From Peptoniphilus rachelemmaiella (lineage in GTDB: Bacteria; Bacillota; Clostridia; Tissierellales; Peptoniphilaceae), in the NCBI RefSeq assembly GCF_943169845.1, contig NZ_CALPBW010000008.1, forward strand, positions 1 through 64,000: a stretch of 64,000 bases of DNA. Direction: 5' to 3'. Made by a program: the position numbers and the translations under genes. Shown here piece by piece: positions 1 through 64,000 of the stretch; positions within the stretch are counted from its first letter, which is position 1; each line of letters begins with the position of its first letter. The notes beneath the pieces are model-generated. The model was not told the DNA's origin, made no database searches, and saw only the letters and a list, made by a program, of their open reading frames with translations.

Positions 1-227
1 GGATGGAAGAGGCAAAGAAAAGCGGGCTAAAGGAGTGGCGCCACTGCTTACGTGCCTACAACAACTGGTTCGAGGAGATCACCAACAGCTTTGATTACCC
101 GTGGAGTAACGGCTACGTGGAAGGAACACACAACAAGATCAAGACGGTGAAGCGCGTGGCCTTTGGAATGCGTAACTTTCATCATTTCCGCACGAAACTG
201 CTTTTCGTTTGTTCAAAAGATAAGTGA
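1..227 (+). CDS. ISL3-family transposase, C-terminal part (5' end outside window)
   Basis: The frame is open to the left edge and stops with TGA at 225-227. The visible 75 residues match the C-terminal end of ISL3 transposases: a segment with YVEGTHNKIKTVKR, where the E is the likely last acidic residue of the DDE catalytic triad, followed by the conserved KRVAFGMRNFHHFRTKLLF tail. The protein would catalyse cut-and-paste transposition by binding the terminal repeats. Whether the full gene is intact cannot be judged here. A second, internally deleted copy at 40147-40521 ends with a similar tail (KRVAFGMCNFHHFQTKLLF). Confidence 0.85.
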   Translation, partial: MEEAKKSGLKEWRHCLRAYNNWFEEITNSFDYPWSNGYVEGTHNKIKTVKRVAFGMRNFHHFRTKLLFVCSKDK

Positions 228-253
228 GTGAGGGTGTGTAGGAAAACAAAAAG

Positions 254-275
254 GAGCCTAGTTTTCACTAGACTC
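254..275. terminator. hairpin inside ISL3 right end
   Basis: GAGCCTAGT and ACTAGACTC form a 9-bp stem (one G-T pair) with a TTTC loop. On the minus strand it is followed by CTTTTTG. It could block transcription across the element end. The same structure occurs at 40099-40120. Confidence 0.5.
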
Positions 276-313
276 CCCAATGGTTGACATAGAACCTTTT
301 TTATTCTCCCCAC

Positions 314-337
314 AAAAAAAGACGCCCTTAGGCGTCT
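314..337 (-). terminator. terminator of the 3D-domain gene
   Basis: On the minus strand AAGACGCC-TAAG-GGCGTCTT is followed by TTTTTT, a typical intrinsic terminator 35 nt after the stop codon of the gene at 372-1337. Confidence 0.85.
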
Positions 338-371
338 TCTCTTTCTCTCATTCTCTTATTATCCCTTTTGC

Positions 372-1337
372 TCAGTCTTCCAATACATACACGGTGACAT
401 TGCGTCGACCGAAGTTGTAGGCTTCTCTTCGGCTGTTGTAAAACAGGTCGATGCGATTGCCTTTGATGGCACCGCCGGTGTCTTCCGCCACGGCGAAGCC
501 GTAGGTGGGGAAGCCGTCGGCGCTTTCGATGTAGAGTTTGGTGCCGAGGGGGATCACGCGGGGATCCACGGCCACGGCGCCGACGCGGGCACGGGTGCCG
601 GAGGCGGTCCATTTGCCGGCGCTGGGATCGTAGGCGGTGCCTTTCATAAGAATTTTCTTTTTGTATTTCTTACCGTGAATCATGTTTTCCACGGGCTTTG
701 TGCCCACTTCGACGATTTCGTTTTTGCCTTCACGAATGACGCGGGAGGAAAGGACGAGGCGGGCGGTTTCTTCCTCGTTGACGGTGCTGATGCGCACCAC
801 TTCTTCCACTTTTCCGGCCTCGCCTTTTTGAATGACGCGCTCGGTCCCCGCATCGATTTGAGGATTTTCCCGGCGCTCTGTGGCGTAAGCCACGTCGCGC
901 ACAACTTTTTCCGTGCGTTCTTTGTAGCGATTGATCCGAAGGATTTCGCCTTCGTTAACGCTGCCTTTCATGGGCGGGGTCACCGTGTCTTTTTCGCCGA
1001 GCTTGATGTTCAGCTCTTTTAAGATGTCGGCCACTTTGTTCGACGTGGCGGAGCGGGTGTAGCTGTGTTTGCCATCTTTTACGGTAATGGTGTAGCCCGA
1101 CTTAATGGTTAATTCCGCCTGCTCGCTCAGCGCTTCCGAGGCGCTTGGGAAGGGGACGGTGCCTTTTTCAAGCTGAATGTCTTTCTCCAGGAGAAACTCG
1201 CCGACGGTGGCGGCGTCGGTTTCGTAGCGCACGGGGGCAATGCCCGGTCGATTGAGGGTAACGGTTTTTGCCTCCGCCTGTGCGGGCAGAATGAGGCTCA
1301 CGGCCAATGCCGAGAGTAGGACGGTCTTTTTTATCAC
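372..1337 (-). CDS. YabE-like cell-wall protein with DUF348, G5 and 3D domains
   Basis: A secreted 321-residue protein that likely remodels peptidoglycan, related to the Bacillus YabE / resuscitation-factor-like group. Residues 1-23 form a signal peptide. Residues about 24-135 hold two ubiquitin-like DUF348 repeats, about 140-215 a G5 domain (KERTEKVVRDVAYATERREN onward), and about 228-321 a 3D domain. The 3D domain shows its three aspartates in VDPRVIPLGTKLYIE, AEDTGG and NRIDLF, as in lytic transglycosylases of the MltA type. The start is GTG with an AAAGGAG site 9 nt upstream. The gene is monocistronic, with its own promoter (1401-1429) and terminator. The lytic role is inferred from the family. 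Confidence 0.88.
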   Translation of the reverse strand: MIKKTVLLSALAVSLILPAQAEAKTVTLNRPGIAPVRYETDAATVGEFLLEKDIQLEKGTVPFPSASEALSEQAELTIKSGYTITVKDGKHSYTRSATSNKVADILKELNIKLGEKDTVTPPMKGSVNEGEILRINRYKERTEKVVRDVAYATERRENPQIDAGTERVIQKGEAGKVEEVVRISTVNEEETARLVLSSRVIREGKNEIVEVGTKPVENMIHGKKYKKKILMKGTAYDPSAGKWTASGTRARVGAVAVDPRVIPLGTKLYIESADGFPTYGFAVAEDTGGAIKGNRIDLFYNSRREAYNFGRRNVTVYVLED

Positions 1338-1371
1338 GATGACAACTCCTTTGTCCGAATAGTCCGAAATT

Positions 1372-1388
1372 AGTTACAGTTTGTAACT
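1372..1388 (-). promoter_or_regulatory. palindrome downstream of the 3D-gene promoter
   Basis: AGTTACA-GTT-TGTAACT is a perfect 7-bp inverted repeat with a 3-nt centre. It starts 13 nt downstream of the -10 box and covers about +6 to +22 of the transcript. It could be a repressor operator or an RNA hairpin. No regulator is identified. Confidence 0.4.
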
Positions 1389-1400
1389 TTCACAGGCTTT

Positions 1401-1429
1401 ATTGTATCAATTGACACATCCTGTGGCAA
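1401..1429 (-). promoter_or_regulatory. sigma-A-type promoter of the 3D-domain gene
   Basis: On the minus strand, TTGCCA (1424-1429) and TACAAT (1401-1406) are separated by exactly 17 nt. Confidence 0.7.
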
Positions 1430-1459
1430 GGAATCGCCGTCGATGTCATCTTTTTGTAA

Positions 1460-2089
1460 TTATAGGAGAGTTTTTAACAGTTTCGCCACGCCGTACATAA
1501 TTTTTGCCGTCATGCCCCACACGATTTGTTCTTTCTTTTCGGCACCTTTGTAGAAGAAGATGCGGTCGATGTAGTTGCTAAAGGGGGCCACGGTGGTGGT
1601 GGGGATAAGTTCGTAGGGAAAGCCATCGTCTTTGTCTTTTTTAAATTCGATGGGATGCACCTCGGGCTCCGTTTCCAGGAACAGGGACAGGGGCACAGTG
1701 AAGACGTAGGCCACTTCCGCCGGCTCGGGATCGATGGCGGCCACGTCCACGCCGTGGAGCATGCCGATAAAGCAGTGCACGACGATGCTCTGGCGGGTGA
1801 CTAAATAGTCGCTTTCGCCCAGGATTTCCAAACATGCGGGATCGATTCGGAGTTCTTCCACGGTTTCGCGAAAGGCCGCTTCTTCCGGCGTTTCGCCATC
1901 TTCGATGCGGCCGCCGGGAAGGGAGACTTCGCCGGTGTGGCGCTTCAGGCGGGCGGATCGCTTTTCAAAGAGCACGTGAAGGGCGCCGTCGATTTCGATC
2001 AAGGTGCACATGACGGCGTAGCGATGAACGAGCTCCAAGGGCTCGGGGCGATGGTTTTCTAAAAGGCGGGTGATTTTTTCTTTATTCAA
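1460..2089 (-). CDS. Nudix hydrolase, CoA pyrophosphatase-like (YeaB/NudL type)
   Basis: A 209-residue Nudix enzyme. The Nudix box begins at G59-G60 (GGRIEDGETPEEAAFRETVEEL) and has the GX5EX7REX2EE spacing needed for divalent-metal binding. The preceding RLKRHTGEVSLPGG matches the extra motif typical of CoA pyrophosphatases, so cleavage of CoA or oxidised CoA to phosphopantetheine and ADP is the likely reaction. The start is TTG with AAAGAGG 7 nt upstream, because no ATG is well placed. It overlaps the 3' end of the patatin gene by 8 nt, which suggests translational coupling. The substrate is inferred from the family motif only. Confidence 0.85.
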   Translation of the reverse strand: MNKEKITRLLENHRPEPLELVHRYAVMCTLIEIDGALHVLFEKRSARLKRHTGEVSLPGGRIEDGETPEEAAFRETVEELRIDPACLEILGESDYLVTRQSIVVHCFIGMLHGVDVAAIDPEPAEVAYVFTVPLSLFLETEPEVHPIEFKKDKDDGFPYELIPTTTVAPFSNYIDRIFFYKGAEKKEQIVWGMTAKIMYGVAKLLKTLL

Positions 2090-3200
2090 TGGCCAACCTC
2101 TTTCCGCAAAATAGTAAATAGAGCACGCGATCCAGGGTGGTGGTGACCCGGGGATGGACGTGGTTTTTTTCGTCTAATGCATTTAAAAAGCCATCCACGG
2201 TGTAAAAGGGATCTTTCGGCAGATGAAGCAAGCTGCCTCTCGCTTCCATGAGGCCGATAAACAGGGCTTTGTAGCTGTAGTCTTCGGGCAGATCCAGGGC
2301 CGAGGCCAGGGTGGGCCACAGATTTTCCACAATGCCCCGCTCGCCGCTTCCCTTGGCTTCCGCCAGGTAGCGAAAGTCTTCCGTGCGGGCGAAGAAGAGT
2401 TCGCTTAGTCGGCGGAAGGCTTCTTTTTCGGAGATGGGGTAGAAGGTGTAATCCAGGCCGTCGTAGCCCATAAGGATGCGCCGACCGTGGCGGTAGCCCT
2501 GCTGCATGCGGTAAGGCGCGAGATCGGCATCGAAGTGCATGGTGTCGGCGACGGGGCGGGCAGGCCCTAAGACAACGGCATCCTCGGGAAGGTGCTCCCC
2601 TTCTTTCGGCGGATTGGTCCTAAGGATGACGGGCTCGAGGCCTTTTTCCGAGACCATCTTATAGGGCAGATTGTCTCCCACGCCGCCGTCTACATAAAGT
2701 TTGCCGTCGATTCTAACGGGCGGAAAGACGGGGTAGGCGCAGCTGGCCAAAATGTATTGATGGAGTTTGCCCTTGGGAATGTCGTCAAGGTAAAGGTATT
2801 TCGTCTTTCCCTCGCTTAGGCTGTAGACCACGAGGCCGTAGTCTATTTCAGAGGCGCGAATTTTTTCTTCGTCGATGTGGCGGTGAATCAATTCTTTCAA
2901 GGGCGCCATGTCCATGTTCAGGGCGGCTCGGGCGGTTTTGGCCATGCGAACAATGTCCGGCGTCTTTTTCACTTCGTCCAAGGAAAGCATAAGCTCTCTG
3001 CTTCCGTCGAATGAAAATTTTTGCCAAATGTCCGCCAAAACATCGGTGTTTCCCTGAACAATAAAAGCGCCCGTTAAGGCGCCCATGGACGTGCCTACGA
3101 CGAGGCGAATGTCCGGATGTGTTTCTTGAAGGGCGCGGTAGAGGCCCAATTGGTAGCTGCCTTTGGCGCCACCGCCCTCGAGGACCAAGCCTTTAGCCAT
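2082..3200 (-). CDS. patatin-like phospholipase
   Basis: A 372-residue acyl hydrolase of the patatin/RssA family. The glycine-rich oxyanion motif GGGAKGSYQLG (residues 9-19), the nucleophile elbow GTSMG with Ser38, and the DGGVGDN motif with Asp171 give the complete Ser-Asp dyad. No signal peptide is visible, so it is probably cytoplasmic or membrane-peripheral and acts on phospholipids or lysophospholipids. The ATG overlaps the mscL stop codon (TAATG) and uses GGAGG inside mscL. The order mscL-patatin-Nudix forms a small operon, and MscL plus a phospholipase would fit membrane stress. That link is inference. Confidence 0.88.
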   Translation of the reverse strand: MAKGLVLEGGGAKGSYQLGLYRALQETHPDIRLVVGTSMGALTGAFIVQGNTDVLADIWQKFSFDGSRELMLSLDEVKKTPDIVRMAKTARAALNMDMAPLKELIHRHIDEEKIRASEIDYGLVVYSLSEGKTKYLYLDDIPKGKLHQYILASCAYPVFPPVRIDGKLYVDGGVGDNLPYKMVSEKGLEPVILRTNPPKEGEHLPEDAVVLGPARPVADTMHFDADLAPYRMQQGYRHGRRILMGYDGLDYTFYPISEKEAFRRLSELFFARTEDFRYLAEAKGSGERGIVENLWPTLASALDLPEDYSYKALFIGLMEARGSLLHLPKDPFYTVDGFLNALDEKNHVHPRVTTTLDRVLYLLFCGKRLAIE

Positions 3201-3655
3201 TATTGATCCTCCAAAACAGCGGTGCAGTGGGGGCAGCGGGTGGCTTCGATGTGCACGGCTTCCTTGCAGTAGGGGCAGATTTTGGTGGTGGCCACTTCCT
3301 CTTCTGTGTGGATAAAGCGGGCTTTCATCTTGCCGATTTGTTTAATCACCATAAAGATCACGAAGGCGATGATTAAAAAGTCGATGATATTTTGCAGGAA
3401 GTCCCCATAGGCCAAAATGGGCGCGCCGCTTTCCGCCGCTTCCACGGGATTGGCGTAGGTCTTTCCGTCCAATGCCACGTAGAGTTTCGTGAGATCCACG
3501 CCGCCGATTAAGAGCCCGATTAAAGGCATAAGCATGTCGTTGACTAAGGATGTGACAATTTTTCCGAAGGCGCCGCCGACGATAACCCCGACGGCCATAT
3601 CCATGACATTGCCTCTGGCAATAAAGTCTTTAAATTCATTTAATGTCTGTTTCAT
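3200..3655 (-). CDS. mscL: large-conductance mechanosensitive channel MscL
   Basis: A 151-residue channel that opens under membrane tension to release solutes. The N-terminal amphipathic helix ([20 protein letters not shown]) leads into the pore helix TM1 ([20 protein letters not shown]), and TM2 lies around residues 75-100. The C-terminus is not the usual helical bundle sequence. It ends in a zinc-ribbon-like [18 protein letters not shown], a variant known in some Firmicutes and other phyla. The start at 3655 is chosen because AAAGGAG lies 6 nt before this ATG; a longer upstream frame has no such site. It heads the mscL-patatin-Nudix operon. Confidence 0.95.
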
Positions 3656-3688
3656 AATGACTCCTTTCGCCTCTCTCCTCTCTCGTGC

Positions 3689-3694
3689 TATACT
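3689..3694 (+). promoter_or_regulatory. extended -10 box of comEB
   Basis: TGC-TATACT gives an extended -10 promoter about 20 nt before the GTG start. No convincing -35 is seen, which is common for extended -10 promoters. Confidence 0.5.
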
Positions 3695-3713
3695 AAATGG
3701 AAGGAGGTTTGCT

Positions 3714-4136
3714 GTGAGAAAATCTTGGGACACCTATTTTATGCAAATCACGGAAATCGTGGCCAGTCGCTCCACTTGCGACCGCGCTTTTGTGGGCTGC
3801 GTCCTGGTCAATAAAGACCACCGCATCGTCTCCACAGGCTATAACGGCTCTGTGGCAGGCAATCCCCATTGCGACGACGTGGGTCACACCATGCGTGACG
3901 GCCACTGCATCGCCACCATTCACGCGGAAATGAACGCGCTCTTGTACTGTGCCAAGGAGGGCATCCCCACCAAGGACACTATTTGTTATGTTACCCATTT
4001 CCCCTGCTTAAACTGCACAAAAGCACTAATCCAGGCGGGGATTCGGGAAGTGGTCTACAAAAACGCCTATCGGGTGGACGATTACGCCGTCAGTCTATTC
4101 GAAAAGAATCATATTACCCTTCGTCAGTTGCCCTAA
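3714..4136 (+). CDS. comEB: deoxycytidylate deaminase (ComEB/dCMP deaminase family)
   Basis: A 140-residue zinc enzyme that deaminates dCMP to dUMP and so supplies thymidylate synthesis. HAE (70-72) and PCLNC (Cys98, Cys101) are the zinc and catalytic motifs. The [13 protein letters not shown] segment with further Cys/His residues is typical of ComEB. The GTG start at 3714 has AAGGAGG 6 nt upstream and gives the usual [10 protein letters not shown]-terminus. Its 3' end overlaps the convergent rnhA gene by 23 nt. It complements ThyX at 31389, which uses dUMP. Confidence 0.92.
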
Positions 4137-4713
4137 AGGTCGCTTCCTTCGCCAAGGTATCGGCCCGCTCGTTGCCCTCCACGCCGGTGTGGGCTTCGAT
4201 TTTCACGAAGGTAACGGCCAGGCGATCTTTTACGGAATCATAGAATGCTTTGTATTCTATGGTTCCTTTTTTATTGCATTGCCATTCGCCCTTGGCCCAA
4301 TGTTCGATGCCGGCGTAGTCGTAGCAAAGCTTCATGGTGGAAAAGCCCAGGGCAAGGGCTTTTTTCATGGCCACGGTGGCGCCTAAAATTTCTCCCGCCA
4401 CATTGCGCATGGCGGCTTCATCGCCTGTAAAGCGGCAGCTGTCTTCCCAACTGCCGCCTTCCCAAGCCATGGACACGCCGTAGCTGTAGGATCTGTCTTC
4501 GTGGCGATAGCTTCCATCCACATAGGCCACCGCGTCGTAGGCGGCATCGTCTTTTTCTTCCGCCACATCCCCCATGTATGCCAGGGCTTCTTCTTCTGTC
4601 TTGAAGGATTTGTACATGGCCCCTTTAAAACCATGGACCTGGGCCTTGCAGCTGTCCCAGTTGCGGTAGATTCCCGGCACTTTCCCCGTCTTCACGGCGT
4701 AATACTTTTTCAT
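4114..4713 (-). CDS. rnhA: ribonuclease HI with N-terminal viroplasmin-type domain
   Basis: A 199-residue enzyme that cuts the RNA strand of RNA-DNA hybrids. Residues 1-45 (KKYYAVKTGKVPGIYRNW) form the Caulimovirus VI/viroplasmin hybrid-binding domain. The rest is RNase HI, with the acidic active-site residues in VDGSY, GEILGA, YDYAGIE and ERADTLA. The ATG at 4713 sits in an ATGA overlap with the larC stop and has GGAG upstream. The gene ends in a 23-nt convergent overlap with comEB. Confidence 0.93.
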   Translation of the reverse strand: MKKYYAVKTGKVPGIYRNWDSCKAQVHGFKGAMYKSFKTEEEALAYMGDVAEEKDDAAYDAVAYVDGSYRHEDRSYSYGVSMAWEGGSWEDSCRFTGDEAAMRNVAGEILGATVAMKKALALGFSTMKLCYDYAGIEHWAKGEWQCNKKGTIEYKAFYDSVKDRLAVTFVKIEAHTGVEGNERADTLAKEATFRATDEG

Positions 4714-5930
4714 AAGCTCAGCTCCCATGCCCGGCGCACGGCTTCCACGGTGGTGTCGTGTTTCATGGCCAGGGCCTTCAGATCGTCGTATTCCGGAGAG
4801 ATCTTTTCCACGTCTTTATAACGGGCCGTTTTCGTCCCCACAGGGCCGAGGACGGTCATGGTTTCTTTCGACCCTCGGGGCAACTCGATTTTTTCTAAGG
4901 GAATCTTTTTAACGCCCAAGGTGGTGGTGTGGGTAAAGAGCGCATCCAGCACCTTGCCTTCGCAGGCGGCGTCGGTGAGCACGTCCAGGCGATAGCCCGG
5001 GCGATTTTTCTTCATAAATATGGGCGTAAAGCTCACATCCCGCGCCCCGGCATCGAAGAGGCGCTCCATGCAAAAGCCCATGGCCTCGCCGGTCATGTCG
5101 TCTAAATTGCAGCTGTAGAAAATCGGCGCACGGGCTTCTTCTGTCTCGATGAAAAAGAGGCGGAGCACATTGGCCACGTCGTGATCCCTTGTGCCGGCGC
5201 CGTAAGCCACTTTCAAAACGCGCCCCTCGGGCCGAGGGCGGTAGGCGGCGCGAATGCCCTTTAAAATGGCGGCGCCTGTGGGGGTGGTGAGCTCTTCTTC
5301 CACGGCCTCGCCGCCTAAGGGCACATCCAGGGTGGATAAAATATGGGCCGTGGCCGGAGCGGGCACCGGGTAGGTGCCGTGGGCACAGGTCACCATGCCG
5401 CCGCCGGTGTTGATTTTGCCCACGTAAACGGCTTCCACGTCGCTTAAAATGGTGTAGTAGGCCGCGCCTAACACGTCGACCACGGCATCCAATTCGCCGA
5501 CTTCGTGGAAATGCACTTCGTAAAGATCTTTGCCGTGAACGGCGGCTTCCGCTTTCGCCAGGGGCAAGTAAATGGCCTTGGCCAGCTCCTTCACCGCCTC
5601 ATCGAAGCCGCTTTGGTCGATAAGGGCCAGCATGTGGTTGAGGCCGCGGTGATGATGATGGCTATGGTCATGGTCATGCTCGTGCTCGTGATGGTGATCG
5701 TGATGGTCGTGCTCGTGCTCCCAATGGCGGCTTTCTTCGCTTTTTAAATTAAAATAAGTGGCGAGGATCCCCGTCTTCTCCCGCTTTTCGAAAATCACAT
5801 CCTCGGCGGCGATGCCCAGAGGCATGAGGCCCTCGATGAAGCCCTCAGGCGACAGGCCTCCGTCCACCATGGCGCCGATAAACATATTGCCGCTGATGCC
5901 GCTGAAGGGATCGATGTAAAGCACCCGCAT
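4710..5930 (-). CDS. larC: LarC, nickel insertion protein for the nickel-pincer nucleotide cofactor
   Basis: A 406-residue protein that uses CTP to insert nickel into pyridinium-3,5-bisthiocarboxylate mononucleotide, giving the cofactor of lactate racemase and related enzymes. The N-terminus MRVLYIDPFSGISGNM is the family signature. A His/Asp/Glu-rich stretch at about residues 72-97 is a likely nickel-binding or storage segment. The gene is a single uninterrupted frame, unlike species where larC needs a frameshift. Its ATG overlaps the larE stop (TAATG). No larA or larB lies in the window, so the client enzyme is unknown. Confidence 0.93.
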   Translation of the reverse strand: MRVLYIDPFSGISGNMFIGAMVDGGLSPEGFIEGLMPLGIAAEDVIFEKREKTGILATYFNLKSEESRHWEHEHDHHDHHHEHEHDHDHSHHHHRGLNHMLALIDQSGFDEAVKELAKAIYLPLAKAEAAVHGKDLYEVHFHEVGELDAVVDVLGAAYYTILSDVEAVYVGKINTGGGMVTCAHGTYPVPAPATAHILSTLDVPLGGEAVEEELTTPTGAAILKGIRAAYRPRPEGRVLKVAYGAGTRDHDVANVLRLFFIETEEARAPIFYSCNLDDMTGEAMGFCMERLFDAGARDVSFTPIFMKKNRPGYRLDVLTDAACEGKVLDALFTHTTTLGVKKIPLEKIELPRGSKETMTVLGPVGTKTARYKDVEKISPEYDDLKALAMKHDTTVEAVRRAWELSL

Positions 5931-6733
5931 TAGTCTTTCAACCCTTCGTTGCCGGAGCCGGAGCGGAAGCCCAACACGTCCAGTGCCGTGTAGGTCATGC
6001 CCAGCTCCTTGAAATAGGCCGCCACATCTTTCCGGTGATTAATGAGAAACTTTTGAAAATCCGCCACAGGAATTTCCACCCGCGCCACGCTTCCGTGAAG
6101 GCGCATGCGGCAGGTCATGTAGCCCAACTCGTGAAGATAAGCTTCCCCTTTTTCCGCTACGGCCAATGCCTCGATGGTAAGCGGCGTGCCGTAGGGAATC
6201 CGTGTGGCCAAACAGGAATCCGAGGGCTTGTTCCACGTGGGCAGGTCGTAGTATTTTTTCGAAAGAGACCGCACCAATTCCTTGGTAAGGCCCGCTTCCC
6301 GCAAGGGGCTCTTGACCCCTAATTCCTCAAGGGCCCGAAAGCCCGGCCGATGATCGGAAAGATCATCCAGATTTGTGCCGTCTAAAAGCACATGAAAGCC
6401 ACGTTCCGCGGCGTATGCCTTCACCGCGAGAAAAGCCGATCGCTTGCAATAATAGCAGCGATTTACCCCATTGGCCATGACATCTTCGTCTTCTAAAATA
6501 CTGGCGTTGATTACATCAATGTCCCAGCCCATCATCTCCGCCAAGACATGGGCGTCGAAGCGCTCGCGTCGGGGGTGGAGTTCGTTGACCACGTAAATCC
6601 CAATAACATTTTCGCGCCCCAATACTTCCGCGGCTACGGCCATTAAAAAGGACGAATCCACGCCGCCGGAATAGGCTACCGCCACCTTGTCGTAGGCGGC
6701 GAGATTTTCTTTCAATCGATTGAAGGCATCCAT
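5930..6733 (-). CDS. larE: LarE, ATP-dependent sulfur transferase for the nickel-pincer cofactor
   Basis: A 267-residue PP-loop enzyme that adenylylates pyridinium carboxylates and adds sulfur. The PP-loop SGGVDSS is at residues 22-28. It has a CYYC pair (Cys93, Cys96) plus Cys174 in KPSDSCLATR. Known LarE proteins with only the last cysteine sacrifice its sulfur, while three-cysteine forms are reported to carry an iron-sulfur cluster and work catalytically. The sequence here fits the three-cysteine type. It is first in a larE-larC-rnhA operon, with a GGTGAGG site before the ATG. Confidence 0.9.
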   Translation of the reverse strand: MDAFNRLKENLAAYDKVAVAYSGGVDSSFLMAVAAEVLGRENVIGIYVVNELHPRRERFDAHVLAEMMGWDIDVINASILEDEDVMANGVNRCYYCKRSAFLAVKAYAAERGFHVLLDGTNLDDLSDHRPGFRALEELGVKSPLREAGLTKELVRSLSKKYYDLPTWNKPSDSCLATRIPYGTPLTIEALAVAEKGEAYLHELGYMTCRMRLHGSVARVEIPVADFQKFLINHRKDVAAYFKELGMTYTALDVLGFRSGSGNEGLKD

Positions 6734-6756
6734 TTCCTCACCTTTTCATCATAGAA

Positions 6757-6782
6757 AAAAAGGCCCTTGCGGGCCGATTTTT
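6757..6782 (-). terminator. terminator after pta
   Basis: GGCCCTTGCGGGCC is a short GC-rich hairpin (6762-6775) with A/T tracts on both sides. It lies just beyond the pta stop and before larE. Confidence 0.75.
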
Positions 6783-7774
6783 TATTTTTCTTGTTCATCT
6801 CTCGCGATGCACGCTTGTACGGCTGTGATCAAAGACAATTGATAGGTTTCTTCTTTAGTACAACCACGACTCAGGTCGTTGACCGGCATATTCAAGCCTT
6901 GAAGAATCGGACCGATGGCGGTAAATCCACCGAGACGTTGAGCGATCTTGTAGCCGATGTTTCCGCATTCCAAGTTCGGGAAGATGAAGACATTGGCATT
7001 GCCGGCTACCTCGGAACCCGGTGCCTTTTTCTTGGCAACTTCAGGATCGATGGCGGCGTCGAATTGAAGTTCGCCGTCGACCTTAATTTCCGGATGGGAT
7101 TCCTTTACCAAATAGGTAGCCACTTCCACCTTCTTAACCGAGTCGCTCTTTGCGGAGCCCTTGGTGGAGAAGGAAAGCATGGCGATTCTGGGATCGAAAC
7201 CGAATTGTTTTGCGGCTTCGTCGGTGGTGACAGCCACTTCCGCCAAAGTCGGTGCGTCCATTTCCGTGTTAATGGCACAGTCGGCCATGAGGTAGCATTC
7301 TTTGCCTCTGAAGAGAATGAACACACCGGATACGCGGCTGACGCCTTTTTTCGTCTTGATAATTTGCAGGGCGGGAAGAATAGTTTGGCCCGTAGTGTGA
7401 ACGGCACCGGAAACCATGCCGTCGGCATAGCCCGCATATACCATCATGGTACCCAGGTAGTTCGGGTCGTGAAGCTGTGCGCGGGCACGGGTTTCGTCGA
7501 TTTTCCCTTTGCGGCGTTCGACGAACTTTTCAACCAATTCATCGATGTGTTCGAATTGGCCCACTTCCACGATTTCCAAACCGGAAATGTCGATGTTTTC
7601 TCTCTTGGCCGTGGCTTCAATTTCGTTTCTGAAACCGATGACGATGGGGTGGACTAAGCCTTCTTTTTGGTGCTCAACCGCTGCCCAAAGAACTCTGGGA
7701 TCTTCACCTTCGGGGAAGACGATGCGAATCCCTTTATGGGTGACTCGAGTGTGTAAATATTGAATGAAAGCCAT
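6782..7774 (-). CDS. pta: phosphate acetyltransferase
   Basis: A 330-residue enzyme that interconverts acetyl-CoA and acetyl phosphate, the step before ATP formation by acetate kinase. It has the single PTA_PTB domain typical of short Firmicutes Pta (RIVFPEGEDPRVLWAA near the start; later MVYAGYADGMVSGAVHTT and NVFIFPNLECGNIGYK, which line the active site). Length is normal. The ATG has AGGAACAGGAA upstream and a promoter at 7853-7880. No ackA is adjacent. The gene stands alone between its own promoter and terminator. Confidence 0.95.
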   Translation of the reverse strand: MAFIQYLHTRVTHKGIRIVFPEGEDPRVLWAAVEHQKEGLVHPIVIGFRNEIEATAKRENIDISGLEIVEVGQFEHIDELVEKFVERRKGKIDETRARAQLHDPNYLGTMMVYAGYADGMVSGAVHTTGQTILPALQIIKTKKGVSRVSGVFILFRGKECYLMADCAINTEMDAPTLAEVAVTTDEAAKQFGFDPRIAMLSFSTKGSAKSDSVKKVEVATYLVKESHPEIKVDGELQFDAAIDPEVAKKKAPGSEVAGNANVFIFPNLECGNIGYKIAQRLGGFTAIGPILQGLNMPVNDLSRGCTKEETYQLSLITAVQACIARDEQEK

Positions 7775-7852
7775 GTTATTCCTGTTCCTTTCTTTTCAAT
7801 TAGAAAATCATTCTGTACATTGCCTTGGCCACAGAGGGCCACAGTCATAATA

Positions 7853-7880
7853 AATATACCACATAACCGGCCTGTGACAA
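7853..7880 (-). promoter_or_regulatory. promoter of pta
   Basis: On the minus strand TTGTCA (7875-7880) and TATATT (7853-7858) are 16 nt apart. The 5' leader is about 70 nt and contains GGCC repeats that may fold. Confidence 0.6.
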
Positions 7881-7903
7881 AGCATTATTCGCGACAAAAA
7901 CCT

Positions 7904-7932
7904 AAAAAAAGAGACTCGCCGAAGCGAATCTC
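7904..7932 (-). terminator. terminator of the tRNA-Pro pair
   Basis: On the minus strand GAGATTCGC-TTCG-GCGAGTCTC is followed by TTTTTTT, directly after the 3' end of tRNA-Pro(CGG). Confidence 0.85.
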
Positions 7933-7936
7933 GATC

Positions 7937-8013
7937 TGGTCGGAGTGAAAGGATTTGAACCTTCGACCTCATGCTCCCGAAGCATGCGCGCTACCAAACT
8001 GCGCTACACCCCG
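7937..8013 (-). tRNA. tRNA-Pro (anticodon CGG)
   Basis: A 77-nt cloverleaf with encoded CCA. The acceptor CGGGGTG pairs with CACTCCG. The anticodon stem CATGC/GCATG closes the loop TTCGGGA, giving anticodon CGG. The T arm has GGTTCAAATCC. It lies 19 nt from a second tRNA-Pro and probably shares its transcript. Confidence 0.97.
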
Positions 8014-8032
8014 CTGTAAAGTAAGTAATTAG

Positions 8033-8109
8033 TGGTCGGGGTGAAAGGATTTGAACCTTCGACCCCATGGTCCCAAACCATGTGCGCTACCAAACTGCGC
8101 CACACCCCG
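8033..8109 (-). tRNA. tRNA-Pro (anticodon TGG)
   Basis: A 77-nt cloverleaf with encoded CCA. The acceptor CGGGGTG pairs with CACCCCG. The anticodon stem CATGG/CCATG closes TTTGGGA, giving anticodon TGG. It is first of the tandem pair. Confidence 0.97.
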
Positions 8110-8197
8110 CTGCAACTTACTTACCTATTATACAGGGATTGTCATTTTTTTACAAGCCCTTTTCTTCCGCGCCCTCTCTCGACGGTCCGTGCCATTA

Positions 8198-8240
8198 AAA
8201 AAAACAGCCATTGAGGACACACGCCCCAATGACTGTTTCA
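8198..8240 (-). terminator. terminator of the glycerol dehydrogenase gene
   Basis: On the minus strand AAACAGTCATTG and CAATGGCTGTTT form a 12-bp stem (one wobble) followed by TTTTT. Confidence 0.85.
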
Positions 8241-8274
8241 AATTCATTTTTACCAAAACTATGGTGATGCTCTT

Positions 8275-9360
8275 TTATAAATCTTGGCCCAGCTTGTCCG
8301 CCGTTTTCATGGCAGCGACCACATCGCCCGGAGTCACTTCAAAGGGCATATTCACCATGGTGTCGCCTTCTGCGCACGCCAGTTCGGCTGCTTCCAGAAG
8401 TTTTTCGTCGCTTACATTGTCCATGCCCATGTCTTTGAATGTCGTCGGCAGACCCAAGTCCCTGCAGAATTCCATGATCTCATAAATATCTTCAAGGTCG
8501 TCATTTTCAAGTACCATTTGGCAGATGGTGCCGAATGCTACTTTTTCACCGTGCAGCAAATCGTGGGTTTCTTCGATAACCGTGAGCCCGTTATGAATGG
8601 CATGGGCTGCCGCCAAACCGCTGGATTCAAAGCCTACACCGGATAAATAGGTGTTCGCTTCAATAATGTTTTCAAGTGCTTTGGTTACAACCTTGTTTTC
8701 AACTGCCGCCTTTGCCTTCAAGCCGTCTTCTAAAAGCGTATCCAAGCACAGGGTGGCAAGGGCAATGGAGGCCTTTGTGGAATGGCCGCCTGCCATGGTG
8801 ACGGCATTGGATTTTTCACAAGCCATGGCTTCATAATAGGTGGCCAGGGCATCGCCGATACCGGCGACGAGAAGCTTCACCGGTGCATTGGCTATAACAT
8901 CCGTATCCATGATGACCATGTCCGGATTTTTGTTAAGGGGCAGGTAATAATCGAATTCGTGATCTTCCGTGTAAACCACCGATAATCTTGAGCAAGGTGC
9001 GTCGGACGATGCCGCCGTGGGCACGATGACCATGGGAATCTTGCTGTAAAAAGCAATGGCCTTGGTCGTATCCAACGTCTTGCCGCCGCCGATGCCGAAA
9101 ATGACATCCGCATCGCCTAATTGGTCTTGGTGCTTTTTAATTTCAACATCGGAACATTCTCCGCCGAAAAGAACGACGGTGCAAGTCATGCCATTGTCCT
9201 TAAAGGACTTTTCGATGTCCGCTTTATATTTACGGTTCGCAGAATTGCCTGTGATGATGTAGGCATTTTTTGCTCCGATTCCCTTGCAGTAGTCTGCCAA
9301 CTTTTTAATGGCGCCCTTTTCTTGAATATAAGAACCCGGCGAACAGATTACTTTGCTCAT
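8275..9360 (-). CDS. gldA: glycerol dehydrogenase
   Basis: A 361-residue NAD-dependent, zinc-type member of the iron-containing alcohol dehydrogenase superfamily that oxidises glycerol to dihydroxyacetone. The N-terminal Rossmann part has GIGGGKTLDTTKA for NAD binding. The metal ligands are expected in GIGDALATYYEA (Asp), AAHAIHNGL (His) and DLLHGEKVAFG (His), all present. Length is typical. The ATG follows AGAGGAA. The gene is monocistronic, with tRNA genes on both sides. Action on other small diols is possible. Confidence 0.93.
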   Translation of the reverse strand: MSKVICSPGSYIQEKGAIKKLADYCKGIGAKNAYIITGNSANRKYKADIEKSFKDNGMTCTVVLFGGECSDVEIKKHQDQLGDADVIFGIGGGKTLDTTKAIAFYSKIPMVIVPTAASSDAPCSRLSVVYTEDHEFDYYLPLNKNPDMVIMDTDVIANAPVKLLVAGIGDALATYYEAMACEKSNAVTMAGGHSTKASIALATLCLDTLLEDGLKAKAAVENKVVTKALENIIEANTYLSGVGFESSGLAAAHAIHNGLTVIEETHDLLHGEKVAFGTICQMVLENDDLEDIYEIMEFCRDLGLPTTFKDMGMDNVSDEKLLEAAELACAEGDTMVNMPFEVTPGDVVAAMKTADKLGQDL

Positions 9361-9487
9361 TGAAATTCCTCTTTTCTATATTCTTTTGCAAGAAACTTTG
9401 ACTGATTTCAAAGGTTCCTCCCCGTGATAACATCGGCGTGCCGCTTTTTCAATTGACATCCGTCGCCCAATCGGATGCCTCCTTCCC

Positions 9488-9535
9488 AATAAAAAAAGAC
9501 AGCCAAATTGCCATTTAGCAACTTCGCTGCCTTTT
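9488..9535 (-). terminator. terminator after tRNA-Arg
   Basis: On the minus strand GGCAGCGAAGTTGC pairs imperfectly with GGCAATTTGGCTGTC and is followed by TTTTTTT. Confidence 0.65.
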
Positions 9536-9540
9536 TCCTA

Positions 9541-9617
9541 TGGCGGACCCGATTGGATTCGAACCAACGATCTTTGCCTTCGGAGGGCAACATTCTATCC
9601 AGCTGAACTACGGGTCC
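9541..9617 (-). tRNA. tRNA-Arg (anticodon CCG)
   Basis: A 77-nt cloverleaf with encoded CCA. The acceptor GGACCCG pairs with CGGGTCC. The anticodon stem TTGCC/GGCAA closes CTCCGAA, giving anticodon CCG. The T arm has GGTTCGAATCC. Confidence 0.97.
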
Positions 9618-9652
9618 ATACCCGCCTATTGTATCAAGGGGGTATTTTTCTG

Positions 9653-10972
9653 TCAAGCGGCCTTCTCCATGGCGCGGAACACGTCGGCCATAAGGTCTCT
9701 GTAGGAGAGAACGGGATTGGGCTTTTTAATGTCTTCTTTGACATAGACCTTCGCCCGAGCGATTTCTTCGCCGTTACAGATGAAGCGCGCCTCGCCTACA
9801 GGTTCTTTTTTGGAGTAGGGCGCGACGATGGTTTTGTAGTCGATTTCCGTGCTTACCTCGGCGCCTTCTTTGACGCAGCGAACGACATTTTTATCCACAA
9901 AGACCGGGCTTGTTCTCGGGCTCACCGATTTCAGTGTCAGATAATCCAGCTCTTTGGATTTGTCGGCGAGGATTGTGTTTCGCCACGTCATGGCTTCTTT
10001 CGACAGGCGCAAGGAGGCGGCGTAGCGATCCATGTCGTTTTCCGCGCCCATGTAGACGCCGATGAAGCGGGTGTTCAGATAGGGCCCTTCCGCCGGTCGG
10101 GCACCGGTGGCGATGAGGCATCTGCCGGCGGCGCCGGTGTAGCCTGTCTTCAATCCGTCGATTCCGGGGAGAATCCCGAGAAGGGGATTGGTGGCGTAGC
10201 TAACGTAGGCTCTCTCCGGTTCGTCGATTTTCGCCCGGCGGGCGGCATCGAGGATCATGGGGTAGCGGGCCAAAAGGCTTCTGGAAAGCTGAAACATTTC
10301 CCGTGCCGTGGCTTTGTTGTAGTCGTTGGCGACATAATCGGTCAGGCCGTGAACATTGATAAAATGCATGTGGGTAAAGCCCATTTCCTTCGCCTTGGCG
10401 TTCATGCGGGCCACAAAGGCGGTCTCGCTTCCGGCGATGCGATCGGCCAGGGCGAGCATGGCGTCGTTTCCCGAGACGATCATGCCGGCATGAATGAGCT
10501 CTTCGACGGTGTAGACTTCCCCTTCTTTTGTCTTGTAGACGCTTCCGTGCATGGCTGCCGCCGCGTGGTCGATGGTCACCGGATCTTTCATGGCGATTTC
10601 GCCCTTGTCCACGGCGTCCATGACGCAGTAGATGGTCATGAGCTTCGTGGTGGAGGCGAGGCCCACCGGGGTGTCGGCGTTAAATTCTTTGTAGATGGTG
10701 CCTGTTTCGTAGTCGCCGATGATGTAGCTTTTTAAAAGGACGTTGTCGGGCTTGGCCATGGCGGCGTCGAATTCTTTTTTCTCCGTGGCGGTCATAGGCT
10801 GCACCCCTTGGCCCGTGCGGATTTTTTCTTTTTGATCCCGCGGCTCCGCCACTTTTTCCCCGGGCTTTTGCGGCGCGTTTTCCGCAGGCGCAGGGGCCGG
10901 TGCCGCACCTAAAAGCAGACACATTGCCAAAAGGGCGGGGAGGATGGGCTTCAATGCTTTCACCGACTGCAC
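9653..10972 (-). CDS. dacF: serine-type D-Ala-D-Ala carboxypeptidase (PBP5/DacF type)
   Basis: A 439-residue penicillin-binding protein that trims the terminal D-Ala of peptidoglycan stem peptides outside the membrane. A signal peptide (residues 1-30) precedes a long linker. The three active-site motifs are STTK (107-110), SGN (167-169) and KTG (275-277). A PBP5-type C-terminal beta domain follows, and the end ([16 protein letters not shown]) could be an amphipathic membrane anchor. The GTG start overlaps the mnaA 3' end by 13 nt, with a weak ribosome site, so coupling is likely. It closes the tagO-mnaA-dacF wall group. Confidence 0.9.
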
Positions 10973-12084
10973 CCCGCTTTTTCGTTGTTCAGAATAATAT
11001 CCACGATGCGCTCCGCCGCCTTGCCGTCGCCGTAGGGATTCAGCGCCTTGGCCATGGCGTCGTAGGCTTTTTTATCTTCGAGGAGCAGGCGGATGTTGTC
11101 GTACACCGCCGCTTCTTCCGTGCCCACTAATTTCGCCGTGCCGGCGATAATGCCTTCTTCCCGCTCCGTCTCTTCCCGCACCACGAGGACGGGGATGCCG
11201 AAGTGGGGCGCCTCTTCCTGAATGCCGCCGCTGTCGGTAACCACCAGGTAGCTTCTCGCCATAATGTTTGAGAAGGGCAGGTAGTCCATGGGCTCGATGC
11301 GGTGAATGTTTTTCGCACCGCCCAGTTCCGCTTCGGCGATTTCCCGCACTTTGGGATTTAAGTGGACGGGGAAGATCACTTCCACCTCGTCGTATTCGTC
11401 GGCGATGCGGCGAATGGCGGAGAAGATCCGCTTCATGGGTGCGCCCAAGTTTTCCCGGCGGTGGCAGGTCAGGAGAATGGTCTTTTTCTTTTTAAAGTCG
11501 ATGGCATTTAAGGCCGCCTCGTCGAAGACGAAATCCTCACGCTCCGTGTAGGCCAAGGCGTCGATGACGGTGTTGCCTGTAATGTAAATGGTCTTGTCGT
11601 CGTAGCCTTCTCTTAAAAGGTTTTGGCGATTGGACTCCGTGGGGGCGAAGTGGTAATTGGCCAAGACCCCGGTAAGTTTGCGATTGGCTTCTTCCGGGAA
11701 GGGGGAATAGAGGTTGTGGCTTCTGAGCCCCGCTTCCACGTGGCCGATTTTTACGCCGTGGTAGAAGGCGGATAGGGCTGCGGCAAAGACGGTAGACGTA
11801 TCGCCTTGCACGAGAAGGAGATCAGGCTTGGTGGTTTTAAATATGTCTTCCAATCCCCTTAAGGAGCGCACGGCGATGTCTGTTAAGCTTTGACCGGGGG
11901 TGAAGATATCTAAATCGTAGTCCGGGACGATGCCGAAGATGTCCAGCACCTGATCCAGCATTTCCCTATGTTGGCCGGTGACGGCGACCAAGCTTTCGAC
12001 ATCTTCTCGCTCTTGAAGGGCCAGAACGATGGGCGCCATTTTAATGGCTTCGGGCCGCGTGCCGAAGACGGACAGTACTTTCAA
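10960..12084 (-). CDS. mnaA: UDP-N-acetylglucosamine 2-epimerase
   Basis: A 374-residue non-hydrolysing epimerase making UDP-ManNAc for wall teichoic acid linkage units or capsule. The N-terminus MKVLSVFGTRPEAIKMAP is the family signature, and VTDSGGIQEEAPHFGIPVLV near residues 280-300 is the UDP-binding site. The start is TTG inside a TTGA overlap with the tagO stop, preceded by GAGAGGAAGAG. Being next to tagO supports a role in the ManNAc-GlcNAc linkage unit on undecaprenyl phosphate. The polymer itself is not encoded in the window. Confidence 0.94.
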   Translation of the reverse strand: MKVLSVFGTRPEAIKMAPIVLALQEREDVESLVAVTGQHREMLDQVLDIFGIVPDYDLDIFTPGQSLTDIAVRSLRGLEDIFKTTKPDLLLVQGDTSTVFAAALSAFYHGVKIGHVEAGLRSHNLYSPFPEEANRKLTGVLANYHFAPTESNRQNLLREGYDDKTIYITGNTVIDALAYTEREDFVFDEAALNAIDFKKKKTILLTCHRRENLGAPMKRIFSAIRRIADEYDEVEVIFPVHLNPKVREIAEAELGGAKNIHRIEPMDYLPFSNIMARSYLVVTDSGGIQEEAPHFGIPVLVVREETEREEGIIAGTAKLVGTEEAAVYDNIRLLLEDKKAYDAMAKALNPYGDGKAAERIVDIILNNEKAGCSR

Positions 12085-13115
12085 TTCTCTTCCTCTCTTT
12101 CATTTAACAGACCCAAGAACAGGGCCATGATCCCTACCACGGCAATGATGAGAATTGACGTGATCAGGCCGTTTTTTTCGTGCATGGTGCTTACGATGTT
12201 TCCGATGATGCCGAAGATGATGCTCACGCCGTAAAGAGCGAAGACGGTCTGCTTTTGATTAAAGCCGTGGCGCAGGAGGCGGTGATGCAAATGGCCCTTG
12301 TCCGCCTCGGAAATGCTTTTTCCCGAAAGCTTTCTTCGAATCATGGCGAAGGTGGTGTCGAAGACCGGCACACCGAGTATTAAGACGGGAATTAAAATCG
12401 TAATCATGGCCACAGATTTCATAACCCCTTCGATGGCCAAATAACTCAGCGTAAAGCCCAAAAACAAGGCGCCGGTATCTCCCATAAAAATCTTCGCCGG
12501 ATTAAAGTTGTAGGGCAAAAAGCCCAGGCAGCTTCCTGCCAAAATGGCGGCCAAAGCGGCCATTTCGTCGTGATGGAGCCGGTGGGCCACAAACATGAGG
12601 CTAATGGATGCGATGGCGCTAATGCCCCCGGCCAACCCGTCGAGGCCGTCGATTAAGTTAATGGTGTTGGTAATGCCCACGACCCAAAAGACGGTAATGG
12701 GTATGGCGAGCCAATCTAAATTGATGAGGAGATTGGTGCCGTAAAAGGGGTTTGTAAAGAAAGTGATCTTTACGCCGCCGAAGATTAAGATAATCGCCGC
12801 CAAAATTTCCATGGCAAACTTGGCCTTGGCGCTCATGGCGAATTTGTCGTCGTAAAGGCCCGTGGCCACGATAAGGGTAGCCCCTGCGAGAAAGGCCGCT
12901 TTTTCTCCGTTTACGGGCAGAAAGATCAACACGCTCACGAGGACGGCGAGGAAAATGGCCAGGCCCCCGCTTAAGGGAATGGCTTTTTTATGGACCCTGC
13001 GCTCGTCTTTCGGGATGTCCATTAAGCCGTAGCGAATGGCGCCTTTTCGAACGACGGGCGTGGCGATTAAGCTAATAAGGGCCGCGACGAGAAAGGGCCA
13101 TAACAATGTCTTCAT
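12081..13115 (-). CDS. tagO: undecaprenyl-phosphate GlcNAc-1-phosphate transferase (TagO/WecA family)
   Basis: A 344-residue polytopic membrane enzyme (about 10-11 helices) of the MraY/WecA superfamily that moves GlcNAc-1-P to undecaprenyl phosphate, the first step of wall polymer synthesis. Hallmarks are RRVHKKAIPLSGG early in the protein, the DDK motif, NLIDGLDGLAGG, NPAKIFMGDTGALFLG, and the cytoplasmic HLHHRLLRHGF, which distinguishes WecA/TagO from MraY. The ATG follows AGGTGA. It overlaps mnaA by 4 nt. Confidence 0.95.
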   Translation of the reverse strand: MKTLLWPFLVAALISLIATPVVRKGAIRYGLMDIPKDERRVHKKAIPLSGGLAIFLAVLVSVLIFLPVNGEKAAFLAGATLIVATGLYDDKFAMSAKAKFAMEILAAIILIFGGVKITFFTNPFYGTNLLINLDWLAIPITVFWVVGITNTINLIDGLDGLAGGISAIASISLMFVAHRLHHDEMAALAAILAGSCLGFLPYNFNPAKIFMGDTGALFLGFTLSYLAIEGVMKSVAMITILIPVLILGVPVFDTTFAMIRRKLSGKSISEADKGHLHHRLLRHGFNQKQTVFALYGVSIIFGIIGNIVSTMHEKNGLITSILIIAVVGIMALFLGLLNEREEEN

Positions 13116-13125
13116 GCTTCACCTA

Positions 13126-13755
13126 CTACTTCGTTCCGAAAATTCGATCTCCCGCATCGCCGAGGCCCGGCACAATATAGGCGTGCTCGTCTAGTTTTTC
13201 GTCGATGCACGAGACGTACAGATCCACGTCGGGATGGGCCTTTTGAAAAGCTTCCAGGCCTTCCGGTGCCGCTAAGAGGCACAGGGCGCGTACGGATGTG
13301 GCCCCCCGTTGTTTGACGAAATTTACCGCGGCGACCAAGGACCCGCCGGTGGCGAGCATGGGATCCACGACGATGACTTCCCGATCCGCAATTTCCTTGG
13401 GCAGCTTGCAGTAATATTCCACAGGCTCCAGGGTCTCAGGATCCCGGTAGAGGCCGATGTGGCCGACGCGGGCGCCAGGGATTAAGTTCAACAGGCCGTC
13501 GACCATGCCGAGGCCCGCCCGCAGGACGGGGACGATGACGGGCTTTTTGCCTGCCATTTCTTTGCCCACGGTACGACCCATAGGCGTTTCGATGAGCTTG
13601 TCTTGAATGGGAAGGTTGCGCGTCAGCTCATAGCCCATAAGCATGGTGATTTCTGTCAAAAGTTGTCTGAAGTCTTTACTTGATGTAGAGGCTTCTCTTA
13701 AAAGAGTGAGTTTATGTTGAATTAAAGGGTGTTCGGTTACCGTTACTTTTCCCAT
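13126..13755 (-). CDS. upp: uracil phosphoribosyltransferase
   Basis: A 209-residue salvage enzyme that makes UMP from uracil and PRPP. The PRPP-binding loop is [15 protein letters not shown], and the uracil-binding [17 protein letters not shown] is at the C-terminus. Length is standard. The ATG follows GAGGAGG. It overlaps the rpiB 3' end by 13 nt. The neighbours rpiB, ptp and tsaC match the Bacillus ywlC-ywlE-ywlF-upp order, minus glyA. Confidence 0.96.
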
Positions 13756-14186
13756 GTTTCCTCCTCGATCATGGCTACACGGCGGGCATGGCGTCCGCCT
13801 TCGAAAGCTGTTTCTAAAAATGCGTCGGCGATTTCTTTCATCATGTCGCCGCCGATGGTTCTCGCCCCCATGGAAATCATGTTGGCGTCGTTGTGGCGTC
13901 TGGAAAGCTCGGCCGAGTAGGGCTCGGACACCATGGCGCAGCGAATGCCCTTCACTTTATTGGCGGCCATGCCGATGCCGAGGCCGGAGCCGCAAATTAA
14001 AATGCCCCGCTCGCAACTGCCGTCAGCCACTTTTTTCGCCGCGGCTTTTCCGTAAATGGGGTAGTCCACGGAATCGGTGGAATCCGTGCCCACATCCACA
14101 ATGGTGTGGCCCTTTTCTTCCAAATAGGCTTTCAGCATTTCTTTTCGTCTGTATCCGCCGTGATCGGCGCCCATGGCTATTTTCAC
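13743..14186 (-). CDS. rpiB: ribose-5-phosphate isomerase B
   Basis: A 147-residue RpiB/LacAB-family enzyme that interconverts ribose-5-P and ribulose-5-[13 protein letters not shown], the phosphate loop [17 protein letters not shown] with its catalytic Cys, and [15 protein letters not shown] are typical. The start is set at GTG 14186, which lies in a GTGA overlap with the ptp stop and has GAGGGGG 7 nt upstream. An ATG two codons earlier (14192) is too close to that site. Supply of ribose-5-P for PRPP fits the neighbour upp. Confidence 0.94.
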
Positions 14187-14611
14187 GCCCATTCCCCCTC
14201 ACATTTGTTTTTTATTTCTTCCAGTAAGCGGTCTTTGCTCAGCCGATAAATTTCCAAGGATCCGCCGAAGGGATCGATGATGTCTTTTTCGGCAAAGGGT
14301 TGAATTTTTTCCTTAAAGGCCGGGTAGCCCCGCTTTAAATTGGCGGTCATGGTGTGGGTCATGCCGTAGACTTTATCCGCCCACATAAGATCGTCTTCTG
14401 TCACGGTCTTCGCCTTGTGGAAGGTGGCGTTAATGCCTTCTTCCGCCATAACCTTCAGGGCGCCTACGCTCATGGCTTCGCCCTCGTGGGCGGCCATGCC
14501 CCGGGAGCGCACGGTCATATTCAGCCCCCGCTTGTCCGCTTCAAGCTCCGTCAAGAGCTTGGCCATAGGGCTTCTGCAGGTGTTTCCCGTGCAAATGTAA
14601 AGTATGTTCAT
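14183..14611 (-). CDS. low-molecular-weight protein-tyrosine/arginine phosphatase (YwlE-like)
   Basis: A 142-residue LMW-PTP. The P-loop CTGNTCRSP near the N-terminus has the CX5RS signature (here with Thr after the Cys, as in YwlE-type arginine phosphatases), and the general acid lies in the late DPFGGSLEIY segment. It could remove phosphate from arginine or tyrosine residues; the Thr suggests arginine. The ATG at 14611 overlaps the tsaC stop (ATGA). The frame continues upstream without a ribosome site, so the shorter start is used. Confidence 0.9.
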   Translation of the reverse strand: MNILYICTGNTCRSPMAKLLTELEADKRGLNMTVRSRGMAAHEGEAMSVGALKVMAEEGINATFHKAKTVTEDDLMWADKVYGMTHTMTANLKRGYPAFKEKIQPFAEKDIIDPFGGSLEIYRLSKDRLLEEIKNKCEGEWA

Positions 14612-15657
14612 AGTCCCAATACCACCTTTCCGCCACAGGCCTTTAAGAGCCGGTTCATAATGCCGGCGCCGATGCCGATAAAATCGAAGCCTTCGACAAA
14701 CAGGATGTCGACGGCTTCTTCGTCGCAACGCCTCAAGCTGTCGAAGAGATTGTGGGCCACATCTTCCAAATGGTCGCGACTGCCCATGTCCACCAAAAGA
14801 TCCATGCCTTCGTAGAGGTCTTTGGTTTCCGTCGTGCAGAGCACCGCCGTCTTCTTGCCGGGCGCCACGTCGGCGAGGCGCCGATTGATTTCTTTGGCGA
14901 TGTTTTTTAAATCCCCGGCAAACAAGGTGCCGTCGCCTTTCGGCGCGTAGTGGCGATACTTTTGCCCCGGGCTCTTCGGCACGGCGTCGTTGTCCGCGTC
15001 GATGGTGGTTTCGTCAATGGCCACCTCGCCGATAATGGCTTCCAGATCTTCTTTCGTGATGCCGCCGGGGCGATAGATCATGGGGGGATCCACGGTCACG
15101 TCCAAGACCGTGGACTCGATGCCCACATTGGTGTCCCCGGAATCCACGATCATGGGCACCTTGCCCTCCATGTCTTCCAATACATGGGAAAGGCGAGTAG
15201 GCGACGGGCGACCCGAGGTGTTGGCGCTTGGCGCCGCCACGGGAATGGCCGCCGCCTTTAAAAGGGCGTGGGCAATGGGGTGCGAGGGCATGCGAATGGC
15301 CACCGTGTCCGCTCCGGCGGTGACGCTGTCGGAGACTTTTTCCGATCGCTCAAAGATCAATGTCAAAGGTCCGGGCCAGAAAACGTCCATGCAATCCTTG
15401 CCTTTCGGCGGAATCACCTTGACCAGATCCAATACCTGTTCCGGATCGGCGACGTGTAGGATCAGGGGATTATCTTTCGGGCGCCCTTTGGCCTGAAAAA
15501 TTTTATCCACGGCCGATTCGTTTAAGCCGTCGGCCCCTAAGCCGTAGACAGTCTCCGTGGGAAAGATCACCAGCTCCCCTTCTCGCAAGAGGCGCGCGGC
15601 TTCTTCGATTTGCTCCCTATCCTTTTCATCCGTTATGTGTAAGACTTTCGTTTCCAT
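14608..15657 (-). CDS. tsaC: threonylcarbamoyl-AMP synthase, Sua5 type
   Basis: A 349-residue enzyme that makes threonylcarbamoyl-AMP from threonine, bicarbonate and ATP, the first step of t6A37 tRNA modification. Residues about 10-200 are the YrdC/Sua5 domain (GELVIFPTETVYGLGADG, KGRPKDNPLILHV, PSANTSGRPSPT). Residues about 215-345 are the extra Sua5 C-terminal domain, so it is the long form. The ATG has GAGGAGG upstream. The other t6A genes (tsaE, tsaB, tsaD) are at 49.9-52.5 kb. Confidence 0.95.
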   Translation of the reverse strand: METKVLHITDEKDREQIEEAARLLREGELVIFPTETVYGLGADGLNESAVDKIFQAKGRPKDNPLILHVADPEQVLDLVKVIPPKGKDCMDVFWPGPLTLIFERSEKVSDSVTAGADTVAIRMPSHPIAHALLKAAAIPVAAPSANTSGRPSPTRLSHVLEDMEGKVPMIVDSGDTNVGIESTVLDVTVDPPMIYRPGGITKEDLEAIIGEVAIDETTIDADNDAVPKSPGQKYRHYAPKGDGTLFAGDLKNIAKEINRRLADVAPGKKTAVLCTTETKDLYEGMDLLVDMGSRDHLEDVAHNLFDSLRRCDEEAVDILFVEGFDFIGIGAGIMNRLLKACGGKVVLGL

Positions 15658-15700
15658 GGCTTCCTCCTCAACAGATCATTATATCATAGAGGGATTCTCC

Positions 15701-16390
15701 TTACATTTGCTCTAAAAAATCCAAGGTCATGGCCATCATATTGGTGGTCACCACATGGGAGGTTCCTTCAATGATTTCAAAGACCAGGGGTGCGTCGCCC
15801 CGGTGTTGTTTTTTTATTTTTTCGTAGTAATTTTTTTGATAGGCGGGGTTTACCACATCGTCCAACTCGCCGTTTAACATGCAAATGCCTTTGTCTTCGT
15901 GCTTTTCGATGTGATTCATGGGATCGTAGGCCTGTGCCCCTTCTTTGTAAGGGCCGATGGCCAAAGGTGCCCAGTCGCCTAAGCCGTTTAAGGCGATGCC
16001 CCCTGCCACTTCATCGCGGGCCAAGAGCCCCATGGCGGTCATGCCGCCCATGGAGTGGCCCGCCACCACGATTTTTTTCTCCGGGAAGCGGCCGCGAACG
16101 CAGGCGAGGATGGCGTCGAATTCCTTCATGTTTTCGATAACCACTTCCGGAAGCTTTTGAATGTCTTCGTAATCCCAGCTGCCCCGCGCCCCGTGAAGAG
16201 CCTCTTCCACGACGAGGACGGGATAATCCGCCGCCGCCCAAATGCTCGCGCGGAAGCGGGAGCTTTCGATGTCGGAGCCCCAGCCGTGGTAGTAGATGAT
16301 GACTTTATCTTTCGCTTCGGCCTCCGGCAAAACCCAGAGGACGGGAATGGCGCCTGCAAAGGACGCTTCTTCTTTTACGTGTAAGTACAT
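15701..16390 (-). CDS. alpha/beta hydrolase (serine esterase/peptidase-like)
   Basis: A 229-residue alpha/beta-hydrolase. The oxyanion YYHGWGSD lies near residue 53, the nucleophile elbow is GHSMGG (Ser near residue 112), the acid is probably in NGELDDVVNP, and the base is in EGTSHVVTT near the end. The substrate is unknown. The fold resembles prolyl-oligopeptidase/S33-like esterases. It ends 2 nt from ung, so the pair likely shares a transcript. No signal peptide, therefore cytoplasmic. Confidence 0.8.
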   Translation of the reverse strand: MYLHVKEEASFAGAIPVLWVLPEAEAKDKVIIYYHGWGSDIESSRFRASIWAAADYPVLVVEEALHGARGSWDYEDIQKLPEVVIENMKEFDAILACVRGRFPEKKIVVAGHSMGGMTAMGLLARDEVAGGIALNGLGDWAPLAIGPYKEGAQAYDPMNHIEKHEDKGICMLNGELDDVVNPAYQKNYYEKIKKQHRGDAPLVFEIIEGTSHVVTTNMMAMTLDFLEQM

Positions 16391-16391
16391 A

Positions 16392-17048
16392 TTACCTCCA
16401 GTCCACAGGCGCCTCGCCCATGGCGATTAAATACTCATTGGTTCTTGAAAAACATTTGGAACCGAAAAAGCCCCGGTAGGCGGATAGGGGCGAGGGATGG
16501 GGCGATTCGATGATGGCGTGGGCGGAATTTTTTATGAGCCGCTTTTTGCTCCTGGCGTGGGCGCCCCACAAGATAAACACCATGGGCTTTTCCCTCGCGC
16601 CTAAAAGCTCCACGATTTTGTCCGTAAAGATTTCCCAACCGATTTTTCCGTGGCTCATGGGCTGGGATTTTCTGACGGTGAGGGTGGTGTTTAAAAGAAG
16701 CACCCCTTCTTTCGCCCAGGAAGTTAAATCGCCGCTTTCTCGTGTAATGCCCAGGTCGTCTTTTAATTCTTTGTAAATATTCACCAAGGACGGCGGCAGG
16801 GGAAAGTCCGCCGGCACGGAAAAGCTCATGCCCTGGGCCTGTCCCGGCCCATGGTAGGGATCCTGGCCCAAGAGAAGCACCTTCGTGTCCTCGAAGGAAG
16901 TGAGGCGCATGGCGCGGAAAATCGCCTCGGCCTCGGGATATATGGTTTGCGTCTTGTATTCTTCGATTAAGAGGCGGCGCAAGTCCTTGTAATAGGGCTT
17001 TTGCATTTCCTCTTTCAATAAATCGTCCCAGTCGTTTGAAAAGGTCAC
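16392..17048 (-). CDS. ung: uracil-DNA glycosylase, family 1
   Basis: A 218-residue base-excision enzyme that removes uracil from DNA. The water-activating motif GQDPYHGPGQA is at 61-71 (Asp63) and the leucine-loop SPHPSPLSAYRGFFG lies near the C-terminus. Both motifs are complete. The start is GTG with AGAGGA upstream. It pairs functionally with ThyX and dCMP deaminase in limiting uracil in DNA. Confidence 0.96.
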   Translation of the reverse strand: MTFSNDWDDLLKEEMQKPYYKDLRRLLIEEYKTQTIYPEAEAIFRAMRLTSFEDTKVLLLGQDPYHGPGQAQGMSFSVPADFPLPPSLVNIYKELKDDLGITRESGDLTSWAKEGVLLLNTTLTVRKSQPMSHGKIGWEIFTDKIVELLGAREKPMVFILWGAHARSKKRLIKNSAHAIIESPHPSPLSAYRGFFGSKCFSRTNEYLIAMGEAPVDWR

Positions 17049-17065
17049 TCTATCCTCTTTCTTCG

Positions 17066-18403
17066 CTACATGGAAAACAGTTCCGTCAGGAAGCGCTTAG
17101 CCTTCCTGCGAATAAACTTCTGTAAATCTCCGGCACGTTCCGGCAAGAGGAAGAGGATTAAATGGTCCCCTTCTTTTAAGACCGTCTGCCCTTTGGCCAA
17201 GACGCTTTTTCCCTCCCGCTCGATGCCGCCGATTAAGAAACCTTCGGAAAGTCCCAAAGACTCGATGGTTTTTCCCGTGGCGTAAACATCTTCGCTTAAG
17301 ACGATTTCGTAGATTTCCAAGGTGCCCGGGAACAGGTGCAGGGAGATTTCCGGCGGGCCGAAGAGATTGTTTTTAATCTGTTGGGACACGAGGAGCTCGC
17401 CGGAGAAAATGCCCCCGGTGTGCGCCACGTCCACCACCCGCATGTAGCGTTCATCTTTCAAACACAGGGCGATGTGCTCTTGCCCCGCATCTCGCGCCGC
17501 CGTGGCCACGAGGAAATTGTCCGCATCGTCGTCGGAAGCGGCAACGACACCGTCGTAGGCGGCGATGTCGATGTCTTCCATGGCTTCGGTGACGGGCCGG
17601 TCGATGACGTAGTTGACGCCGTAGGGATAGTGTCTGCCCCTGGAAAGCAGAAGCGTGTCCGCTTCTTTGGCCAGTGCCGCCTCAATGCTTTGGGCGCCTT
17701 TGCCGTCGCCGAAAACCAAAAAGCGCCGCTTGCGCTCAAGGCCTTCGAAGACATCCACTTTGGCGTAGCGCCGGCGGAAGCGACGCACGGCTTCGGTGCT
17801 ACCTACCATACGCAGCACATCGTCGGCTTCAATGACGGTGCTTCCTTTGGGCACGATGATTTTTCCGCCGCGGCGGATGGTAACCAGAACCAATTCTTCC
17901 AAGGGACCGATGTTTTTTACCCGCCGCCCCACAAAGGCCGGATTGTCCGCCACGTCGATTTTTACCATGGCGGAGTCGAAGTTTTCGAAAATTTCCGTCT
18001 GCATGCCCGCCTCTTCATAAAAGAAGTGGTGCACGCGTCCCGCCAAAATGCTGCCGTAGTCGTAGACATAGTCGATGCCGAAGGTGGACTTGGTTTTTTC
18101 CAAGAGACGCCCCAGGGCGCTGTCATAAGCGATGAAGTGAATGGACCCGCCTCGCTTTGATAAAAGATTCGCCAGAGCCAAGGTGCGATTGGAATCGTCG
18201 CAAAAGACGAAGGCATCGGTTTTGTCGAAATCCATGGCCAAAACATCCTCTTCGTCTTCGTAATAATGGGCGTGAAAATCCCTGAGGGCTTTTTTCACTT
18301 GTTTCTCCCGGCGAATAAAAAATTCCACCGTATGATGTTCCCGAACCAAAGCATTCGCCAAGAGACGCGCTCCGGCGCCGGTTCCGATCATGGTAATGTG
18401 CAT
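17066..18403 (-). CDS. TrkA-like potassium transport regulator, divergent paralogue
   Basis: A 445-residue cytoplasmic protein with the TrkA layout: Rossmann domain RCK_N (MHITMIGTGAGARLLANAL), TrkA_C, second RCK_N (RRFLVFGDGKGAQSIEAAL) and second TrkA_C. The nucleotide-binding glycine motifs are looser than in the TrkA at 19845 and the overall similarity to it is low. It lies directly after trkH, so it may gate the same channel, perhaps as a second ring subunit or a non-NAD-binding regulator. The ATG has GGAG 6 nt upstream. Confidence 0.85.
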   Translation of the reverse strand: MHITMIGTGAGARLLANALVREHHTVEFFIRREKQVKKALRDFHAHYYEDEEDVLAMDFDKTDAFVFCDDSNRTLALANLLSKRGGSIHFIAYDSALGRLLEKTKSTFGIDYVYDYGSILAGRVHHFFYEEAGMQTEIFENFDSAMVKIDVADNPAFVGRRVKNIGPLEELVLVTIRRGGKIIVPKGSTVIEADDVLRMVGSTEAVRRFRRRYAKVDVFEGLERKRRFLVFGDGKGAQSIEAALAKEADTLLLSRGRHYPYGVNYVIDRPVTEAMEDIDIAAYDGVVAASDDDADNFLVATAARDAGQEHIALCLKDERYMRVVDVAHTGGIFSGELLVSQQIKNNLFGPPEISLHLFPGTLEIYEIVLSEDVYATGKTIESLGLSEGFLIGGIEREGKSVLAKGQTVLKEGDHLILFLLPERAGDLQKFIRRKAKRFLTELFSM

Positions 18404-18412
18404 AGTGTTCTC

Positions 18413-19867
18413 CTAATTCATGTAACGATTGCCCCGTTGCGGCGCAAAGAGGGCGAGGATGGTGAAAAATTCCAAACGTCCCAAAAGCATGAGGGCCGAA
18501 AAGAGCAGTTTATACCCCGGCGCAAATTCCACAAAGGTGTTGGTAGGCCCGACGCCGGAAAAGCCCGGCCCCACATTGGACAAGCAGGTTAAACAGCCGG
18601 AAAAGGCCGTGAGAAAATCCACGCCTGAAAGGGCCGTGACCGCCGTCGAGGCGCCTAAAAGAATGATGTAGACGCAGACGAAGGCCACGATGCCGAAGAT
18701 AACTTGGTCTTCCACGATTTTTCCGTTGACGCGAACGGGCATAATGGCGTTGGGGTGAATGCTCTTCACGATTTCCCGCTTCACAATTTTCCACAGGACC
18801 AAGATCCGAATCACCTTCATGCCCCCGGCGGTTGAGCCGGCGCAGGAACCGAAAAAGTACAGGGCGAGCAAAATGCATTTACTGAAGCCCGGCCATTGAT
18901 CGTAGTCGGAAGAAGCGAAGCCCGATGTGGAAATAATGCTGGTCACTTGAAAAAGGGATTCTCTCAGCCCCAGGCCCGGGGTCATCTTCTTCGACAAAAT
19001 TAAATTTAAAGCGATTAAAATCACGGCACCGGCCACGATTTTTAAATAGAGGCGGTATTCTTCATCTAAAAACATCTCCCGCCAGCGGCCGCCGACGGCC
19101 CGGGAGTAGAGGCTGAAGTTGGTGCCGCAGATCACCATAAAAACGGACATGATGATTAAAATGGCGGAATTGTCGATGTAGGCGGCGCAGGAATTGGCAT
19201 GGGAGGAAAAGCCCCCGGTGCCTACGACGCCCAGAGTATGTACCACCGCGTCAAAAACATTCATGCCGGCAATAACCAAAAGCACGAAGAGCACGAGGGT
19301 AATCAGTAAATAGATTTTGTACAGGGCCTTGGCCGTGTCTTTCATGCGGGGCTCCACTTTCCCCGCCACGGGACCTGGGGTCTCCGCCTTGAAGATGCGA
19401 AAGCCGTTGCTTCCCACTCTGGGCAAAAGGGCCAGGGTGAAGACCAAAATCCCCATGCCGCCGATCCAGTGGGTCATGCTGCGCCACAGGACGATGCTCT
19501 TGTCGACGGCCTCCACATTGGGAATGACCGAGGCTCCGGTGGTGGTAAAGCCCGACACCGTTTCAAAGAGGGCGTCGATGTAGTTGGGGGTGCCGCCGCC
19601 TAAGTAAATGGGCACGGCGCCGATGAGGGAGGCGCAGATCCATCCCACGGCCACGATAAACAGGCCGTCGCGGCCGCGAATGCGTTCATGTTTTCGCGGC
19701 ATGAAAAACAACACCGCGCCGACGACGAGCGCCACGGCGATGGCGATGAGAAAGGCTTGGATGCTGCCCTCTCCCCGGTAAATGCCGTAGAGAAGGGGCG
19801 GCATGAGAAACGCCCCTTCCACCATTAAAAGGGCGCCTAAAACATTAAACGCCGCTCCAAAGTTCAT
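18413..19867 (-). CDS. trkH: Trk/Ktr potassium uptake channel subunit TrkH
   Basis: A 484-residue membrane protein of the TrkH/KtrB superfamily that imports potassium. Four pore-loop repeats are visible, with selectivity-filter segments such as TVSGFTTTGASV, GVVGTGGFSSH, TSIISTSGFASSDY and LSNVGPGFSGVG. ATG 19867 (MNFGAAFNVLG) is preferred over an ATG eight codons upstream because AGGAGG lies 8 nt before it. It overlaps trkA by 23 nt. It is flanked by two TrkA-type genes. Confidence 0.94.
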   Translation of the reverse strand: MNFGAAFNVLGALLMVEGAFLMPPLLYGIYRGEGSIQAFLIAIAVALVVGAVLFFMPRKHERIRGRDGLFIVAVGWICASLIGAVPIYLGGGTPNYIDALFETVSGFTTTGASVIPNVEAVDKSIVLWRSMTHWIGGMGILVFTLALLPRVGSNGFRIFKAETPGPVAGKVEPRMKDTAKALYKIYLLITLVLFVLLVIAGMNVFDAVVHTLGVVGTGGFSSHANSCAAYIDNSAILIIMSVFMVICGTNFSLYSRAVGGRWREMFLDEEYRLYLKIVAGAVILIALNLILSKKMTPGLGLRESLFQVTSIISTSGFASSDYDQWPGFSKCILLALYFFGSCAGSTAGGMKVIRILVLWKIVKREIVKSIHPNAIMPVRVNGKIVEDQVIFGIVAFVCVYIILLGASTAVTALSGVDFLTAFSGCLTCLSNVGPGFSGVGPTNTFVEFAPGYKLLFSALMLLGRLEFFTILALFAPQRGNRYMN

Positions 19868-21227
19868 TAAATAGGCCTCCTGATTCCGCATTGTAGAAGT
19901 AATTTTTCATGACGTGGACACTTTCATGCTTGCAGAAGACGATGATCCGGTCGCCCTTTCTCAAGCAGGAGCGACCGTTTGGAATAATCACATCTTGGCC
20001 GCGGACGATGACGGCAATTAAAATGCCCTTGGGCAGAGACAGCTCGGCCAGCGGCGTATCCAACACCTTTAAATCCTCGTCCAGCTGAATTTCCGCCACT
20101 TCCATGTTGCCGTCGTACATGAGATTAATGGCCAGGGCGTCTTTTCCGCGAATCAATTTTAAGATCAACGACGCGGTAATAAAGCTGGGATTAAAGGTGG
20201 CATCGAGATTCAAGCGGTCCAAGACGCCGATGAAATTCACCCGGGAAATTTTGGCCACGGATTTTGTAATGCCCTCTTCTTTCATGGACAGGGCCATTAA
20301 AATATTGGTTTCGTCAATGCCCGTGGCGCCGATAAAGGCGTCGTAGGAATGAATCACTTCTTCTTCCAGCACATTAAAGTCCGTGCCGTCGCCGTGAATA
20401 ACCACGGCATCGGGATGGCGCTCTTTCAAAGAAATGGCCTTGCCGTGATCTTTTTCGATGACCAAGACGTCGATGTTGTCTTTTAACAAAAGGCTGCACA
20501 AATAGTCCCCGAGCTTGCCGCCTCCTAAGATCATGACGCTTTTCGTGGGCTTCACCGCCGTCACCTTGGAGTGATCCCGGTCGAAGGCGTCGATGTTTTT
20601 CCGCGCGCCGATGACCAAAATCACGTCATTTTCCTTGAGCATGGTGTCCCCGGCGGGGATAAAGGTGTAGCCCCTGCGGGAGACGGCGGCGATGAGGAGA
20701 TTGTCTAAATTGTTTAAGTCCATGAGCTTTTTGTTCACGAACTCTTTTTCCTGACCCACGTTAAATTCCACGAGCTTTACCTTGCCGCCGGCAAATTCGT
20801 CGGTCATGAGAGAGTATTTTTTCAGCAAATACTTTTCGATGGCCATGGCCGCCGCCCGCTCCGGATTGATGACATAGTCGATGTCCAGCTCCTCTTTAAT
20901 GAGGCGGATTTGGGAGTGATACTTCGGGTTTCGAATGCGGGCGATGGCCTTTTTGCAGCCCAGCTTTTTGGCGATGCTCGTTACCAATACATTGGACTCG
21001 TCGCTGGTGACCGTGCCGATGATTAAATCGTAGTTTTGAATGTCCAATTCCCTGAGAATAGTAAAGTCCAGGGCATTGCCCAACACCGTCAACACGTCCA
21101 ACTCGTTGTTGATCTTTTGAATCACCCGCGGGTCGTTGTCCAGCACGGTAATCTCGATGTTTTCTTCCACTAAAGAGCGGGCGAGGCGCATGCCTAATTT
21201 GCCGCCGCCCACGATAAGTGCGCGCAT
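19845..21227 (-). CDS. trkA: Trk system potassium transport regulator TrkA
   Basis: A 460-residue peripheral regulator with two RCK_N/RCK_C modules. GGGKLGMRLARSL at the N-terminus and GGGKLGDYLCSLL in the middle are intact dinucleotide-binding motifs, each followed by the acidic residue that binds the ribose (VLDND, VIEKD). It forms the cytoplasmic ring that gates TrkH in response to NAD(H) or ATP. It precedes trkH and follows a small DUF896 gene, whose stop lies 1 nt from its ATG. Confidence 0.94.
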   Translation of the reverse strand: MRALIVGGGKLGMRLARSLVEENIEITVLDNDPRVIQKINNELDVLTVLGNALDFTILRELDIQNYDLIIGTVTSDESNVLVTSIAKKLGCKKAIARIRNPKYHSQIRLIKEELDIDYVINPERAAAMAIEKYLLKKYSLMTDEFAGGKVKLVEFNVGQEKEFVNKKLMDLNNLDNLLIAAVSRRGYTFIPAGDTMLKENDVILVIGARKNIDAFDRDHSKVTAVKPTKSVMILGGGKLGDYLCSLLLKDNIDVLVIEKDHGKAISLKERHPDAVVIHGDGTDFNVLEEEVIHSYDAFIGATGIDETNILMALSMKEEGITKSVAKISRVNFIGVLDRLNLDATFNPSFITASLILKLIRGKDALAINLMYDGNMEVAEIQLDEDLKVLDTPLAELSLPKGILIAVIVRGQDVIIPNGRSCLRKGDRIIVFCKHESVHVMKNYFYNAESGGLFNELWSGV

Positions 21228-21228
21228 G

Positions 21229-21483
21229 TCATTGACCGTCCTTTTCCTCGGAAGATTTTTGTGCCGCTTTGGCTCGCTTTAATTTTTCCGGGGTAATGTC
21301 GTTGCCCTCTTCATCTAAAACGGTCGTATTTAAAAGCTGTTGTCGAAAGCCTTCGCGAAAGAGCTTTAAATAGGCTTTTCTCAAGCGATCTCTCTCCGCC
21401 ACCTCTTCTTCGGTGAGCTCCCGTACTTTGGCTTCTCGCGCCAATTCATTAATACGCTTTAAAAGTTCATCCATCTTTTCCAA
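21229..21483 (-). CDS. DUF896/UPF0291 family protein (YnzC-like)
   Basis: An 84-residue, highly charged, two-helix protein. DELLKRINELAREAKVRELT and RLRKAYLKLFREGFRQQLLN are the family signature. Function is not established; relatives in Bacillus are small cytoplasmic helical hairpins. The start is taken as TTG 21483 because AAGGAGG is 5 nt upstream of it. The next ATG (21474) would be 14 nt away. It leads the trkA-trkH-trkA operon, which may be incidental. Confidence 0.88.
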   Translation of the reverse strand: MEKMDELLKRINELAREAKVRELTEEEVAERDRLRKAYLKLFREGFRQQLLNTTVLDEEGNDITPEKLKRAKAAQKSSEEKDGQ

Positions 21484-21505
21484 GGCGACCTCCTTATACA
21501 GATTC

Positions 21506-21533
21506 TTGTTTTTTCGATGCGGTATAGTACAAT
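21506..21533 (+). promoter_or_regulatory. promoter of the 21555 gene
   Basis: TTGTTT and TACAAT are 16 nt apart, 22 nt before the ATG. Confidence 0.55.
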
Positions 21534-21554
21534 AAACGGGAAGGATGTGACACC

Positions 21555-22079
21555 ATGATTCGATGCACTATGCGAGCTACCGCCGGTCCGCCGGCTGCCA
21601 TGGCCTACGCTTTTTACGACGCGGACGGCCTAATGATTTTACAAAACAAGGACGATGCTCTCGTCGATCAATTCGACTACATCCTCCGCGAACTTCCCAT
21701 GATACCCTATACTCTATCACTAATTGATGCCGATGGAAACGAGCGATTTCGCCTGGAGCGAAAAACGCCGCCTCCCTTTCAAACCCATGCCTTCCGCCTG
21801 TCTTTCGGCGGCGAGGTGGTGGACTTTTTCGAAGATAAAACCCGCTTTTCGCTTCCCAACCTCAGCTTTAACTACAGGGAAAAGAAATACGACATCGTGG
21901 GCTTTATAAGGAACAGGGAATTTTTCATCGAAGCAGATGAATTAAAGCTTATGTCTATGAAGGCGAGCCCCATTGCCGGCGGTAAAGAATACGCCGTAGC
22001 CATTTACGAGGACGCCCTTCCCCTGGCGGTGTATTTCGCCGCCGTCATCGTCATGGACATTTGCTTTCATAATTACTAA
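21555..22079 (+). CDS. uncharacterised protein, possibly LURP-one/YxjI-like
   Basis: A 174-residue protein I do not recognise with confidence. It is rich in beta strands with alternating pattern: FYDADGLMILQNKDD, LSLIDADGNERFRLERK, VVDFFEDKTRFSLPNLSFNY and KKYDIVGFIRNREFFI. That rhythm recalls the LURP-one/tubby-like barrel (YxjI), but it is only a resemblance. The last 20 residues (AVYFAAVIVMDICF) are hydrophobic. The ATG follows GGAAGGATG and a promoter is visible. It is followed 16 nt later by a hexapeptide-repeat gene. Confidence 0.6.
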   Translation: MIRCTMRATAGPPAAMAYAFYDADGLMILQNKDDALVDQFDYILRELPMIPYTLSLIDADGNERFRLERKTPPPFQTHAFRLSFGGEVVDFFEDKTRFSLPNLSFNYREKKYDIVGFIRNREFFIEADELKLMSMKASPIAGGKEYAVAIYEDALPLAVYFAAVIVMDICFHNY

Positions 22080-22094
22080 AGAAACGAGGCTGGA

Positions 22095-22454
22095 ATGACA
22101 GATATGGAAAAAGACCGCATCATCATTAAAACAGGGGCCGTAGTGGATCCCGCGGCGAAAATTACGGCCACAGCAGATTTTCCCGCCGTCATCGGCGAAT
22201 ACACCATCGTCGCGGCCGGTGCGGAAATTAAGGGCGCATCCATCGGCGCCTACGCCACCGTGAAAAGCGGTGCATCCGTCGGCGAAGGGGTCTATGTAGG
22301 CGACTTTGCCGTGCTTAACGAAAACACCCGCCTCCCCGACGGCGCCAAGGTGCCTTCCCGCGCCGTAGCCGAGGGCGATCCCTTTTCCATCGTGCGGGGC
22401 CTCACCAAAGAAGAATTGGATGCGGCCAAGGCACGGGCTAGCGAAGGTCTTTAA
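22095..22454 (+). CDS. small left-handed beta-helix (hexapeptide-repeat) protein
   Basis: A 119-residue protein built almost wholly of hexapeptide repeats: AVVDPAAKITATADFPAVIG, YTIVAAGAEIKGASIGAYAT, VKSGASVGEGVYVGDFAVLN. It looks like a trimeric gamma-carbonic-anhydrase/acyltransferase-type fold, but the three metal histidines of gamma carbonic anhydrases are absent, so it may be a binding or structural form. The end (ELDAAKARASEGL) is helical. It overlaps the convergent tadA gene by 17 nt. Confidence 0.7.
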   Translation: MTDMEKDRIIIKTGAVVDPAAKITATADFPAVIGEYTIVAAGAEIKGASIGAYATVKSGASVGEGVYVGDFAVLNENTRLPDGAKVPSRAVAEGDPFSIVRGLTKEELDAAKARASEGL

Positions 22455-22878
22455 AAAAAGATTGCATCAGCGCCCGGCACGCTTCGCCTAACACGCCCTC
22501 TTCCACCTTGACTCGGTGGTTAAAGGCGCGAAAGGCCGCAAGGTTTACCACGCTGCCTGCCGCACCGAAGCGGGGATTGTCCGTGCCGATTATAAGCCTG
22601 TCGATGCGACTGTTTAATATGGCGCCCATGCACATGGGGCAGGGCTCCACGGTGACGTAAAGGTCGCCGCCGATGCGCCAGCCTTCTGTGGCTTTGTCGG
22701 CCTCTTTCAGAGCCAGAATCTCTGCGTGATGCGTGGCGCTTTCGTCGGTCTCCGTGCGGTTGTGGCTACGGCCGATAATCACGCCGTCTCTTACGATGAC
22801 GCAACCGATGGGCACTTCCCCAATAGCGTAGGCCTTCTTCGCCTCTTTCAAGGCTTCGTTCATGTAATACGAATCCAT
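22438..22878 (-). CDS. tadA: tRNA-specific adenosine-34 deaminase
   Basis: A 146-residue zinc deaminase that converts A34 to inosine in tRNA-Arg(ACG). HAEILAL (His ligand and catalytic Glu) and EPCPMCMGAILNSRI (two Cys ligands) are complete. FGAAGSVVNL matches TadA. The start at 22878 (MDSYYMNEAL) is chosen because AAAGGGGA is 7 nt upstream; the ATG two codons earlier lies against that site. It overlaps the convergent hexapeptide gene. Confidence 0.95.
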   Translation of the reverse strand: MDSYYMNEALKEAKKAYAIGEVPIGCVIVRDGVIIGRSHNRTETDESATHHAEILALKEADKATEGWRIGGDLYVTVEPCPMCMGAILNSRIDRLIIGTDNPRFGAAGSVVNLAAFRAFNHRVKVEEGVLGEACRALMQSFFKDLR

Positions 22879-22926
22879 TCCCATTCCCCTTTCTTTCTTC
22901 TATCCTACCACGGAAAGGAGCCTTTA

Positions 22927-23757
22927 ATGAATATCTATATTTCCTTCGACATGGAAGGCATCGGCGGCATCGACCGCTTCAGCGACGAATTCAAACGCAC
23001 CGCCGCCTATTCGCAGGCCATTCACGCCCACTTTAAGGCGGTCATCGACGGCATTCACCAAAGCCGGAAAAATAAAGACATCGAAACCATTACCGTCGCC
23101 GACAGCCACGGAGACGGCAAAAATCTGGATTACCTCGCCCTTTCGGAGATGGACGAGCGCATCGAGCTGATCTCCGGCTACCCCCGTGGCGAATACATGA
23201 TGAGCGGTTTGGATCGCCACGACGTGGTGATTTTTCTCGGCTACCACGCCTCCTGCGGCCAGCACCGGGCCAATATGGACCACTGCTATTCCACGGCCTT
23301 TCACCGGGTGAGCATTAACGGCATTAAATGCTCCGAAGCTATGATTAATCAAATTTACGCCAAGGAAAAGCACATTCCCGTGGGCCTGATTATCGGCGAC
23401 AGCGGCCTTTACAGCCAATTGATTCTCGAAGGCTATATGCCCTATGTGGAATACGTGGTGACGAAAGAAAGCCTGGGGCACAATGCCGTCGTCCACCGCA
23501 ATTTTCAAAAGGTGCGGGCGGAAATTACGGAAAAGGTGGCCCTGGTTTTGGACAAGGATCTCTCTACCTTGCCCCTCGGCGATTTAACCGCCCCCTACAA
23601 TGTCACCATCGAAACAGACACCACCCTCACGGCGGACATGGCGGAAATGCTCCCCGGCGTGGTGCGCCTGGACGGCTACCGCATCGGCATGAGTTTCGAT
23701 TCGGGCAAGGATTTACTCAACGGCCTTATGGCGCTGGAAGTGCTCGCACGCAAATAA
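22927..23757 (+). CDS. M55-family D-aminopeptidase (DppA-like)
   Basis: A 276-residue zinc aminopeptidase. The N-terminus MNIYISFDMEGIGGID carries the Asp and Glu metal ligands, and ADSHGDGKNLDY and GYHASCGQH hold further ligands and catalytic residues of DppA, which hydrolyses D-Ala-D-Ala and related peptides as decamer rings. The ATG at 22927 has AAAGGAG upstream; the frame is open further 5' but without a site. A role in recycling peptidoglycan D-amino acids is likely, though the substrate is inferred. It is followed by a HAD gene. Confidence 0.9.
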   Translation: MNIYISFDMEGIGGIDRFSDEFKRTAAYSQAIHAHFKAVIDGIHQSRKNKDIETITVADSHGDGKNLDYLALSEMDERIELISGYPRGEYMMSGLDRHDVVIFLGYHASCGQHRANMDHCYSTAFHRVSINGIKCSEAMINQIYAKEKHIPVGLIIGDSGLYSQLILEGYMPYVEYVVTKESLGHNAVVHRNFQKVRAEITEKVALVLDKDLSTLPLGDLTAPYNVTIETDTTLTADMAEMLPGVVRLDGYRIGMSFDSGKDLLNGLMALEVLARK

Positions 23758-23781
23758 ATGCAACAAACAGAAAGGAACGCT

Positions 23782-24426
23782 ATGAAAGCCATCGCATTCG
23801 ACTTCGACGGAACCTTAATCGACTCCATGGGGATGTGGCGCAATTTAGGCCGCAATTTCGTGGAGTCCAAGGGCAAGGAATACACCGACGCCATTCACGA
23901 TCAAATTACCACCATGAGCTTAAACCAATCCAGCGCCTTTTTTAAGCGGGAGCTGGAGCTTGAGGAGACGCCGGAGGAAATTTTTAACGAAATGGGCGCC
24001 ATTTTGCTGGACGGCTACGGCAAAACCCTTCCCTTAAAAGAAGGCGCCTTAGAAGCCATTGAAAAGGCGCGGCGCCTGGGCCCGGTGGTTCTTGCCACGG
24101 CCACAAACGAAGAGCTTTTAATGCCCGCCTTGCATCGCTTTAAATTGGATCGTGCCTTCGATTTCATCCAAACCTGCGACGGCGTGGGCATAGAGAAAAG
24201 CGACATCACCTACTACCACATCTTGGCGAAGCGCCTCGAGGTGGCGCCCAATGAAATCATCCTCGTGGACGACGCCCACTACGCGCTGGCCGCCGCCAAA
24301 GAAGCGGGGCTTTACGTCGTGGCCGTAAAAGACACCTACAACCTTCCCTACCGGGATGCCATCGTCAAAGAAAGCGACGTGCTCCTGGACAGCTTACTGG
24401 ATTTTGAACCGGAGAGGTATTTTTGA
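23782..24426 (+). CDS. HAD-superfamily phosphatase (phosphoglycolate phosphatase-like)
   Basis: A 214-residue HAD hydrolase of subfamily I. DFDGTLIDS (nucleophile Asp and acid Asp) is motif I, a Thr in VLATATNEE is motif II, and VDDAHYALAAAKEAG is motif IV. A helical cap lies between motifs I and II. It should hydrolyse a small phosphate ester; the substrate cannot be read from sequence. The ATG 23782 has GAAAGGAAC upstream. Its stop overlaps the TTG start of the VanZ gene. Confidence 0.85.
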   Translation: MKAIAFDFDGTLIDSMGMWRNLGRNFVESKGKEYTDAIHDQITTMSLNQSSAFFKRELELEETPEEIFNEMGAILLDGYGKTLPLKEGALEAIEKARRLGPVVLATATNEELLMPALHRFKLDRAFDFIQTCDGVGIEKSDITYYHILAKRLEVAPNEIILVDDAHYALAAAKEAGLYVVAVKDTYNLPYRDAIVKESDVLLDSLLDFEPERYF

Positions 24427-24986
24427 TTTACTATGTACTGAAGATGACCCCTGTGGTGGTCTTCCTTTCCTTCTGTTCCTTTTCACTGATTCGCGCCCAA
24501 CTTTTTTCCAGACAAAAAAAGAAGAGCAATCGCAAACGGGAGCGACTGCTCATCGCCTTTTCCACCTACTGTTTGTGGCTGTTGTCTTTTCTTTTCGTCG
24601 GCAACGAGCGCCTGGAAATGGGCGGCGTGATCTTGGGCATCGACACAGCCCTCGCCGATTGGAAGCTGAATTTAATTCCCTTCGCCACCATCAAGGCCTT
24701 TTGGCGCTACGGCTCCTTTACGGGCATGTTTTTAAATATTTTCGGCAACATTCTCATCGCCGTGCCCCTGGGCTTTTTTACCCCGGTGCTCTTTCGGCGA
24801 ATGAGGGGCCGCCGATCCACCCTCTTGCTTTACGCCGGAGTCTTTCTCCTCGTGGAAACCTTGCAGTATTTCACCGGCAGAAGCGCCGACATCGACGATT
24901 GGCTCTTAAATATGCTCGGGGTCTTTTTGGGCTTTCTGCTTTCTGAAAAACCGCACCGCTTTCCCCCGACGATCTACCGCCGCTAG
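24423..24986 (+). CDS. VanZ-family membrane protein
   Basis: A 187-residue protein with about four to five transmembrane helices. NLIPFATIKAF, NIFGNILIAVPLGFFTP and ETLQYFTGRSADIDDWLLN are the VanZ family motifs. VanZ in enterococci raises teicoplanin resistance; most homologues, including this one, have no assigned role and occur outside van clusters. The start is TTG 24423 in a TTGA overlap with the HAD stop, with GGAGAGG 6 nt upstream. A terminator follows at once. Confidence 0.87.
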   Translation: MIYYVLKMTPVVVFLSFCSFSLIRAQLFSRQKKKSNRKRERLLIAFSTYCLWLLSFLFVGNERLEMGGVILGIDTALADWKLNLIPFATIKAFWRYGSFTGMFLNIFGNILIAVPLGFFTPVLFRRMRGRRSTLLLYAGVFLLVETLQYFTGRSADIDDWLLNMLGVFLGFLLSEKPHRFPPTIYRR

Positions 24987-25007
24987 CACCTGAGGGTGCT
25001 TTTTTTC
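24985..25007 (+). terminator. terminator of the 22927-24986 operon
   Basis: AGCACC-TGA-GGGTGCT is followed by TTTTTTT. The first stem base overlaps the stop codon region of the VanZ gene. Confidence 0.88.
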
Positions 25008-25014
25008 TTGCTTC

Positions 25015-25043
25015 TTGTTTCTTTTACGTCCTTTTTTTATAAT
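25015..25043 (+). promoter_or_regulatory. promoter of the 25062 gene
   Basis: TTGTTT (25015-25020) and TATAAT (25038-25043) are 17 nt apart, 18 nt before the ATG. Confidence 0.65.
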
Positions 25044-25061
25044 AAGGGCGAGGAGGTTTCT

Positions 25062-26315
25062 ATGCGAACCCTATTGACAAAAGTGCGGGTGAATCCGGCC
25101 AATCGTGTGCAGGTGGTGAATGCCTACTTGGCCCAGGCGGACACGGATTTCGCCCTGGTCATCGACGTAATCAATAACACCGACAAAACCGTCACCCTCT
25201 TAAAGGTGGACGTGCTTTTTATTAATGCCTTCGGCAAATTTATTTTCGACGAAACCGTCTTTCACCACAGCTACGAGCATCTGGCCTTAAAGCCCAAGTC
25301 CCTGTCTTACCTTCCCTACTGGATTTTAGACGAGCGCCACCACACGGCCAGGGGCGTGCGCATTCGCATATCGGAAGTGCATTTTCAAGACGGCACGAGA
25401 AATTACTACGACCGCACCAAGGAAATGTCCTATACCGTGCCCACGGTGCCCAAGGAAAAAAAGGACGAGCTGAAAAAGCTCTTCGGGCCGGACTTTTACA
25501 CCTACGGCGAAAAAAACGGCACCATGTGGCGCTGCATCTGCGGCTTTACCAATGGCGAGGAAGACAACATCTGTCGCCACTGCAGCCGCTCCAAGGACTT
25601 CGTGCTCTCGGCGGTGACCGAGCGGCAGGTCAACAAAAAGCTCTTTCAGCTTTACGTCAACAAGGACCGAGATTTCGCCAATCGGGCCACGGCCTATGAG
25701 GAGACCATTCCCATTCGCCCCTTGGATGAAATCGATTTGGAGCGGGGCCTGGCCTCGGCGGAAAGGCCGTCGAAGAGAAAAGGCGCCGCCCTCTTTCTCG
25801 TCGCCGCCGCGGCGGCCATTGCCCTCACCCTCTTCGCCTTTCGCATTTACGACGGGGTGAACACGAAGCGCAATTACGACAAGGCCCAAAGCTGTATCGC
25901 CATGGGCGATTACGCCGCCGCCGAAGCCATTTACGACGATCTGCCGCCCACGGTGGACAATGTGGACATGGCCTTAAAGATTCAGGAGCTTGAAACCTTA
26001 AAGGCCTCCGACGCGTCCTACAAAAAGGCACTGGCCCTTTCCCGCGCAGGGGACAGCCTGGCCGCCTACGGTGCCTACAAGGAAGTGGTGAAGGAAGACC
26101 GCACCAATTACGCCAACGCCAAGGCCATGATCGAGAGCATCCAATCGGAAGCCATCGCCCGAGCCAATCGCTACGTGGAAGAGGGCAACAAAAAAGACGC
26201 CGAGGAACTCCTCGACGCCTTCCTGACGTTGGATCCGAAAAATGTGCGGCTCTTGCAAGCGAAAGACGCTGTCCTTACCAAGTCGCTTCTTCGGGAATCA
26301 ACAGCGCGCAAATAA
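25062..26315 (+). CDS. membrane protein with zinc finger and C-terminal TPR-like repeats
   Basis: A 417-residue protein of unknown function. Residues 1-130 are a beta-rich domain (FALVIDVINNTDKTVTLLKV). Residues about 155-180 hold a zinc finger WRCICGFTNGEEDNICRHC, close to the RanBP2 pattern W-X-C-X-C-X3-N-X6-C-X2-C. One transmembrane helix lies near residues 245-265 after a KRK stop. The rest is helical repeats (NYDKAQSCIAMGDYAAAEAI, AYGAYKEVVKEDRTNYANAK) like TPR. The likely topology is zinc finger inside and repeats outside. ATG 25062 has GAGGAGG; a longer upstream reading is unlikely. It overlaps the convergent pspC-like gene by 41 nt. Confidence 0.7.
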   Translation: MRTLLTKVRVNPANRVQVVNAYLAQADTDFALVIDVINNTDKTVTLLKVDVLFINAFGKFIFDETVFHHSYEHLALKPKSLSYLPYWILDERHHTARGVRIRISEVHFQDGTRNYYDRTKEMSYTVPTVPKEKKDELKKLFGPDFYTYGEKNGTMWRCICGFTNGEEDNICRHCSRSKDFVLSAVTERQVNKKLFQLYVNKDRDFANRATAYEETIPIRPLDEIDLERGLASAERPSKRKGAALFLVAAAAAIALTLFAFRIYDGVNTKRNYDKAQSCIAMGDYAAAEAIYDDLPPTVDNVDMALKIQELETLKASDASYKKALALSRAGDSLAAYGAYKEVVKEDRTNYANAKAMIESIQSEAIARANRYVEEGNKKDAEELLDAFLTLDPKNVRLLQAKDAVLTKSLLRESTARK

Positions 26316-26466
26316 TGTAGACCAACAGGCCGCTCCCGCCGCCTAAGGCGAAGAGAACCCATAGAACCCGCACAATGTTGGAGTCGATGCCGAAATACTC
26401 GCCTAAGCCGCCGCATACGCCGGCGAAAACGCGATCGGTGGTGCTTCGTCTCAATTCTTTTTTCAT
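26275..26466 (-). CDS. PspC-domain small membrane protein
   Basis: A 63-residue PspC-domain protein. RVFAGVCGGLGEYFGIDSNI followed by a hydrophobic helix (LWVLFALGGGSGLLVYIICALL) is the complete PspC unit. PspC proteins sense or guard membrane stress with PspA-type partners; no pspA is nearby. The ATG 26466 has AGGAGG 5 nt upstream. The gene ends inside the convergent gene at 25062-26315 (41-nt overlap) and diverges from the PPK2 gene. Confidence 0.9.
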   Translation of the reverse strand: MKKELRRSTTDRVFAGVCGGLGEYFGIDSNIVRVLWVLFALGGGSGLLVYIICALLIPEEATW

Positions 26467-26520
26467 AATATCCTCCTGTCTCAATCACTATGTGTATTAT
26501 ACCCGAAAAGGCGGTGAATC

Positions 26521-27381
26521 ATGAATACAAAGCAATACAAAGTCCCCGAAAAAACAAAGATCCATCTAAAAGATTACGCCACAACCTACGACGGGCCGCT
26601 GGATAAAAAAGAAGTGAAGAATAAACTTCTGCCCGATAATCTTCGTGCCATGGCCGCGTTGCAAGACGCCCTCTACGCCGAAAACACCCGGGGCATCGTC
26701 GTGGTCCTTCAGGCCATGGACGCCGCGGGAAAAGACGGCCTCATTAAACACGTCTTTACGGCCCTTAATCCCCAAGGCGTAACGGTAACGCCCTTTAAAG
26801 TCCCCAACAGCGAAGAGCTGGATCACGATTACCTGTGGCGCATCGCGAAAGCCTTGCCTCGCCGCGGCGAAATCGCCATTTTCAACCGCAGCCACTACGA
26901 AGACGTATTGGTCACTCGCGTCCACGATTTATTGAAAGAATCCCCCATGCCGAAGGACTTGGTGGACGAAAACATTTGGGCTCGCCGCTTTAAGGAGATC
27001 CGCGCCTTCGAAGATTACTTAAACGACAACGGCTTTGCCGTGGTGAAGTTTTTTCTCCATCTGTCCAAGGACGAGCAGAAAGCGCGGCTTTTGGAGCGAA
27101 TCAATCGCCCGGAAAAGCACTGGAAATTTTCCGCCGCCGATGTGAACGAGCGGGCCTATTGGGAGGATTACCAAAGGGCCTACGAGGATTTAATCGCCCA
27201 CACCGCCACGGAAAAATCCCCCTGGTACATTATTCCCGCCGACCGCAAGTGGTATGCCCGCTACGCGGTGTCGGAGATTATGCTTCGCCTTATGAAAGAG
27301 ATGAACCCAACCTATCCGGAATTGGCACGGGAGGAAAAGGAAAATTTGGCCAAGTGGAAAAAGATTTTAGAAGAAGAATAA
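26521..27381 (+). CDS. polyphosphate kinase 2 family protein (polyphosphate:nucleotide phosphotransferase)
   Basis: A 286-residue PPK2 enzyme that transfers phosphate between polyphosphate and nucleotides. The Walker A motif is AMDAAGKDG, Walker B/lid segments are IFNRSHYEDVLVTRVHDL and LERINRPEKHWKFS. The PNSEELDHDYLWR segment fits the class that phosphorylates AMP and/or ADP, but the class needs phylogeny. The ATG follows AAGGCGGTGA. Together with pta it points to non-oxidative energy buffering, which is inference. Confidence 0.9.
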   Translation: MNTKQYKVPEKTKIHLKDYATTYDGPLDKKEVKNKLLPDNLRAMAALQDALYAENTRGIVVVLQAMDAAGKDGLIKHVFTALNPQGVTVTPFKVPNSEELDHDYLWRIAKALPRRGEIAIFNRSHYEDVLVTRVHDLLKESPMPKDLVDENIWARRFKEIRAFEDYLNDNGFAVVKFFLHLSKDEQKARLLERINRPEKHWKFSAADVNERAYWEDYQRAYEDLIAHTATEKSPWYIIPADRKWYARYAVSEIMLRLMKEMNPTYPELAREEKENLAKWKKILEEE

Positions 27382-27382
27382 A

Positions 27383-27412
27383 AAAGGCGGCCCGCGGGCC
27401 GTCTTTTTCTGT
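27383..27412. terminator. bidirectional terminator between ppk2 and panC
   Basis: GGCGGCCCGCGGGCCGTC (27386-27403) is a strong stem with A5 before and T5 after, so it can serve both convergent genes. Confidence 0.88.
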
Positions 27413-27413
27413 G

Positions 27414-28271
27414 CTATTTCGCTAAGTCTTCTTTAAAAAAGCTATTGTCGATGAGGCGCGTTTTTCCGATGTAGACAGCCATGGCAATAAAACTGTCTTC
27501 CACCAAGGCCGCATCCCGTTCGAAATGGGGGAAGCGAAGAATTTCCACGTAGTCGATTTTCACCAGAGGCTCGCCTTGAATTTCTTTCGTTACCGCATCC
27601 AAGAGGGCGGCCACATTTTTTTCGCCTTCCCGAACCATGGCCTTGGCCTTTTTGATTGAGCGGGAGAGGACCACGGCGGCCTTTCGCTCCTTAGCATTTA
27701 AGTAGCGGTTTCTGGAGCTTTTCGCCAAGCCGTCGTCTTCCCGCACGATGGGGCAGGGCACGATGGTAAGGTCCATATTCAGATCGCGAACCATGGCTTC
27801 CACAATGGCCACCTGTTGCACGTCTTTTTGGCCGAAATAGGCCTTATCCGGCGTTACCAAATTGAATAGCTTGGTGAGCACCGTGGCGACGCCTGCAAAG
27901 TGAATGGGGCGGGTAATGCCGCAGAGAATGTGGGTCATGGACTCGGGGGGCGTCACGCGGAAGCCGAAGTTTTCCGGATACATTTCTTCCGGTTCCGGGT
28001 GAAAGACGATGTCCGCCCCTAAGCTTTCACAAAAGGCGCCGTCTTTGTCGATGTCCCGGGGGTATTCTTCGTAATCTTCCCCCGGTGCAAATTGTAGGGG
28101 ATTAACAAACACCGACACCACCACCGTGTCATTTTCTTCGCGGCATTTTTTAATCAGGGAGCCGTGGCCTTCGTGTAAGGCGCCCATGGTGGGCACGAGG
28201 CCCACACTACCTTTGGCTTTTGCCGCTTCACAGGCGGCTTTTAATTCGTCTACGCGGGTAATAATCTTCAT
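27414..28271 (-). CDS. panC: pantothenate synthetase (pantoate-beta-alanine ligase)
   Basis: A 285-residue enzyme that joins pantoate and beta-alanine using ATP. PTMGALHEGHGSLI (HIGH-like ATP motif), VFVNPLQFAPGEDYEEYPR and REDDGLAKSSRNRYL (KMSKS-like) are all present. The start at 28271 (MKIITRVDELK) fits the family; an ATG ten codons upstream lies in panB. Last gene of the reductase-panB-panC operon. Confidence 0.96.
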   Translation of the reverse strand: MKIITRVDELKAACEAAKAKGSVGLVPTMGALHEGHGSLIKKCREENDTVVVSVFVNPLQFAPGEDYEEYPRDIDKDGAFCESLGADIVFHPEPEEMYPENFGFRVTPPESMTHILCGITRPIHFAGVATVLTKLFNLVTPDKAYFGQKDVQQVAIVEAMVRDLNMDLTIVPCPIVREDDGLAKSSRNRYLNAKERKAAVVLSRSIKKAKAMVREGEKNVAALLDAVTKEIQGEPLVKIDYVEILRFPHFERDAALVEDSFIAMAVYIGKTRLIDNSFFKEDLAK

Positions 28272-28275
28272 CGTC

Positions 28276-29103
28276 TTATTTGTCCTCCAGTAATCGTTCA
28301 TCCATGGTAAATTCGTGTTCCTTTGTGGGGAAACTGCCCTCTTTCACCGCATCGTTGTAATCTTTAAATCCTTGCACCATGGCTTCGCCGATGTGGGCAA
28401 ATTGATGCACGAATTTCGGCACGAAATCGTCGAACATGCCCAGCATGTCTTGATAGACCAAAACCTGCCCGTCGCAGTCCACGCCGGCGCCGATGCCGAT
28501 GGTGGGTATGGAAAGCATTTCCGTGAGCTTCTTCGCAAGGGCCGCGGGCACACATTCCATAACTACGGCAAAGGCCCCCGCTTCTTCCACGGCTTTGGCA
28601 TCGGCAAAGAGCTTGGCCACGGTGGCTTCGTCTTTTCCTTGAACGCGGAAGCCGCCGAAGGTGTTCACCGATTGAGGCGTGAGGCCGATGTGGGCGCAGA
28701 CGGGGATCTTCGCATCCACAATGGCTTTAATGACCTCTTTCACTTCCGTGCCCCCTTCGAGCTTCACGGCGTGGGCATGGCCTTCTGAAATGAGGCGGCC
28801 GGCGTTGATGACGCTGTCGCGAATGCCGGTGGAGTAGGTTAAAAAGGGCATGTCGCAAATAATCAAAGGATGTTTTGCACCTCGTGCCACGGCGGCGGAG
28901 TGGTGGATCATGTCCTCCAGGGTGACGGACAGGGTGTCTTCATAGCCCAACATGGTCATGCCCAAGCTGTCGCCGACTAAAATGGAGTCGATCCCCGATT
29001 GATCCACCAGCTTCGCCGTGGAATAATCGTAGCAGGTAATCATGGTGAGCTTTTCGCCCGTCTCCTTGGCCTCTTTAAATGTGCGTACCGTTGCTTTTTT
29101 CAT
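28276..29103 (-). CDS. panB: 3-methyl-2-oxobutanoate hydroxymethyltransferase
   Basis: A 275-residue TIM-barrel enzyme that adds a hydroxymethyl group from methylene-THF to ketoisovalerate, giving ketopantoate. [34 protein letters not shown] (Mg-binding Asp) and [18 protein letters not shown] are family motifs. The ATG overlaps the upstream reductase stop (ATGA). Confidence 0.96.
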
Positions 29104-29969
29104 GCTTCTTCTCCTTTCAACAATCGACGCAAGTCGTCGTAGGGTCGATCCCCGTGTTTTTCCTCGGCGATGTCGGCCAAAATCAAGCTGGCCGCCCGGT
29201 AAAGGGCGTCTTCCTTTTCGTCGCCCTTTCGCGCCAAGGCGTCTAAGTGGCGGCGAATGGTGGTCATGTCACAACGCTCCACCGGCCCCGTAAGGGCGGC
29301 GGAGGGGCCCACATCGAAAATCTTCGCCAGATTTTTCTCGGCGAGGGGCTTTAATGCCGCCTTCGCTTCGGCTTCACTAAAGCCTACGTCCTTCATGAGG
29401 TCGAAGGCCATGGCGCTTACGGCCACGACTAAATTGCTCATAACCGCCGTGGCCAAATGGTAGGTGGCCTTGTCCGCACTTGTCATGACTTTATAAGGGA
29501 TCTTGTGGGCATCGAGGCAGTCTTTTAAAACCGCCACCGCCTTCTCATCGCCCTCTAAAGTAAAAAACGCACGACCGACGGATGCGTATCCCGATTCCTT
29601 GTCGGCAAAGGCCAATAAGGGATGCATGGATGCGGCAGAAACGTCTTTGGTAGTACGATGGAAGAAAAGGGAAGAAGACAAACTGCCCGCCGTGTGGCAG
29701 AGAATCTTTCCCGAAATATTCAATTGTAAAAGGTCGCGCCACACACCTTCGATCACGTCGTCGGGGGTGGCGATTAGTATGACGTCGCTGGCTTCGACCA
29801 ATTCATTTAAGGTCTCAAAGCACGCGCTCGCTGTCCTTTCTGCGCCGTAGGCTGCGCTTGAAAGGCTGCGGCTGTAGTAGCCGCTGATTTTTAGGGGCCC
29901 CGATGTAAACAGGGCGATGCCTAAGCTGACGCCGACTTTTCCGGCGCCGATAATGCCTACTCGCTTCAT
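29100..29969 (-). CDS. Rossmann/DUF2520 reductase, probable PanG-type ketopantoate reductase
   Basis: A 289-residue NAD(P)-binding protein. The N-terminus [17 protein letters not shown] is the Rossmann motif; the second half matches DUF2520 ([11 protein letters not shown], and a helical domain with [17 protein letters not shown]). Pantothenate synthesis needs a ketopantoate reductase, and neither PanE nor IlvC is in the window. Being the first gene of an operon with panB and panC suggests it fills this step, as described for PanG proteins in some bacteria. Its identity with that family is my inference. The ATG follows GAGGTGAT. Confidence 0.75.
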
Positions 29970-30057
29970 GTTATCACCTCGTTTGAGTGCAATACACATT
30001 GTTTCGATGGTTCATGTAAAAGTAAGTGTATAGTTTCCTTCGAATACTACCACAACC

Positions 30058-30086
30058 ATTGTACGTTTCATTTTGCGGATTGACAA
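30058..30086 (-). promoter_or_regulatory. promoter of the pantothenate operon
   Basis: On the minus strand TTGTCA (30081-30086) and TACAAT (30058-30063) are exactly 17 nt apart. The leader is about 80 nt. Confidence 0.75.
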
Positions 30087-30118
30087 GGTTTTTTCAGAAA
30101 ACGCTTGTCTGCGCAAAC

Positions 30119-30142
30119 AAAAAACGAGAGGGCTTCCTCTCG
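30119..30142 (-). terminator. terminator after rae1
   Basis: On the minus strand CGAGAGG-AAG-CCCTCTCG (30125-30142) is followed by TTTTTTG. It begins immediately after the rae1 stop codon. Confidence 0.85.
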
Positions 30143-30143
30143 C

Positions 30144-30683
30144 TTAGTTGTCTAATTGCCGCTTTAAATCTTCCAGTTTTTTCTTGTTCTCTTCGTCCAT
30201 GGCGAGGTAGGCGCCTTTTTTCGTGCGAATGCGATTGGCTTCTTTTCGCGTCAAGGTTTTCGAACGCTTCACCAAAAGCTCCAGCTCACGGGCGCTGATG
30301 CGCTTGCCCCCGCGGGCGAGGATGATCTGTTGCTCCACATAATCGCTGGTGGCCACGGTGACATCCCGCACCCGGCCCATGGCGGCGATTTCGCTTTCGA
30401 TGTAGCGATCGGCGGTGACGGTTTCTTTCGTAAAGACGATGTCCATGTGGGGCTTTTTTTCCAAGCTGCCTCCGTTGCCCTTTACCCGATAGGCATCGAA
30501 GACGAGGATGATGAAAATATGCTCCGTGGCGGCGTATTCTTCCAAGAGATCCACCAAAAGGGCCCGCGCCTCTTCCAGGTGCTCGTCGATGAGCCCTTCG
30601 AAATCGGACCAATAGTTGATGATGTTGTAGCCGTCGACGAATAAATAGCGGCCGTCTCGTCTATAGCGCCGATGCCTTGCCAT
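30144..30683 (-). CDS. rae1: NYN-domain ribosome-associated endoribonuclease Rae1 (YacP)
   Basis: A 179-residue PIN-like NYN nuclease that enters the ribosomal A site and cuts certain mRNAs in Bacillus. FVDGYNIINYW (first acidic residue), VFDAYRVKGNGG, and DVTVATSDYVEQQIILARGG carry the expected acidic active-site positions. The tail is a charged helix. It overlaps rlmB by 23 nt; this rlmB-rae1 pair is conserved in Firmicutes. Confidence 0.93.
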   Translation of the reverse strand: MARHRRYRRDGRYLFVDGYNIINYWSDFEGLIDEHLEEARALLVDLLEEYAATEHIFIILVFDAYRVKGNGGSLEKKPHMDIVFTKETVTADRYIESEIAAMGRVRDVTVATSDYVEQQIILARGGKRISARELELLVKRSKTLTRKEANRIRTKKGAYLAMDEENKKKLEDLKRQLDN

Positions 30684-31404
30684 GTCGCTGTCTCTTGATG
30701 TCGTAGAGGAAAATCGAGGCGGCCACGGAGGCGTTTAGGGAATCGAAGCCCCCGTCCATGGGAATGGAGAGCAGGCTGTCCACGTGTTCCTTCGTTTTCT
30801 CCGCCAGGCCCTTGCCCTCGTTTCCGATGACCACGGCGATGGGGCCGGTGAGATCCGCATCGTAGAGGGGGCCCTTTCCGCCGTCGGCGCCGTAGACCCA
30901 AATGTTTTTCGCCTTTAAATCGTCGATGGTGCGGTTCATGTTTGTGACCTTCGCCACGATCATGTGGTCCACCGCCCCGGCGGAGGTCTTATACACCGTG
31001 GCGTTTACGGCGGCGGCCCGATGTTTCGGAATCACCACGCCGTGGGCGCCCATGGCGTAGGCGGAGCGAATAATGGCGCCGAGGTTGTGGGGATCTTCGA
31101 TGCCGTCTAAGAGCACGATCAGTGGATCCTCGCTTTTTTCTTCGGCCAGGGCCAACATAGCCTCCACGCTGCCGTAGGTGAAGTCGGAAATAAAGGCCAC
31201 GACGCCTTGGTGATTTTGGCCTCCCGTCATTTCATCGAGGCGGGATTTTTCCCGCTCCTGAACGTAGATGCCCAGCTCCTTGGCGCGGCCGCGAATTTTT
31301 TTCATGGAGCCGTCTTTGGCGCCCTTTTGAATGTAAACTTTATCGGGCATTTTATCCAGGGCTTCCAAGACCGGGTTTCGGCCGTAGATCATGGTCGTTT
31401 CCAT
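30661..31404 (-). CDS. rlmB: 23S rRNA/tRNA 2'-O-ribose methyltransferase, TrmH/RlmB family
   Basis: A 247-residue SPOUT methyltransferase. An N-terminal substrate-binding domain ([12 protein letters not shown]) leads to the knotted SAM domain with [30 protein letters not shown] and [19 protein letters not shown]. It likely methylates G2251 of 23S rRNA as RlmB or a nearby site. The ATG has AAGGAGG upstream. It overlaps thyX by 16 nt and rae1 by 23 nt. Confidence 0.93.
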
Positions 31405-32162
31405 AGTTCCTCCTTGTAAAAGGCGCGGATTTCCTTGATTTTTCCGCAGGTCATGGCCCCTTCCGGGCAGGGCCCCGTGACACAGGCAGGCCCCGCTTGT
31501 CTGAACACTTCAGGGGCCACGGCGATGACTTCTTTTAACATGGCGAGGGCCATGTCGCGAATTTCCCACTGAGCCCGCATACACAGCCGCATGGTGAAAA
31601 AGTGCATCAGGCTTCTGGCATTCATGGTGACGACGATTTTCGTCTCGCAGGCATTGGGAAGCACGTAGCGGGCATCTTCGATGGCGCGCTTTTCCGCTGT
31701 GCGGGCCGCTTTCTTCTCGTCCATGCCCCCGGCGACAAGCTCTTTGATATAGGTCGTCTTCAACTGATCGCTTAACGCTTCGTAGGCCTTGTGGGCATCT
31801 TCCATGCTTTGGATGAAGCGGGCTTTGGCGGCTTCGTCTTTTTCGATGGCCTTGGGAATAATGTACTCAAACTGATCCAGACGCACGTAGCGCTGGGATT
31901 GTTGGGAGTAGCTGGCCAGGCGGTGGCGCACCAGTTGATGGGTCAAAACCCGACTCACCCCTTCTACGGCAAAGGTGAAGCTGATGTGTTCCATGGGCGA
32001 GGCGTGGCCCATGTCGGCGAGCATGGCGACGAAGCGAGCAATTTCCGCCTCGTCTAATTTCTCTTCGATGCCGTCGACCCCCACCGGGGAGTAGCAAAGT
32101 TTGGCCGCTTTGGCGATGGTGGCCGCCCCGTCCGGGGTGTATGCAATGAGTTTAACCTTCAT
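31389..32162 (-). CDS. thyX: FAD-dependent thymidylate synthase ThyX
   Basis: A 257-residue flavin enzyme that makes dTMP from dUMP and methylene-THF. The ThyX motif [14 protein letters not shown] is complete, and the late segment with [17 protein letters not shown] binds substrate. The start at 32162 ([12 protein letters not shown]) gives the usual length and overlaps mrnC by 11 nt. In Bacillus, cysS-mrnC-rlmB-rae1 has no thyX; here it is inserted between mrnC and rlmB. Confidence 0.95.
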
Positions 32163-32580
32163 TTTCCCATATCCTCTCAATTTCTTTAAAGTATTCCAAA
32201 AGCCGCACCGTGTTTCCCGAACTGTACAAATAGCCGATTAAACACTCAAATCCCGTGGCCCGTCGGTAATCGGCCACGGAGGCATTTTTCGCCGTGGTCT
32301 TCGGATGGGCGTTGCGCCCGCGGCGAAAGACGGCGGCCTCTTCTTCCGTGAAAAAATCCTGCAATTCTTCGGCAAGGGCGGACTGAGCCGACGCCTTGGC
32401 CCGCTTCGCGCTCGCCCGATGGAGGCGGGCCACCTTTTCGTTTCGGTGAAGGATACGGCTTCTGATAAAGAGTTCGTAAACGCAATCCCCTATGTACGCA
32501 AGAACGAGGGGATTTTGCCCCCTCGCCTCGTCTTCCGTCCACATGGGTGCGGAAAAATATCCTCTTAAATCCTCTTCCAC
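32152..32580 (-). CDS. mrnC: Mini-ribonuclease III
   Basis: A 142-residue RNase III-like catalytic domain without an RNA-binding domain. It matures 23S rRNA in Bacillus. [18 protein letters not shown] holds the signature with the catalytic Asp, and [13 protein letters not shown] near the end supplies the second acidic residue. The start is GTG with GAGAGGG 6 nt upstream, inside the cysS 3' end (16-nt overlap). Confidence 0.94.
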
Positions 32581-33956
32581 AAAGTGCCCTCTCTCGTATC
32601 TTCGATGGCAATGCCTTTTTCGAAGAGTTCGTCGCGAATGGCATCGGCCCGGGCGAAATCTTTGTTGGCGCGGGCGGCCTTCCTTTCTTCTAACAGGGCT
32701 TCGATTGCACTGTCTTCGTCGGCTTCTTCCCGGCGATACAAAATGCCCAAGACCCCTGCCAGTTCCATAAAGGTGTCGTAGGCCAATTGCAAGCTGTCTT
32801 TCTTCGGCCCTTTGGCGATAAAGGTGTTAATCTCTCTCGCCAAGGTGAAGAGGGCGCCGGTGGCGCGGGCCGTGTTCAGGTCGTCTTCCATGGCCGCCAT
32901 AAATTCTTCTTTTTCGCGGCTGACGACGCCGTCGAAATCGGCGTCTTTCCCCGCTTCCATGTCGCCCTTTAAAAGCTGTTCCATGTGGTCCCTGACGCCG
33001 TAGAGCCGGTCCAGACCCGCCTTGGTTTGTTCCATGGCGTCGTAGGAGTAGTTAATGGGGCTGCGGTAGTGGGCGCTTAAAAGGAAGAAGCGCAGCACTT
33101 CCAAGTCGAAGACATTGGCCACTTCACGCACCGTAAAGAAATTGCCCAAGGACTTGCTCATCTTCGTGCCGTCGACGGTAATCATGCCGTTGTGGAGCCA
33201 GTAATTGGCAAAGGTCTTGCCCGTTAATGTTTCCGATTGGGCGATTTCATTTTCGTGGTGCGGAAATTGCAAGTCTTCCCCGCCGGAGTGGATATCGATG
33301 GTTTCGCCCAGCAGGGTCTTGGCCATGACGGAGCATTCAAGGTGCCAACCGGGACGGCCGTCGCCCCAGGGGCTCGCCCAGAAGGGTTCCCCTTCTTTTT
33401 TGCCCTTCCACAGGACAAAGTCGCCGGGATTTTTCTTCGCGCTGTTGACTTCGATACGGGCGCCGCTTTGCAGCTCGTCGATGTTTTTTCCGGAGAGCTT
33501 GCCGTAGCCCTTGGCCTTGGTAATGTCAAAGTACACGTCGCCGTCGGCGGGATAGGCCGCGCCTTTTTCCACGAGGCCCGAGACAAATTCCAACATGGGC
33601 TCGATAAATTCCGTGGCCCGGGGATTAATGGTCTTGTAGGTGTAGAGATTCAACCCGTTGGCATCTTGCATAAACTCGCCGATGTAGCGATCGGCCACGT
33701 CGAAGACCGTGGTATTCTCGTCCTTGGCCCGATTAATCAACTTGTCGTCGATGTCCGTAAAGTTGACGACGAAATCCACGTCGTAGCCTTTATATATAAA
33801 GTAGCGGCGCAAGGTATCGAAAACCACCAAGGGGCGGGCATTGCCCACGTGAATGAAATTGTAGACCGTGGGGCCGCAGTTGTACATGCGTACCTTTTTT
33901 TCTTCGAGGGACTTGAATTCCTCTTTTTGTCGCGTCATGGAATTAAATAATTTCAC
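32565..33956 (-). CDS. cysS: cysteinyl-tRNA synthetase
   Basis: A 463-residue class I synthetase. YNCGPTVYNFIHVGNARP contains the first zinc Cys and the HIGH-type motif (HVGN), the WHLECSVMA and HHENEIAQSE segments hold further zinc ligands, and KMSKSLGN is the second catalytic motif. The start is GTG with AAAGGGGA upstream. No T-box leader is seen, as only 21 nt separate it from the previous gene. Confidence 0.96.
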   Translation of the reverse strand: MKLFNSMTRQKEEFKSLEEKKVRMYNCGPTVYNFIHVGNARPLVVFDTLRRYFIYKGYDVDFVVNFTDIDDKLINRAKDENTTVFDVADRYIGEFMQDANGLNLYTYKTINPRATEFIEPMLEFVSGLVEKGAAYPADGDVYFDITKAKGYGKLSGKNIDELQSGARIEVNSAKKNPGDFVLWKGKKEGEPFWASPWGDGRPGWHLECSVMAKTLLGETIDIHSGGEDLQFPHHENEIAQSETLTGKTFANYWLHNGMITVDGTKMSKSLGNFFTVREVANVFDLEVLRFFLLSAHYRSPINYSYDAMEQTKAGLDRLYGVRDHMEQLLKGDMEAGKDADFDGVVSREKEEFMAAMEDDLNTARATGALFTLAREINTFIAKGPKKDSLQLAYDTFMELAGVLGILYRREEADEDSAIEALLEERKAARANKDFARADAIRDELFEKGIAIEDTREGTLWKRI

Positions 33957-33977
33957 GTCTATCCCCTTTCTTTCGCC

Positions 33978-34967
33978 TTAAATGTCGAAGTAATAGCTGT
34001 TTTCCAATTTGTCGTGAATGGCGGCCAACAGATTATCGTAGTCCTCGTCTTGAATAAAGAGGACGTCCAGATCGCGCTTTCTTACGCCGTCGCGAATACG
34101 CTTCACATCCGCAGGTTGCACGGAATTCAGATACACCAGCGCCAAATCCGCGCCGTCTAAATTGCTTTCGATGCTTTCCTTGGATACCTCGCCGACATGG
34201 ACCACGTCACTTCCCGCATCCTTCAGGGCATTGATTTGCTCCGTCACCACATCGCCTTTGCCGAAGACGCTGAGCTGAAGGTGTTCGAGAAATTCATCGT
34301 CGTCCACCGGCGCCAGATCGTTGTCGTAATCCGTGGTGAGCACATTCTCGCCGTCCATATTGTGGATCCAAATGACCCGGCCCCCTTGGGGATCCCGTTG
34401 CCAATAAGCGTAGTCCACAATGTCGCCTTCGCCTACATTTAAATTGCCCAGGCTCACGTCTTCCAAATTGATGCGCAGGCTGCCTCCTTCTCCTTCGCCT
34501 TCGATGTAGAGGCCGCGGAAGTCGGGATCGTAGAGCACCCGTGCGTAGGGAATCACCCGCCGTTCGCTTTCCGGGGTTTCTTCGGCTTTTTGCACAAGTT
34601 CGTAATTATAAATGTTTTTCAGATGGTTGTTGTTATACACCTGTTTCACTACTTTGGCGCGAACTTCATCGCCTTCGCCGATGTTTTGCAGGCGCAAGAC
34701 TTTTTCCGGAATAAACACATTGTCGTCGCCTAAGGTGCCGCCGCCGAGGCGGAGGCGAACACGGCCCACGTAGTAGTCGTCGTCATTTGCGGAAATTTGC
34801 GGCGCTTCCGAGTAGGTGGTGTCCGATTCGATGTCGTAGAGAAGCTCCATGAGGTCGAAGAGCTTTTCTATGCGGCCCCGGCGCTCGAAGAGATTCTCGC
34901 CGGTCATGCCGTCGATGCAGGTTTTCATTTCACTTTTGATTTCGTTTACCATATAGTTTTTGTTCAT
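33978..34967 (-). CDS. conserved acidic protein of unknown function upstream of cysS
   Basis: A 329-residue acidic protein with no signal peptide or membrane helix. The N-terminal third is helical and acidic; the middle is beta-rich (DDYYVGRVRLRLGGGTLGDD, GGSLRINLEDVSLGNLNVGE). The C-terminus reads LDGADLALVYLNSVQPADVK and RDLDVLFIQDEDYDNL, which recalls the short Rossmann-like DUF2325 domain, but the cysteine/histidine pattern of that family is missing. I do not assign a function. ATG 34967 has GGAG 9 nt upstream; an ATG five codons earlier is the alternative. It probably heads the cysS operon. Confidence 0.65.
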   Translation of the reverse strand: MNKNYMVNEIKSEMKTCIDGMTGENLFERRGRIEKLFDLMELLYDIESDTTYSEAPQISANDDDYYVGRVRLRLGGGTLGDDNVFIPEKVLRLQNIGEGDEVRAKVVKQVYNNNHLKNIYNYELVQKAEETPESERRVIPYARVLYDPDFRGLYIEGEGEGGSLRINLEDVSLGNLNVGEGDIVDYAYWQRDPQGGRVIWIHNMDGENVLTTDYDNDLAPVDDDEFLEHLQLSVFGKGDVVTEQINALKDAGSDVVHVGEVSKESIESNLDGADLALVYLNSVQPADVKRIRDGVRKRDLDVLFIQDEDYDNLLAAIHDKLENSYYFDI

Positions 34968-35087
34968 TTGTTCTTTCTCCATTTCTACATTTTATCTTTT
35001 CTATTTTATCACGTCCCGCCCTTTATCTCCACCGCAGGGAGCATTGTCTATGCTTTTTATGGGAATTCACAAATTTATAATGGTTTA

Positions 35088-35124
35088 TAAAAAAATCCCC
35101 TTACCGCGGTGGTAAAGGGATTTT
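35088..35124 (-). terminator. terminator after groEL
   Basis: On the minus strand AAATCCCTTTACC-ACCGC-GGTAAGGGGATTTTTTT forms a long stem ending in a T tract. Confidence 0.9.
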
Positions 35125-35137
35125 GTGATTGAGCTGA

Positions 35138-36781
<1,644 letters not shown>

Positions 36782-36788
36782 CTATTAC

Positions 36789-37070
36789 TTAGTTTAATTT
36801 TGCCAGCAGGTCTTGGTATTTTAATACGATGACGGTTTCGCCGTCCATTTCCACTTCGTTGCCTGCGTATTTACTGTAGATGACTTTGTCCCCTTCGGCG
36901 ACATCGCAGTGAATGTCTTCGGAATTTTTTAATTCCTCGCTCACGGCGATGACCGTGGCCACATTGGACTCTTCTTTTGCCGTATCGGGCAAGACGATGC
37001 CGCTTGCCGTGACGTTTTCTTTCTCTATTTTTTGAATTACAACACGTTCACCTAATGGTTTAATGGTCAT
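36789..37070 (-). CDS. groS: co-chaperonin GroES (10 kDa)
   Basis: A 93-residue co-chaperonin. IKPLGERVVIQKIEKE at the N-terminus, the mobile loop ENVTASGIVLPDTAKEE, and EGDKVIYSKYAGNEVE are typical. The ATG has AGGAGG upstream. First gene of the groSL operon. Confidence 0.98.
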   Translation of the reverse strand: MTIKPLGERVVIQKIEKENVTASGIVLPDTAKEESNVATVIAVSEELKNSEDIHCDVAEGDKVIYSKYAGNEVEMDGETVIVLKYQDLLAKLN

Positions 37071-37091
37071 GATGTGCCTCCTGAAATAATA

Positions 37092-37118
37092 TTAGCACTT
37101 GCACTAATCGAGTGCCAG
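37092..37118 (-). promoter_or_regulatory. CIRCE element (HrcA operator) of groSL
   Basis: TTAGCACTT-N9-GAGTGCCAG matches the CIRCE consensus TTAGCACTC-N9-GAGTGCTAA with three mismatches. It lies between the promoter and groS, so HrcA repression during normal growth is expected. Confidence 0.92.
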
Positions 37119-37129
37119 CTTTCTCTATT

Positions 37130-37157
37130 ATGATACCACAATTTTAAAACTTGTAAA
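37130..37157 (-). promoter_or_regulatory. promoter of groSL
   Basis: On the minus strand TTTACA (37152-37157) and TATCAT (37130-37135) are 16 nt apart, just upstream of the CIRCE element. Confidence 0.6.
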
Positions 37158-37231
37158 CCATCTCAGGTGATTATTTCTCCTGACCGTCGAGCGTCCGGCC
37201 GGTTGGCACCCATTTTCACATTCTCAAGTAC

Positions 37232-37291
37232 ACACTACATATAGATAATTTTGCCAAACATCTTCCATTTATCTCCCATATGTAGTATAAT
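37232..37291 (+). promoter_or_regulatory. two NrdR-box-like sites and -10 box upstream of nrdDG
   Basis: Box 1 (37232-37247, ACACTACATATAGATA) matches about 12 of 16 positions of the NrdR consensus. Box 2 (37273-37288, CTCCCATATGTAGTAT) matches about 10 of 16. Their starts are 41 nt apart, near four helical turns. A -10 box TATAAT (37286-37291) overlaps box 2, so binding would block transcription. NrdR repression of RNR genes is known widely; it is inferred here. Confidence 0.6.
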
Positions 37292-37301
37292 CGTCTCGCT
37301 T

Positions 37302-37347
37302 GGGCGACAGCGCCCACTAATCGTAAATGAACACCCGAAGGGGGTGT
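37302..37347 (+). promoter_or_regulatory. two-hairpin leader of nrdDG
   Basis: Hairpin 1 (37302-37315) is GGGCG-ACAG-CGCCC and hairpin 2 (37331-37347) is ACACCC-GAAGG-GGGTGT. Both lie in the transcribed leader before the GGAGG at 37372-37376. No T tract follows, so they are not terminators. They may stabilise the RNA or act in translation; the role is unknown. Confidence 0.45.
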
Positions 37348-37382
37348 CGAAAAAGCAACAGTGATCTTATTCGGAGGAAAAA

Positions 37383-39542
37383 ATGAGCAATTTAAGGATT
37401 ATTAAGCGCAACGGCGAATCCGTGGATTTCGACGGATCGAAAATTGTCGTGGCCATTGAAAAGGCCATGCACTCACCTACGGGCTATTTCGTGGAAAATC
37501 AGGCCGACTTGGTGGCAAAGGAAATCGAAGAGGAAATTTTACACCACGATTTATCTTCCACGGTGCTTCAAGTGGAAAAGCGTGTCTTCGAAAAATTAAT
37601 CGAGAAAAACAACATCGCCACGGCCAAGGCCTATGAGTCCTACCGTTCGGTGCAATCCTTTAAACGGGAAAACAACTCCACCGACTCCTCCATCGAAAGC
37701 CTTTTAACTTATTCCGATGCGGATTTAATGGACGAAAATTCCAATAAAAATGCCGTGGTGGTCTCCACCCAGCGGGACCTCATCGCCGGGGAAGTGTCGA
37801 AAGACATCGCCCGCCGCCGCATCCTGCCCACAGACATCGTCACCGCCCACGACTCCGGCGCCATTCACGTCCACGACATGGACTACTACATTCAACCCAT
37901 GTTCAATTGCTGCTTGATTAATCTTGAAGATATGCTGAAAAACGGCACGGTGGTCAACGGCAAGATGATCGAATCGCCGAAGAGCTTCCAAACGGCCTGC
38001 ACCATTACCACGCAAATCATCGCCCAAGTGGCATCGGGCCAATTCGGCGGCCAATCCATTAACGGCATCGACCGCATCTTGGCGCCCTATGTGCGCCGAA
38101 GCTACGAAAAATACTTAAGCGCTACCATTTCCGAGCAGCTGGACATTTACGGCATGGAAAAAGCGGACATGGCCATGGCGGAAAAGGTGGCGTGGAACCG
38201 CACGAAGCGGGAAATTAAATCGGGTGTGCAAACCATTCAATACCAAATCAACACCCTCATGACCACCAACGGCCAAGCGCCTTTCGTTACCCTGTTTATG
38301 TACTTCGATCCCGAAAGCGACTACGCCTACGAGGCCTCCCTCATTACGGAAGAAATCCTTCGCCAACGAATCGACGGCATTAAAAACAAACAAGGGGTCA
38401 AGGTCACGCCGGCTTTCCCGAAACTGATCTACGTCTTAGACGAACACAACATCCACGAAGACAGCCCCTACTACTACCTTACCCGCCTCGCCGCCACCTG
38501 CACGGCAAAGCGCATGTACCCCGACTACATTTCCGCCAAGAAAATGAAGGAAATCTACGAAGGCAATGTGTTCTCCCCCATGGGCTGCCGCTCCTTCCTC
38601 TCTCCCTGGAAAGACGAAGATGGCAATTACAAATTCGACGGCCGCTTTAACATGGGCGTCGTGAGCGTGAACCTGGCACAAATCGGCATCTTGGCAGGCC
38701 ACGACGAAGAGGCTTACTTCGAGCTGTTAAACAAGCGATTGGAGCTGGTGAAAAAAGCCCTTTTGATTCGCTACGAACGCCTGAAGGAAGTCACCAGCGA
38801 CGTCTCCCCCATTCACTGGCAAGACGGCGCCATCGCCCGCTTAGAGCCCGGCGAAAAAATCGCCGATTATTTGGAAGGCGGCTACTCCACCTTATCTTTG
38901 GGCTACATTGGCCTTTACGAAGCCACCAAATGCGTCGTCGGCACCTCCCACACCACGAAAGAAGGCCACGCCTTCGCCATGCGCGTCATGCACGCCATGC
39001 GTGATGCCGTGGACAGCTGGAAAGCGGAATCCGGCCTTGGCTTCGCCCTCTACGGCACGCCGGCGGAATCTTTGACCCACCGCTTCTGCTCCATCGACAA
39101 AGCCACCTTCGGCGACATCGAAGACATTACGGACAAGGGCTACTACACCAACAGCTACCACGTGGACGTACGGGAAGAGATCAACGCCTTCGACAAATTC
39201 GATTTCGAAAGCGAATTCCAAAAAATCTCCACCGGCGGCTGCATCAGCTATGTAGAAATTCCCAACATGACCAACAATATCGACGCCGTCATGACCATGA
39301 TCGGCTACATTTACGATCACATTTCCTACGCGGAATTTAACACGAAATCCGACTACTGCCACGAATGCGGCTTCGACGGCGAAATCACTGTGAACGACGA
39401 CGGCGATTGGGAGTGCCCCCAATGCGGCAACAAAGATCGCACCAAGCTTACCGTCATTCGCAGAACCTGCGGCTATTTAGGCGAAAACTTCTGGAATGAA
39501 GGCCGCACCAAAGAAATCGACGCCCGCGTCCTGCATATTTAA
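37383..39542 (+). CDS. nrdD: anaerobic (class III) ribonucleoside-triphosphate reductase
   Basis: A 719-residue glycyl-radical enzyme that reduces NTPs to dNTPs without oxygen. Residues about 3-95 are an ATP-cone (LRIIKRNGESVDFDGSKIV) for allosteric control. The catalytic barrel follows. Four zinc cysteines are in CHECGF and CPQCGN (about 660-685), and the glycyl-radical loop RTCGYLGENFWNEGR is near the C-terminus (radical Gly about residue 697). The ATG has GGAGG upstream. It is followed directly by its activase nrdG. Confidence 0.98.
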   Translation: MSNLRIIKRNGESVDFDGSKIVVAIEKAMHSPTGYFVENQADLVAKEIEEEILHHDLSSTVLQVEKRVFEKLIEKNNIATAKAYESYRSVQSFKRENNSTDSSIESLLTYSDADLMDENSNKNAVVVSTQRDLIAGEVSKDIARRRILPTDIVTAHDSGAIHVHDMDYYIQPMFNCCLINLEDMLKNGTVVNGKMIESPKSFQTACTITTQIIAQVASGQFGGQSINGIDRILAPYVRRSYEKYLSATISEQLDIYGMEKADMAMAEKVAWNRTKREIKSGVQTIQYQINTLMTTNGQAPFVTLFMYFDPESDYAYEASLITEEILRQRIDGIKNKQGVKVTPAFPKLIYVLDEHNIHEDSPYYYLTRLAATCTAKRMYPDYISAKKMKEIYEGNVFSPMGCRSFLSPWKDEDGNYKFDGRFNMGVVSVNLAQIGILAGHDEEAYFELLNKRLELVKKALLIRYERLKEVTSDVSPIHWQDGAIARLEPGEKIADYLEGGYSTLSLGYIGLYEATKCVVGTSHTTKEGHAFAMRVMHAMRDAVDSWKAESGLGFALYGTPAESLTHRFCSIDKATFGDIEDITDKGYYTNSYHVDVREEINAFDKFDFESEFQKISTGGCISYVEIPNMTNNIDAVMTMIGYIYDHISYAEFNTKSDYCHECGFDGEITVNDDGDWECPQCGNKDRTKLTVIRRTCGYLGENFWNEGRTKEIDARVLHI

Positions 39543-40049
39543 ATGGACTACGGCAATTATGCACAAATTCGGCCCCTGGATGTGGCAAACGGCCCGGGCA
39601 TCCGCGTGTCGGTCTTCGTCACCGGCTGCAGTCGAAAATGCAAAAACTGTTTCAACGAACTCTATCAGGATCCCGCCTACGGCGAGGTTTGGACTGACGA
39701 GACCACTGAAACATTAATCAAATATTTAAGCCGCCCGGAGGTTGCGGGCCTCACCCTTTTAGGCGGCGAACCCATGGAAAACACCTGGCTACGACGGGTT
39801 TTAGCGGATGTAAAAAAACAAATCCCGACCTCCGTGTGGATTTACTCCGGCTACACCTTCGAAGAGATCCTCGACGATCCTGAAAAAGTGAAGCTCCTCG
39901 AATCCTGTGACGTTCTCGTGGACGGGCCCTTTGTGGAGGCGAAGAAAAATTTGAAACTCGCCTTTCGGGGCAGCGAAAACCAACGCATCTTGGACATCCC
40001 CAAGAGCCTGAAAGCCCATACAGCCATAAAAAAAGAGAGAGACGAGTAA
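39543..40049 (+). CDS. nrdG: anaerobic RNR activating protein (radical SAM)
   Basis: A 168-residue radical-SAM activase that makes the glycyl radical on NrdD. The CX3CX2C cluster motif is CSRKCKNC within FVTGCSRKCKNCFN, and LTLLGGEPME is the SAM-binding GGE motif. Its ATG follows the nrdD stop with no gap and no good ribosome site, so translational coupling is likely. The stop codon lies in the loop of the terminator hairpin. Confidence 0.97.
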   Translation: MDYGNYAQIRPLDVANGPGIRVSVFVTGCSRKCKNCFNELYQDPAYGEVWTDETTETLIKYLSRPEVAGLTLLGGEPMENTWLRRVLADVKKQIPTSVWIYSGYTFEEILDDPEKVKLLESCDVLVDGPFVEAKKNLKLAFRGSENQRILDIPKSLKAHTAIKKERDE

Positions 40050-40064
40050 GTCCCTCTCTTTTCT
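40031..40064 (+). terminator. terminator of nrdDG overlapping the stop codon
   Basis: AAGAGAG-A-GAC ... GTC-C-CTCTCTT (40033-40060) then TTTCTT. The nrdG TAA is in the loop. Confidence 0.75.
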
Positions 40065-40098
40065 TATGGAAAAAATTGGTTCTATGTCAACCATTGGG

Positions 40099-40126
40099 GA
40101 GTCTAGTGAAAACTAGGCTCCTTTTT
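40099..40126. terminator. hairpin inside ISL3 end with T tract
   Basis: GAGTCTAGT-GAAA-ACTAGGCTC then CTTTTTG. It reads as a terminator on the plus strand and may insulate the cargo from nrdDG transcription. Confidence 0.6.
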
Positions 40127-40146
40127 GTTTTCCTAAAAGCCATTCA

Positions 40147-40521
40147 TCACCGGTCGTTTGAACAAACGAAGAGTAATTTGGTTTGAAAATGATGAAAGTT
40201 GCACATCCCAAAGGCGACACGCTTCGTCATCTGTTTGCCCTTGGCGGCAAAGGAAAGGGGGGCTTCAAAGCGCACCCCCCAATCCTTGCAATCATAGCGT
40301 GTCTTCTTAATCCGCAGAAGCACGTGCTTTCGGCGCATCGGTGCATCCCGAAGCACCTGCTCCCGGTGATCATGGACCCAGGCATGGGACGAACCGCAGT
40401 GTGGACAAACCAAATCATGAACGGGCTTACAATCAATGGTAATCAGGCGCTTTTCTTCTGAAGCGCCGGTCACCTCGACATCTTGGATTCCTAAAAGTAA
40501 TGTGGTAATATTGTTTTGCAC
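40147..40521 (-). pseudogene. ISL3 transposase with large in-frame internal deletion
   Basis: A 124-residue frame. Residues 1-about 98 are the N-terminal zinc-binding and helix-turn-helix entry region of an ISL3 transposase (CPHCGSSHAWVHDHR with two Cys; the usual later CxxC is reduced to C plus W in DCKDWG). It then jumps to the C-terminal KRVAFGMCNFHHFQTKLLF. About 300 residues with the DDE catalytic core are missing. The frame is kept across the junction. The GTG start at 40521 has a GGGGG site. It cannot transpose, but could still bind the IS ends. Confidence 0.85.
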
Positions 40522-40607
40522 TTGTTTGGCCCCCTTTATTTTATTGTGGTGATTTAATTTTAGGCGATAGGGAAAACAAGTGCTATCTTTTTGCATAAAA
40601 ATATCCA

Positions 40608-41162
40608 TTGAGGAGGTTACTCCCCAATGGATGTTATAGAGCCAATTTATACAATTATTTTAAAGAAAATGATATTGAGAAAGTTTCTCTTGCATTTGGC
40701 GCATCAATTGGCGGAGTCGTGTTATTGGAATTATTAAAATACAAGGATATAAAGATAGCTAAAGCCTTATTTGAGGGATGTAGCCTATGTCAAAATGCGA
40801 GTGTTTTAGAGTTTATTATAAGAAGTATTTTTCTTTATGAACGGGAAAAAGCAATTAAAAATAATGACTCAGCTAATAGAAAAATTATAAGCATATACAG
40901 AGAAACAATGGGTCGAATGATGGTTGAAACTTTAATCAGAATAGATAAACAAAGCATTAAAAACATCTGTCATGATTGTGCATTTGTGGATCTTCCAAAG
41001 TTATCAGAAGCCGAACAAAAGATGTGCATATTCTGTTATGGTTTTAAAGAAATTAATTTAAAATATGCGAAGAAACTGACTTTTAACGAATATCCATACG
41101 CAACATTAAAAATATGGGATGGGCAAAACCATTGTACAAAGATGACAACGAATATAGAATAG
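40608..41162 (+). pseudogene. alpha/beta hydrolase truncated at its 5' end by the ISL3 element
   Basis: The native reading begins at 40644, right at the outer end of the ISL3 left repeat; the 12 codons before it come from the IS. Compared with the full-length paralogue at 41871 about 65 N-terminal residues are gone, including the oxyanion segment. The rest keeps the nucleophile elbow FGASIGG and aligns as YFKENDIEKVSLAFGASIGG against WLKEHKIEKVDLLYGCSMGG. The end ...WDGQNHC may hold the base His. The product is probably inactive. Confidence 0.75.
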
Positions 41163-41222
41163 TATTGCCAAATGATAAAATCTGAGATTGATTAAAACAT
41201 GTTGTTGAAAGGGATGTTAGCA

Positions 41223-41840
41223 GTGAATGATAAAAGCAATAAAAAGTTTTGGGATAAATTCGCCAAGCTGTACGCTCCTTTTATGAAGAAGGATAAAGGA
41301 GTTTATGATAAAGTTTGTGAGTATATTCGTCCTTACTTGAATAGAAATATGAACGTACTTGAACTTGCTTGCGGTTCAGGTCAATTATCCTTTAACCTTT
41401 CAAAATATACGAAAAGTTGGAATGGGACTGATTTTTCGGAACAAATGATTTTAGAAGCAAGGAAGCGTGGAGAATACGAAAACCTTACCTTTGAAGTAGC
41501 CGATGCAACATCATTAAATTTTGTAGATGGAGAATTTGATTGTGTGGTCATTGCTAATGCACTTCATATAATGCCAAATCCTGATAAGGCAATGATAGAA
41601 ATATACAGAGTATTAAAACCTAATGGTATTTTGTTTGCTCCTACTTTTTTATGGAAAGAGGGAAAGCAAAGTAAATTCAAGAAATGGCTAATGTCCGTTG
41701 CGGGATTTAAGATGTATCAAGAATGGAATAAAAAACAATTTAAAGATTTTATTGAGAAGCATGGATTTTCAGTAGTTGAAATGAATTTGATACATGGAGG
41801 GCTTGCACCCATAGGCGTTATGATTGCTTATAAAAAGTAA
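41223..41840 (+). CDS. class I SAM-dependent methyltransferase (UbiE/Methyltransf_11 type)
   Basis: A 205-residue methyltransferase. The SAM motif I is VLELACGSGQ, then TDFSEQMILEARKR (motif with acidic ribose ligand), and VVIANALHIMPNPDKAMIEI and RVLKPNGILFAPTF are motifs II-III. The substrate is unknown; relatives methylate small molecules or lipids. GTG 41223 is chosen because AAGGGA lies about 8 nt upstream; in-frame ATGs at 41199 and 41214 lack one. Second gene of the AT-rich island. Confidence 0.82.
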   Translation: MNDKSNKKFWDKFAKLYAPFMKKDKGVYDKVCEYIRPYLNRNMNVLELACGSGQLSFNLSKYTKSWNGTDFSEQMILEARKRGEYENLTFEVADATSLNFVDGEFDCVVIANALHIMPNPDKAMIEIYRVLKPNGILFAPTFLWKEGKQSKFKKWLMSVAGFKMYQEWNKKQFKDFIEKHGFSVVEMNLIHGGLAPIGVMIAYKK

Positions 41841-41870
41841 TATTAAAATTGGGATTTTGGAGGAGAGTTA

Positions 41871-42638
41871 GTGAACATACATGAGTTTGGAGCTGATAAA
41901 AATAAAATAATTGTGTTGATTCATCCTTCATTAGTCATGTGGGACTATTTTGAATACATTTTATCTATACTTAAAGAAGAGTATCATATTATTGTTCCTG
42001 CACTTCCCGGATATGATGAGGAAAATCCAAACGAAAATTTTACAAGTGTAGAAGAAATTGCCGATAATTTATTAGGATGGCTGAAAGAACATAAAATTGA
42101 GAAAGTTGATCTTTTGTATGGTTGCTCTATGGGCGGCTCTATCGCTTTAAAAATGTTCTCCAATCACGGAATTAAAATAAGGAACATTATTTGCGATGGA
42201 GCAATAACACCATATCAGCTTCCTTGGATTGTTACAAGAATGATTGCCATAAGAGATTTTCTTATGATTTCTATAGGTAAAATTGGAGGACTAAAGCTTC
42301 TTGAAAAATCATTTTCTACAGATGAATACAGCGAAGAGGAATTGAAGTATGTTGCTAAAGTCCTTAATTTTATTAGTTATAAAACGATATGGAGAACATT
42401 TGAATCTTGCAACAACTATGTTATGCCAAAGAACGTGTCAGAACATAGCGGTCGTATTCAATATTGGTATGGTGATAAAGAGTCTAAAGCCCGTGCATGG
42501 GATATCAAATATATGAAAACTTACTTTCCAAATACTGAGTTTATTAAATTTGAAAACATGGGACATGGTAGCATGGCAAGTCTTTATCCTGTGAAAATGG
42601 CTAATCAATTCAGAGATTTAATGGAAGTTAAGAAATAA
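41871..42638 (+). CDS. alpha/beta-fold hydrolase
   Basis: A 255-residue cytoplasmic hydrolase. IVLIHPSLVMWDYF gives the oxyanion turn (HPS in place of HG), ALPGYDEENPNE is a typical strand-turn, the nucleophile elbow is YGCSMGGS with Ser86, and the base His is in NMGHGSM near the C-terminus. GTG 41871 has GGAGGAG upstream. It is a paralogue of the truncated hydrolase at 40608. It follows the methyltransferase by 30 nt, so the pair is probably co-transcribed. Substrate unknown. Confidence 0.82.
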   Translation: MNIHEFGADKNKIIVLIHPSLVMWDYFEYILSILKEEYHIIVPALPGYDEENPNENFTSVEEIADNLLGWLKEHKIEKVDLLYGCSMGGSIALKMFSNHGIKIRNIICDGAITPYQLPWIVTRMIAIRDFLMISIGKIGGLKLLEKSFSTDEYSEEELKYVAKVLNFISYKTIWRTFESCNNYVMPKNVSEHSGRIQYWYGDKESKARAWDIKYMKTYFPNTEFIKFENMGHGSMASLYPVKMANQFRDLMEVKK

Positions 42639-42676
42639 AATAATTTGCCATTTTTGGAATTAAGGAGGTATGCATT

Positions 42677-43615
42677 GTGAGTGTTAAATATAAATTAACG
42701 GAATTTTTATTTCGTCATACTGTAAAACCTATGATGAAAAAAGCAATAAAAAATCCGGATGAATATTTTGCTAAACAAGAAAAGAAACAGAAATCTAAAC
42801 TCCCTCTTGAAAAACTTCATAAATCTTATGATTTTGAAGAAAAGTGTATAAGCGGAACTTTGTATTATGTCGTCAAACCAAAAAATAAAGTGGCAAATAG
42901 GCTTGTATTATATTTCTTTGGTGGTGGATATACCATTCCGGGAGATTCCGGTGATTTTGAGTTTGCTCAAGATATGGCTAATCAAAGTCAGGCTGAAGTT
43001 TGGCTTGTATGGTATCCGCTTTTTCCAAAAGCAACCGGCTTGCAAATTATCGACGCAGGTCTAAACGTTTATAGCGAGGCACTTAAGGTGTTTAATGCAG
43101 ATGATATCACATTTTTTGGCTTATCAAGCGGAGCAAGCCTTGCACAAAATATATGTTTGCATATTCTTGAAAACGACATGAGATTATCAATGCCAAAAAG
43201 ATTGATTATGCACTCGCCAACCTTTCGTATTCCTCCAACTAAAGAACAGATGAAAGAGATGGAGAGACTTGATAAGTTTGATTGCATTATTCCGGCTTGC
43301 TACATGAAAGAACAAGATCAAGCAATGCAAAGAATAAATTTAAATAATGTGGAATATATGAAATCGCCAATTGAGTATTCATGGAAAGGGCTACCTGACA
43401 TGTATATTATTTATGGTTCTCATGAAGTATTGATAGCAGAACTGCCTGAAGCAAAAGAAAAAGCTAAAATGGATGGCGTGGTTATGAAAACATACATAGG
43501 AGAAAGAATGATGCATACTTGGGCGGCGGCAGGATTTTTACCTGAGGCAAAGGAAGTAAGAAGAAATATATATGCCGTAATAAGGGGAGATAGAAATGAC
43601 GGCTTTCTCTTGTAA
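42677..43615 (+). CDS. alpha/beta hydrolase, HSL/acetyl-esterase-like
   Basis: A 312-residue esterase-like protein. The oxyanion motif that is usually HGGG reads FGGGYTIPGDS (81-91), so the first His is replaced by Phe. The nucleophile elbow is FGLSSGAS with Ser150. The acid is expected in YIIYGSHEVLIAEL (Glu in place of Asp possible) and the base His in MMHTWAAAG. GTG start with AAGGAGG 7 nt upstream. The N-terminal 45 residues are basic and helical. Different family branch from the other two hydrolases. Confidence 0.8.
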   Translation: MSVKYKLTEFLFRHTVKPMMKKAIKNPDEYFAKQEKKQKSKLPLEKLHKSYDFEEKCISGTLYYVVKPKNKVANRLVLYFFGGGYTIPGDSGDFEFAQDMANQSQAEVWLVWYPLFPKATGLQIIDAGLNVYSEALKVFNADDITFFGLSSGASLAQNICLHILENDMRLSMPKRLIMHSPTFRIPPTKEQMKEMERLDKFDCIIPACYMKEQDQAMQRINLNNVEYMKSPIEYSWKGLPDMYIIYGSHEVLIAELPEAKEKAKMDGVVMKTYIGERMMHTWAAAGFLPEAKEVRRNIYAVIRGDRNDGFLL

Positions 43616-43670
43616 TATTCTACAGGTAGTTTTCAGAAGAAAAGTGGATATTGTGTGGTGATTGATAATT

Positions 43671-44168
43671 ATGTATATGACGATACTGCTTGCCGTTATT
43701 ATGATGATTGGATTGTTTTTATTGCTGTGGGCAGGTGTTGGATTTATTCAAAATAAAAAATTCTTTTCTTCGTGTCCGAAAGAAGTGTTTGATGTTATTA
43801 AACCAAAGAAAAAACGCTTTCGTGGTCAAAATTTAGTTGGATGGGTATTAGCTATTATTGCAATACTATTCATGGGAAGTCCAATTGTCATTGGTGCATT
43901 GGATGGTATTCAAAACAACTTTACTTTCATTCAGTTTTTTAATAGATTTCTAATGATGCTTCTTTTGCTGAAAGCCTTTGATATTGTATTTTTTGATTGG
44001 ATACTTTTGTGCAATCGAGGTTTTAGTTTTTTTGAACATTATTATCCGGAAGTGGTAGATAAGCTTAGTCCTAAACTCTTTGGATATAACAAAAAGGAAC
44101 ACATTATTCAAGTGTTATTTATGATTATCGGATCGTTAGTCATTGCATGGATATGCACATTATTTTAA
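43671..44168 (+). CDS. small multi-pass membrane protein of unknown function
   Basis: A 165-residue protein with four likely transmembrane helices: residues about 5-25 (LLAVIMMIGLFLLLWAGVGF), 55-75 (LVGWVLAIIAILFMG), 90-110 (FNRFLMMLLLLKAFDIVFFD) and 145-163. A basic loop (KPKKKRFRG) lies between the first two. No family is recognised. The ATG 43671 is preceded by GGTGAT; a TTG three codons upstream is the alternative. It sits between an esterase and a methyltransferase gene in the island. Confidence 0.7.
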   Translation: MYMTILLAVIMMIGLFLLLWAGVGFIQNKKFFSSCPKEVFDVIKPKKKRFRGQNLVGWVLAIIAILFMGSPIVIGALDGIQNNFTFIQFFNRFLMMLLLLKAFDIVFFDWILLCNRGFSFFEHYYPEVVDKLSPKLFGYNKKEHIIQVLFMIIGSLVIAWICTLF

Positions 44169-44202
44169 AAACTAAAATCAAATTAGTAGGAGGTGTTTAT
44201 AC

Positions 44203-45021
44203 TTGGAAAAAATAGAAATGCAAGAAAAAATAAAACCTGTTTTGAACGGTGCTGCGGAAACAATGCTTCAGAGTTTTTATGCAAGAGCACAATATTCCAA
44301 GAGCAAAAGACATAAATTTTATGATGCCAAAGCGGTGGAATTGGTTGAAAAAATTGATTACGATTTTACTGCCGCCACAAATGATTCCCTTATGAGTTAT
44401 GGCGTGATTGCAAGAACACTTGTATTTGATGAACTGGTAAAAGAGTTTATTGACGAAAATCCAAATTGTACAGTCGTAAATATTGCTTGTGGACTTGACA
44501 CGAGATTTTATCGAATGGATAACGGAAAAATCACATGGTACAACCTTGATTTGCCTGAAACCATTGAAGTAAGGAATCAGATTTTTGCAGAATCCGGCAG
44601 AGTTTCAAATATCGGTATTTCAGTAACGGATTCGGCGTGGGCAAAAGAAATAAAAGCAGATGGGAACATTCTGTTTATCATTGAGGGCTTGTCAATGTAC
44701 TTGACAAGGGAAGACAATGCCAAAATGCTCAGAATTATTCGAGAGAATTTTGACAATGCTTATGTTCTTATGGAGTGTCTGTCAAAAAGGTGGGTGGCGA
44801 AAGAAAATGTTGAAAAGTCCATACAAAAAACAGGAGCAAAATTTATATTTGGAGCGGATTCCTTTGATGATATTAAGGATATTGCAAGAGGCTTCCGTAG
44901 TGTAAAGGATGATGATATTACGAGAGGGATGTCTGCTATATTTCCAGTGCTTAAGCTTATTAACTGGTTGCCAATTGCTCACAAGCTATCACAGAAAATC
45001 TTGATATTTGAGAAAGTGTGA
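44203..45021 (+). CDS. class I SAM methyltransferase, leucine carboxyl methyltransferase (LCM) family
   Basis: A 272-residue methyltransferase of the LCM/Ppm1-like family. TVVNIACGLDTRFYRMD is the SAM motif, YNLDLPETIEVR holds the acidic ribose ligand, and FIIEGLSMYLTREDN is the family's third motif. Bacterial members O-methylate small-molecule or polyketide carboxyls; the substrate here is unknown. The start is TTG 44203 with AGGAGGTG 8 nt upstream (ATG at 44218 is the alternative). Last gene of the AT-rich island. Confidence 0.85.
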   Translation: MEKIEMQEKIKPVLNGAAETMLQSFYARAQYSKSKRHKFYDAKAVELVEKIDYDFTAATNDSLMSYGVIARTLVFDELVKEFIDENPNCTVVNIACGLDTRFYRMDNGKITWYNLDLPETIEVRNQIFAESGRVSNIGISVTDSAWAKEIKADGNILFIIEGLSMYLTREDNAKMLRIIRENFDNAYVLMECLSKRWVAKENVEKSIQKTGAKFIFGADSFDDIKDIARGFRSVKDDDITRGMSAIFPVLKLINWLPIAHKLSQKILIFEKV

Positions 45022-45057
45022 TGTTGTCGTTTTGGTTGCCATCATGAAGTACACGCT

Positions 45058-45136
45058 GCGATAGGGAAAACAAGTGCTATCTTTTTGCATAAAATTATCC
45101 ATTGAGGAGTTACTCCCCAATGGATATTATAGAGCC
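45058..45136 (-). mobile_element. 79-bp ISL3 left-end relic
   Basis: It is near-identical to 40564-40643: the segment GATAGGGAAAACAAGTGCTA, then the left inverted repeat 45112-45136. All other IS parts are missing. It lies next to the A tract of the DUF554 terminator. Confidence 0.85.
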
Positions 45137-45163
45137 TTAAAAAACAGACCCTTTCGGATCTGT
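45137..45163 (-). terminator. terminator after the DUF554 gene
   Basis: On the minus strand CAGATCC-GAAA-GGGTCTG (45145-45162) is followed by TTTTTT. Only 2 nt separate its T tract from the IS relic. Confidence 0.85.
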
Positions 45164-45193
45164 CCGATGAATCGAGGAAGGTTTGTCGATTTT

Positions 45194-45898
45194 TTACATG
45201 AAAAAGCCCACGAAGCCATGAATGACGATGACGACGACAAAGGCGGGGAGCATATTGGCCACTTTCAGATCTTTGATTTCCAAAATGCCGAAGCCGATGG
45301 CGAGAATCATAATGCCTCCGACGGAGGTTAAATCGGCAAGCAAAACATCGCTGATGAAGGGTTCCAAAAAACCGGACATGAGGACCAGGGCGCCTTCGTA
45401 TAAAAAGACGGGAATGGCCGACAGGGCGACGCCGATGCCCAAGGTGGAGCCGAAGACCAAGGAGGTCATGCCGTCCAACACGCTCTTGATCATGAAGGTT
45501 TCGGTACTTCCGTTCATCCCCGCCTCTATGGCGCCGATAATGGCCATGGAGCCGACGCAAAATAGAATCGACGCTTGAATGGCGGCGGTCATGGGCCCTT
45601 CTCCCGTCACCTCGCCGCCGGATCGCGCCGCCAGGCGGCTATCGATTTTTTCACCGAAGCGATTAAATGCGCCGTCGATATCCATGGCGGCGCCGATGCC
45701 CGTGCCGATGGCAAGGGACATCATGACGATGATGAATTCATGGGCCTTTAGGGCCATTTGAATCCCCATAATCATGACGCTTAAGGGAAGCACCAATAAT
45801 ACCTGCTCCTGAACGCGGGTAGGGATTCGATTGCCTATGAATTTACCCAGTATCGCCATGATGGCAATGGCCAGGGCATTGGTAATGACACCGATCAT
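45194..45898 (-). CDS. DUF554 family membrane protein (YdfK-like)
   Basis: A 234-residue membrane protein with about six to seven helices. IGVITNALAIAIMAILGKF at the start, MALKAHEFIIVMMSLAIGTGIGAAMDID, and FGSTLGIGVALSAIPVFLYEG are family segments. The function is not established; it is presumed a transporter or channel. ATG 45898 sits in an ATGA overlap with the ogg-like gene and has GAGGAAG upstream. Confidence 0.9.
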   Translation of the reverse strand: MIGVITNALAIAIMAILGKFIGNRIPTRVQEQVLLVLPLSVMIMGIQMALKAHEFIIVMMSLAIGTGIGAAMDIDGAFNRFGEKIDSRLAARSGGEVTGEGPMTAAIQASILFCVGSMAIIGAIEAGMNGSTETFMIKSVLDGMTSLVFGSTLGIGVALSAIPVFLYEGALVLMSGFLEPFISDVLLADLTSVGGIMILAIGFGILEIKDLKVANMLPAFVVVIVIHGFVGFFM

Positions 45899-46680
45899 AA
45901 CTTCCTCTTTTCTCTTTCGCTTAGAAATAACAATTGCTGAATGTAGCCGGCATCGTCGCCGAAGCGGCTCGTGGCATAATCCGATGCCGCTTGTCCGTTT
46001 TTGAAATCGCCGAAGCGCGCCATGGCTCTGGCGATCCACACGTCCACGGGAAAGGCGTCTTTTTTTCCGTAGCCAAAGAGCAAAATGCAATCCGCCACCT
46101 TGGGCCCCACCCCTGAAAGCTGCATCAGGTAGGTCTTGGCTTCATTATACGCTAATTCGCGGGGCCGATGTAAGTCGAATTTTCCCGCGGCTACCAAGCG
46201 GGCCGTTTCGATTAAATACTTGTCCCGATAGCCCGCCCCGAGGGCGCGCATCTCATCCGAAGACAGGCCTGCCATCACTTCCGGTGCAGGCAAGCTGTAG
46301 GCGGTGAGGCCTTCCGCCTCCGCCAGTTTCTCGCCGTAGTTTTTCGACAGATCCAAGACGCTTTTTTGAATGCGAAAGAGATTGTTGTTGGATGAGAGGA
46401 TAAAGCCCACAATGGCTTCCCAGGGATCCTGTTTTAGAATCCGAAGGGACAAATAGGGCGCGAGGTCCTTTAAATCGTCGGCACTTTGCACCAATCGGGC
46501 GGCCCTCTCGTAATCGTGGCCTTCGTCGAAAAAGATGCCGCAGGCCTTTTCATCGCCTCGGGTCAGCTCGCCTTCTTTAAGAAAAAATGCGTCACTTCCG
46601 TTGACGGCACAGAGCGTGCCCTCGGCCTCTTCCCAGTGGTGGAACTGGCCGCTTTTTATGGTCATGACCGGATCAAACAC
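45895..46680 (-). CDS. 8-oxoguanine DNA glycosylase (OGG-type, HhH-GPD)
   Basis: A 261-residue glycosylase/AP lyase. The N-terminal SGQFHHWEE resembles the OGG1 GQ-F-W motif, DPWEAIVGFILSSNNN starts the HhH-GPD domain, and LMQLSGVGPKVADCILLFG with Lys of the hairpin and later FPVDVWIARAM (catalytic Asp) are the active site. It removes oxidised purines. The start is GTG with AAAGGAGG 5 nt upstream. It overlaps the DUF554 gene by 4 nt. Confidence 0.92.
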   Translation of the reverse strand: MFDPVMTIKSGQFHHWEEAEGTLCAVNGSDAFFLKEGELTRGDEKACGIFFDEGHDYERAARLVQSADDLKDLAPYLSLRILKQDPWEAIVGFILSSNNNLFRIQKSVLDLSKNYGEKLAEAEGLTAYSLPAPEVMAGLSSDEMRALGAGYRDKYLIETARLVAAGKFDLHRPRELAYNEAKTYLMQLSGVGPKVADCILLFGYGKKDAFPVDVWIARAMARFGDFKNGQAASDYATSRFGDDAGYIQQLLFLSEREKRKL

Positions 46681-46694
46681 AGGCGCCTCCTTTC

Positions 46695-46726
46695 AAAAAA
46701 ATAAGAGCGAGGCATTTGCCCGCTCA
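46695..46726 (-). terminator. terminator after rex
   Basis: On the minus strand GAGCG-GGCAAATGCC-TCGCTC is followed by TTATTTTTTT. Confidence 0.82.
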
Positions 46727-46739
46727 TAAAATCGTCGAC

Positions 46740-47375
46740 CTAACGCTCGCTTTCGGTCAGGTAGTAGCTTAATGTTAAAAGGCTGTCGGTGAGACGAATG
46801 TTTTCCACAACCACGGTGTCCGGCGCTTCCAAATCTTCCGGTGCGAAATTCCAAATGCCGCGGATTCCCGCCTCGATCAGGCGATCGGCAATGGCTTGGG
46901 CGCCTTCTTTCGGTACGGTTAAAATGGCGACTTCCACTTCTTTATGGGCTTCCATAAATTGTTCCAGCTCGTCGACGGAGCGAACTTCGTGATTGCCCAC
47001 GGTGGTGCCGATGACATGCTCGTCTCGGTCGAACATGGCCACGATTTCAAAGCCGCTTTTCAAAAAGCCCTTGTAATTGCTGATAACCGAGCCCAATCGA
47101 CCGGAACCGATAAGGATGGTTTTGTAAATTCTTGGAATTCCCAATATGTTTTCTAATTCCGTCTTTAAAACGGCCACTTTGTATCCGTAGCCTTGTTGAC
47201 CGAAGCCGCCGAAATTATTTAAGTCTTGACGAATTTGCGACGCCGTAAATCCCGTTAAATCACTTAATTCTTGGGAGGAGATGCGATCTTCGCCACGATC
47301 GTCTAATTCGATTAAGTATCTATAATATTTCGGAAGCCTTCTTATGACGGTTTCTGAAACCTTACCTTTACGCAT
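46740..47375 (-). CDS. rex: redox-sensing transcriptional repressor Rex
   Basis: A 211-residue repressor that binds DNA when NADH is low. Residues 1-80 are the winged helix (ETVIRRLPKYYRYLIEL, SSQELSDLTGFTASQIRQDL); the rest is a Rossmann NAD(H) domain with LIGSGRLGSVISNY and a C-terminal swapped helix. ATG 47375 is used; TTG 47381 has a better spaced AAAGGTG. In Bacillus rex is next to the ABC-F gene ydiF, as here. It likely controls fermentation genes such as pta or gldA, not shown by sites. Confidence 0.96.
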   Translation of the reverse strand: MRKGKVSETVIRRLPKYYRYLIELDDRGEDRISSQELSDLTGFTASQIRQDLNNFGGFGQQGYGYKVAVLKTELENILGIPRIYKTILIGSGRLGSVISNYKGFLKSGFEIVAMFDRDEHVIGTTVGNHEVRSVDELEQFMEAHKEVEVAILTVPKEGAQAIADRLIEAGIRGIWNFAPEDLEAPDTVVVENIRLTDSLLTLSYYLTESER

Positions 47376-47550
47376 AGCCAATAGTATCACCTTTCGCTCT
47401 TTCTATTTTTAAGAATGTTACGAATTTATCTAATTCTATGAACTAGTATACAAAAAAAACCATCGCTTGAAAAGCCTTATTCCACGATTTTCCCGACTTT
47501 TTCTCCCCGTCCTTTTCTGCTATGATGTTTTTATGAAGGAGGAGAGGCAC

Positions 47551-49455
47551 TTGGCAATCGTATCGGCACAAGGTTTGGAGAAGACTTTTTACATCGACCC
47601 TATTTTAAAGGACGTGGGGTTTTTAATCGAAGCAGGCGAAAAAATCGGCCTCATCGGAAACAACGGCAGCGGAAAAACCACCCTCATGGCCATGTTGGCT
47701 GGAGAACTCACGCCGGACGGGGGAAGTATTTCCACCACCAAGGATTTGGAGGTGGGCTATTTGGCCCAACACGTGGCCGTGACCGAAGGGGCCAGCATAT
47801 ACGACGAGTGCATGGCCTCCTTTCAAGCGGTAATCGAACTTGAAGAAAAGCTCCGCGCCATGGAGGTGGAAATGGCCCATCTGGAAGGCGAGGCCCTGGA
47901 AGAGCACATCGCCCGCTACCAGGTGTTGGTTGATCGCTACGAAAAAAGCGGCGGCTACAGCCGGGAGAGTGCCGTCACCGGCGCCCTGCGCGGCCTGGGT
48001 TTTTCCGAAGAGGAAATGCATATGCCGGCGGAAAATCTTTCCGGGGGCCAAAAATCTCGCCTGGCTCTCGCCAAACTCCTTCTCCACGAGCCGGATCTCC
48101 TTCTTTTAGACGAGCCCACCAACCACCTGGACATGGATTCCATCGCCTGGTTGGAAAAGTTTTTAAAGGCCTTTAAAGGCGCCGTGGTGGTCATCAGCCA
48201 CGACCGCTACTTTTTAGACGCCATTGTGGATCGCATTCTCTTTTTAAAAGACGCTGCCCTGAAAAGCTATCAGGGAGACTACACCAATTTCGTCCGCCGC
48301 AGACAGGAAGAGGAAGATCAAATGCGCCACGCCTACGTCATGCAGCAAAAGGAAATTAAGCGCCAAGAAGAAATGATCAAGCGCTACGCCTCCTGGAACC
48401 GGGAAAAAAGTGTTCGGGCCGCAAGAAGCAAGCAAAAGCAATTGGACAAAATGGAGCGTCTGGACGATGTGAAGGGCGAAAAAAATCTTCTCCTCTCCTT
48501 CGCCCCGGCCACGGAAAGCGGCCGCGACGTGCTCCATATCGAGCATCTCTCGAAGTCCTTTCCCACAAAGCCCTTGTTCGACGACGTCACCTTTCCCATT
48601 TACAAAGGGGAACGGGTAGGGCTTATCGGCCCCAACGGCATCGGAAAGAGTACCCTCTTTAAAATCATCATGAATGAACTTGCCCCCACATCCGGCGAGG
48701 TGCAAATGGGAAAGGGCGTGACCATCGCCTATTTCGATCAGGAAATGAAGACCCTGGACGAAAACAAAACCGTGGCGGAAGAGCTCTGGGACCGCTACCC
48801 GAAGCTGGACCGCTTTCAAATTCACGCCTACCTGGCCCGCTTCCTCTTTACCGGCGACGATTTGGACAAGCGCATCGGCGATCTTTCCGGCGGGGAAAAG
48901 GGGCGTTTGTCTCTTTTAATCATTATGCTCTCAGGCGCCAATTTCCTTCTCCTCGACGAGCCCACCAATCACCTGGACATTGAAAGCAAGGAATCCTTGG
49001 AGGCGGCGCTGAAGGACTACACGGGCACCATCCTTACCATTAGCCACGACCGCTACTTCCTGGACCGGGTGGCTACGAAAATCGTCTGCCTCTCCGAGGA
49101 GGGCACCTTTATGGTGGACGGCGACTACACCTATTTCCTGAAGAAGTGGGAAGATGCCCACAAAGTGGAGGAAGAGGAAGAGGAGATTACCAAGACCCAA
49201 ATCGTAAAGGAAAAGAAGCGGTCGCGGGAGGAACAAAAAGAAGCCCGCCGGCGAAAAAAAGCCCTGCGAGACACGGAGGCCGAGATCCACGCCCTGGAGG
49301 CGGAAATCGAAGCCATGGACGCCACCTTAGCGGATCCCGCCACCTACGACGACCACCGGGAAGCACTGGCGCTTTCCCAAAAGCGGGACAGCGCCCAAGA
49401 GGAATTAGACGCCCTTTACGACGAATGGTTTGCCCTCTCGGCGGAAGAGGAATAA
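47551..49455 (+). CDS. ABC-F family ATPase (YdiF/Uup type)
   Basis: A 634-residue soluble protein with two ABC domains and no membrane part. Walker A motifs are GLIGNNGSGKTTL and GLIGPNGIGKSTL; signatures LSGGQKSRLALAKLL and LSGGEKGRLSLLII; Walker B LLLDEPTNHLD twice. The linker between them and a C-terminal coiled coil (residues about 540-634, very Glu/Lys-rich) fit the Uup/YdiF branch that acts on ribosomes. TTG 47551 is chosen since GGAGGAGAGG ends 3 nt before it; an ATG six codons upstream overlaps that site. Confidence 0.93.
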   Translation: MAIVSAQGLEKTFYIDPILKDVGFLIEAGEKIGLIGNNGSGKTTLMAMLAGELTPDGGSISTTKDLEVGYLAQHVAVTEGASIYDECMASFQAVIELEEKLRAMEVEMAHLEGEALEEHIARYQVLVDRYEKSGGYSRESAVTGALRGLGFSEEEMHMPAENLSGGQKSRLALAKLLLHEPDLLLLDEPTNHLDMDSIAWLEKFLKAFKGAVVVISHDRYFLDAIVDRILFLKDAALKSYQGDYTNFVRRRQEEEDQMRHAYVMQQKEIKRQEEMIKRYASWNREKSVRAARSKQKQLDKMERLDDVKGEKNLLLSFAPATESGRDVLHIEHLSKSFPTKPLFDDVTFPIYKGERVGLIGPNGIGKSTLFKIIMNELAPTSGEVQMGKGVTIAYFDQEMKTLDENKTVAEELWDRYPKLDRFQIHAYLARFLFTGDDLDKRIGDLSGGEKGRLSLLIIMLSGANFLLLDEPTNHLDIESKESLEAALKDYTGTILTISHDRYFLDRVATKIVCLSEEGTFMVDGDYTYFLKKWEDAHKVEEEEEEITKTQIVKEKKRSREEQKEARRRKKALRDTEAEIHALEAEIEAMDATLADPATYDDHREALALSQKRDSAQEELDALYDEWFALSAEEE

Positions 49456-49482
49456 AACGGCACAGATGTGTCGTTTTTTTAT
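49454..49482 (+). terminator. terminator of the ABC-F gene
   Basis: AAACGGCAC-AGAT-GTGTCGTTT followed by TTTTATTT, right at the stop codon. Confidence 0.88.
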
Positions 49483-49635
49483 TTAAATCGAAAAAACAGA
49501 CCCTGAGCAGGAGAAAAGAGAAAAAATTTATTTTAATGGTATTCACTTTCCCTTTCTTCCCTTTTTCTTCCCGTTCTCATTTTCAACATCCCGCTATTTT
49601 CACGCTTCGCCTTTTTAATCCACATTTCCTTCACA

Positions 49636-49808
49636 GTATACACAGATCTATCCACACGCCACCGCCCTTATTCACGGGATTTTGAAAAGTTATCCACCTT
49701 ATCCACAGGCTTATGCACGTTTTCCCGAAATCACCTTCCGGAATGGACATAATCTCTAAGATCTGTCTATTTTGTGGGATTTGTCACCATTCTGCCTCTT
49801 TATGCACT
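49636..49808 (+). other. cluster of seven DnaA-box-like 9-mers
   Basis: Same-strand 9-mers compared with TTATNCACA: GTATACACA (49636), CTATCCACA (49648), TTATTCACG (49668), TTATCCACC (49690), TTATCCACA (49699, perfect), TTATGCACG (49711) and TTATGCACT (49800). All but the perfect one have a single mismatch. Three are packed within 30 nt. The density suggests real DnaA binding, either as an origin-like or titration/regulatory cluster. No dnaA, dnaN or gyr gene is in the window. Confidence 0.7.
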
Positions 49809-49857
49809 ATTTTTCGCTTTCCTTACTTATTCTCATTCCCGACTTTACATGGGCAAA

Positions 49858-49885
49858 ACAAAACCGCAGCCTGTTTCGCTGCGGT
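49858..49885 (-). terminator. terminator after tsaD
   Basis: On the minus strand ACCGCAGC-GAAACAG-GCTGCGGT is followed by TTTGTTTTG. Confidence 0.88.
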
Positions 49886-49892
49886 CATTTTT

Positions 49893-50888
49893 TTATTCCA
49901 GACCCAAATTGGGATCGGCAAACACCGAGCCCGCCTCGCCTTTTAAGTGGCTGTAGTAGCCCACCGAGGCGATCATGGCGGCGTTGTCGGTGCAGAGGAC
50001 AGGATCCGGGTAGTAAATGGCCACGCCCTCTTTCTCGCCCCGGCTTTCCATGGCACCGCGAAGGCCGGAATTGGCGCTGACCCCGCCGGCGAGGACGATG
50101 GTCTTCTCCCCGAGCTTTCTTGCCAGACGGAAGGATTTTTCCACGAGGACGTCGATGACGGCGGCCTGGAAGGAGGCAGCCATGTCCGCCACGCGGATTT
50201 CTTCGCCCTTTTGCTTCGCCTGATTTAATTCGTTTAACACGGCGGTCTTAAGGCCCGAGAAGCTGAAGTCGTAGCTGCCCGCCTCAAGCATGACCCTTGG
50301 AAGGTCGTAGGTCTCCTCGCCTTCTTTGGCCAGCTTGTCGATAATTGGCCCGCCGGGGTAGCCGATGCCCATGGCCCGGGCCACTTTGTCGAAGGCCTCG
50401 CCTGCGGCGTCGTCCCGCGTCTTGCCGTAGAGGGTAAAGTCCACGTAGTCGGTGACGTGAATCAAATAGCTGTGGCCCCCGGAGACGATGAGCCCGACAA
50501 AGGGCGGCTCCAGATCCTTGTGGGTCAGGTAATTGGCGCAGATGTGGCCGCGAATGTGGTTCACCCCCACAAAGGGCTTGTGGTTCGCCAGGGCCAGCCC
50601 CCGCGCCGCCGTGAGCCCGACGAGGAGAGCGCCGATGAGCCCGGGGCCGCGAGTGGCGCAGATCAGGTCCACATCCTCCATGGTAATTCCCGCCTCTTCC
50701 AAGGCCAGATCCAGCATGGGCAAAATGGCGGAGACGTGTTTTCTGGATGCGATCTCCGGCACCACGCCGCCGAAAAGCCTGTGAATTTCAATTTGTGATG
50801 AAATCATATTGGACAAAATCTCTCGTCCGTCTCGCACGACGGCCACGGAGGTTTCGTCGCAGGAAGATTCCACGCCCAGTGTCAACAT
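49893..50888 (-). CDS. tsaD: tRNA N6-threonylcarbamoyladenosine transferase TsaD
   Basis: A 331-residue ASKHA-fold enzyme that moves the threonylcarbamoyl group to A37 of tRNA. GVESSCDETSVAVV at the start, the metal motif VNHIRGHICANYL (two His), and LIVSGGHSYLI are complete. The last residues LGLE are normal. The ATG is 1 nt from the rimI stop with AGAGGTGG upstream. Final gene of tsaE-tsaB-rimI-tsaD. Confidence 0.97.
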   Translation of the reverse strand: MLTLGVESSCDETSVAVVRDGREILSNMISSQIEIHRLFGGVVPEIASRKHVSAILPMLDLALEEAGITMEDVDLICATRGPGLIGALLVGLTAARGLALANHKPFVGVNHIRGHICANYLTHKDLEPPFVGLIVSGGHSYLIHVTDYVDFTLYGKTRDDAAGEAFDKVARAMGIGYPGGPIIDKLAKEGEETYDLPRVMLEAGSYDFSFSGLKTAVLNELNQAKQKGEEIRVADMAASFQAAVIDVLVEKSFRLARKLGEKTIVLAGGVSANSGLRGAMESRGEKEGVAIYYPDPVLCTDNAAMIASVGYYSHLKGEAGSVFADPNLGLE

Positions 50889-50889
50889 A

Positions 50890-51333
50890 TTACCACCTCT
50901 TCCAATAAATCAGCCCGTCGCGCTTCACGTGGGCGTAGTAATTCTTTCGTACCCCTTCCAATTGAAAGCCCAAGGATTCATAGAGCTTAATGGCGGGAAC
51001 ATTGTCGTCTCTCACTTCCAGAGTGGCGGAGGTCATGTCCTTTTCGTAGACGGCGAAAAGGTAATGATTCATCATGTAGCGGCCGTAGCCGTTTCCGCGA
51101 AATTCACCGCCGATGGCCACATTGCCGATGTGGGCCTGATCCCCTAAAAGCCATGCCCCCACATAGCCGATGATGACGTCGTGGTAGAGGAGCACTTCGT
51201 AATAGGTGAGGGGATTGTTAAGCTCCCGCTTCCAACTGTCTCGGGACCAGGGCACGGTAAAGCTTTCCTCCTCAATGGCCATGATGTCGTCTAAATCCTC
51301 AACTGTCGCTTCTCGCGTCGAGAGATTCTCCAT
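50890..51333 (-). CDS. rimI: ribosomal-protein-alanine N-acetyltransferase RimI
   Basis: A 147-residue GNAT acetyltransferase that acetylates the N-terminus of ribosomal protein S18 in known cases. The acetyl-CoA motif is GEFRGNGYGRYMM (Q/RxxGxG/A type), and EVRDDNVPAIKLYESLGF is motif B. The ATG 51333 follows AGGAGG and overlaps tsaB by 35 nt; a longer frame upstream has no site. Confidence 0.93.
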   Translation of the reverse strand: MENLSTREATVEDLDDIMAIEEESFTVPWSRDSWKRELNNPLTYYEVLLYHDVIIGYVGAWLLGDQAHIGNVAIGGEFRGNGYGRYMMNHYLFAVYEKDMTSATLEVRDDNVPAIKLYESLGFQLEGVRKNYYAHVKRDGLIYWKRW

Positions 51334-52009
51334 GTTTCCTCCTGTATTCTCGCATGGCCTGTGTGGGCCGTAGGTAATTGGGCTCCAGGGCATAGGGATT
51401 GGAGGGCCCTTCTGCTTCAAACTGCTGAGCGCCTTCAAAGGCAATGGCCGCCGCCGACACCCGGGACAGGTGATCGGGATAGAGGATAAAATCCTCCCGC
51501 GCAGAAAATGCCTCCCGATACTTCTTTAAGCCGTCGCCGATTAAAATGGCGCCTTCAGGCGCTTCTTCCAGAATAGATGATACCGGATAGGCATCGTCTT
51601 TTTTCAGGCGCACCAGTTCCTCGCCTTTTTTTTCGAAGACGCCGGCATAGACCCGCTCCCTCCGCGCATCGAAGAGGGGGATCACCACGCCCTCGGTGGC
51701 CACTTCCCGGGCCAGGGCCTTTAAGGTGGAGACGCCGACGACGGGAACATTTAAGGTGTGACCGAAGACCTTTGCCAAAACCACGGAGATCCTGAGTCCG
51801 GTGAAGGAGCCGGGGCCTACGCCGGTGGCGATGAGATCCACATCTTCCATGGCCCAATCCGCCGAATCGAGCATATGTTGAATCATGGCAATGAGCCCTT
51901 CAGAATGGCTCGCTTTGCTATTGACCGACGCTTCCGCCACGACCTTTTCATCTTCCACCAGGGCGCAGGTGGTTTCCATGGTGGCCGTATCAAAGGCGAG
52001 AATTTTCAT
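51299..52009 (-). CDS. tsaB: t6A complex protein TsaB
   Basis: A 236-residue ASKHA-fold scaffold of the TsaBDE complex. ILAFDTATMETTCALVED at the start and GVGPGSFTGLRISVVLAK are the family motifs. It lacks the metal site of TsaD. It overlaps tsaE by 20 nt and rimI by 35 nt. The ATG has GAGGAGGTG upstream. Confidence 0.95.
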   Translation of the reverse strand: MKILAFDTATMETTCALVEDEKVVAEASVNSKASHSEGLIAMIQHMLDSADWAMEDVDLIATGVGPGSFTGLRISVVLAKVFGHTLNVPVVGVSTLKALAREVATEGVVIPLFDARRERVYAGVFEKKGEELVRLKKDDAYPVSSILEEAPEGAILIGDGLKKYREAFSAREDFILYPDHLSRVSAAAIAFEGAQQFEAEGPSNPYALEPNYLRPTQAMREYRRKHGESLDARSDS

Positions 52010-52454
52010 AAGCCAGCACCTCCTCTTCCAGTTCCTTTCCCCGCGGGCCGAAGCCTGTGGCTATCACATCCCGCGTGACTTCGTCGATGCGCCTAAATTC
52101 CAGGCGTAACACATCCTCGGGAAGGCTGTCTGCAATGATATCTGCCCATTCCACGGCACAGACGGCGCCGGAATCCAGCATGTCTTCGCCGCCCATGTCG
52201 AAAAATTCATCTTCATCTTTCAGTCGATAAACGTCGAAATGGTAAAGGGGCAGTTCCCCTTCGTATATATTTAAAATGGCGAAGGTGGCGCTGGTCACCT
52301 CCGAGGAAAGGCCCATGCCCTTGGCCAGCGCCTTGACAAAAGTGGTCTTTCCCGTGCCCAAATCCCCGACGAGGGCCAAAACGTCGTAGGCTTTTAATTT
52401 TTTTCCTAAATACAAACCGAAGGCTTCGGTTTGTGCGGTGGTTTTCAGTCTCAT
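51990..52454 (-). CDS. tsaE: t6A complex ATPase TsaE
   Basis: A 154-residue P-loop ATPase that drives turnover of the t6A complex. Walker A is ALVGDLGTGKTTFVK (28-41) and LPLYHFDVYRL holds the conserved Asp. First gene of the operon; the ATG has AGGAGG and a -10 box lies about 20 nt upstream. Confidence 0.96.
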   Translation of the reverse strand: MRLKTTAQTEAFGLYLGKKLKAYDVLALVGDLGTGKTTFVKALAKGMGLSSEVTSATFAILNIYEGELPLYHFDVYRLKDEDEFFDMGGEDMLDSGAVCAVEWADIIADSLPEDVLRLEFRRIDEVTRDVIATGFGPRGKELEEEVLAYENSRL

Positions 52455-52472
52455 AGCTTCCTCCTGCTTCTT

Positions 52473-52478
52473 ATTATA
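52473..52478 (-). promoter_or_regulatory. -10 box of the tsaE operon
   Basis: A perfect TATAAT on the minus strand 19 nt before the ATG. The -35 (TTTTCT at 17 nt) is weak. Confidence 0.5.
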
Positions 52479-52577
52479 GTCAATCTATGGAAAAGAGAAA
52501 AGCGGCTACGGCTCCGGACTTTGCAAAATCGAAATAACGCTCTCATTGTTTCTCAATTTGTTCATACTTAATTGCAC

Positions 52578-52613
52578 GAAAAATCGAGTAAGCAAAATGC
52601 TTACTCGATTTTA
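52578..52613 (-). terminator. terminator of the SLH surface-protein gene
   Basis: On the minus strand AAATCGAGTAAGC-ATTTT-GCTTACTCGATTTTT is a perfect 13-bp stem with T tract, about 75 nt after the stop. Confidence 0.92.
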
Positions 52614-52684
52614 AAGAACTACACTAAATGCTGATTTCGATTTCGTGAAATTTAATGTCAATTTTTGTGCCAAGTCATTAAAAA

Positions 52685-55600
52685 CTAGCGTCGTGTGATA
52701 ATGACATCCTCGTCAAAGCTTCCATACCCGGATCCTTCTGTAATCACAGTATGTGACGGTAATTCTACGCTTTTCAATCTCTTATTTAGTTTAAAGGCAC
52801 CATCCCCAATTTTTGTTACAGAATCGGGAATTCGCAAAACCCATAGGTCATTGTCATAAAATGCAGTTTCTCCAATCTCAGTTACCGTGTTCGGTATGGT
52901 TAATTCACTTAATATATTAGTACTGAATGCACCTCTCTCAATAACTTCGAGATTGCTCGGCAATCTTAGTTCGACAAGACTGTTCTTCCAAAATGCGAAT
53001 TCCCCTATACGGGTAACTGAATCCGAAATGTCCAGACTTCTCATTCTTTTATTAAAGGCAAAGGCTCTATCCCCAATCGTTACGATTGATCTGGGAATAT
53101 ACAACTCTGTTAGATCATTCAACTCAAATGCGTAGGCACCGATCGCGAGCTCTTTCCCTTCCATCTCCGCATCGTAGTCAGGCAGTGTTAACTTCGTTAT
53201 TCCGCTCTGATAGAATGCCTCCGACTCGATTCTTTCAACGGAATCAGGGATGGTCAGTTCTCCTATTGTCGTGTCAGAATAATCATCTCCCTTAAAGGTG
53301 TATTTTTCAATTACCGTCATCCGATTTGAAATTTTTACCTTTCTTAACGGGTTATAACTGAAGGCGCTATCGCCCACTCTTTCAACGGAATCAGGAAGAA
53401 TCGCCTGCGCCAGTTTATTTTGTCGGAATGCACCGTCTCCAATCTCAATAACCGATTCGGGGATATTAACCCGTATCAATTGATTTCCTGCAAAGGCATC
53501 CTCTCCAATGGTATGAAGGCCATTAGGCAATCCAATCGATTGCAACTTATTCTGCCTAAATGCATCCTTTTGTATTTCTTCAACTGTTTCAGGGATGGTC
53601 ACTGATGTCAACACAGGTCTCTCCGTGTTCCACGGAGAAAATGCACTGTCGCCGATGATCCTGACCTCTACACCTGCTATTTGACTCGGGATGTTCACCC
53701 TTGTCTTTTCGCCTATATATTGAACGATGGTTCCCGTTGAACGATCAAATCTATAATCGCCTACAGTGACCACGTCCGGCTCTTTAGGTTCATCCGGATT
53801 AGGTGCGGGCGGATTCGGCGGTTTAGGTTCGCCCGGATCAGGTACGGGCGGTGTCGGTGGGTTCGGCGGCGTGGGTTCATCTTCTTGTTTGTCTTGAATT
53901 TTTTGAATAATACTTTCCAAGCTTTCAATCCATGTATTGACCTTTTTATTTGATGCTGCCGCCTTTTCGTCGTTTGACCAATCCCCATAATTGTTTCCTA
54001 TGGCATACACGCGGGACTGCGTTTCTATTTCTTTTAAAGCATCCTTATCCGTCTGATCAATCTTTTGGTATGCGGCCGTCCGTCTCAGCGCCTTTGCTTG
54101 CTCTAACAGCCGAACAAGTTCATTTAGTTTTGAAGTTAATTGATTGTATAAACCCTTTACTTGATCCAGAGAAACGTCCAGTTTTTTCATGGTCGCTTGG
54201 TATTTGCTCGGCGTTCTGTTTGCCTTATTTTTTGCATAAAGCACTGTGTCTTTTGCTCTGGCTTTTAACGTATCGATTTGCTTGATCGACGGAGACTTTT
54301 GTGTCTGTTTAAAATCCGCTCTCTCTTCAATCGCTTCGATTTTAGCCAAGTACTCTTCTATCGCCTTGATCTTCTTGTCCAGTTGTTCTGCCTTATCGGC
54401 CGTTAACGCCGTTTCTCTTTTTAGCTCATAGATTTGTTCTTCCAACAATGTGTGGTGACCCTGATAAAGTCCTGCAAGATCGAAATCCGCATACATGTAA
54501 ACCCAAGCCCCGTGGCTCATCATTCCATACATATCAAGATCATTCAATTTTTCTTTTCCATTTTGGTAGCTTTGTTTTATATCGATGTGTCCACGATAGA
54601 TGGCTTTATGGCGTAAGCCTCCATCAAGCCATACCGGACGTGTTCCTAGCAATAATAGGGAGAATTCCGCACCGAGATCAGCATTTGTTTCTAATTGACC
54701 CTCTAATCTTTTGTGCTTCTTTTCCTCTAAATCCTTTTTTGTAATAGCGATCATTTTAAATCGCTTACCGACATCTCGATTGCTTATATGCACATCTTTT
54801 TCTTGTTGAACCTGTTGGATTAGATAGACTGTCTCGTTCTCAAACTTTTTATCGAAAACATTGACATTTACAGATGAACTGTCCGTTAACTGACTTTCAC
54901 TAATCAGTTCCACTTCTAATTCTCCGTAAACATTGATATAAACTGCTGCCAATAATGCCAGCATATCGCTAACTTCGCCAATAGAACCTTTTGTAGATTG
55001 CTCAATTGCCACCTGCCCTCCGGGGTACAAGGGAATTTTAGCATAACCTAAAAAGTATTTATCCTTAGAAAAATTATTCGTTTGTTTTAATTTCTTCGTT
55101 ATAAAGTCATTTGATTTTTCTTGACCCAAACTCCTGAGAAAGCGCGTAAAATTAACCTTTTCATTGAACTTTAGATTCAACTTCATGTCCATTTGTTGCC
55201 GTTCCGCCAAACCGGCATGAAGTAATTTTAGTCCTTCCCTCGAATGCTGAATTTTTACATCGGCAAGTGTTTGCGCCAAATAGTTATAAAAGATCTCCCC
55301 ATTTAAAGTCGTTTGGGCTGAGTCTCCGTCCATCGCGTTGTTGATGTTTGTGCCGCCGGCTACATTCAGCGCCACCTCGGAATAAGCCTCATGGCTGACG
55401 TCTTTTCCCATCACCCAATTGAATGCTTTTTGTGCCCATTCCCAGTATTCCTTTGGCAATTCTTTTAATTTTACCGAATTGGCCATTCCACCATGGATCG
55501 ATCCCCAGTAGCTAACTTTGGTGTCATTCAGTTTTTTCTCGTGTTCAAAACCTTTTCCTTTTAATTGCAGTTTGCCACCGTGCAGAGAATTGACATCAAT

Positions 55601-57286
55601 AGTTTCTTTTCCCTTAGGAGACGGCGGCAATTGGATGAAATCTTCTGCGTTACTCTTTTCCACGAGCTGTGCTGTCTTTTGACCTTCCGCGTCCATTAAC
55701 TTATCAGCGGGGCTACCCACTAGCTGGTTGCTTGCAAAGTCAACATGTGCCAAGGCCTCCTGAATGCCTTCTTGATCAATAAAAAGCTCAATCTCTCCGG
55801 CATTAGTATTGGAAGTAGCGCTAATGTTTAGCGCTTTATCCGCTAACAACTCGTCAAACTTGGCGTCCGTCACCGCATAAAATACTTTGTCAACTTGGAT
55901 CGGATCGTTGTACTTATTATCGTTCTTAACATCCCGGTGCGCGACGGTATTTTTATCCGAAATCTTAAATGACTGTTTCACGCCAAAATCTACCATGACA
56001 ATGGGGTGGGCGTCTGTTTTTAAAGATTCCTGAATCTTCTTAAAAACATCCGATGTCTGGTTAACACCCAAATAATATTTTCCTTTAGTTTTAGAAAATA
56101 TCATCTGAATATCTTTCGGTTGATTGCTTCCTTTCTCTTTTGGAACAACGACCAAGCTGTCTTTTACCGTAATTTTTTTCGACTCTTTTTCTAAGAAGAA
56201 GGTTTTCCGAACAAGTTCATTGCGGTCTGTAACAGCATAAACATCGACTTTGTTTGAACCGATGGCGTAATCCTTAAGATTCAAAGTAAAGTTTTTCCCG
56301 TTTACCGTTACATCGACCTCTTTCGCCTCTTTTTTTGACGGATCGATGATTCTTGCTCGAACCGACTTTAATTCGTCTCTGGAAATTAACTTCCCTTTCG
56401 CCTGAACGGCATCTTCTTGCGTCTTCAAAGTGTATGAAGTATCGAGATTTTCAATAACGATCTGCGACTCATTCAACTTTTTACCAATGTCTTTTAAGCT
56501 ATCGGGTTCTTTTTCTCGTTTAATCTCTTCTTCAATTTTTTGTTCAGGTGAGCCCGGCTTTTTCCCCGGATTCGGTTGAGGATTTGGAGTATTTCTCCCA
56601 TTGGATTCATCACCCGGAGTAATTATTACATTAGGCACAAATTCAGGAACCTTCGATGTGCCCTTTCCGTAGCGACTTAAAGCATTGTAAAGTGCCACAA
56701 AAGCATCTTGTCTTGTTGCCGGCTCATTAGGAAGTATGCTCTTGTTAATTCCACTATTATATCCAATGATTTTTAACTCCAGCGCCCATCGAATCCAATC
56801 AAAAGGCCATTGTGCCTTGGCGACATCTTCGGGTTTTAGATCTTCCTTCGTTAAAGCAACCAACATCTTCAATACTTCAGCATTGGATATGTTCTTTTCA
56901 GGCTTGAATGTTTTGTCCGGATACCCATTCACCATGGTGACATCATTCTTTGCATTCTTATTTTTAGCTGCAAATTGAATAACACCTTTTGCCCAATGGT
57001 TTTCGATATCACTGAAGAGAGCAGGTTCTTGCTCCATGAGCTTAGCTGCATCTTTTTTTCCTAAGCTATAAACGATGATCTTAGTAATTTCACTCCGCTT
57101 AATCGGGCGTTCCAAAGCCAAATCGCCATTTTCATAGCCCTCAATAATGCCTTCATGTTTCAAATAGTTAATTTTTTCCTGAACGCTTTTCTGCTCACTA
57201 TCCGAAGGGAAAGCTAAAGCCAGTGCATTGCTTGACGAGACCGCAAGCATGAGAAAAGCTAAAAACAATGAAAGTATTTTTTTCAT
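52685..57286 (-). CDS. SLH-anchored surface protein with C-terminal BspA-type leucine-rich repeats
   Basis: A 1533-residue secreted protein. Signal peptide 1-24. Three SLH domains span about 30-210 (INYLKHEGIIEGYENGDLAL, SDIENHWAKGVIQFAAKN, RQDAFVALYNALSR) and would bind pyruvylated wall polymer. A Pro/Asn-rich linker follows, then a large beta-rich middle part, a coiled coil at about 950-1130, a PNPP/PDP-rich linker to about 1175, and about ten BspA/LRR_5 repeats of the form SVTIPETVEEIQKDAF to the end. Such repeats bind host or bacterial partners. The gene is visibly AT-richer than its neighbours. The ATG follows AAAGGAG; the leader is long and the promoter has a G7 tract. Confidence 0.92.
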   Translation of the reverse strand: MKKILSLFLAFLMLAVSSSNALALAFPSDSEQKSVQEKINYLKHEGIIEGYENGDLALERPIKRSEITKIIVYSLGKKDAAKLMEQEPALFSDIENHWAKGVIQFAAKNKNAKNDVTMVNGYPDKTFKPEKNISNAEVLKMLVALTKEDLKPEDVAKAQWPFDWIRWALELKIIGYNSGINKSILPNEPATRQDAFVALYNALSRYGKGTSKVPEFVPNVIITPGDESNGRNTPNPQPNPGKKPGSPEQKIEEEIKREKEPDSLKDIGKKLNESQIVIENLDTSYTLKTQEDAVQAKGKLISRDELKSVRARIIDPSKKEAKEVDVTVNGKNFTLNLKDYAIGSNKVDVYAVTDRNELVRKTFFLEKESKKITVKDSLVVVPKEKGSNQPKDIQMIFSKTKGKYYLGVNQTSDVFKKIQESLKTDAHPIVMVDFGVKQSFKISDKNTVAHRDVKNDNKYNDPIQVDKVFYAVTDAKFDELLADKALNISATSNTNAGEIELFIDQEGIQEALAHVDFASNQLVGSPADKLMDAEGQKTAQLVEKSNAEDFIQLPPSPKGKETIDVNSLHGGKLQLKGKGFEHEKKLNDTKVSYWGSIHGGMANSVKLKELPKEYWEWAQKAFNWVMGKDVSHEAYSEVALNVAGGTNINNAMDGDSAQTTLNGEIFYNYLAQTLADVKIQHSREGLKLLHAGLAERQQMDMKLNLKFNEKVNFTRFLRSLGQEKSNDFITKKLKQTNNFSKDKYFLGYAKIPLYPGGQVAIEQSTKGSIGEVSDMLALLAAVYINVYGELEVELISESQLTDSSSVNVNVFDKKFENETVYLIQQVQQEKDVHISNRDVGKRFKMIAITKKDLEEKKHKRLEGQLETNADLGAEFSLLLLGTRPVWLDGGLRHKAIYRGHIDIKQSYQNGKEKLNDLDMYGMMSHGAWVYMYADFDLAGLYQGHHTLLEEQIYELKRETALTADKAEQLDKKIKAIEEYLAKIEAIEERADFKQTQKSPSIKQIDTLKARAKDTVLYAKNKANRTPSKYQATMKKLDVSLDQVKGLYNQLTSKLNELVRLLEQAKALRRTAAYQKIDQTDKDALKEIETQSRVYAIGNNYGDWSNDEKAAASNKKVNTWIESLESIIQKIQDKQEDEPTPPNPPTPPVPDPGEPKPPNPPAPNPDEPKEPDVVTVGDYRFDRSTGTIVQYIGEKTRVNIPSQIAGVEVRIIGDSAFSPWNTERPVLTSVTIPETVEEIQKDAFRQNKLQSIGLPNGLHTIGEDAFAGNQLIRVNIPESVIEIGDGAFRQNKLAQAILPDSVERVGDSAFSYNPLRKVKISNRMTVIEKYTFKGDDYSDTTIGELTIPDSVERIESEAFYQSGITKLTLPDYDAEMEGKELAIGAYAFELNDLTELYIPRSIVTIGDRAFAFNKRMRSLDISDSVTRIGEFAFWKNSLVELRLPSNLEVIERGAFSTNILSELTIPNTVTEIGETAFYDNDLWVLRIPDSVTKIGDGAFKLNKRLKSVELPSHTVITEGSGYGSFDEDVIITRR

Positions 57287-57326
57287 TTCATACTCCTTTC
57301 TTTAATTTAGATAACGAAAATACCCA

Positions 57327-57378
57327 CGCTCTTTTAACATCCTGATTAACTTTTTGGTCAATTCATGGGCAAAGAGCG
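57327..57378 (-). promoter_or_regulatory. inverted repeat in the leader of the SLH gene
   Basis: CGCTCTTT (57327-57334) and AAAGAGCG (57371-57378) are perfect 8-bp arms separated by 36 nt in the transcribed leader. They could form a long-loop hairpin affecting translation. Confidence 0.4.
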
Positions 57379-57401
57379 CTTTTTTATTCCCTCTTTCGCT
57401 T

Positions 57402-57429
57402 AGCGTAGCACATTACCCCCCCTCGTCAA
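57402..57429 (-). promoter_or_regulatory. promoter of the SLH surface-protein gene with G7 spacer tract
   Basis: On the minus strand TTGACG (57424-57429) and TACGCT (57402-57407) are 16 nt apart, with an extended TGC just before the -10. The spacer holds seven consecutive G (57416-57422). Slippage would change the spacer to 15, 17 or 18 nt and so alter promoter strength. Confidence 0.55.
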
Positions 57430-57489
57430 TACTTTAACGTAATACAGCAGGCTTCTTTTTAATTTGTCTGCTTATCCGAACGATGACAT

Positions 57490-57517
57490 GAAAAAAGACC
57501 TTGCCGAAACAAGGTCT
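57490..57517 (-). terminator. terminator after htrA
   Basis: On the minus strand AGACCTTG-TTTCGG-CAAGGTCT followed by TTTTTTC. Confidence 0.9.
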
Positions 57518-57522
57518 CTTGC

Positions 57523-58728
57523 TTAGTTGTTCAGTCCGGGTATGAGTCGCCGCAGGCCTTCTTCTTGGCCCACCACGGGGACACGATAGTCCGTAAAGGT
57601 GAGCTTCAGGCTTTCCTTCTTGCCGTTTCTCGACACGACGACGTCCACGGTGTCGCCGGCTTTGTATTTGTAAAGCTCCCGCCGGAGTTGGCTCATGCTT
57701 TGAATGTCCGCATCCCCCATTTTCAAAATAATGTCGTTGACCTTCAGGCCCGCTGCGGCAGCCGGGGATTCGGCTTCCACGCCGCCGACGATGACGCCTT
57801 TTCCGCCGGTGCCTAAATCGTAGCCGCTCCGTTCCACGGCGCTCACGGTGTAGCCGCTCATCCCCAGGGCCACGGATTTAAAGTCGCCGGTCTTCATGAC
57901 CTGTTCCACAATGGGTTTCGCCGTGTTAATGGGAATGGAAAAGCCCAGCCCTTCCGCCGAGGAGATCTTCACGGAGTTAATGCCGATGACTTGCCCTTCG
58001 CTGTTTAAAAGGGGCCCGCCGGAGTTGCCCGCGTTAATGGAGGCGTCGGTTTGGATCAGGCCGTCCATGTATTTGCCCTGCACTTCGCCGATGTTTCGGT
58101 TCAGACCGGAGATGACGCCGGAGGTGACGGAGCGTTGGAAATCAAGGCCCAGGGGATTACCGATGGCCACGGCGGTTTCGCCGATATTGATGCTGTCGCT
58201 ATCACCCATAGGAAGGGGCGTAAGGCCCTTTTTGTCGATCTTTACCAGACCCAGGTCCAAGGTTTCGTCGGACCAGACCACTTTGCCCTCGGCTTCCGAT
58301 TGATCGTTTAAAAGCACCTTAACCTTGTTGCCCTTGGCGCCGACCACGTGGGCATTTGAAAGAATGTAGCCGTCTTCGGAAATAATAAAGCCGCTGCCGC
58401 TTCCCTGAACGGCCATAGGGCCCATTAAGGTGTTTTTCGTCGTGGAGGTGGTAATGCCTACCACAGAAGGCATGGCGTATCGAGCCACGCTTTCCACGAC
58501 GCCTGCTTCGTGTTTTCTCGTCTTGTCCGCCGGCGCCTCAATTTGGGGCCTAAGGCCCGCAGACACCGCGGGCTTGGGCATGAATTTATAGGTGACGACA
58601 CTGCCCACTGTCCCGCCGATCAAAGAAAAGATCAGCGCCCACAGGATGAGAAAGCCGCCCCGTTTCTTTTTTCTTCTGTCGCGATAGGTTTCGGGGATTT
58701 CACCGCCGTAATCTCTATTTGGTTCCAT
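57523..58728 (-). CDS. htrA: HtrA/DegP-like serine protease
   Basis: A 401-residue membrane-anchored quality-control protease. A short basic N-terminus (RRKKKRGG) precedes one transmembrane helix at about 24-45, so the protease faces outside. The catalytic triad is in SNAHVVG (His), DLGLVKID (Asp) and NAGNSGGPLLN (Ser). One PDZ domain (GVEAESPAAAAGLKVNDIIL) is at about 300-385. ATG 58728 has AAAGGAAC upstream. It would process or degrade surface proteins, such as those encoded on either side, which is inference. Confidence 0.95.
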   Translation of the reverse strand: MEPNRDYGGEIPETYRDRRKKKRGGFLILWALIFSLIGGTVGSVVTYKFMPKPAVSAGLRPQIEAPADKTRKHEAGVVESVARYAMPSVVGITTSTTKNTLMGPMAVQGSGSGFIISEDGYILSNAHVVGAKGNKVKVLLNDQSEAEGKVVWSDETLDLGLVKIDKKGLTPLPMGDSDSINIGETAVAIGNPLGLDFQRSVTSGVISGLNRNIGEVQGKYMDGLIQTDASINAGNSGGPLLNSEGQVIGINSVKISSAEGLGFSIPINTAKPIVEQVMKTGDFKSVALGMSGYTVSAVERSGYDLGTGGKGVIVGGVEAESPAAAAGLKVNDIILKMGDADIQSMSQLRRELYKYKAGDTVDVVVSRNGKKESLKLTFTDYRVPVVGQEEGLRRLIPGLNN

Positions 58729-58805
58729 GGTGTTCCTTTCTATTTTCAACTGTTCATTTTTACATCCTTTAGTTACTACGACTATACCCACTTAATTTGA
58801 ACTTC

Positions 58806-58842
58806 TTGTGAAACCTTTACAAAGATATTTATTGGGTATAAG
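58806..58842 (+). promoter_or_regulatory. dyad and promoter of the nitroreductase gene
   Basis: TTGTGAAACCTTTACAA (58806-58822) is an imperfect dyad of the TTGTGA/TNACAA type. TTTACA (58816-58821) and TATAAG (58837-58842) are 15 nt apart. The dyad also lies upstream of htrA on the other strand. Confidence 0.4.
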
Positions 58843-58899
58843 TAAGAAAGATAGAAACTATTATTTACGCGAGCTTTTTCGCGAAAAGGAGGTTATACT

Positions 58900-59424
58900 A
58901 TGGATTTTAAAGAAATGGTGAAGAAAAGACGCTCCATGCGCAAGTACAAACAAGATCAAAAAATGGACGACGAGGCTTTATTGGAACTGTTTACCTACGC
59001 GTCCATGGGTCCGAGTAAATCCAACGCCCATCCGGTAGAATTTCTCGTGGTGGAAGATCCCGAAAAGAAAAAAGCCCTGGCGGAATTAAAACGCTACGGC
59101 ACGAAGTATTTGGCCGATGCGCCGCAAATCATTGTGGTCATGGGCAACGACACCTCGGAACCCACCTGGATCGAAGAAGCCACCATTACCTCGGCTTATT
59201 TGGGCCTCTTGCTCCATTCCGAAGGCTACGCGTCCAGCTGGATCAACATTCGCGAACAAACCAATTCGGCAGGGGAAAGCTCCGAAGAAATCGTGAAAAA
59301 GCTCTTCAATATTCCCGAAAACTACGGCATTTTGTGTTTGATTCCCTTCGGCATTCCCGACGAATGGATTCAAAGCAGAAAATACTTCGATATCTCCTCC
59401 AAGGTACACAAAGACACTTTCTAA
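58900..59424 (+). CDS. nitroreductase family flavoprotein
   Basis: A 174-residue FMN-dependent oxidoreductase. KKRRSMRKYKQDQ is the FMN phosphate-binding start, MGPSKSNAHPVEFLVVED the substrate loop, and the late FGIPDEW segment the other FMN contact. It reduces nitro-compounds or quinones with NAD(P)H in studied members. The ATG has AAGGAGG. Monocistronic, divergent from htrA. Confidence 0.9.
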   Translation: MDFKEMVKKRRSMRKYKQDQKMDDEALLELFTYASMGPSKSNAHPVEFLVVEDPEKKKALAELKRYGTKYLADAPQIIVVMGNDTSEPTWIEEATITSAYLGLLLHSEGYASSWINIREQTNSAGESSEEIVKKLFNIPENYGILCLIPFGIPDEWIQSRKYFDISSKVHKDTF

Positions 59425-59430
59425 AGAAAA

Positions 59431-59466
59431 AGCGGCCACGAAGCCTTTCGCTTCCGGCCGCTATTT
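59431..59466. terminator. bidirectional terminator between the nitroreductase gene and xpt
   Basis: AGCGGCC ... GGCCGCT with an inner GAAG/CTTC pairing, flanked by A and T tracts. Confidence 0.85.
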
Positions 59467-60053
59467 TAATGCCCTTCTTTAAAGGTGATCTGTTGACTTT
59501 CCGAATCGATGGCTGCGATGCGCACAATGGAATAGACATCAAGCCCCGCCTCTTCAAGCCGTGCCCTGCCCGGCTGAAAGGATTTTTCCACGCAAATGCC
59601 AACGCCTGCTACCGTGGCTCCGGCCTGTCTTACAATATCCACCAGGCCCAGGGAGGCTTCGCCGTTGGCGAGAAAATCGTCGATAATCAAGACGGAATCC
59701 TCCGCCGTTAAATAGGATTTATTCACCATGACCTTGGATGTGATTTTTTTCGTGTAGGAATACACGTCGGTAATAAAGGCATCTTCGGCCAATAATGTGG
59801 CGGGCCGCGCCTTTTTGGCAAAGAGCATGGGCACGTCGAAATGGGCCGCCACCATAATGGCCGGCGCAATGCCCGAAGCCTCCACGGTGAGCACCTTCGT
59901 CACCTTTCGGTCCTTAAAATAATCGTAAAATTCCGCCTCGATTTCCTTCATCACCTTCGGATCGATTTGATGATTGAGAAAAGAATCGATCTTCAACACA
60001 TTCCCCGGGTAGATCACCCCGTCGGCTTCGATACGCTTTTGTAAATAACCCAT
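59466..60053 (-). CDS. xpt: xanthine phosphoribosyltransferase
   Basis: A 195-residue purine-salvage enzyme converting xanthine (and guanine weakly) to XMP. The PRPP loop is VLIIDDFLANGEASLGLVDI and the substrate part VEASGIAPAIMVAAHF. Length is normal. The ATG follows GAGGAGG. The gap to pdxR is only 63 nt, with no room for the purine riboswitch common in front of xpt. Confidence 0.96.
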   Translation of the reverse strand: MGYLQKRIEADGVIYPGNVLKIDSFLNHQIDPKVMKEIEAEFYDYFKDRKVTKVLTVEASGIAPAIMVAAHFDVPMLFAKKARPATLLAEDAFITDVYSYTKKITSKVMVNKSYLTAEDSVLIIDDFLANGEASLGLVDIVRQAGATVAGVGICVEKSFQPGRARLEEAGLDVYSIVRIAAIDSESQQITFKEGH

Positions 60054-60116
60054 GGCTCCTCCTCGAAAGTATTTATTAAACAGTGTAACACATGCGGGGC
60101 TTCATCCACAAAAAAA

Positions 60117-61496
60117 TCACGGCCCGTCGGAAAAATTTTTTATCAGCGACTTTAAGGTGGCGAGCCCCTCTCTCAGCTTCTCCACGCTCATATTTCCGTA
60201 GCCCACGATGAGGCGGGGATCGCCTTCCTGTGCTTGGTCTTTCGAAAAATCCGAAAGCCCCTTCATGTAGATGCGATGTTCTTTTAAATAGGCCAGAAGA
60301 TCCGCCTCGCTTCCATTCACCTTGCAGGTCAGAATAAAGTGCATCCCGGCCCGCTTGTCGTCTACGGAAAAAAGGTCGTCGCCTAAAAAGGCCTCCACGG
60401 CGATTTTTCTTCGCTCGTCGTAAATTTTCCGTTGGCGATTGAGCCGGCGCTCCAAGTGGCCCTCCCGCATATACTTGGCCAGCGCCAGCTGCACGAGATT
60501 GGGGATGGGGCAGTTCATCACCGGGCTCAGGCGGCGGTAGCGGGCCATCAAAGGCCGCGGCAGCACCATAAAAGACACCCGCAACGTCGGCGAAAGGGAT
60601 TTAGAGAAATTGGACATATAGATCACCCGGTCCACGCCGTCTAAGCTCTTTAAGGCGGGAATGGGCCGGCCGTAATACTTGTATTCGCTGTCGTAATCGT
60701 CTTCGATAATGTAGCTGTCCGTGGCCTTGACGTGGTTTAAAAGCTTCACGCGCCGGTCCACCCGCAAAATGCTCCCCGTGGGAAATTGATGGGAGGGCGT
60801 CACGAGGTAAATGCTCTTTTCATCGGCCAGGGCGTCGGGATCCACGCCGGATGCATCCACGTCCATGAAATCGTAAGGGATGTTGTTCTGCTCAAAAATC
60901 TTCTTCAGGCGAATGTAGCCCGGGTTTTCCAGGCGAAAGACGGCGTCTGTCGGCAAAAGGGCAAAGAGAATCAAGAGCAAATACTCCATGCCCGCACTTA
61001 AAATAATGTCCTCCGCCGCCACGTCCACGCCGCGAGAGGCCTTAAGGTAATCGGCCACGGCACTTCTCAGCTCCTGAAGCCCTTCCTTTTCCCTTCGATT
61101 CAAAGGCGCCTCCTCTTCCGCCGCCCACTGAAGGCATTTTTTAAAATGATTGTCGGGGAAGCGGTAGTCGGCATTTTTATTTAAGTCGAAATCATAATCG
61201 TAAGCCGGCGCCTCTTCGACGGGAACCGCCGATGTCGAGGCGATTTTTTTGTGGAGATTTTCTATCTCCGCTACGAAATAGCCCACTCGCTCCTTGGCGA
61301 TAAGGTAGCCCTCATCCACCAATTGATCGTAGGCGGCGGTCACCGTGTTCACGGACAAGCCCAAGTGGCGGGCCAAATTCCGCTTCGACGGCAGCTTCTC
61401 CCCCTCCTTCATGGCGCCTGTGGCCACAGCCTCTTTCATATATTCGTACAGGGCCTCGTAAAGGGGCGCCTCCCCGTTAAAATGCATGGTAAACAA
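60117..61496 (-). CDS. pdxR: MocR/PdxR-family regulator (GntR helix-turn-helix plus aminotransferase fold)
   Basis: A 459-residue regulator. Residues 1-75 are a GntR winged helix (KLPSKRNLARHLGLSVNTVTAAYDQL). The rest is a fold-I aminotransferase domain with SPSHQFPTGSIL-like VTPSHQFPTG and the PLP lysine segment IYMSNFSKSLSPTLRVSFM. Such proteins sense PLP. It is divergent from pdxS, so it most likely controls pdxS. TTG 61496 is chosen as start (GGAGG 7 nt upstream); ATG 61487 is the alternative. Confidence 0.9.
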   Translation of the reverse strand: MFTMHFNGEAPLYEALYEYMKEAVATGAMKEGEKLPSKRNLARHLGLSVNTVTAAYDQLVDEGYLIAKERVGYFVAEIENLHKKIASTSAVPVEEAPAYDYDFDLNKNADYRFPDNHFKKCLQWAAEEEAPLNRREKEGLQELRSAVADYLKASRGVDVAAEDIILSAGMEYLLLILFALLPTDAVFRLENPGYIRLKKIFEQNNIPYDFMDVDASGVDPDALADEKSIYLVTPSHQFPTGSILRVDRRVKLLNHVKATDSYIIEDDYDSEYKYYGRPIPALKSLDGVDRVIYMSNFSKSLSPTLRVSFMVLPRPLMARYRRLSPVMNCPIPNLVQLALAKYMREGHLERRLNRQRKIYDERRKIAVEAFLGDDLFSVDDKRAGMHFILTCKVNGSEADLLAYLKEHRIYMKGLSDFSKDQAQEGDPRLIVGYGNMSVEKLREGLATLKSLIKNFSDGP

Positions 61497-61529
61497 TCTG
61501 GTCCCTCCAAATTTTATTTGTTTGATCCT

Positions 61530-61575
61530 TTTGATGATACCAAATTCAACGTACAATGTCACTGTAAAGATGACA
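61530..61575. promoter_or_regulatory. overlapping divergent promoters of pdxR and pdxS with dyad
   Basis: For pdxR, GTGACA (61557-61562) and TATCAT (61534-61539) on the minus strand are 17 nt apart. For pdxS, TACAAT (61552-61557) has a TTTGAT or TTGATG 15-16 nt upstream. The dyad TGTCA-N9-TGACA (61557-61575) overlaps both and is a candidate PdxR operator. Confidence 0.5.
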
Positions 61576-61594
61576 CGAATCACAAGGAGGAAAC

Positions 61595-62452
61595 ATGAAC
61601 GACGCATTTATTAAGCTCACCGATTCCCTGAAAGGCGGCGTCATTATGGACGTCACCACCCCCGAACAAGCGAAGATCGCAGAAGAAGCCGGCGCCGTCG
61701 CCGTTATGGCCCTGGAGCGAATCCCCGCCGACATTCGCGCCGCCGGCGGCGTGAGCCGCATGAGCGATCCGAAAATGATTAAAGAAATTCAAAAGACGGT
61801 GAAGATCCCCGTCATGGCCAAAGTGCGCATCGGCCACTTTGTAGAAGCTTCGGTCCTGGAAGCCATCGGCATCGACTACATCGACGAATCGGAAGTCCTT
61901 ACCCCGGCAGACAATAGCCACCACATCGAAAAGAAAACATTTAACACCCCCTTCGTCTGCGGCGCCAGGAACCTCTCCGAAGCCTTAAGGCGGATTCAAG
62001 AGGGGGCAGCCATGATCCGCACCAAGGGCGAAGCCGGCACCGGCGACGTGTCCCAAGCCGTGGATCACATGCGGGCCATTATGGGCGAAATCGCCTACGT
62101 GAAAAGTGCGAAAACCGACGAGCTCTACACCCTGGCCAAGGACATGGGCGTAAGCTACGAGCTGCTCCTCTACGTCCACGAAAACGGCAAGCTCCCCGTG
62201 GCCAACTTCTCCGCCGGCGGCGTCGCCACCCCCGCCGATGCCGCCCTTATGCGCCGCCTCGGTGTCGAAGGCGTCTTCGTGGGAAGCGGTATCTTTAAAT
62301 CCAACAATCCCGAAAAGCGAGCCAAGGCCATTGTGCGGGCCGTGGAAAACTACATGGACGATCGCGTCATCGCCGAAGTGAGTGAAGACATCGGCGAAGC
62401 CATGGTAGGCATCAATCCCGACGAAATCGAAACCATTATGGCGGAACGGTAA
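61595..62452 (+). CDS. pdxS: pyridoxal 5'-phosphate synthase, synthase subunit PdxS
   Basis: A 285-residue TIM-barrel enzyme that makes PLP from ribose-5-P, glyceraldehyde-3-P and ammonia. [47 protein letters not shown] (catalytic Lys before it in AKVRIGH) and [16 protein letters not shown] are complete. The ATG follows AAGGAGG. The usual partner glutaminase gene pdxT does not follow; a terminator comes first. Confidence 0.97.
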
Positions 62453-62489
62453 GACGAAACCTTACTCTCTATTACACGATGAAACAGAA

Positions 62490-62522
62490 AAAGACAAACC
62501 CCGCTTTCGAGGTTTGTCTTTT
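62490..62522. terminator. bidirectional terminator between pdxS and the FIVAR protein gene
   Basis: AGACAAACC ... GGTTTGTCT (62492-62519) with A and T tracts on the two sides. Confidence 0.9.
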
Positions 62523-62526
62523 TTAA

Positions 62527-64000
62527 TTACAGGGCTTTAAATACTGCTTCTTTTTCACTATTCGGACCGGAGATGGGTTTTAAATCCACCACTTTAAAGC
62601 GCAGGGCCGGCCATCCTTCCACTTCAAAGCTGATGACTTCATTCAGTTTTAAATGTCTGAAGCTCACCCGCAAATACTTTTCAGGGTTTTCCAAATAGTA
62701 ACCCCGCTCGTCGCCGCTAGATTTCTCCTTGCGCAGGAGCACTTCGCCGTTTGCCTTGACGACGCCTTTCTCGTACAGGGCCTTGTACCATGCAAGGGTG
62801 TTGGCGTCGGGGGATGTGTTATTCAGGACATTGGCCTGTCCGTTAAAAGGCGTGCCCAGTTTCGGCATGGGCTTCTCTTGAGGGACCGGGGCCTCGGATT
62901 CGGAGAAGTCTTTGATTTGTACGAGCTTGCAGGCATTCCCTCCGGCGGCTTCCGCCTTCAGGTACAGGTCTTCAAAGCCGGGAACGGAAATCTTTACCTT
63001 ATCGCCCGCCTTTAGACCGGTAAAGGTGAGAGATTTCGTCGAGTTCTTATTGTAGACGCTGACTGAATTTTTGTCCATGTCCGTGACTTTCTCACCCTGT
63101 TTCTTTTGGATGGTTCCCTTTTCTGTGAAGCCTTCCATCCACAGCTTGCTGTCGGGATCCTTGGGATCGATGCGCATCTTTGTGCCTAGGATCTCCGTGA
63201 TCCGCACTTTCTTCAAAATCATTTTGTCTTTAAAGCAGGCCTCGATCTTCAGCCCATGGTTTTCGCCTAAGGCAGCTTTCGTAATCACCATTTCTTTTAA
63301 GTCCGCGGTTTTTACGAGATCGCCTTTTCCGTTGATCTTCCAGCCCAGAAATTCTTTGTTTTCCACCACGGGATCGGCAAAGACATAGGCTTGATCGCCT
63401 TTTTTCAACTGACTCAGCTTATCTCCTATGGCAGCTTTCAGCGTGTCTACGGCGCCGCCTTTATGGACGCTTACGGTCACTTCGATGAGCTTAAGTCCCT
63501 TTACGGCCTCGTCCACGGCCCGGGTTGCCGCTTCCAGGGCTTCTTTCGTGGCGTCGGCGTAGTCGTAGTTTTCGTACTTTTTCAAGAGGTTCAGAAGAGC
63601 TTCTTTGCTTTCGTCGGTGTAGCGATCATCGGCGGCCTTCTGCTTGGCTTCGTCGATTTTTGCCTTCAGAGCCGCTCCGTCGCCCTTAGGCGTGAGGTTT
63701 TTCATCGCCGCCTTCAGCGCATCCAATGCCCCCTTCAGCTCCGCCTTGTCCTTTGATTTTTGCTTCGCCTTCGCCTCTTTCAGGGCAAGGTTCAACGCGT
63801 CGACACTGCTTTTCGTGTAGGCGGCGGTATCCTTTGCCTCGGCTTCTTTTATGCTTTCGGCGAGGTCCTTTTGCAATTGCATGAGCTCCTCTTGAGGGGC
63901 CGGGGCCTCGGATTCGGAGAAGTCTTTGATTTGTACGAGCTTGCAGGCATTCCCTCCGGCGGCTTCCGCCTTCAGGTACAGGTCTTCAAAGCCGGGAACG
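62527..64000 (-). CDS. repeat-containing secreted/surface protein with FIVAR-like domains (5' end outside window)
   Basis: The frame is open to the right edge, so at least 491 residues belong to it and the N-terminus is missing. From the edge: the end of one repeat (VPGFEDLYLKAEAAGGNA, then a SESEAPAPQEE linker), two FIVAR-like helical repeats (KEAEAKDTAAYTKSSVDALN and DDRYTDESKEALLNLLKKYE), a beta domain (VTVSVHKGGAVDTLKAAIGD, FLGWKINGKGDL), and a second copy of the VPGFEDLYLK module. The C-terminus is beta-rich and has no LPXTG or SLH. The SVSVYNKNSTKSLTFTGLKA stretch recalls hemoglobin-interacting/Ig-like modules, weakly. The start at 63882 (MQLQKDLAE) is only an internal Met. Confidence 0.8.
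   Translation of the reverse strand, partial: VPGFEDLYLKAEAAGGNACKLVQIKDFSESEAPAPQEELMQLQKDLAESIKEAEAKDTAAYTKSSVDALNLALKEAKAKQKSKDKAELKGALDALKAAMKNLTPKGDGAALKAKIDEAKQKAADDRYTDESKEALLNLLKKYENYDYADATKEALEAATRAVDEAVKGLKLIEVTVSVHKGGAVDTLKAAIGDKLSQLKKGDQAYVFADPVVENKEFLGWKINGKGDLVKTADLKEMVITKAALGENHGLKIEACFKDKMILKKVRITEILGTKMRIDPKDPDSKLWMEGFTEKGTIQKKQGEKVTDMDKNSVSVYNKNSTKSLTFTGLKAGDKVKISVPGFEDLYLKAEAAGGNACKLVQIKDFSESEAPVPQEKPMPKLGTPFNGQANVLNNTSPDANTLAWYKALYEKGVVKANGEVLLRKEKSSGDERGYYLENPEKYLRVSFRHLKLNEVISFEVEGWPALRFKVVDLKPISGPNSEKEAVFKAL
62875..62986 (-). repeat. direct repeat copy A (112 bp) in the FIVAR protein gene
   Basis: Identical to 63889-64000 except one base (62885/63899, A versus G). The distance is 1014 bp, exactly 338 codons, so the protein carries tandem modules in frame. 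Confidence 0.95.
63889..64000 (-). repeat. direct repeat copy B (112 bp, continues past the window)
   Basis: Second copy of 62875-62986; its right boundary is not reached, so the true repeat is longer. Confidence 0.95.

Follow-up and report, generated by a model that had tools for sequence, protein, structure and literature searches.

A cluster of DnaA boxes beyond the 3′ end of tsaD in Peptoniphilus rachelemmaiella is probably a site outside oriC that binds ATP-DnaA and restrains the initiation of replication, either in the manner of datA or by titration, and it lies at the position of the gcp/ydiF cluster of Bacillus subtilis. The B. subtilis cluster has been known already; what is new is a six-box module, with steps of about 9, 42/43, 12, 9, and 11 nt, that follows tsaD in at least 64/117 genomes of the phylum. 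The recurrent place, direction, and spacing of these boxes across many Firmicutes suggest an old control site restraining replication and not a second origin.

DnaA boxes in the gap after tsaD

The window, which is the whole stretch of 64,000 nucleotides that was analysed, is contig C8 of a 1.91-Mb genome in 41 unjoined contigs, and dnaA is located on another contig (C1). The boxes lie in an intergenic gap toward which an ABC-F gene and tsaD converge with their 3′ ends (Table 1), and the size of 437 nt given for this gap in a preliminary description of the DNA has been confirmed. NCBIfam models identify TsaD, RimI, TsaB, and TsaE (all on the minus strand), ABC-F (plus), and Rex (minus) around the gap. 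The AT-rich stretch remarked on to the left of the boxes is found at 49466–49550, where the AT content is 72% compared with 49% in the window. Two other identities for the gap region have been rejected, since there is no Rfam match to a known structured RNA at E up to 0.1 and no match among 72,556 plasmid records that would indicate a plasmid origin.

Two further features of the window have been observed. The stretch at ~40000–45000 has a GC content of 32–36% and a GC skew near +0.2, with ~53% GC elsewhere in the window, and is possibly acquired DNA. A predicted secreted protein of 1533 aa is encoded on the minus strand at 52685–57286; inspection by eye finds an S-layer-homology-like N-terminus and a leucine-rich-repeat-like C-terminus.

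When a DnaA box is defined as a 9-mer with at most one mismatch to TTATNCACA, the gap contains nine boxes, every one on the plus strand. Seven of these are the same-strand 9-mers within 173 nt that had been reported before (starts 49636, 49648, 49668, 49690, 49699, 49711, and 49800), including the one perfect 9-mer at 49699, and the two further boxes are located just beyond that span, at 49616 and 49827. The place of the box 12 nt after box A is taken by TTATGCACG or TTATACACG in 8/8 genomes of the genus. Variants of a flanking element have also been observed on both sides of the array, 244–264 nt apart, in 9/9 loci (the eight genus genomes and G013), and ATTCTCATT has no match in the 10 kb around oriC.

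Table 1. Features of the tsaD gap and its surroundings in the window
Feature	Sequence	Position	Strand	Basis and remarks
ABC-F ATPase gene, start codon uncertain		47467..49455	+	NF000355
Terminator-like hairpin 3′ of ABC-F gene		49454..49477	+	Hairpin scan
Intergenic gap, 437 nt, between convergent 3′ ends of ABC-F gene and tsaD		49456..49892		ORFs, NCBIfam names
Flanking element, left copy	GTTCTCATT	49573..49581	+	Paired variants in relatives
Six-box module F-E-D-C-B-A		49616..49707	+	Template score 42 of 48
Box F	TAATCCACA	49616..49624	+	9-mer scan
Box E, degenerate, two mismatches		49627..49635	+	Six-box template
Box D	GTATACACA	49636..49644	+	9-mer scan
Box C	CTATCCACA	49648..49656	+	9-mer scan
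Extra box within C-B spacer	TTATTCACG	49668..49676	+	9-mer scan; in 4/8 genus genomes
Box B, abuts box A	TTATCCACC	49690..49698	+	9-mer scan
Box A, perfect; sole perfect box here	TTATCCACA	49699..49707	+	9-mer scan
Extra box, 12 nt after box A	TTATGCACG	49711..49719	+	9-mer scan
Outlying box	TTATGCACT	49800..49808	+	9-mer scan; at most one mismatch in 2/8 genus genomes
Outlying box-like	TTATTCTCA	49827..49835	+	9-mer scan
Flanking element, right copy	ATTCTCATT	49829..49837	+	Paired variants in relatives
Terminator-like hairpin 3′ of tsaD		49862..49886		Hairpin scan; scores on both strands
tsaD (gcp)		49893..50888	-	TIGR03723, TIGR00329

The tsaD gap holds several boxes clustered beyond chance and away from dnaA and oriC. 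Chance and base composition are ruled out by shuffling: 2000 shuffles of the gap have a mean of 0.51 boxes and a maximum of 4, with nine reached in 0/2000, and in 60 dinucleotide shuffles of the whole window there are never more than three same-strand boxes per 173 nt, compared with the seven observed. The entire window contains 48 boxes against a shuffle mean of 34.0, a number attained in 2/100 shuffles. As this window-wide count is only mildly raised, the signal lies in the clustering. A genome-wide search for same-strand TTATNCAC pairs within 31 nt yields five matches, three in the tsaD gap and two upstream of dnaA, and the reversed form of this same-strand pair pattern has no match genome-wide.

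Spacing and spread of the six-box module

The distances between the starts of same-strand boxes are 9, 11, 12, 21, 32, 42–43, 51–52, and 63–64 nt and similar sums, and they resolve to one module with the order F +11 E +9 D +12 C +42/43 B +9 A. A six-box template scores 41–45 at 23 tsaD loci, seven of which are in the window's genus, while on reversed sequences (137 loci) its maximum is 31 and its mean 25.0. An alignment of 25 rows shows conserved columns at the boxes but not in the long spacer; box E has one mismatch in several relatives. The module of G015 (L013) is seemingly inverted as a unit, with a template score of 38. Bacilli score 24–37, with 16/25 loci above the reversed-sequence maximum of 31, and what they have in common is less the complete module than parts of it, mainly the abutting pair and the 42/43 step.

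The spacings have been compared with a null in which the boxes are re-placed at random inside each cluster over 2000 rounds. The order set has one locus per genus, and 23 of its 50 loci carry four or more boxes. Spacing 9 is present in 20/23 of these loci (random mean 3.5; 0/2000), spacing 12 in 13/23 (3.1; 0/2000), and spacing 42–43 in 13/23 (4.4; 0/2000). Because the order loci had themselves defined the module, this result is after the fact, and the independent test is that of Bacilli loci absent from the sequence model R1 described below. With at least four boxes in 22/24 Bacilli loci, spacing 9 is found in 19/22 (random mean 4.4; 0/2000), spacing 11 in 10/22 (4.0; 6/2000), spacing 12 in 11/22 (4.0; 1/2000), and spacing 42–43 in 16/22 (6.0; 0/2000). 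Spacings of 14–19 are depleted in both sets, with 0 in the order against 12.1 at random and 2 in the Bacilli against 14.4.

R1, a sequence-only model, was built from 25 loci, of which that of Kroppenstedtia is the sole one from Bacilli. Its score in the window genome is 64.0 bits at 49613–49711, and the next best match, between dnaA and dnaN, has 23.4 bits. A match within 3 kb 3′ of tsaD is present in at least 50/101 Bacilli genomes, in at least 48 of them within 700 bp, and these counts are lower bounds since they use 135 matches, down to E 8.0e-5. Among the matches listed for Bacilli, the orientation relative to tsaD is the same in 50/50, and the match beside tsaD is the genome's best in 42. 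The phylum sample consists of 119 genomes, with TsaD in 117; it overlaps the Bacilli sample by at least three genomes and includes the window's own genome, part of the R1 training set, and possibly other training genomes. In this sample at least 64/117 genomes have a match within 3 kb 3′ of tsaD, at least 61 within 700 bp. Among the matches listed, the orientation is the same in 63/64 and the match beside tsaD is the genome's best in 51; 20/21 matches of at least 46 bits and 28/38 of at least 38 bits adjoin tsaD. The remaining strong matches are other box clusters, some being oriC. The module is missing or below threshold in many lineages, and in one R1 scan all 20 genomes have a match somewhere at E up to 0.1, some of them without boxes at tsaD.

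R1 matches away from tsaD have been characterized at 20 sites, with 30/39 of the flanking ORFs scanned. An S30AE (hpf/raiA-type) gene adjoins 3/20 sites, L220 (G041), L221 (G050), and L226 (G147); a phosphoribosyltransferase or double-zinc-ribbon (comFC-like) gene adjoins 4/20, L210, L213, L214, and L215; and an SBP_bac_3 solute-binding protein gene adjoins 7/20, among them L211, L217, L219, and L222. These flanks hint at further conserved DnaA-box clusters beside genes of the three kinds. At L223 (G095 C4:153883), the match lies between a SPOUT methyltransferase (rlmH-type) gene and a trypsin/PDZ protease gene. In B. subtilis, a further cluster adjoins yydA, which corresponds to rlmH.

Among close relatives, TsaD is present in 61/61 genomes (the window's own and 60 others), of which 59 enter the box count, as the tsaD stop was not placed in G016 and G027. 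At least four boxes within 600 nt 3′ of tsaD are found in 8/8 genus genomes, in 5/27 other genomes of the same family, and in 19/24 genomes from the order's other families; the site is therefore kept throughout the genus, widespread in the order, and frequently absent from the family. The preliminary description had named loss of the boxes in relatives as grounds for rejection, and such loss is seen within the family but not in the genus or in most genomes from the order's other families. A scan of species genomes covers 80 named loci, 76 of which have at least 300 nt after tsaD. Four or more boxes occur in 13/76, including Alkaliphilus, Thermovorax, two Brevibacillus, Kroppenstedtia, Amphibacillus, and Paucisalibacillus, and the named Lachnospiraceae, Clostridium, Oscillospiraceae, and Paenibacillus loci have fewer than four each. 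Given this frequent loss or sub-threshold state across lineages, the cluster is dispensable, not essential. In 26/80 named loci (L035–L112), many of them Lachnospiraceae, less than 2.6 kb of contig sequence follows tsaD, perhaps owing to an assembly-breaking repeat after tsaD in those Lachnospiraceae and other loci.

The recurrence of the spacing bears on passive titration alone, in which the cluster would be a sink determined by the number of its boxes, with order and spacing irrelevant beyond local cooperativity. The B. subtilis clusters have been described as sequestering DnaA (PMC11019786), and E. coli DnaA prefers box pairs 2–3 bp apart, corresponding to starts 11–12 nt apart (PMC11317965), so that the short spacings, those of abutting boxes included, could arise from pairwise cooperativity alone. 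More weight therefore falls on the 42/43-nt step and on the fixed orientation. The step is longer than contact between neighbours would span, yet it recurs in the order (13/23) and in the Bacilli (16/22), and the orientation is nearly invariant among the matches listed (50/50 and 63/64). We consider passive titration alone a possible account of the site, and a doubtful one.

Counterparts and chromosomal position

The gap 3′ of TsaD (gcp) is also the position of a B. subtilis cluster, and we take ydiF, on its other side, to be an ABC-F gene. The Bacillus precedent of titrating clusters, named in the preliminary description, is thus closer than had been noted, and the titration or regulatory reading offered there is supported by this known cluster at the same position. 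The region “downstream of gcp; downstream of ydiF” is listed among the eight strongest DnaA regions of B. subtilis, the same eight being found in vivo, and the gap contains ten DnaA sites bound in vivo and in vitro (PMC4447404). According to the same source, the Kd is 0.15 μM with ATP and 0.33 μM with ADP, and recovery at 55 nM is 16-fold higher with ATP-DnaA. The ATP preference has been ascribed there to sequence, orientation, spacing, and flanks, with too few regions to define a rule (PMC4447404). A limited literature search found no account of the gcp/ydiF cluster being conserved in species other than B. subtilis, which is weak evidence of absence.

Both sites are outside oriC, contain many boxes, and are flanked by the 3′ ends of tsaD and of an ABC-F gene (ydiF in B. 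subtilis). They differ in that binding has been measured in B. subtilis, whereas the window site is known from sequence and is likened to it by position. Few boxes of the window site are consensus, and the pair search gives one cluster outside oriC in the window genome compared with six in B. subtilis. The homology of position strongly supports DnaA as a predicted ligand of the window site.

The six B. subtilis clusters outside oriC go back to Okumura et al. 2012, as cited in reviews. Deleting all six together is reported to cause early initiation (PMC13220808, PMC5295017); this phenotype required all six deletions, and one review states that clusters with a significant role have yet to be identified (PMC5295017). 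B. subtilis DnaA has also been reported as overproduced ~10-fold without over-initiation (PMC13220808). From these genetics, as told in reviews of which one doubts a significant role, we infer that the window site may restrain initiation.

The B. subtilis clusters have been likened to datA (PMC4585315) and called analogous to it (PMC5742627). The E. coli datA locus is likewise a non-coding box array outside oriC, in which box spacing is described as important (PMC4585315), and fixed spacing is what the random-placement test finds for the tsaD-linked boxes. datA promotes the hydrolysis of DnaA-bound ATP, and the window site is likened to it by its box array. The number and place of the boxes differ from those of the tsaD site, and datA requires an IHF site, set between its boxes at a fixed spacing, whereas B. 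subtilis is reported to be without IHF and Hda homologues (PMC13220808). A cluster near oriC in Streptomyces coelicolor, likened here by its description, also lies outside oriC and represses untimely initiation (as cited in PMC4585315).

The opposite effect would be expected of a DARS-like site, which reactivates ADP-DnaA and promotes initiation. E. coli DARS1 and DARS2 are described as short box arrays with conserved positions (PMC4585315), a likeness shared by the site after tsaD. They differ from it in promoting initiation, in their three-box core, and, for DARS2, in the need for Fis/IHF. Since the B. subtilis counterpart prefers ATP-DnaA by the account of PMC4447404, and deletion of the six clusters is said to give early, not late, initiation (PMC13220808, PMC5295017), we regard a DARS-like role as improbable.

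The chromosomal position has been measured in 22 genomes, chosen for having an R1 match and dnaA on one chromosome-size contig. The distance from the match to dnaA is 3.8–36.4% of the chromosome, with a median of 14.4%, and 20/22 matches lie within 25%. Since tsaD may be origin-proximal for other reasons, this position is simply consistent with a role that would rely on early duplication. The same proximity, together with the fixed orientation relative to tsaD, could point to an architectural role, in which bound DnaA would contact oriC or another partner and help arrange the origin domain. The distance is confounded by tsaD's own position, however, the orientation may just be inherited with tsaD, and the module is inverted in G015, so that such a role also seems unlikely.

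For the restraining site preferred here, the following sequence of events is proposed. DnaA, mainly in its ATP form, would bind cooperatively to the boxes and form there an ordered oligomer whose shape is set by their spacing. The site, found mostly in the half of the chromosome nearer the origin, would be doubled early in a round of replication, and the doubled site would hold extra DnaA and perhaps inactivate DnaA there. Less free ATP-DnaA would then be available to oriC, and the next start would be delayed.

Transcription, origin, and meaning of the site

Regulation of the transcription of tsaD or the ABC-F gene through bound DnaA has a parallel in other B. subtilis clusters, which are located upstream of genes (Table 1 of PMC4447404). 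In the window, the boxes are located 3′ of both genes. Terminator-like hairpins end the two genes (three in the region, compared with a shuffle mean of 0.6), so that the array sits between two transcription ends, and these hairpins and the convergent 3′ ends argue against promoter control. The region has a single, weak promoter-like match against a shuffle mean of 0.8. We consider a transcriptional role very unlikely.

The statement in the preliminary description that the window contains no replication-initiation gene agrees with the single Bac_DnaA_C match in the whole genome, on C1. DnaA and DnaN on C1 are confirmed by NCBIfam, and rnpA, recF, and gyrB, named by eye from the ORFs, adjoin dnaA-dnaN. 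Four boxes with at most one mismatch are present between dnaA and dnaN and thirteen just upstream of dnaA. GC skew keeps its sign around the tsaD gap, and the gap has neither of the two marks of oriC, an initiator gene nearby and a GC-skew switch. The longest perfect DnaA-trio run is 1 in the tsaD gap, 2 in the dnaA-dnaN gap, and 1 upstream of dnaA, in a scan that is weakly discriminating. The box cluster with the AT-rich stretch to its left had left room for a second or unusual replication origin in the gap, which is extremely improbable given the canonical origin region already at dnaA on C1 and the lack of both an initiator gene and a skew change.

The oriC of the dnaA-dnaN region is likewise a box cluster for DnaA, and a 42-nt step is also present 3′ of dnaA in 9/16 dnaA loci. 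The two differ in the six-box template, which scores 27–35 in 16 dnaA loci compared with 41–45 at 23 tsaD loci, and a copy of oriC has been rejected on this basis. Among the dnaA loci, one (L145) beats the reversed-sequence maximum of 31.

Returning to a control site outside oriC, a bolder and tentative extension is that the tsaD-linked cluster may be an ancestral Firmicutes control element predating the split of Bacilli and Clostridia. Its geometry (9, 42/43, 12, 9, 11) would then encode a scaffold on which a single defined ATP-DnaA oligomer forms and which actively switches the DnaA state or passes DnaA to an inhibitor, making it a Gram-positive counterpart of datA and not a passive sink. 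The Bacillus clusters may be simple sinks or structured regulators, a question that the phylum-wide set of sites addresses. With many sites at one position and a recurring spacing, the question of ATP preference becomes a testable sequence rule, and the site provides a concrete target for replication control in little-studied anaerobes.
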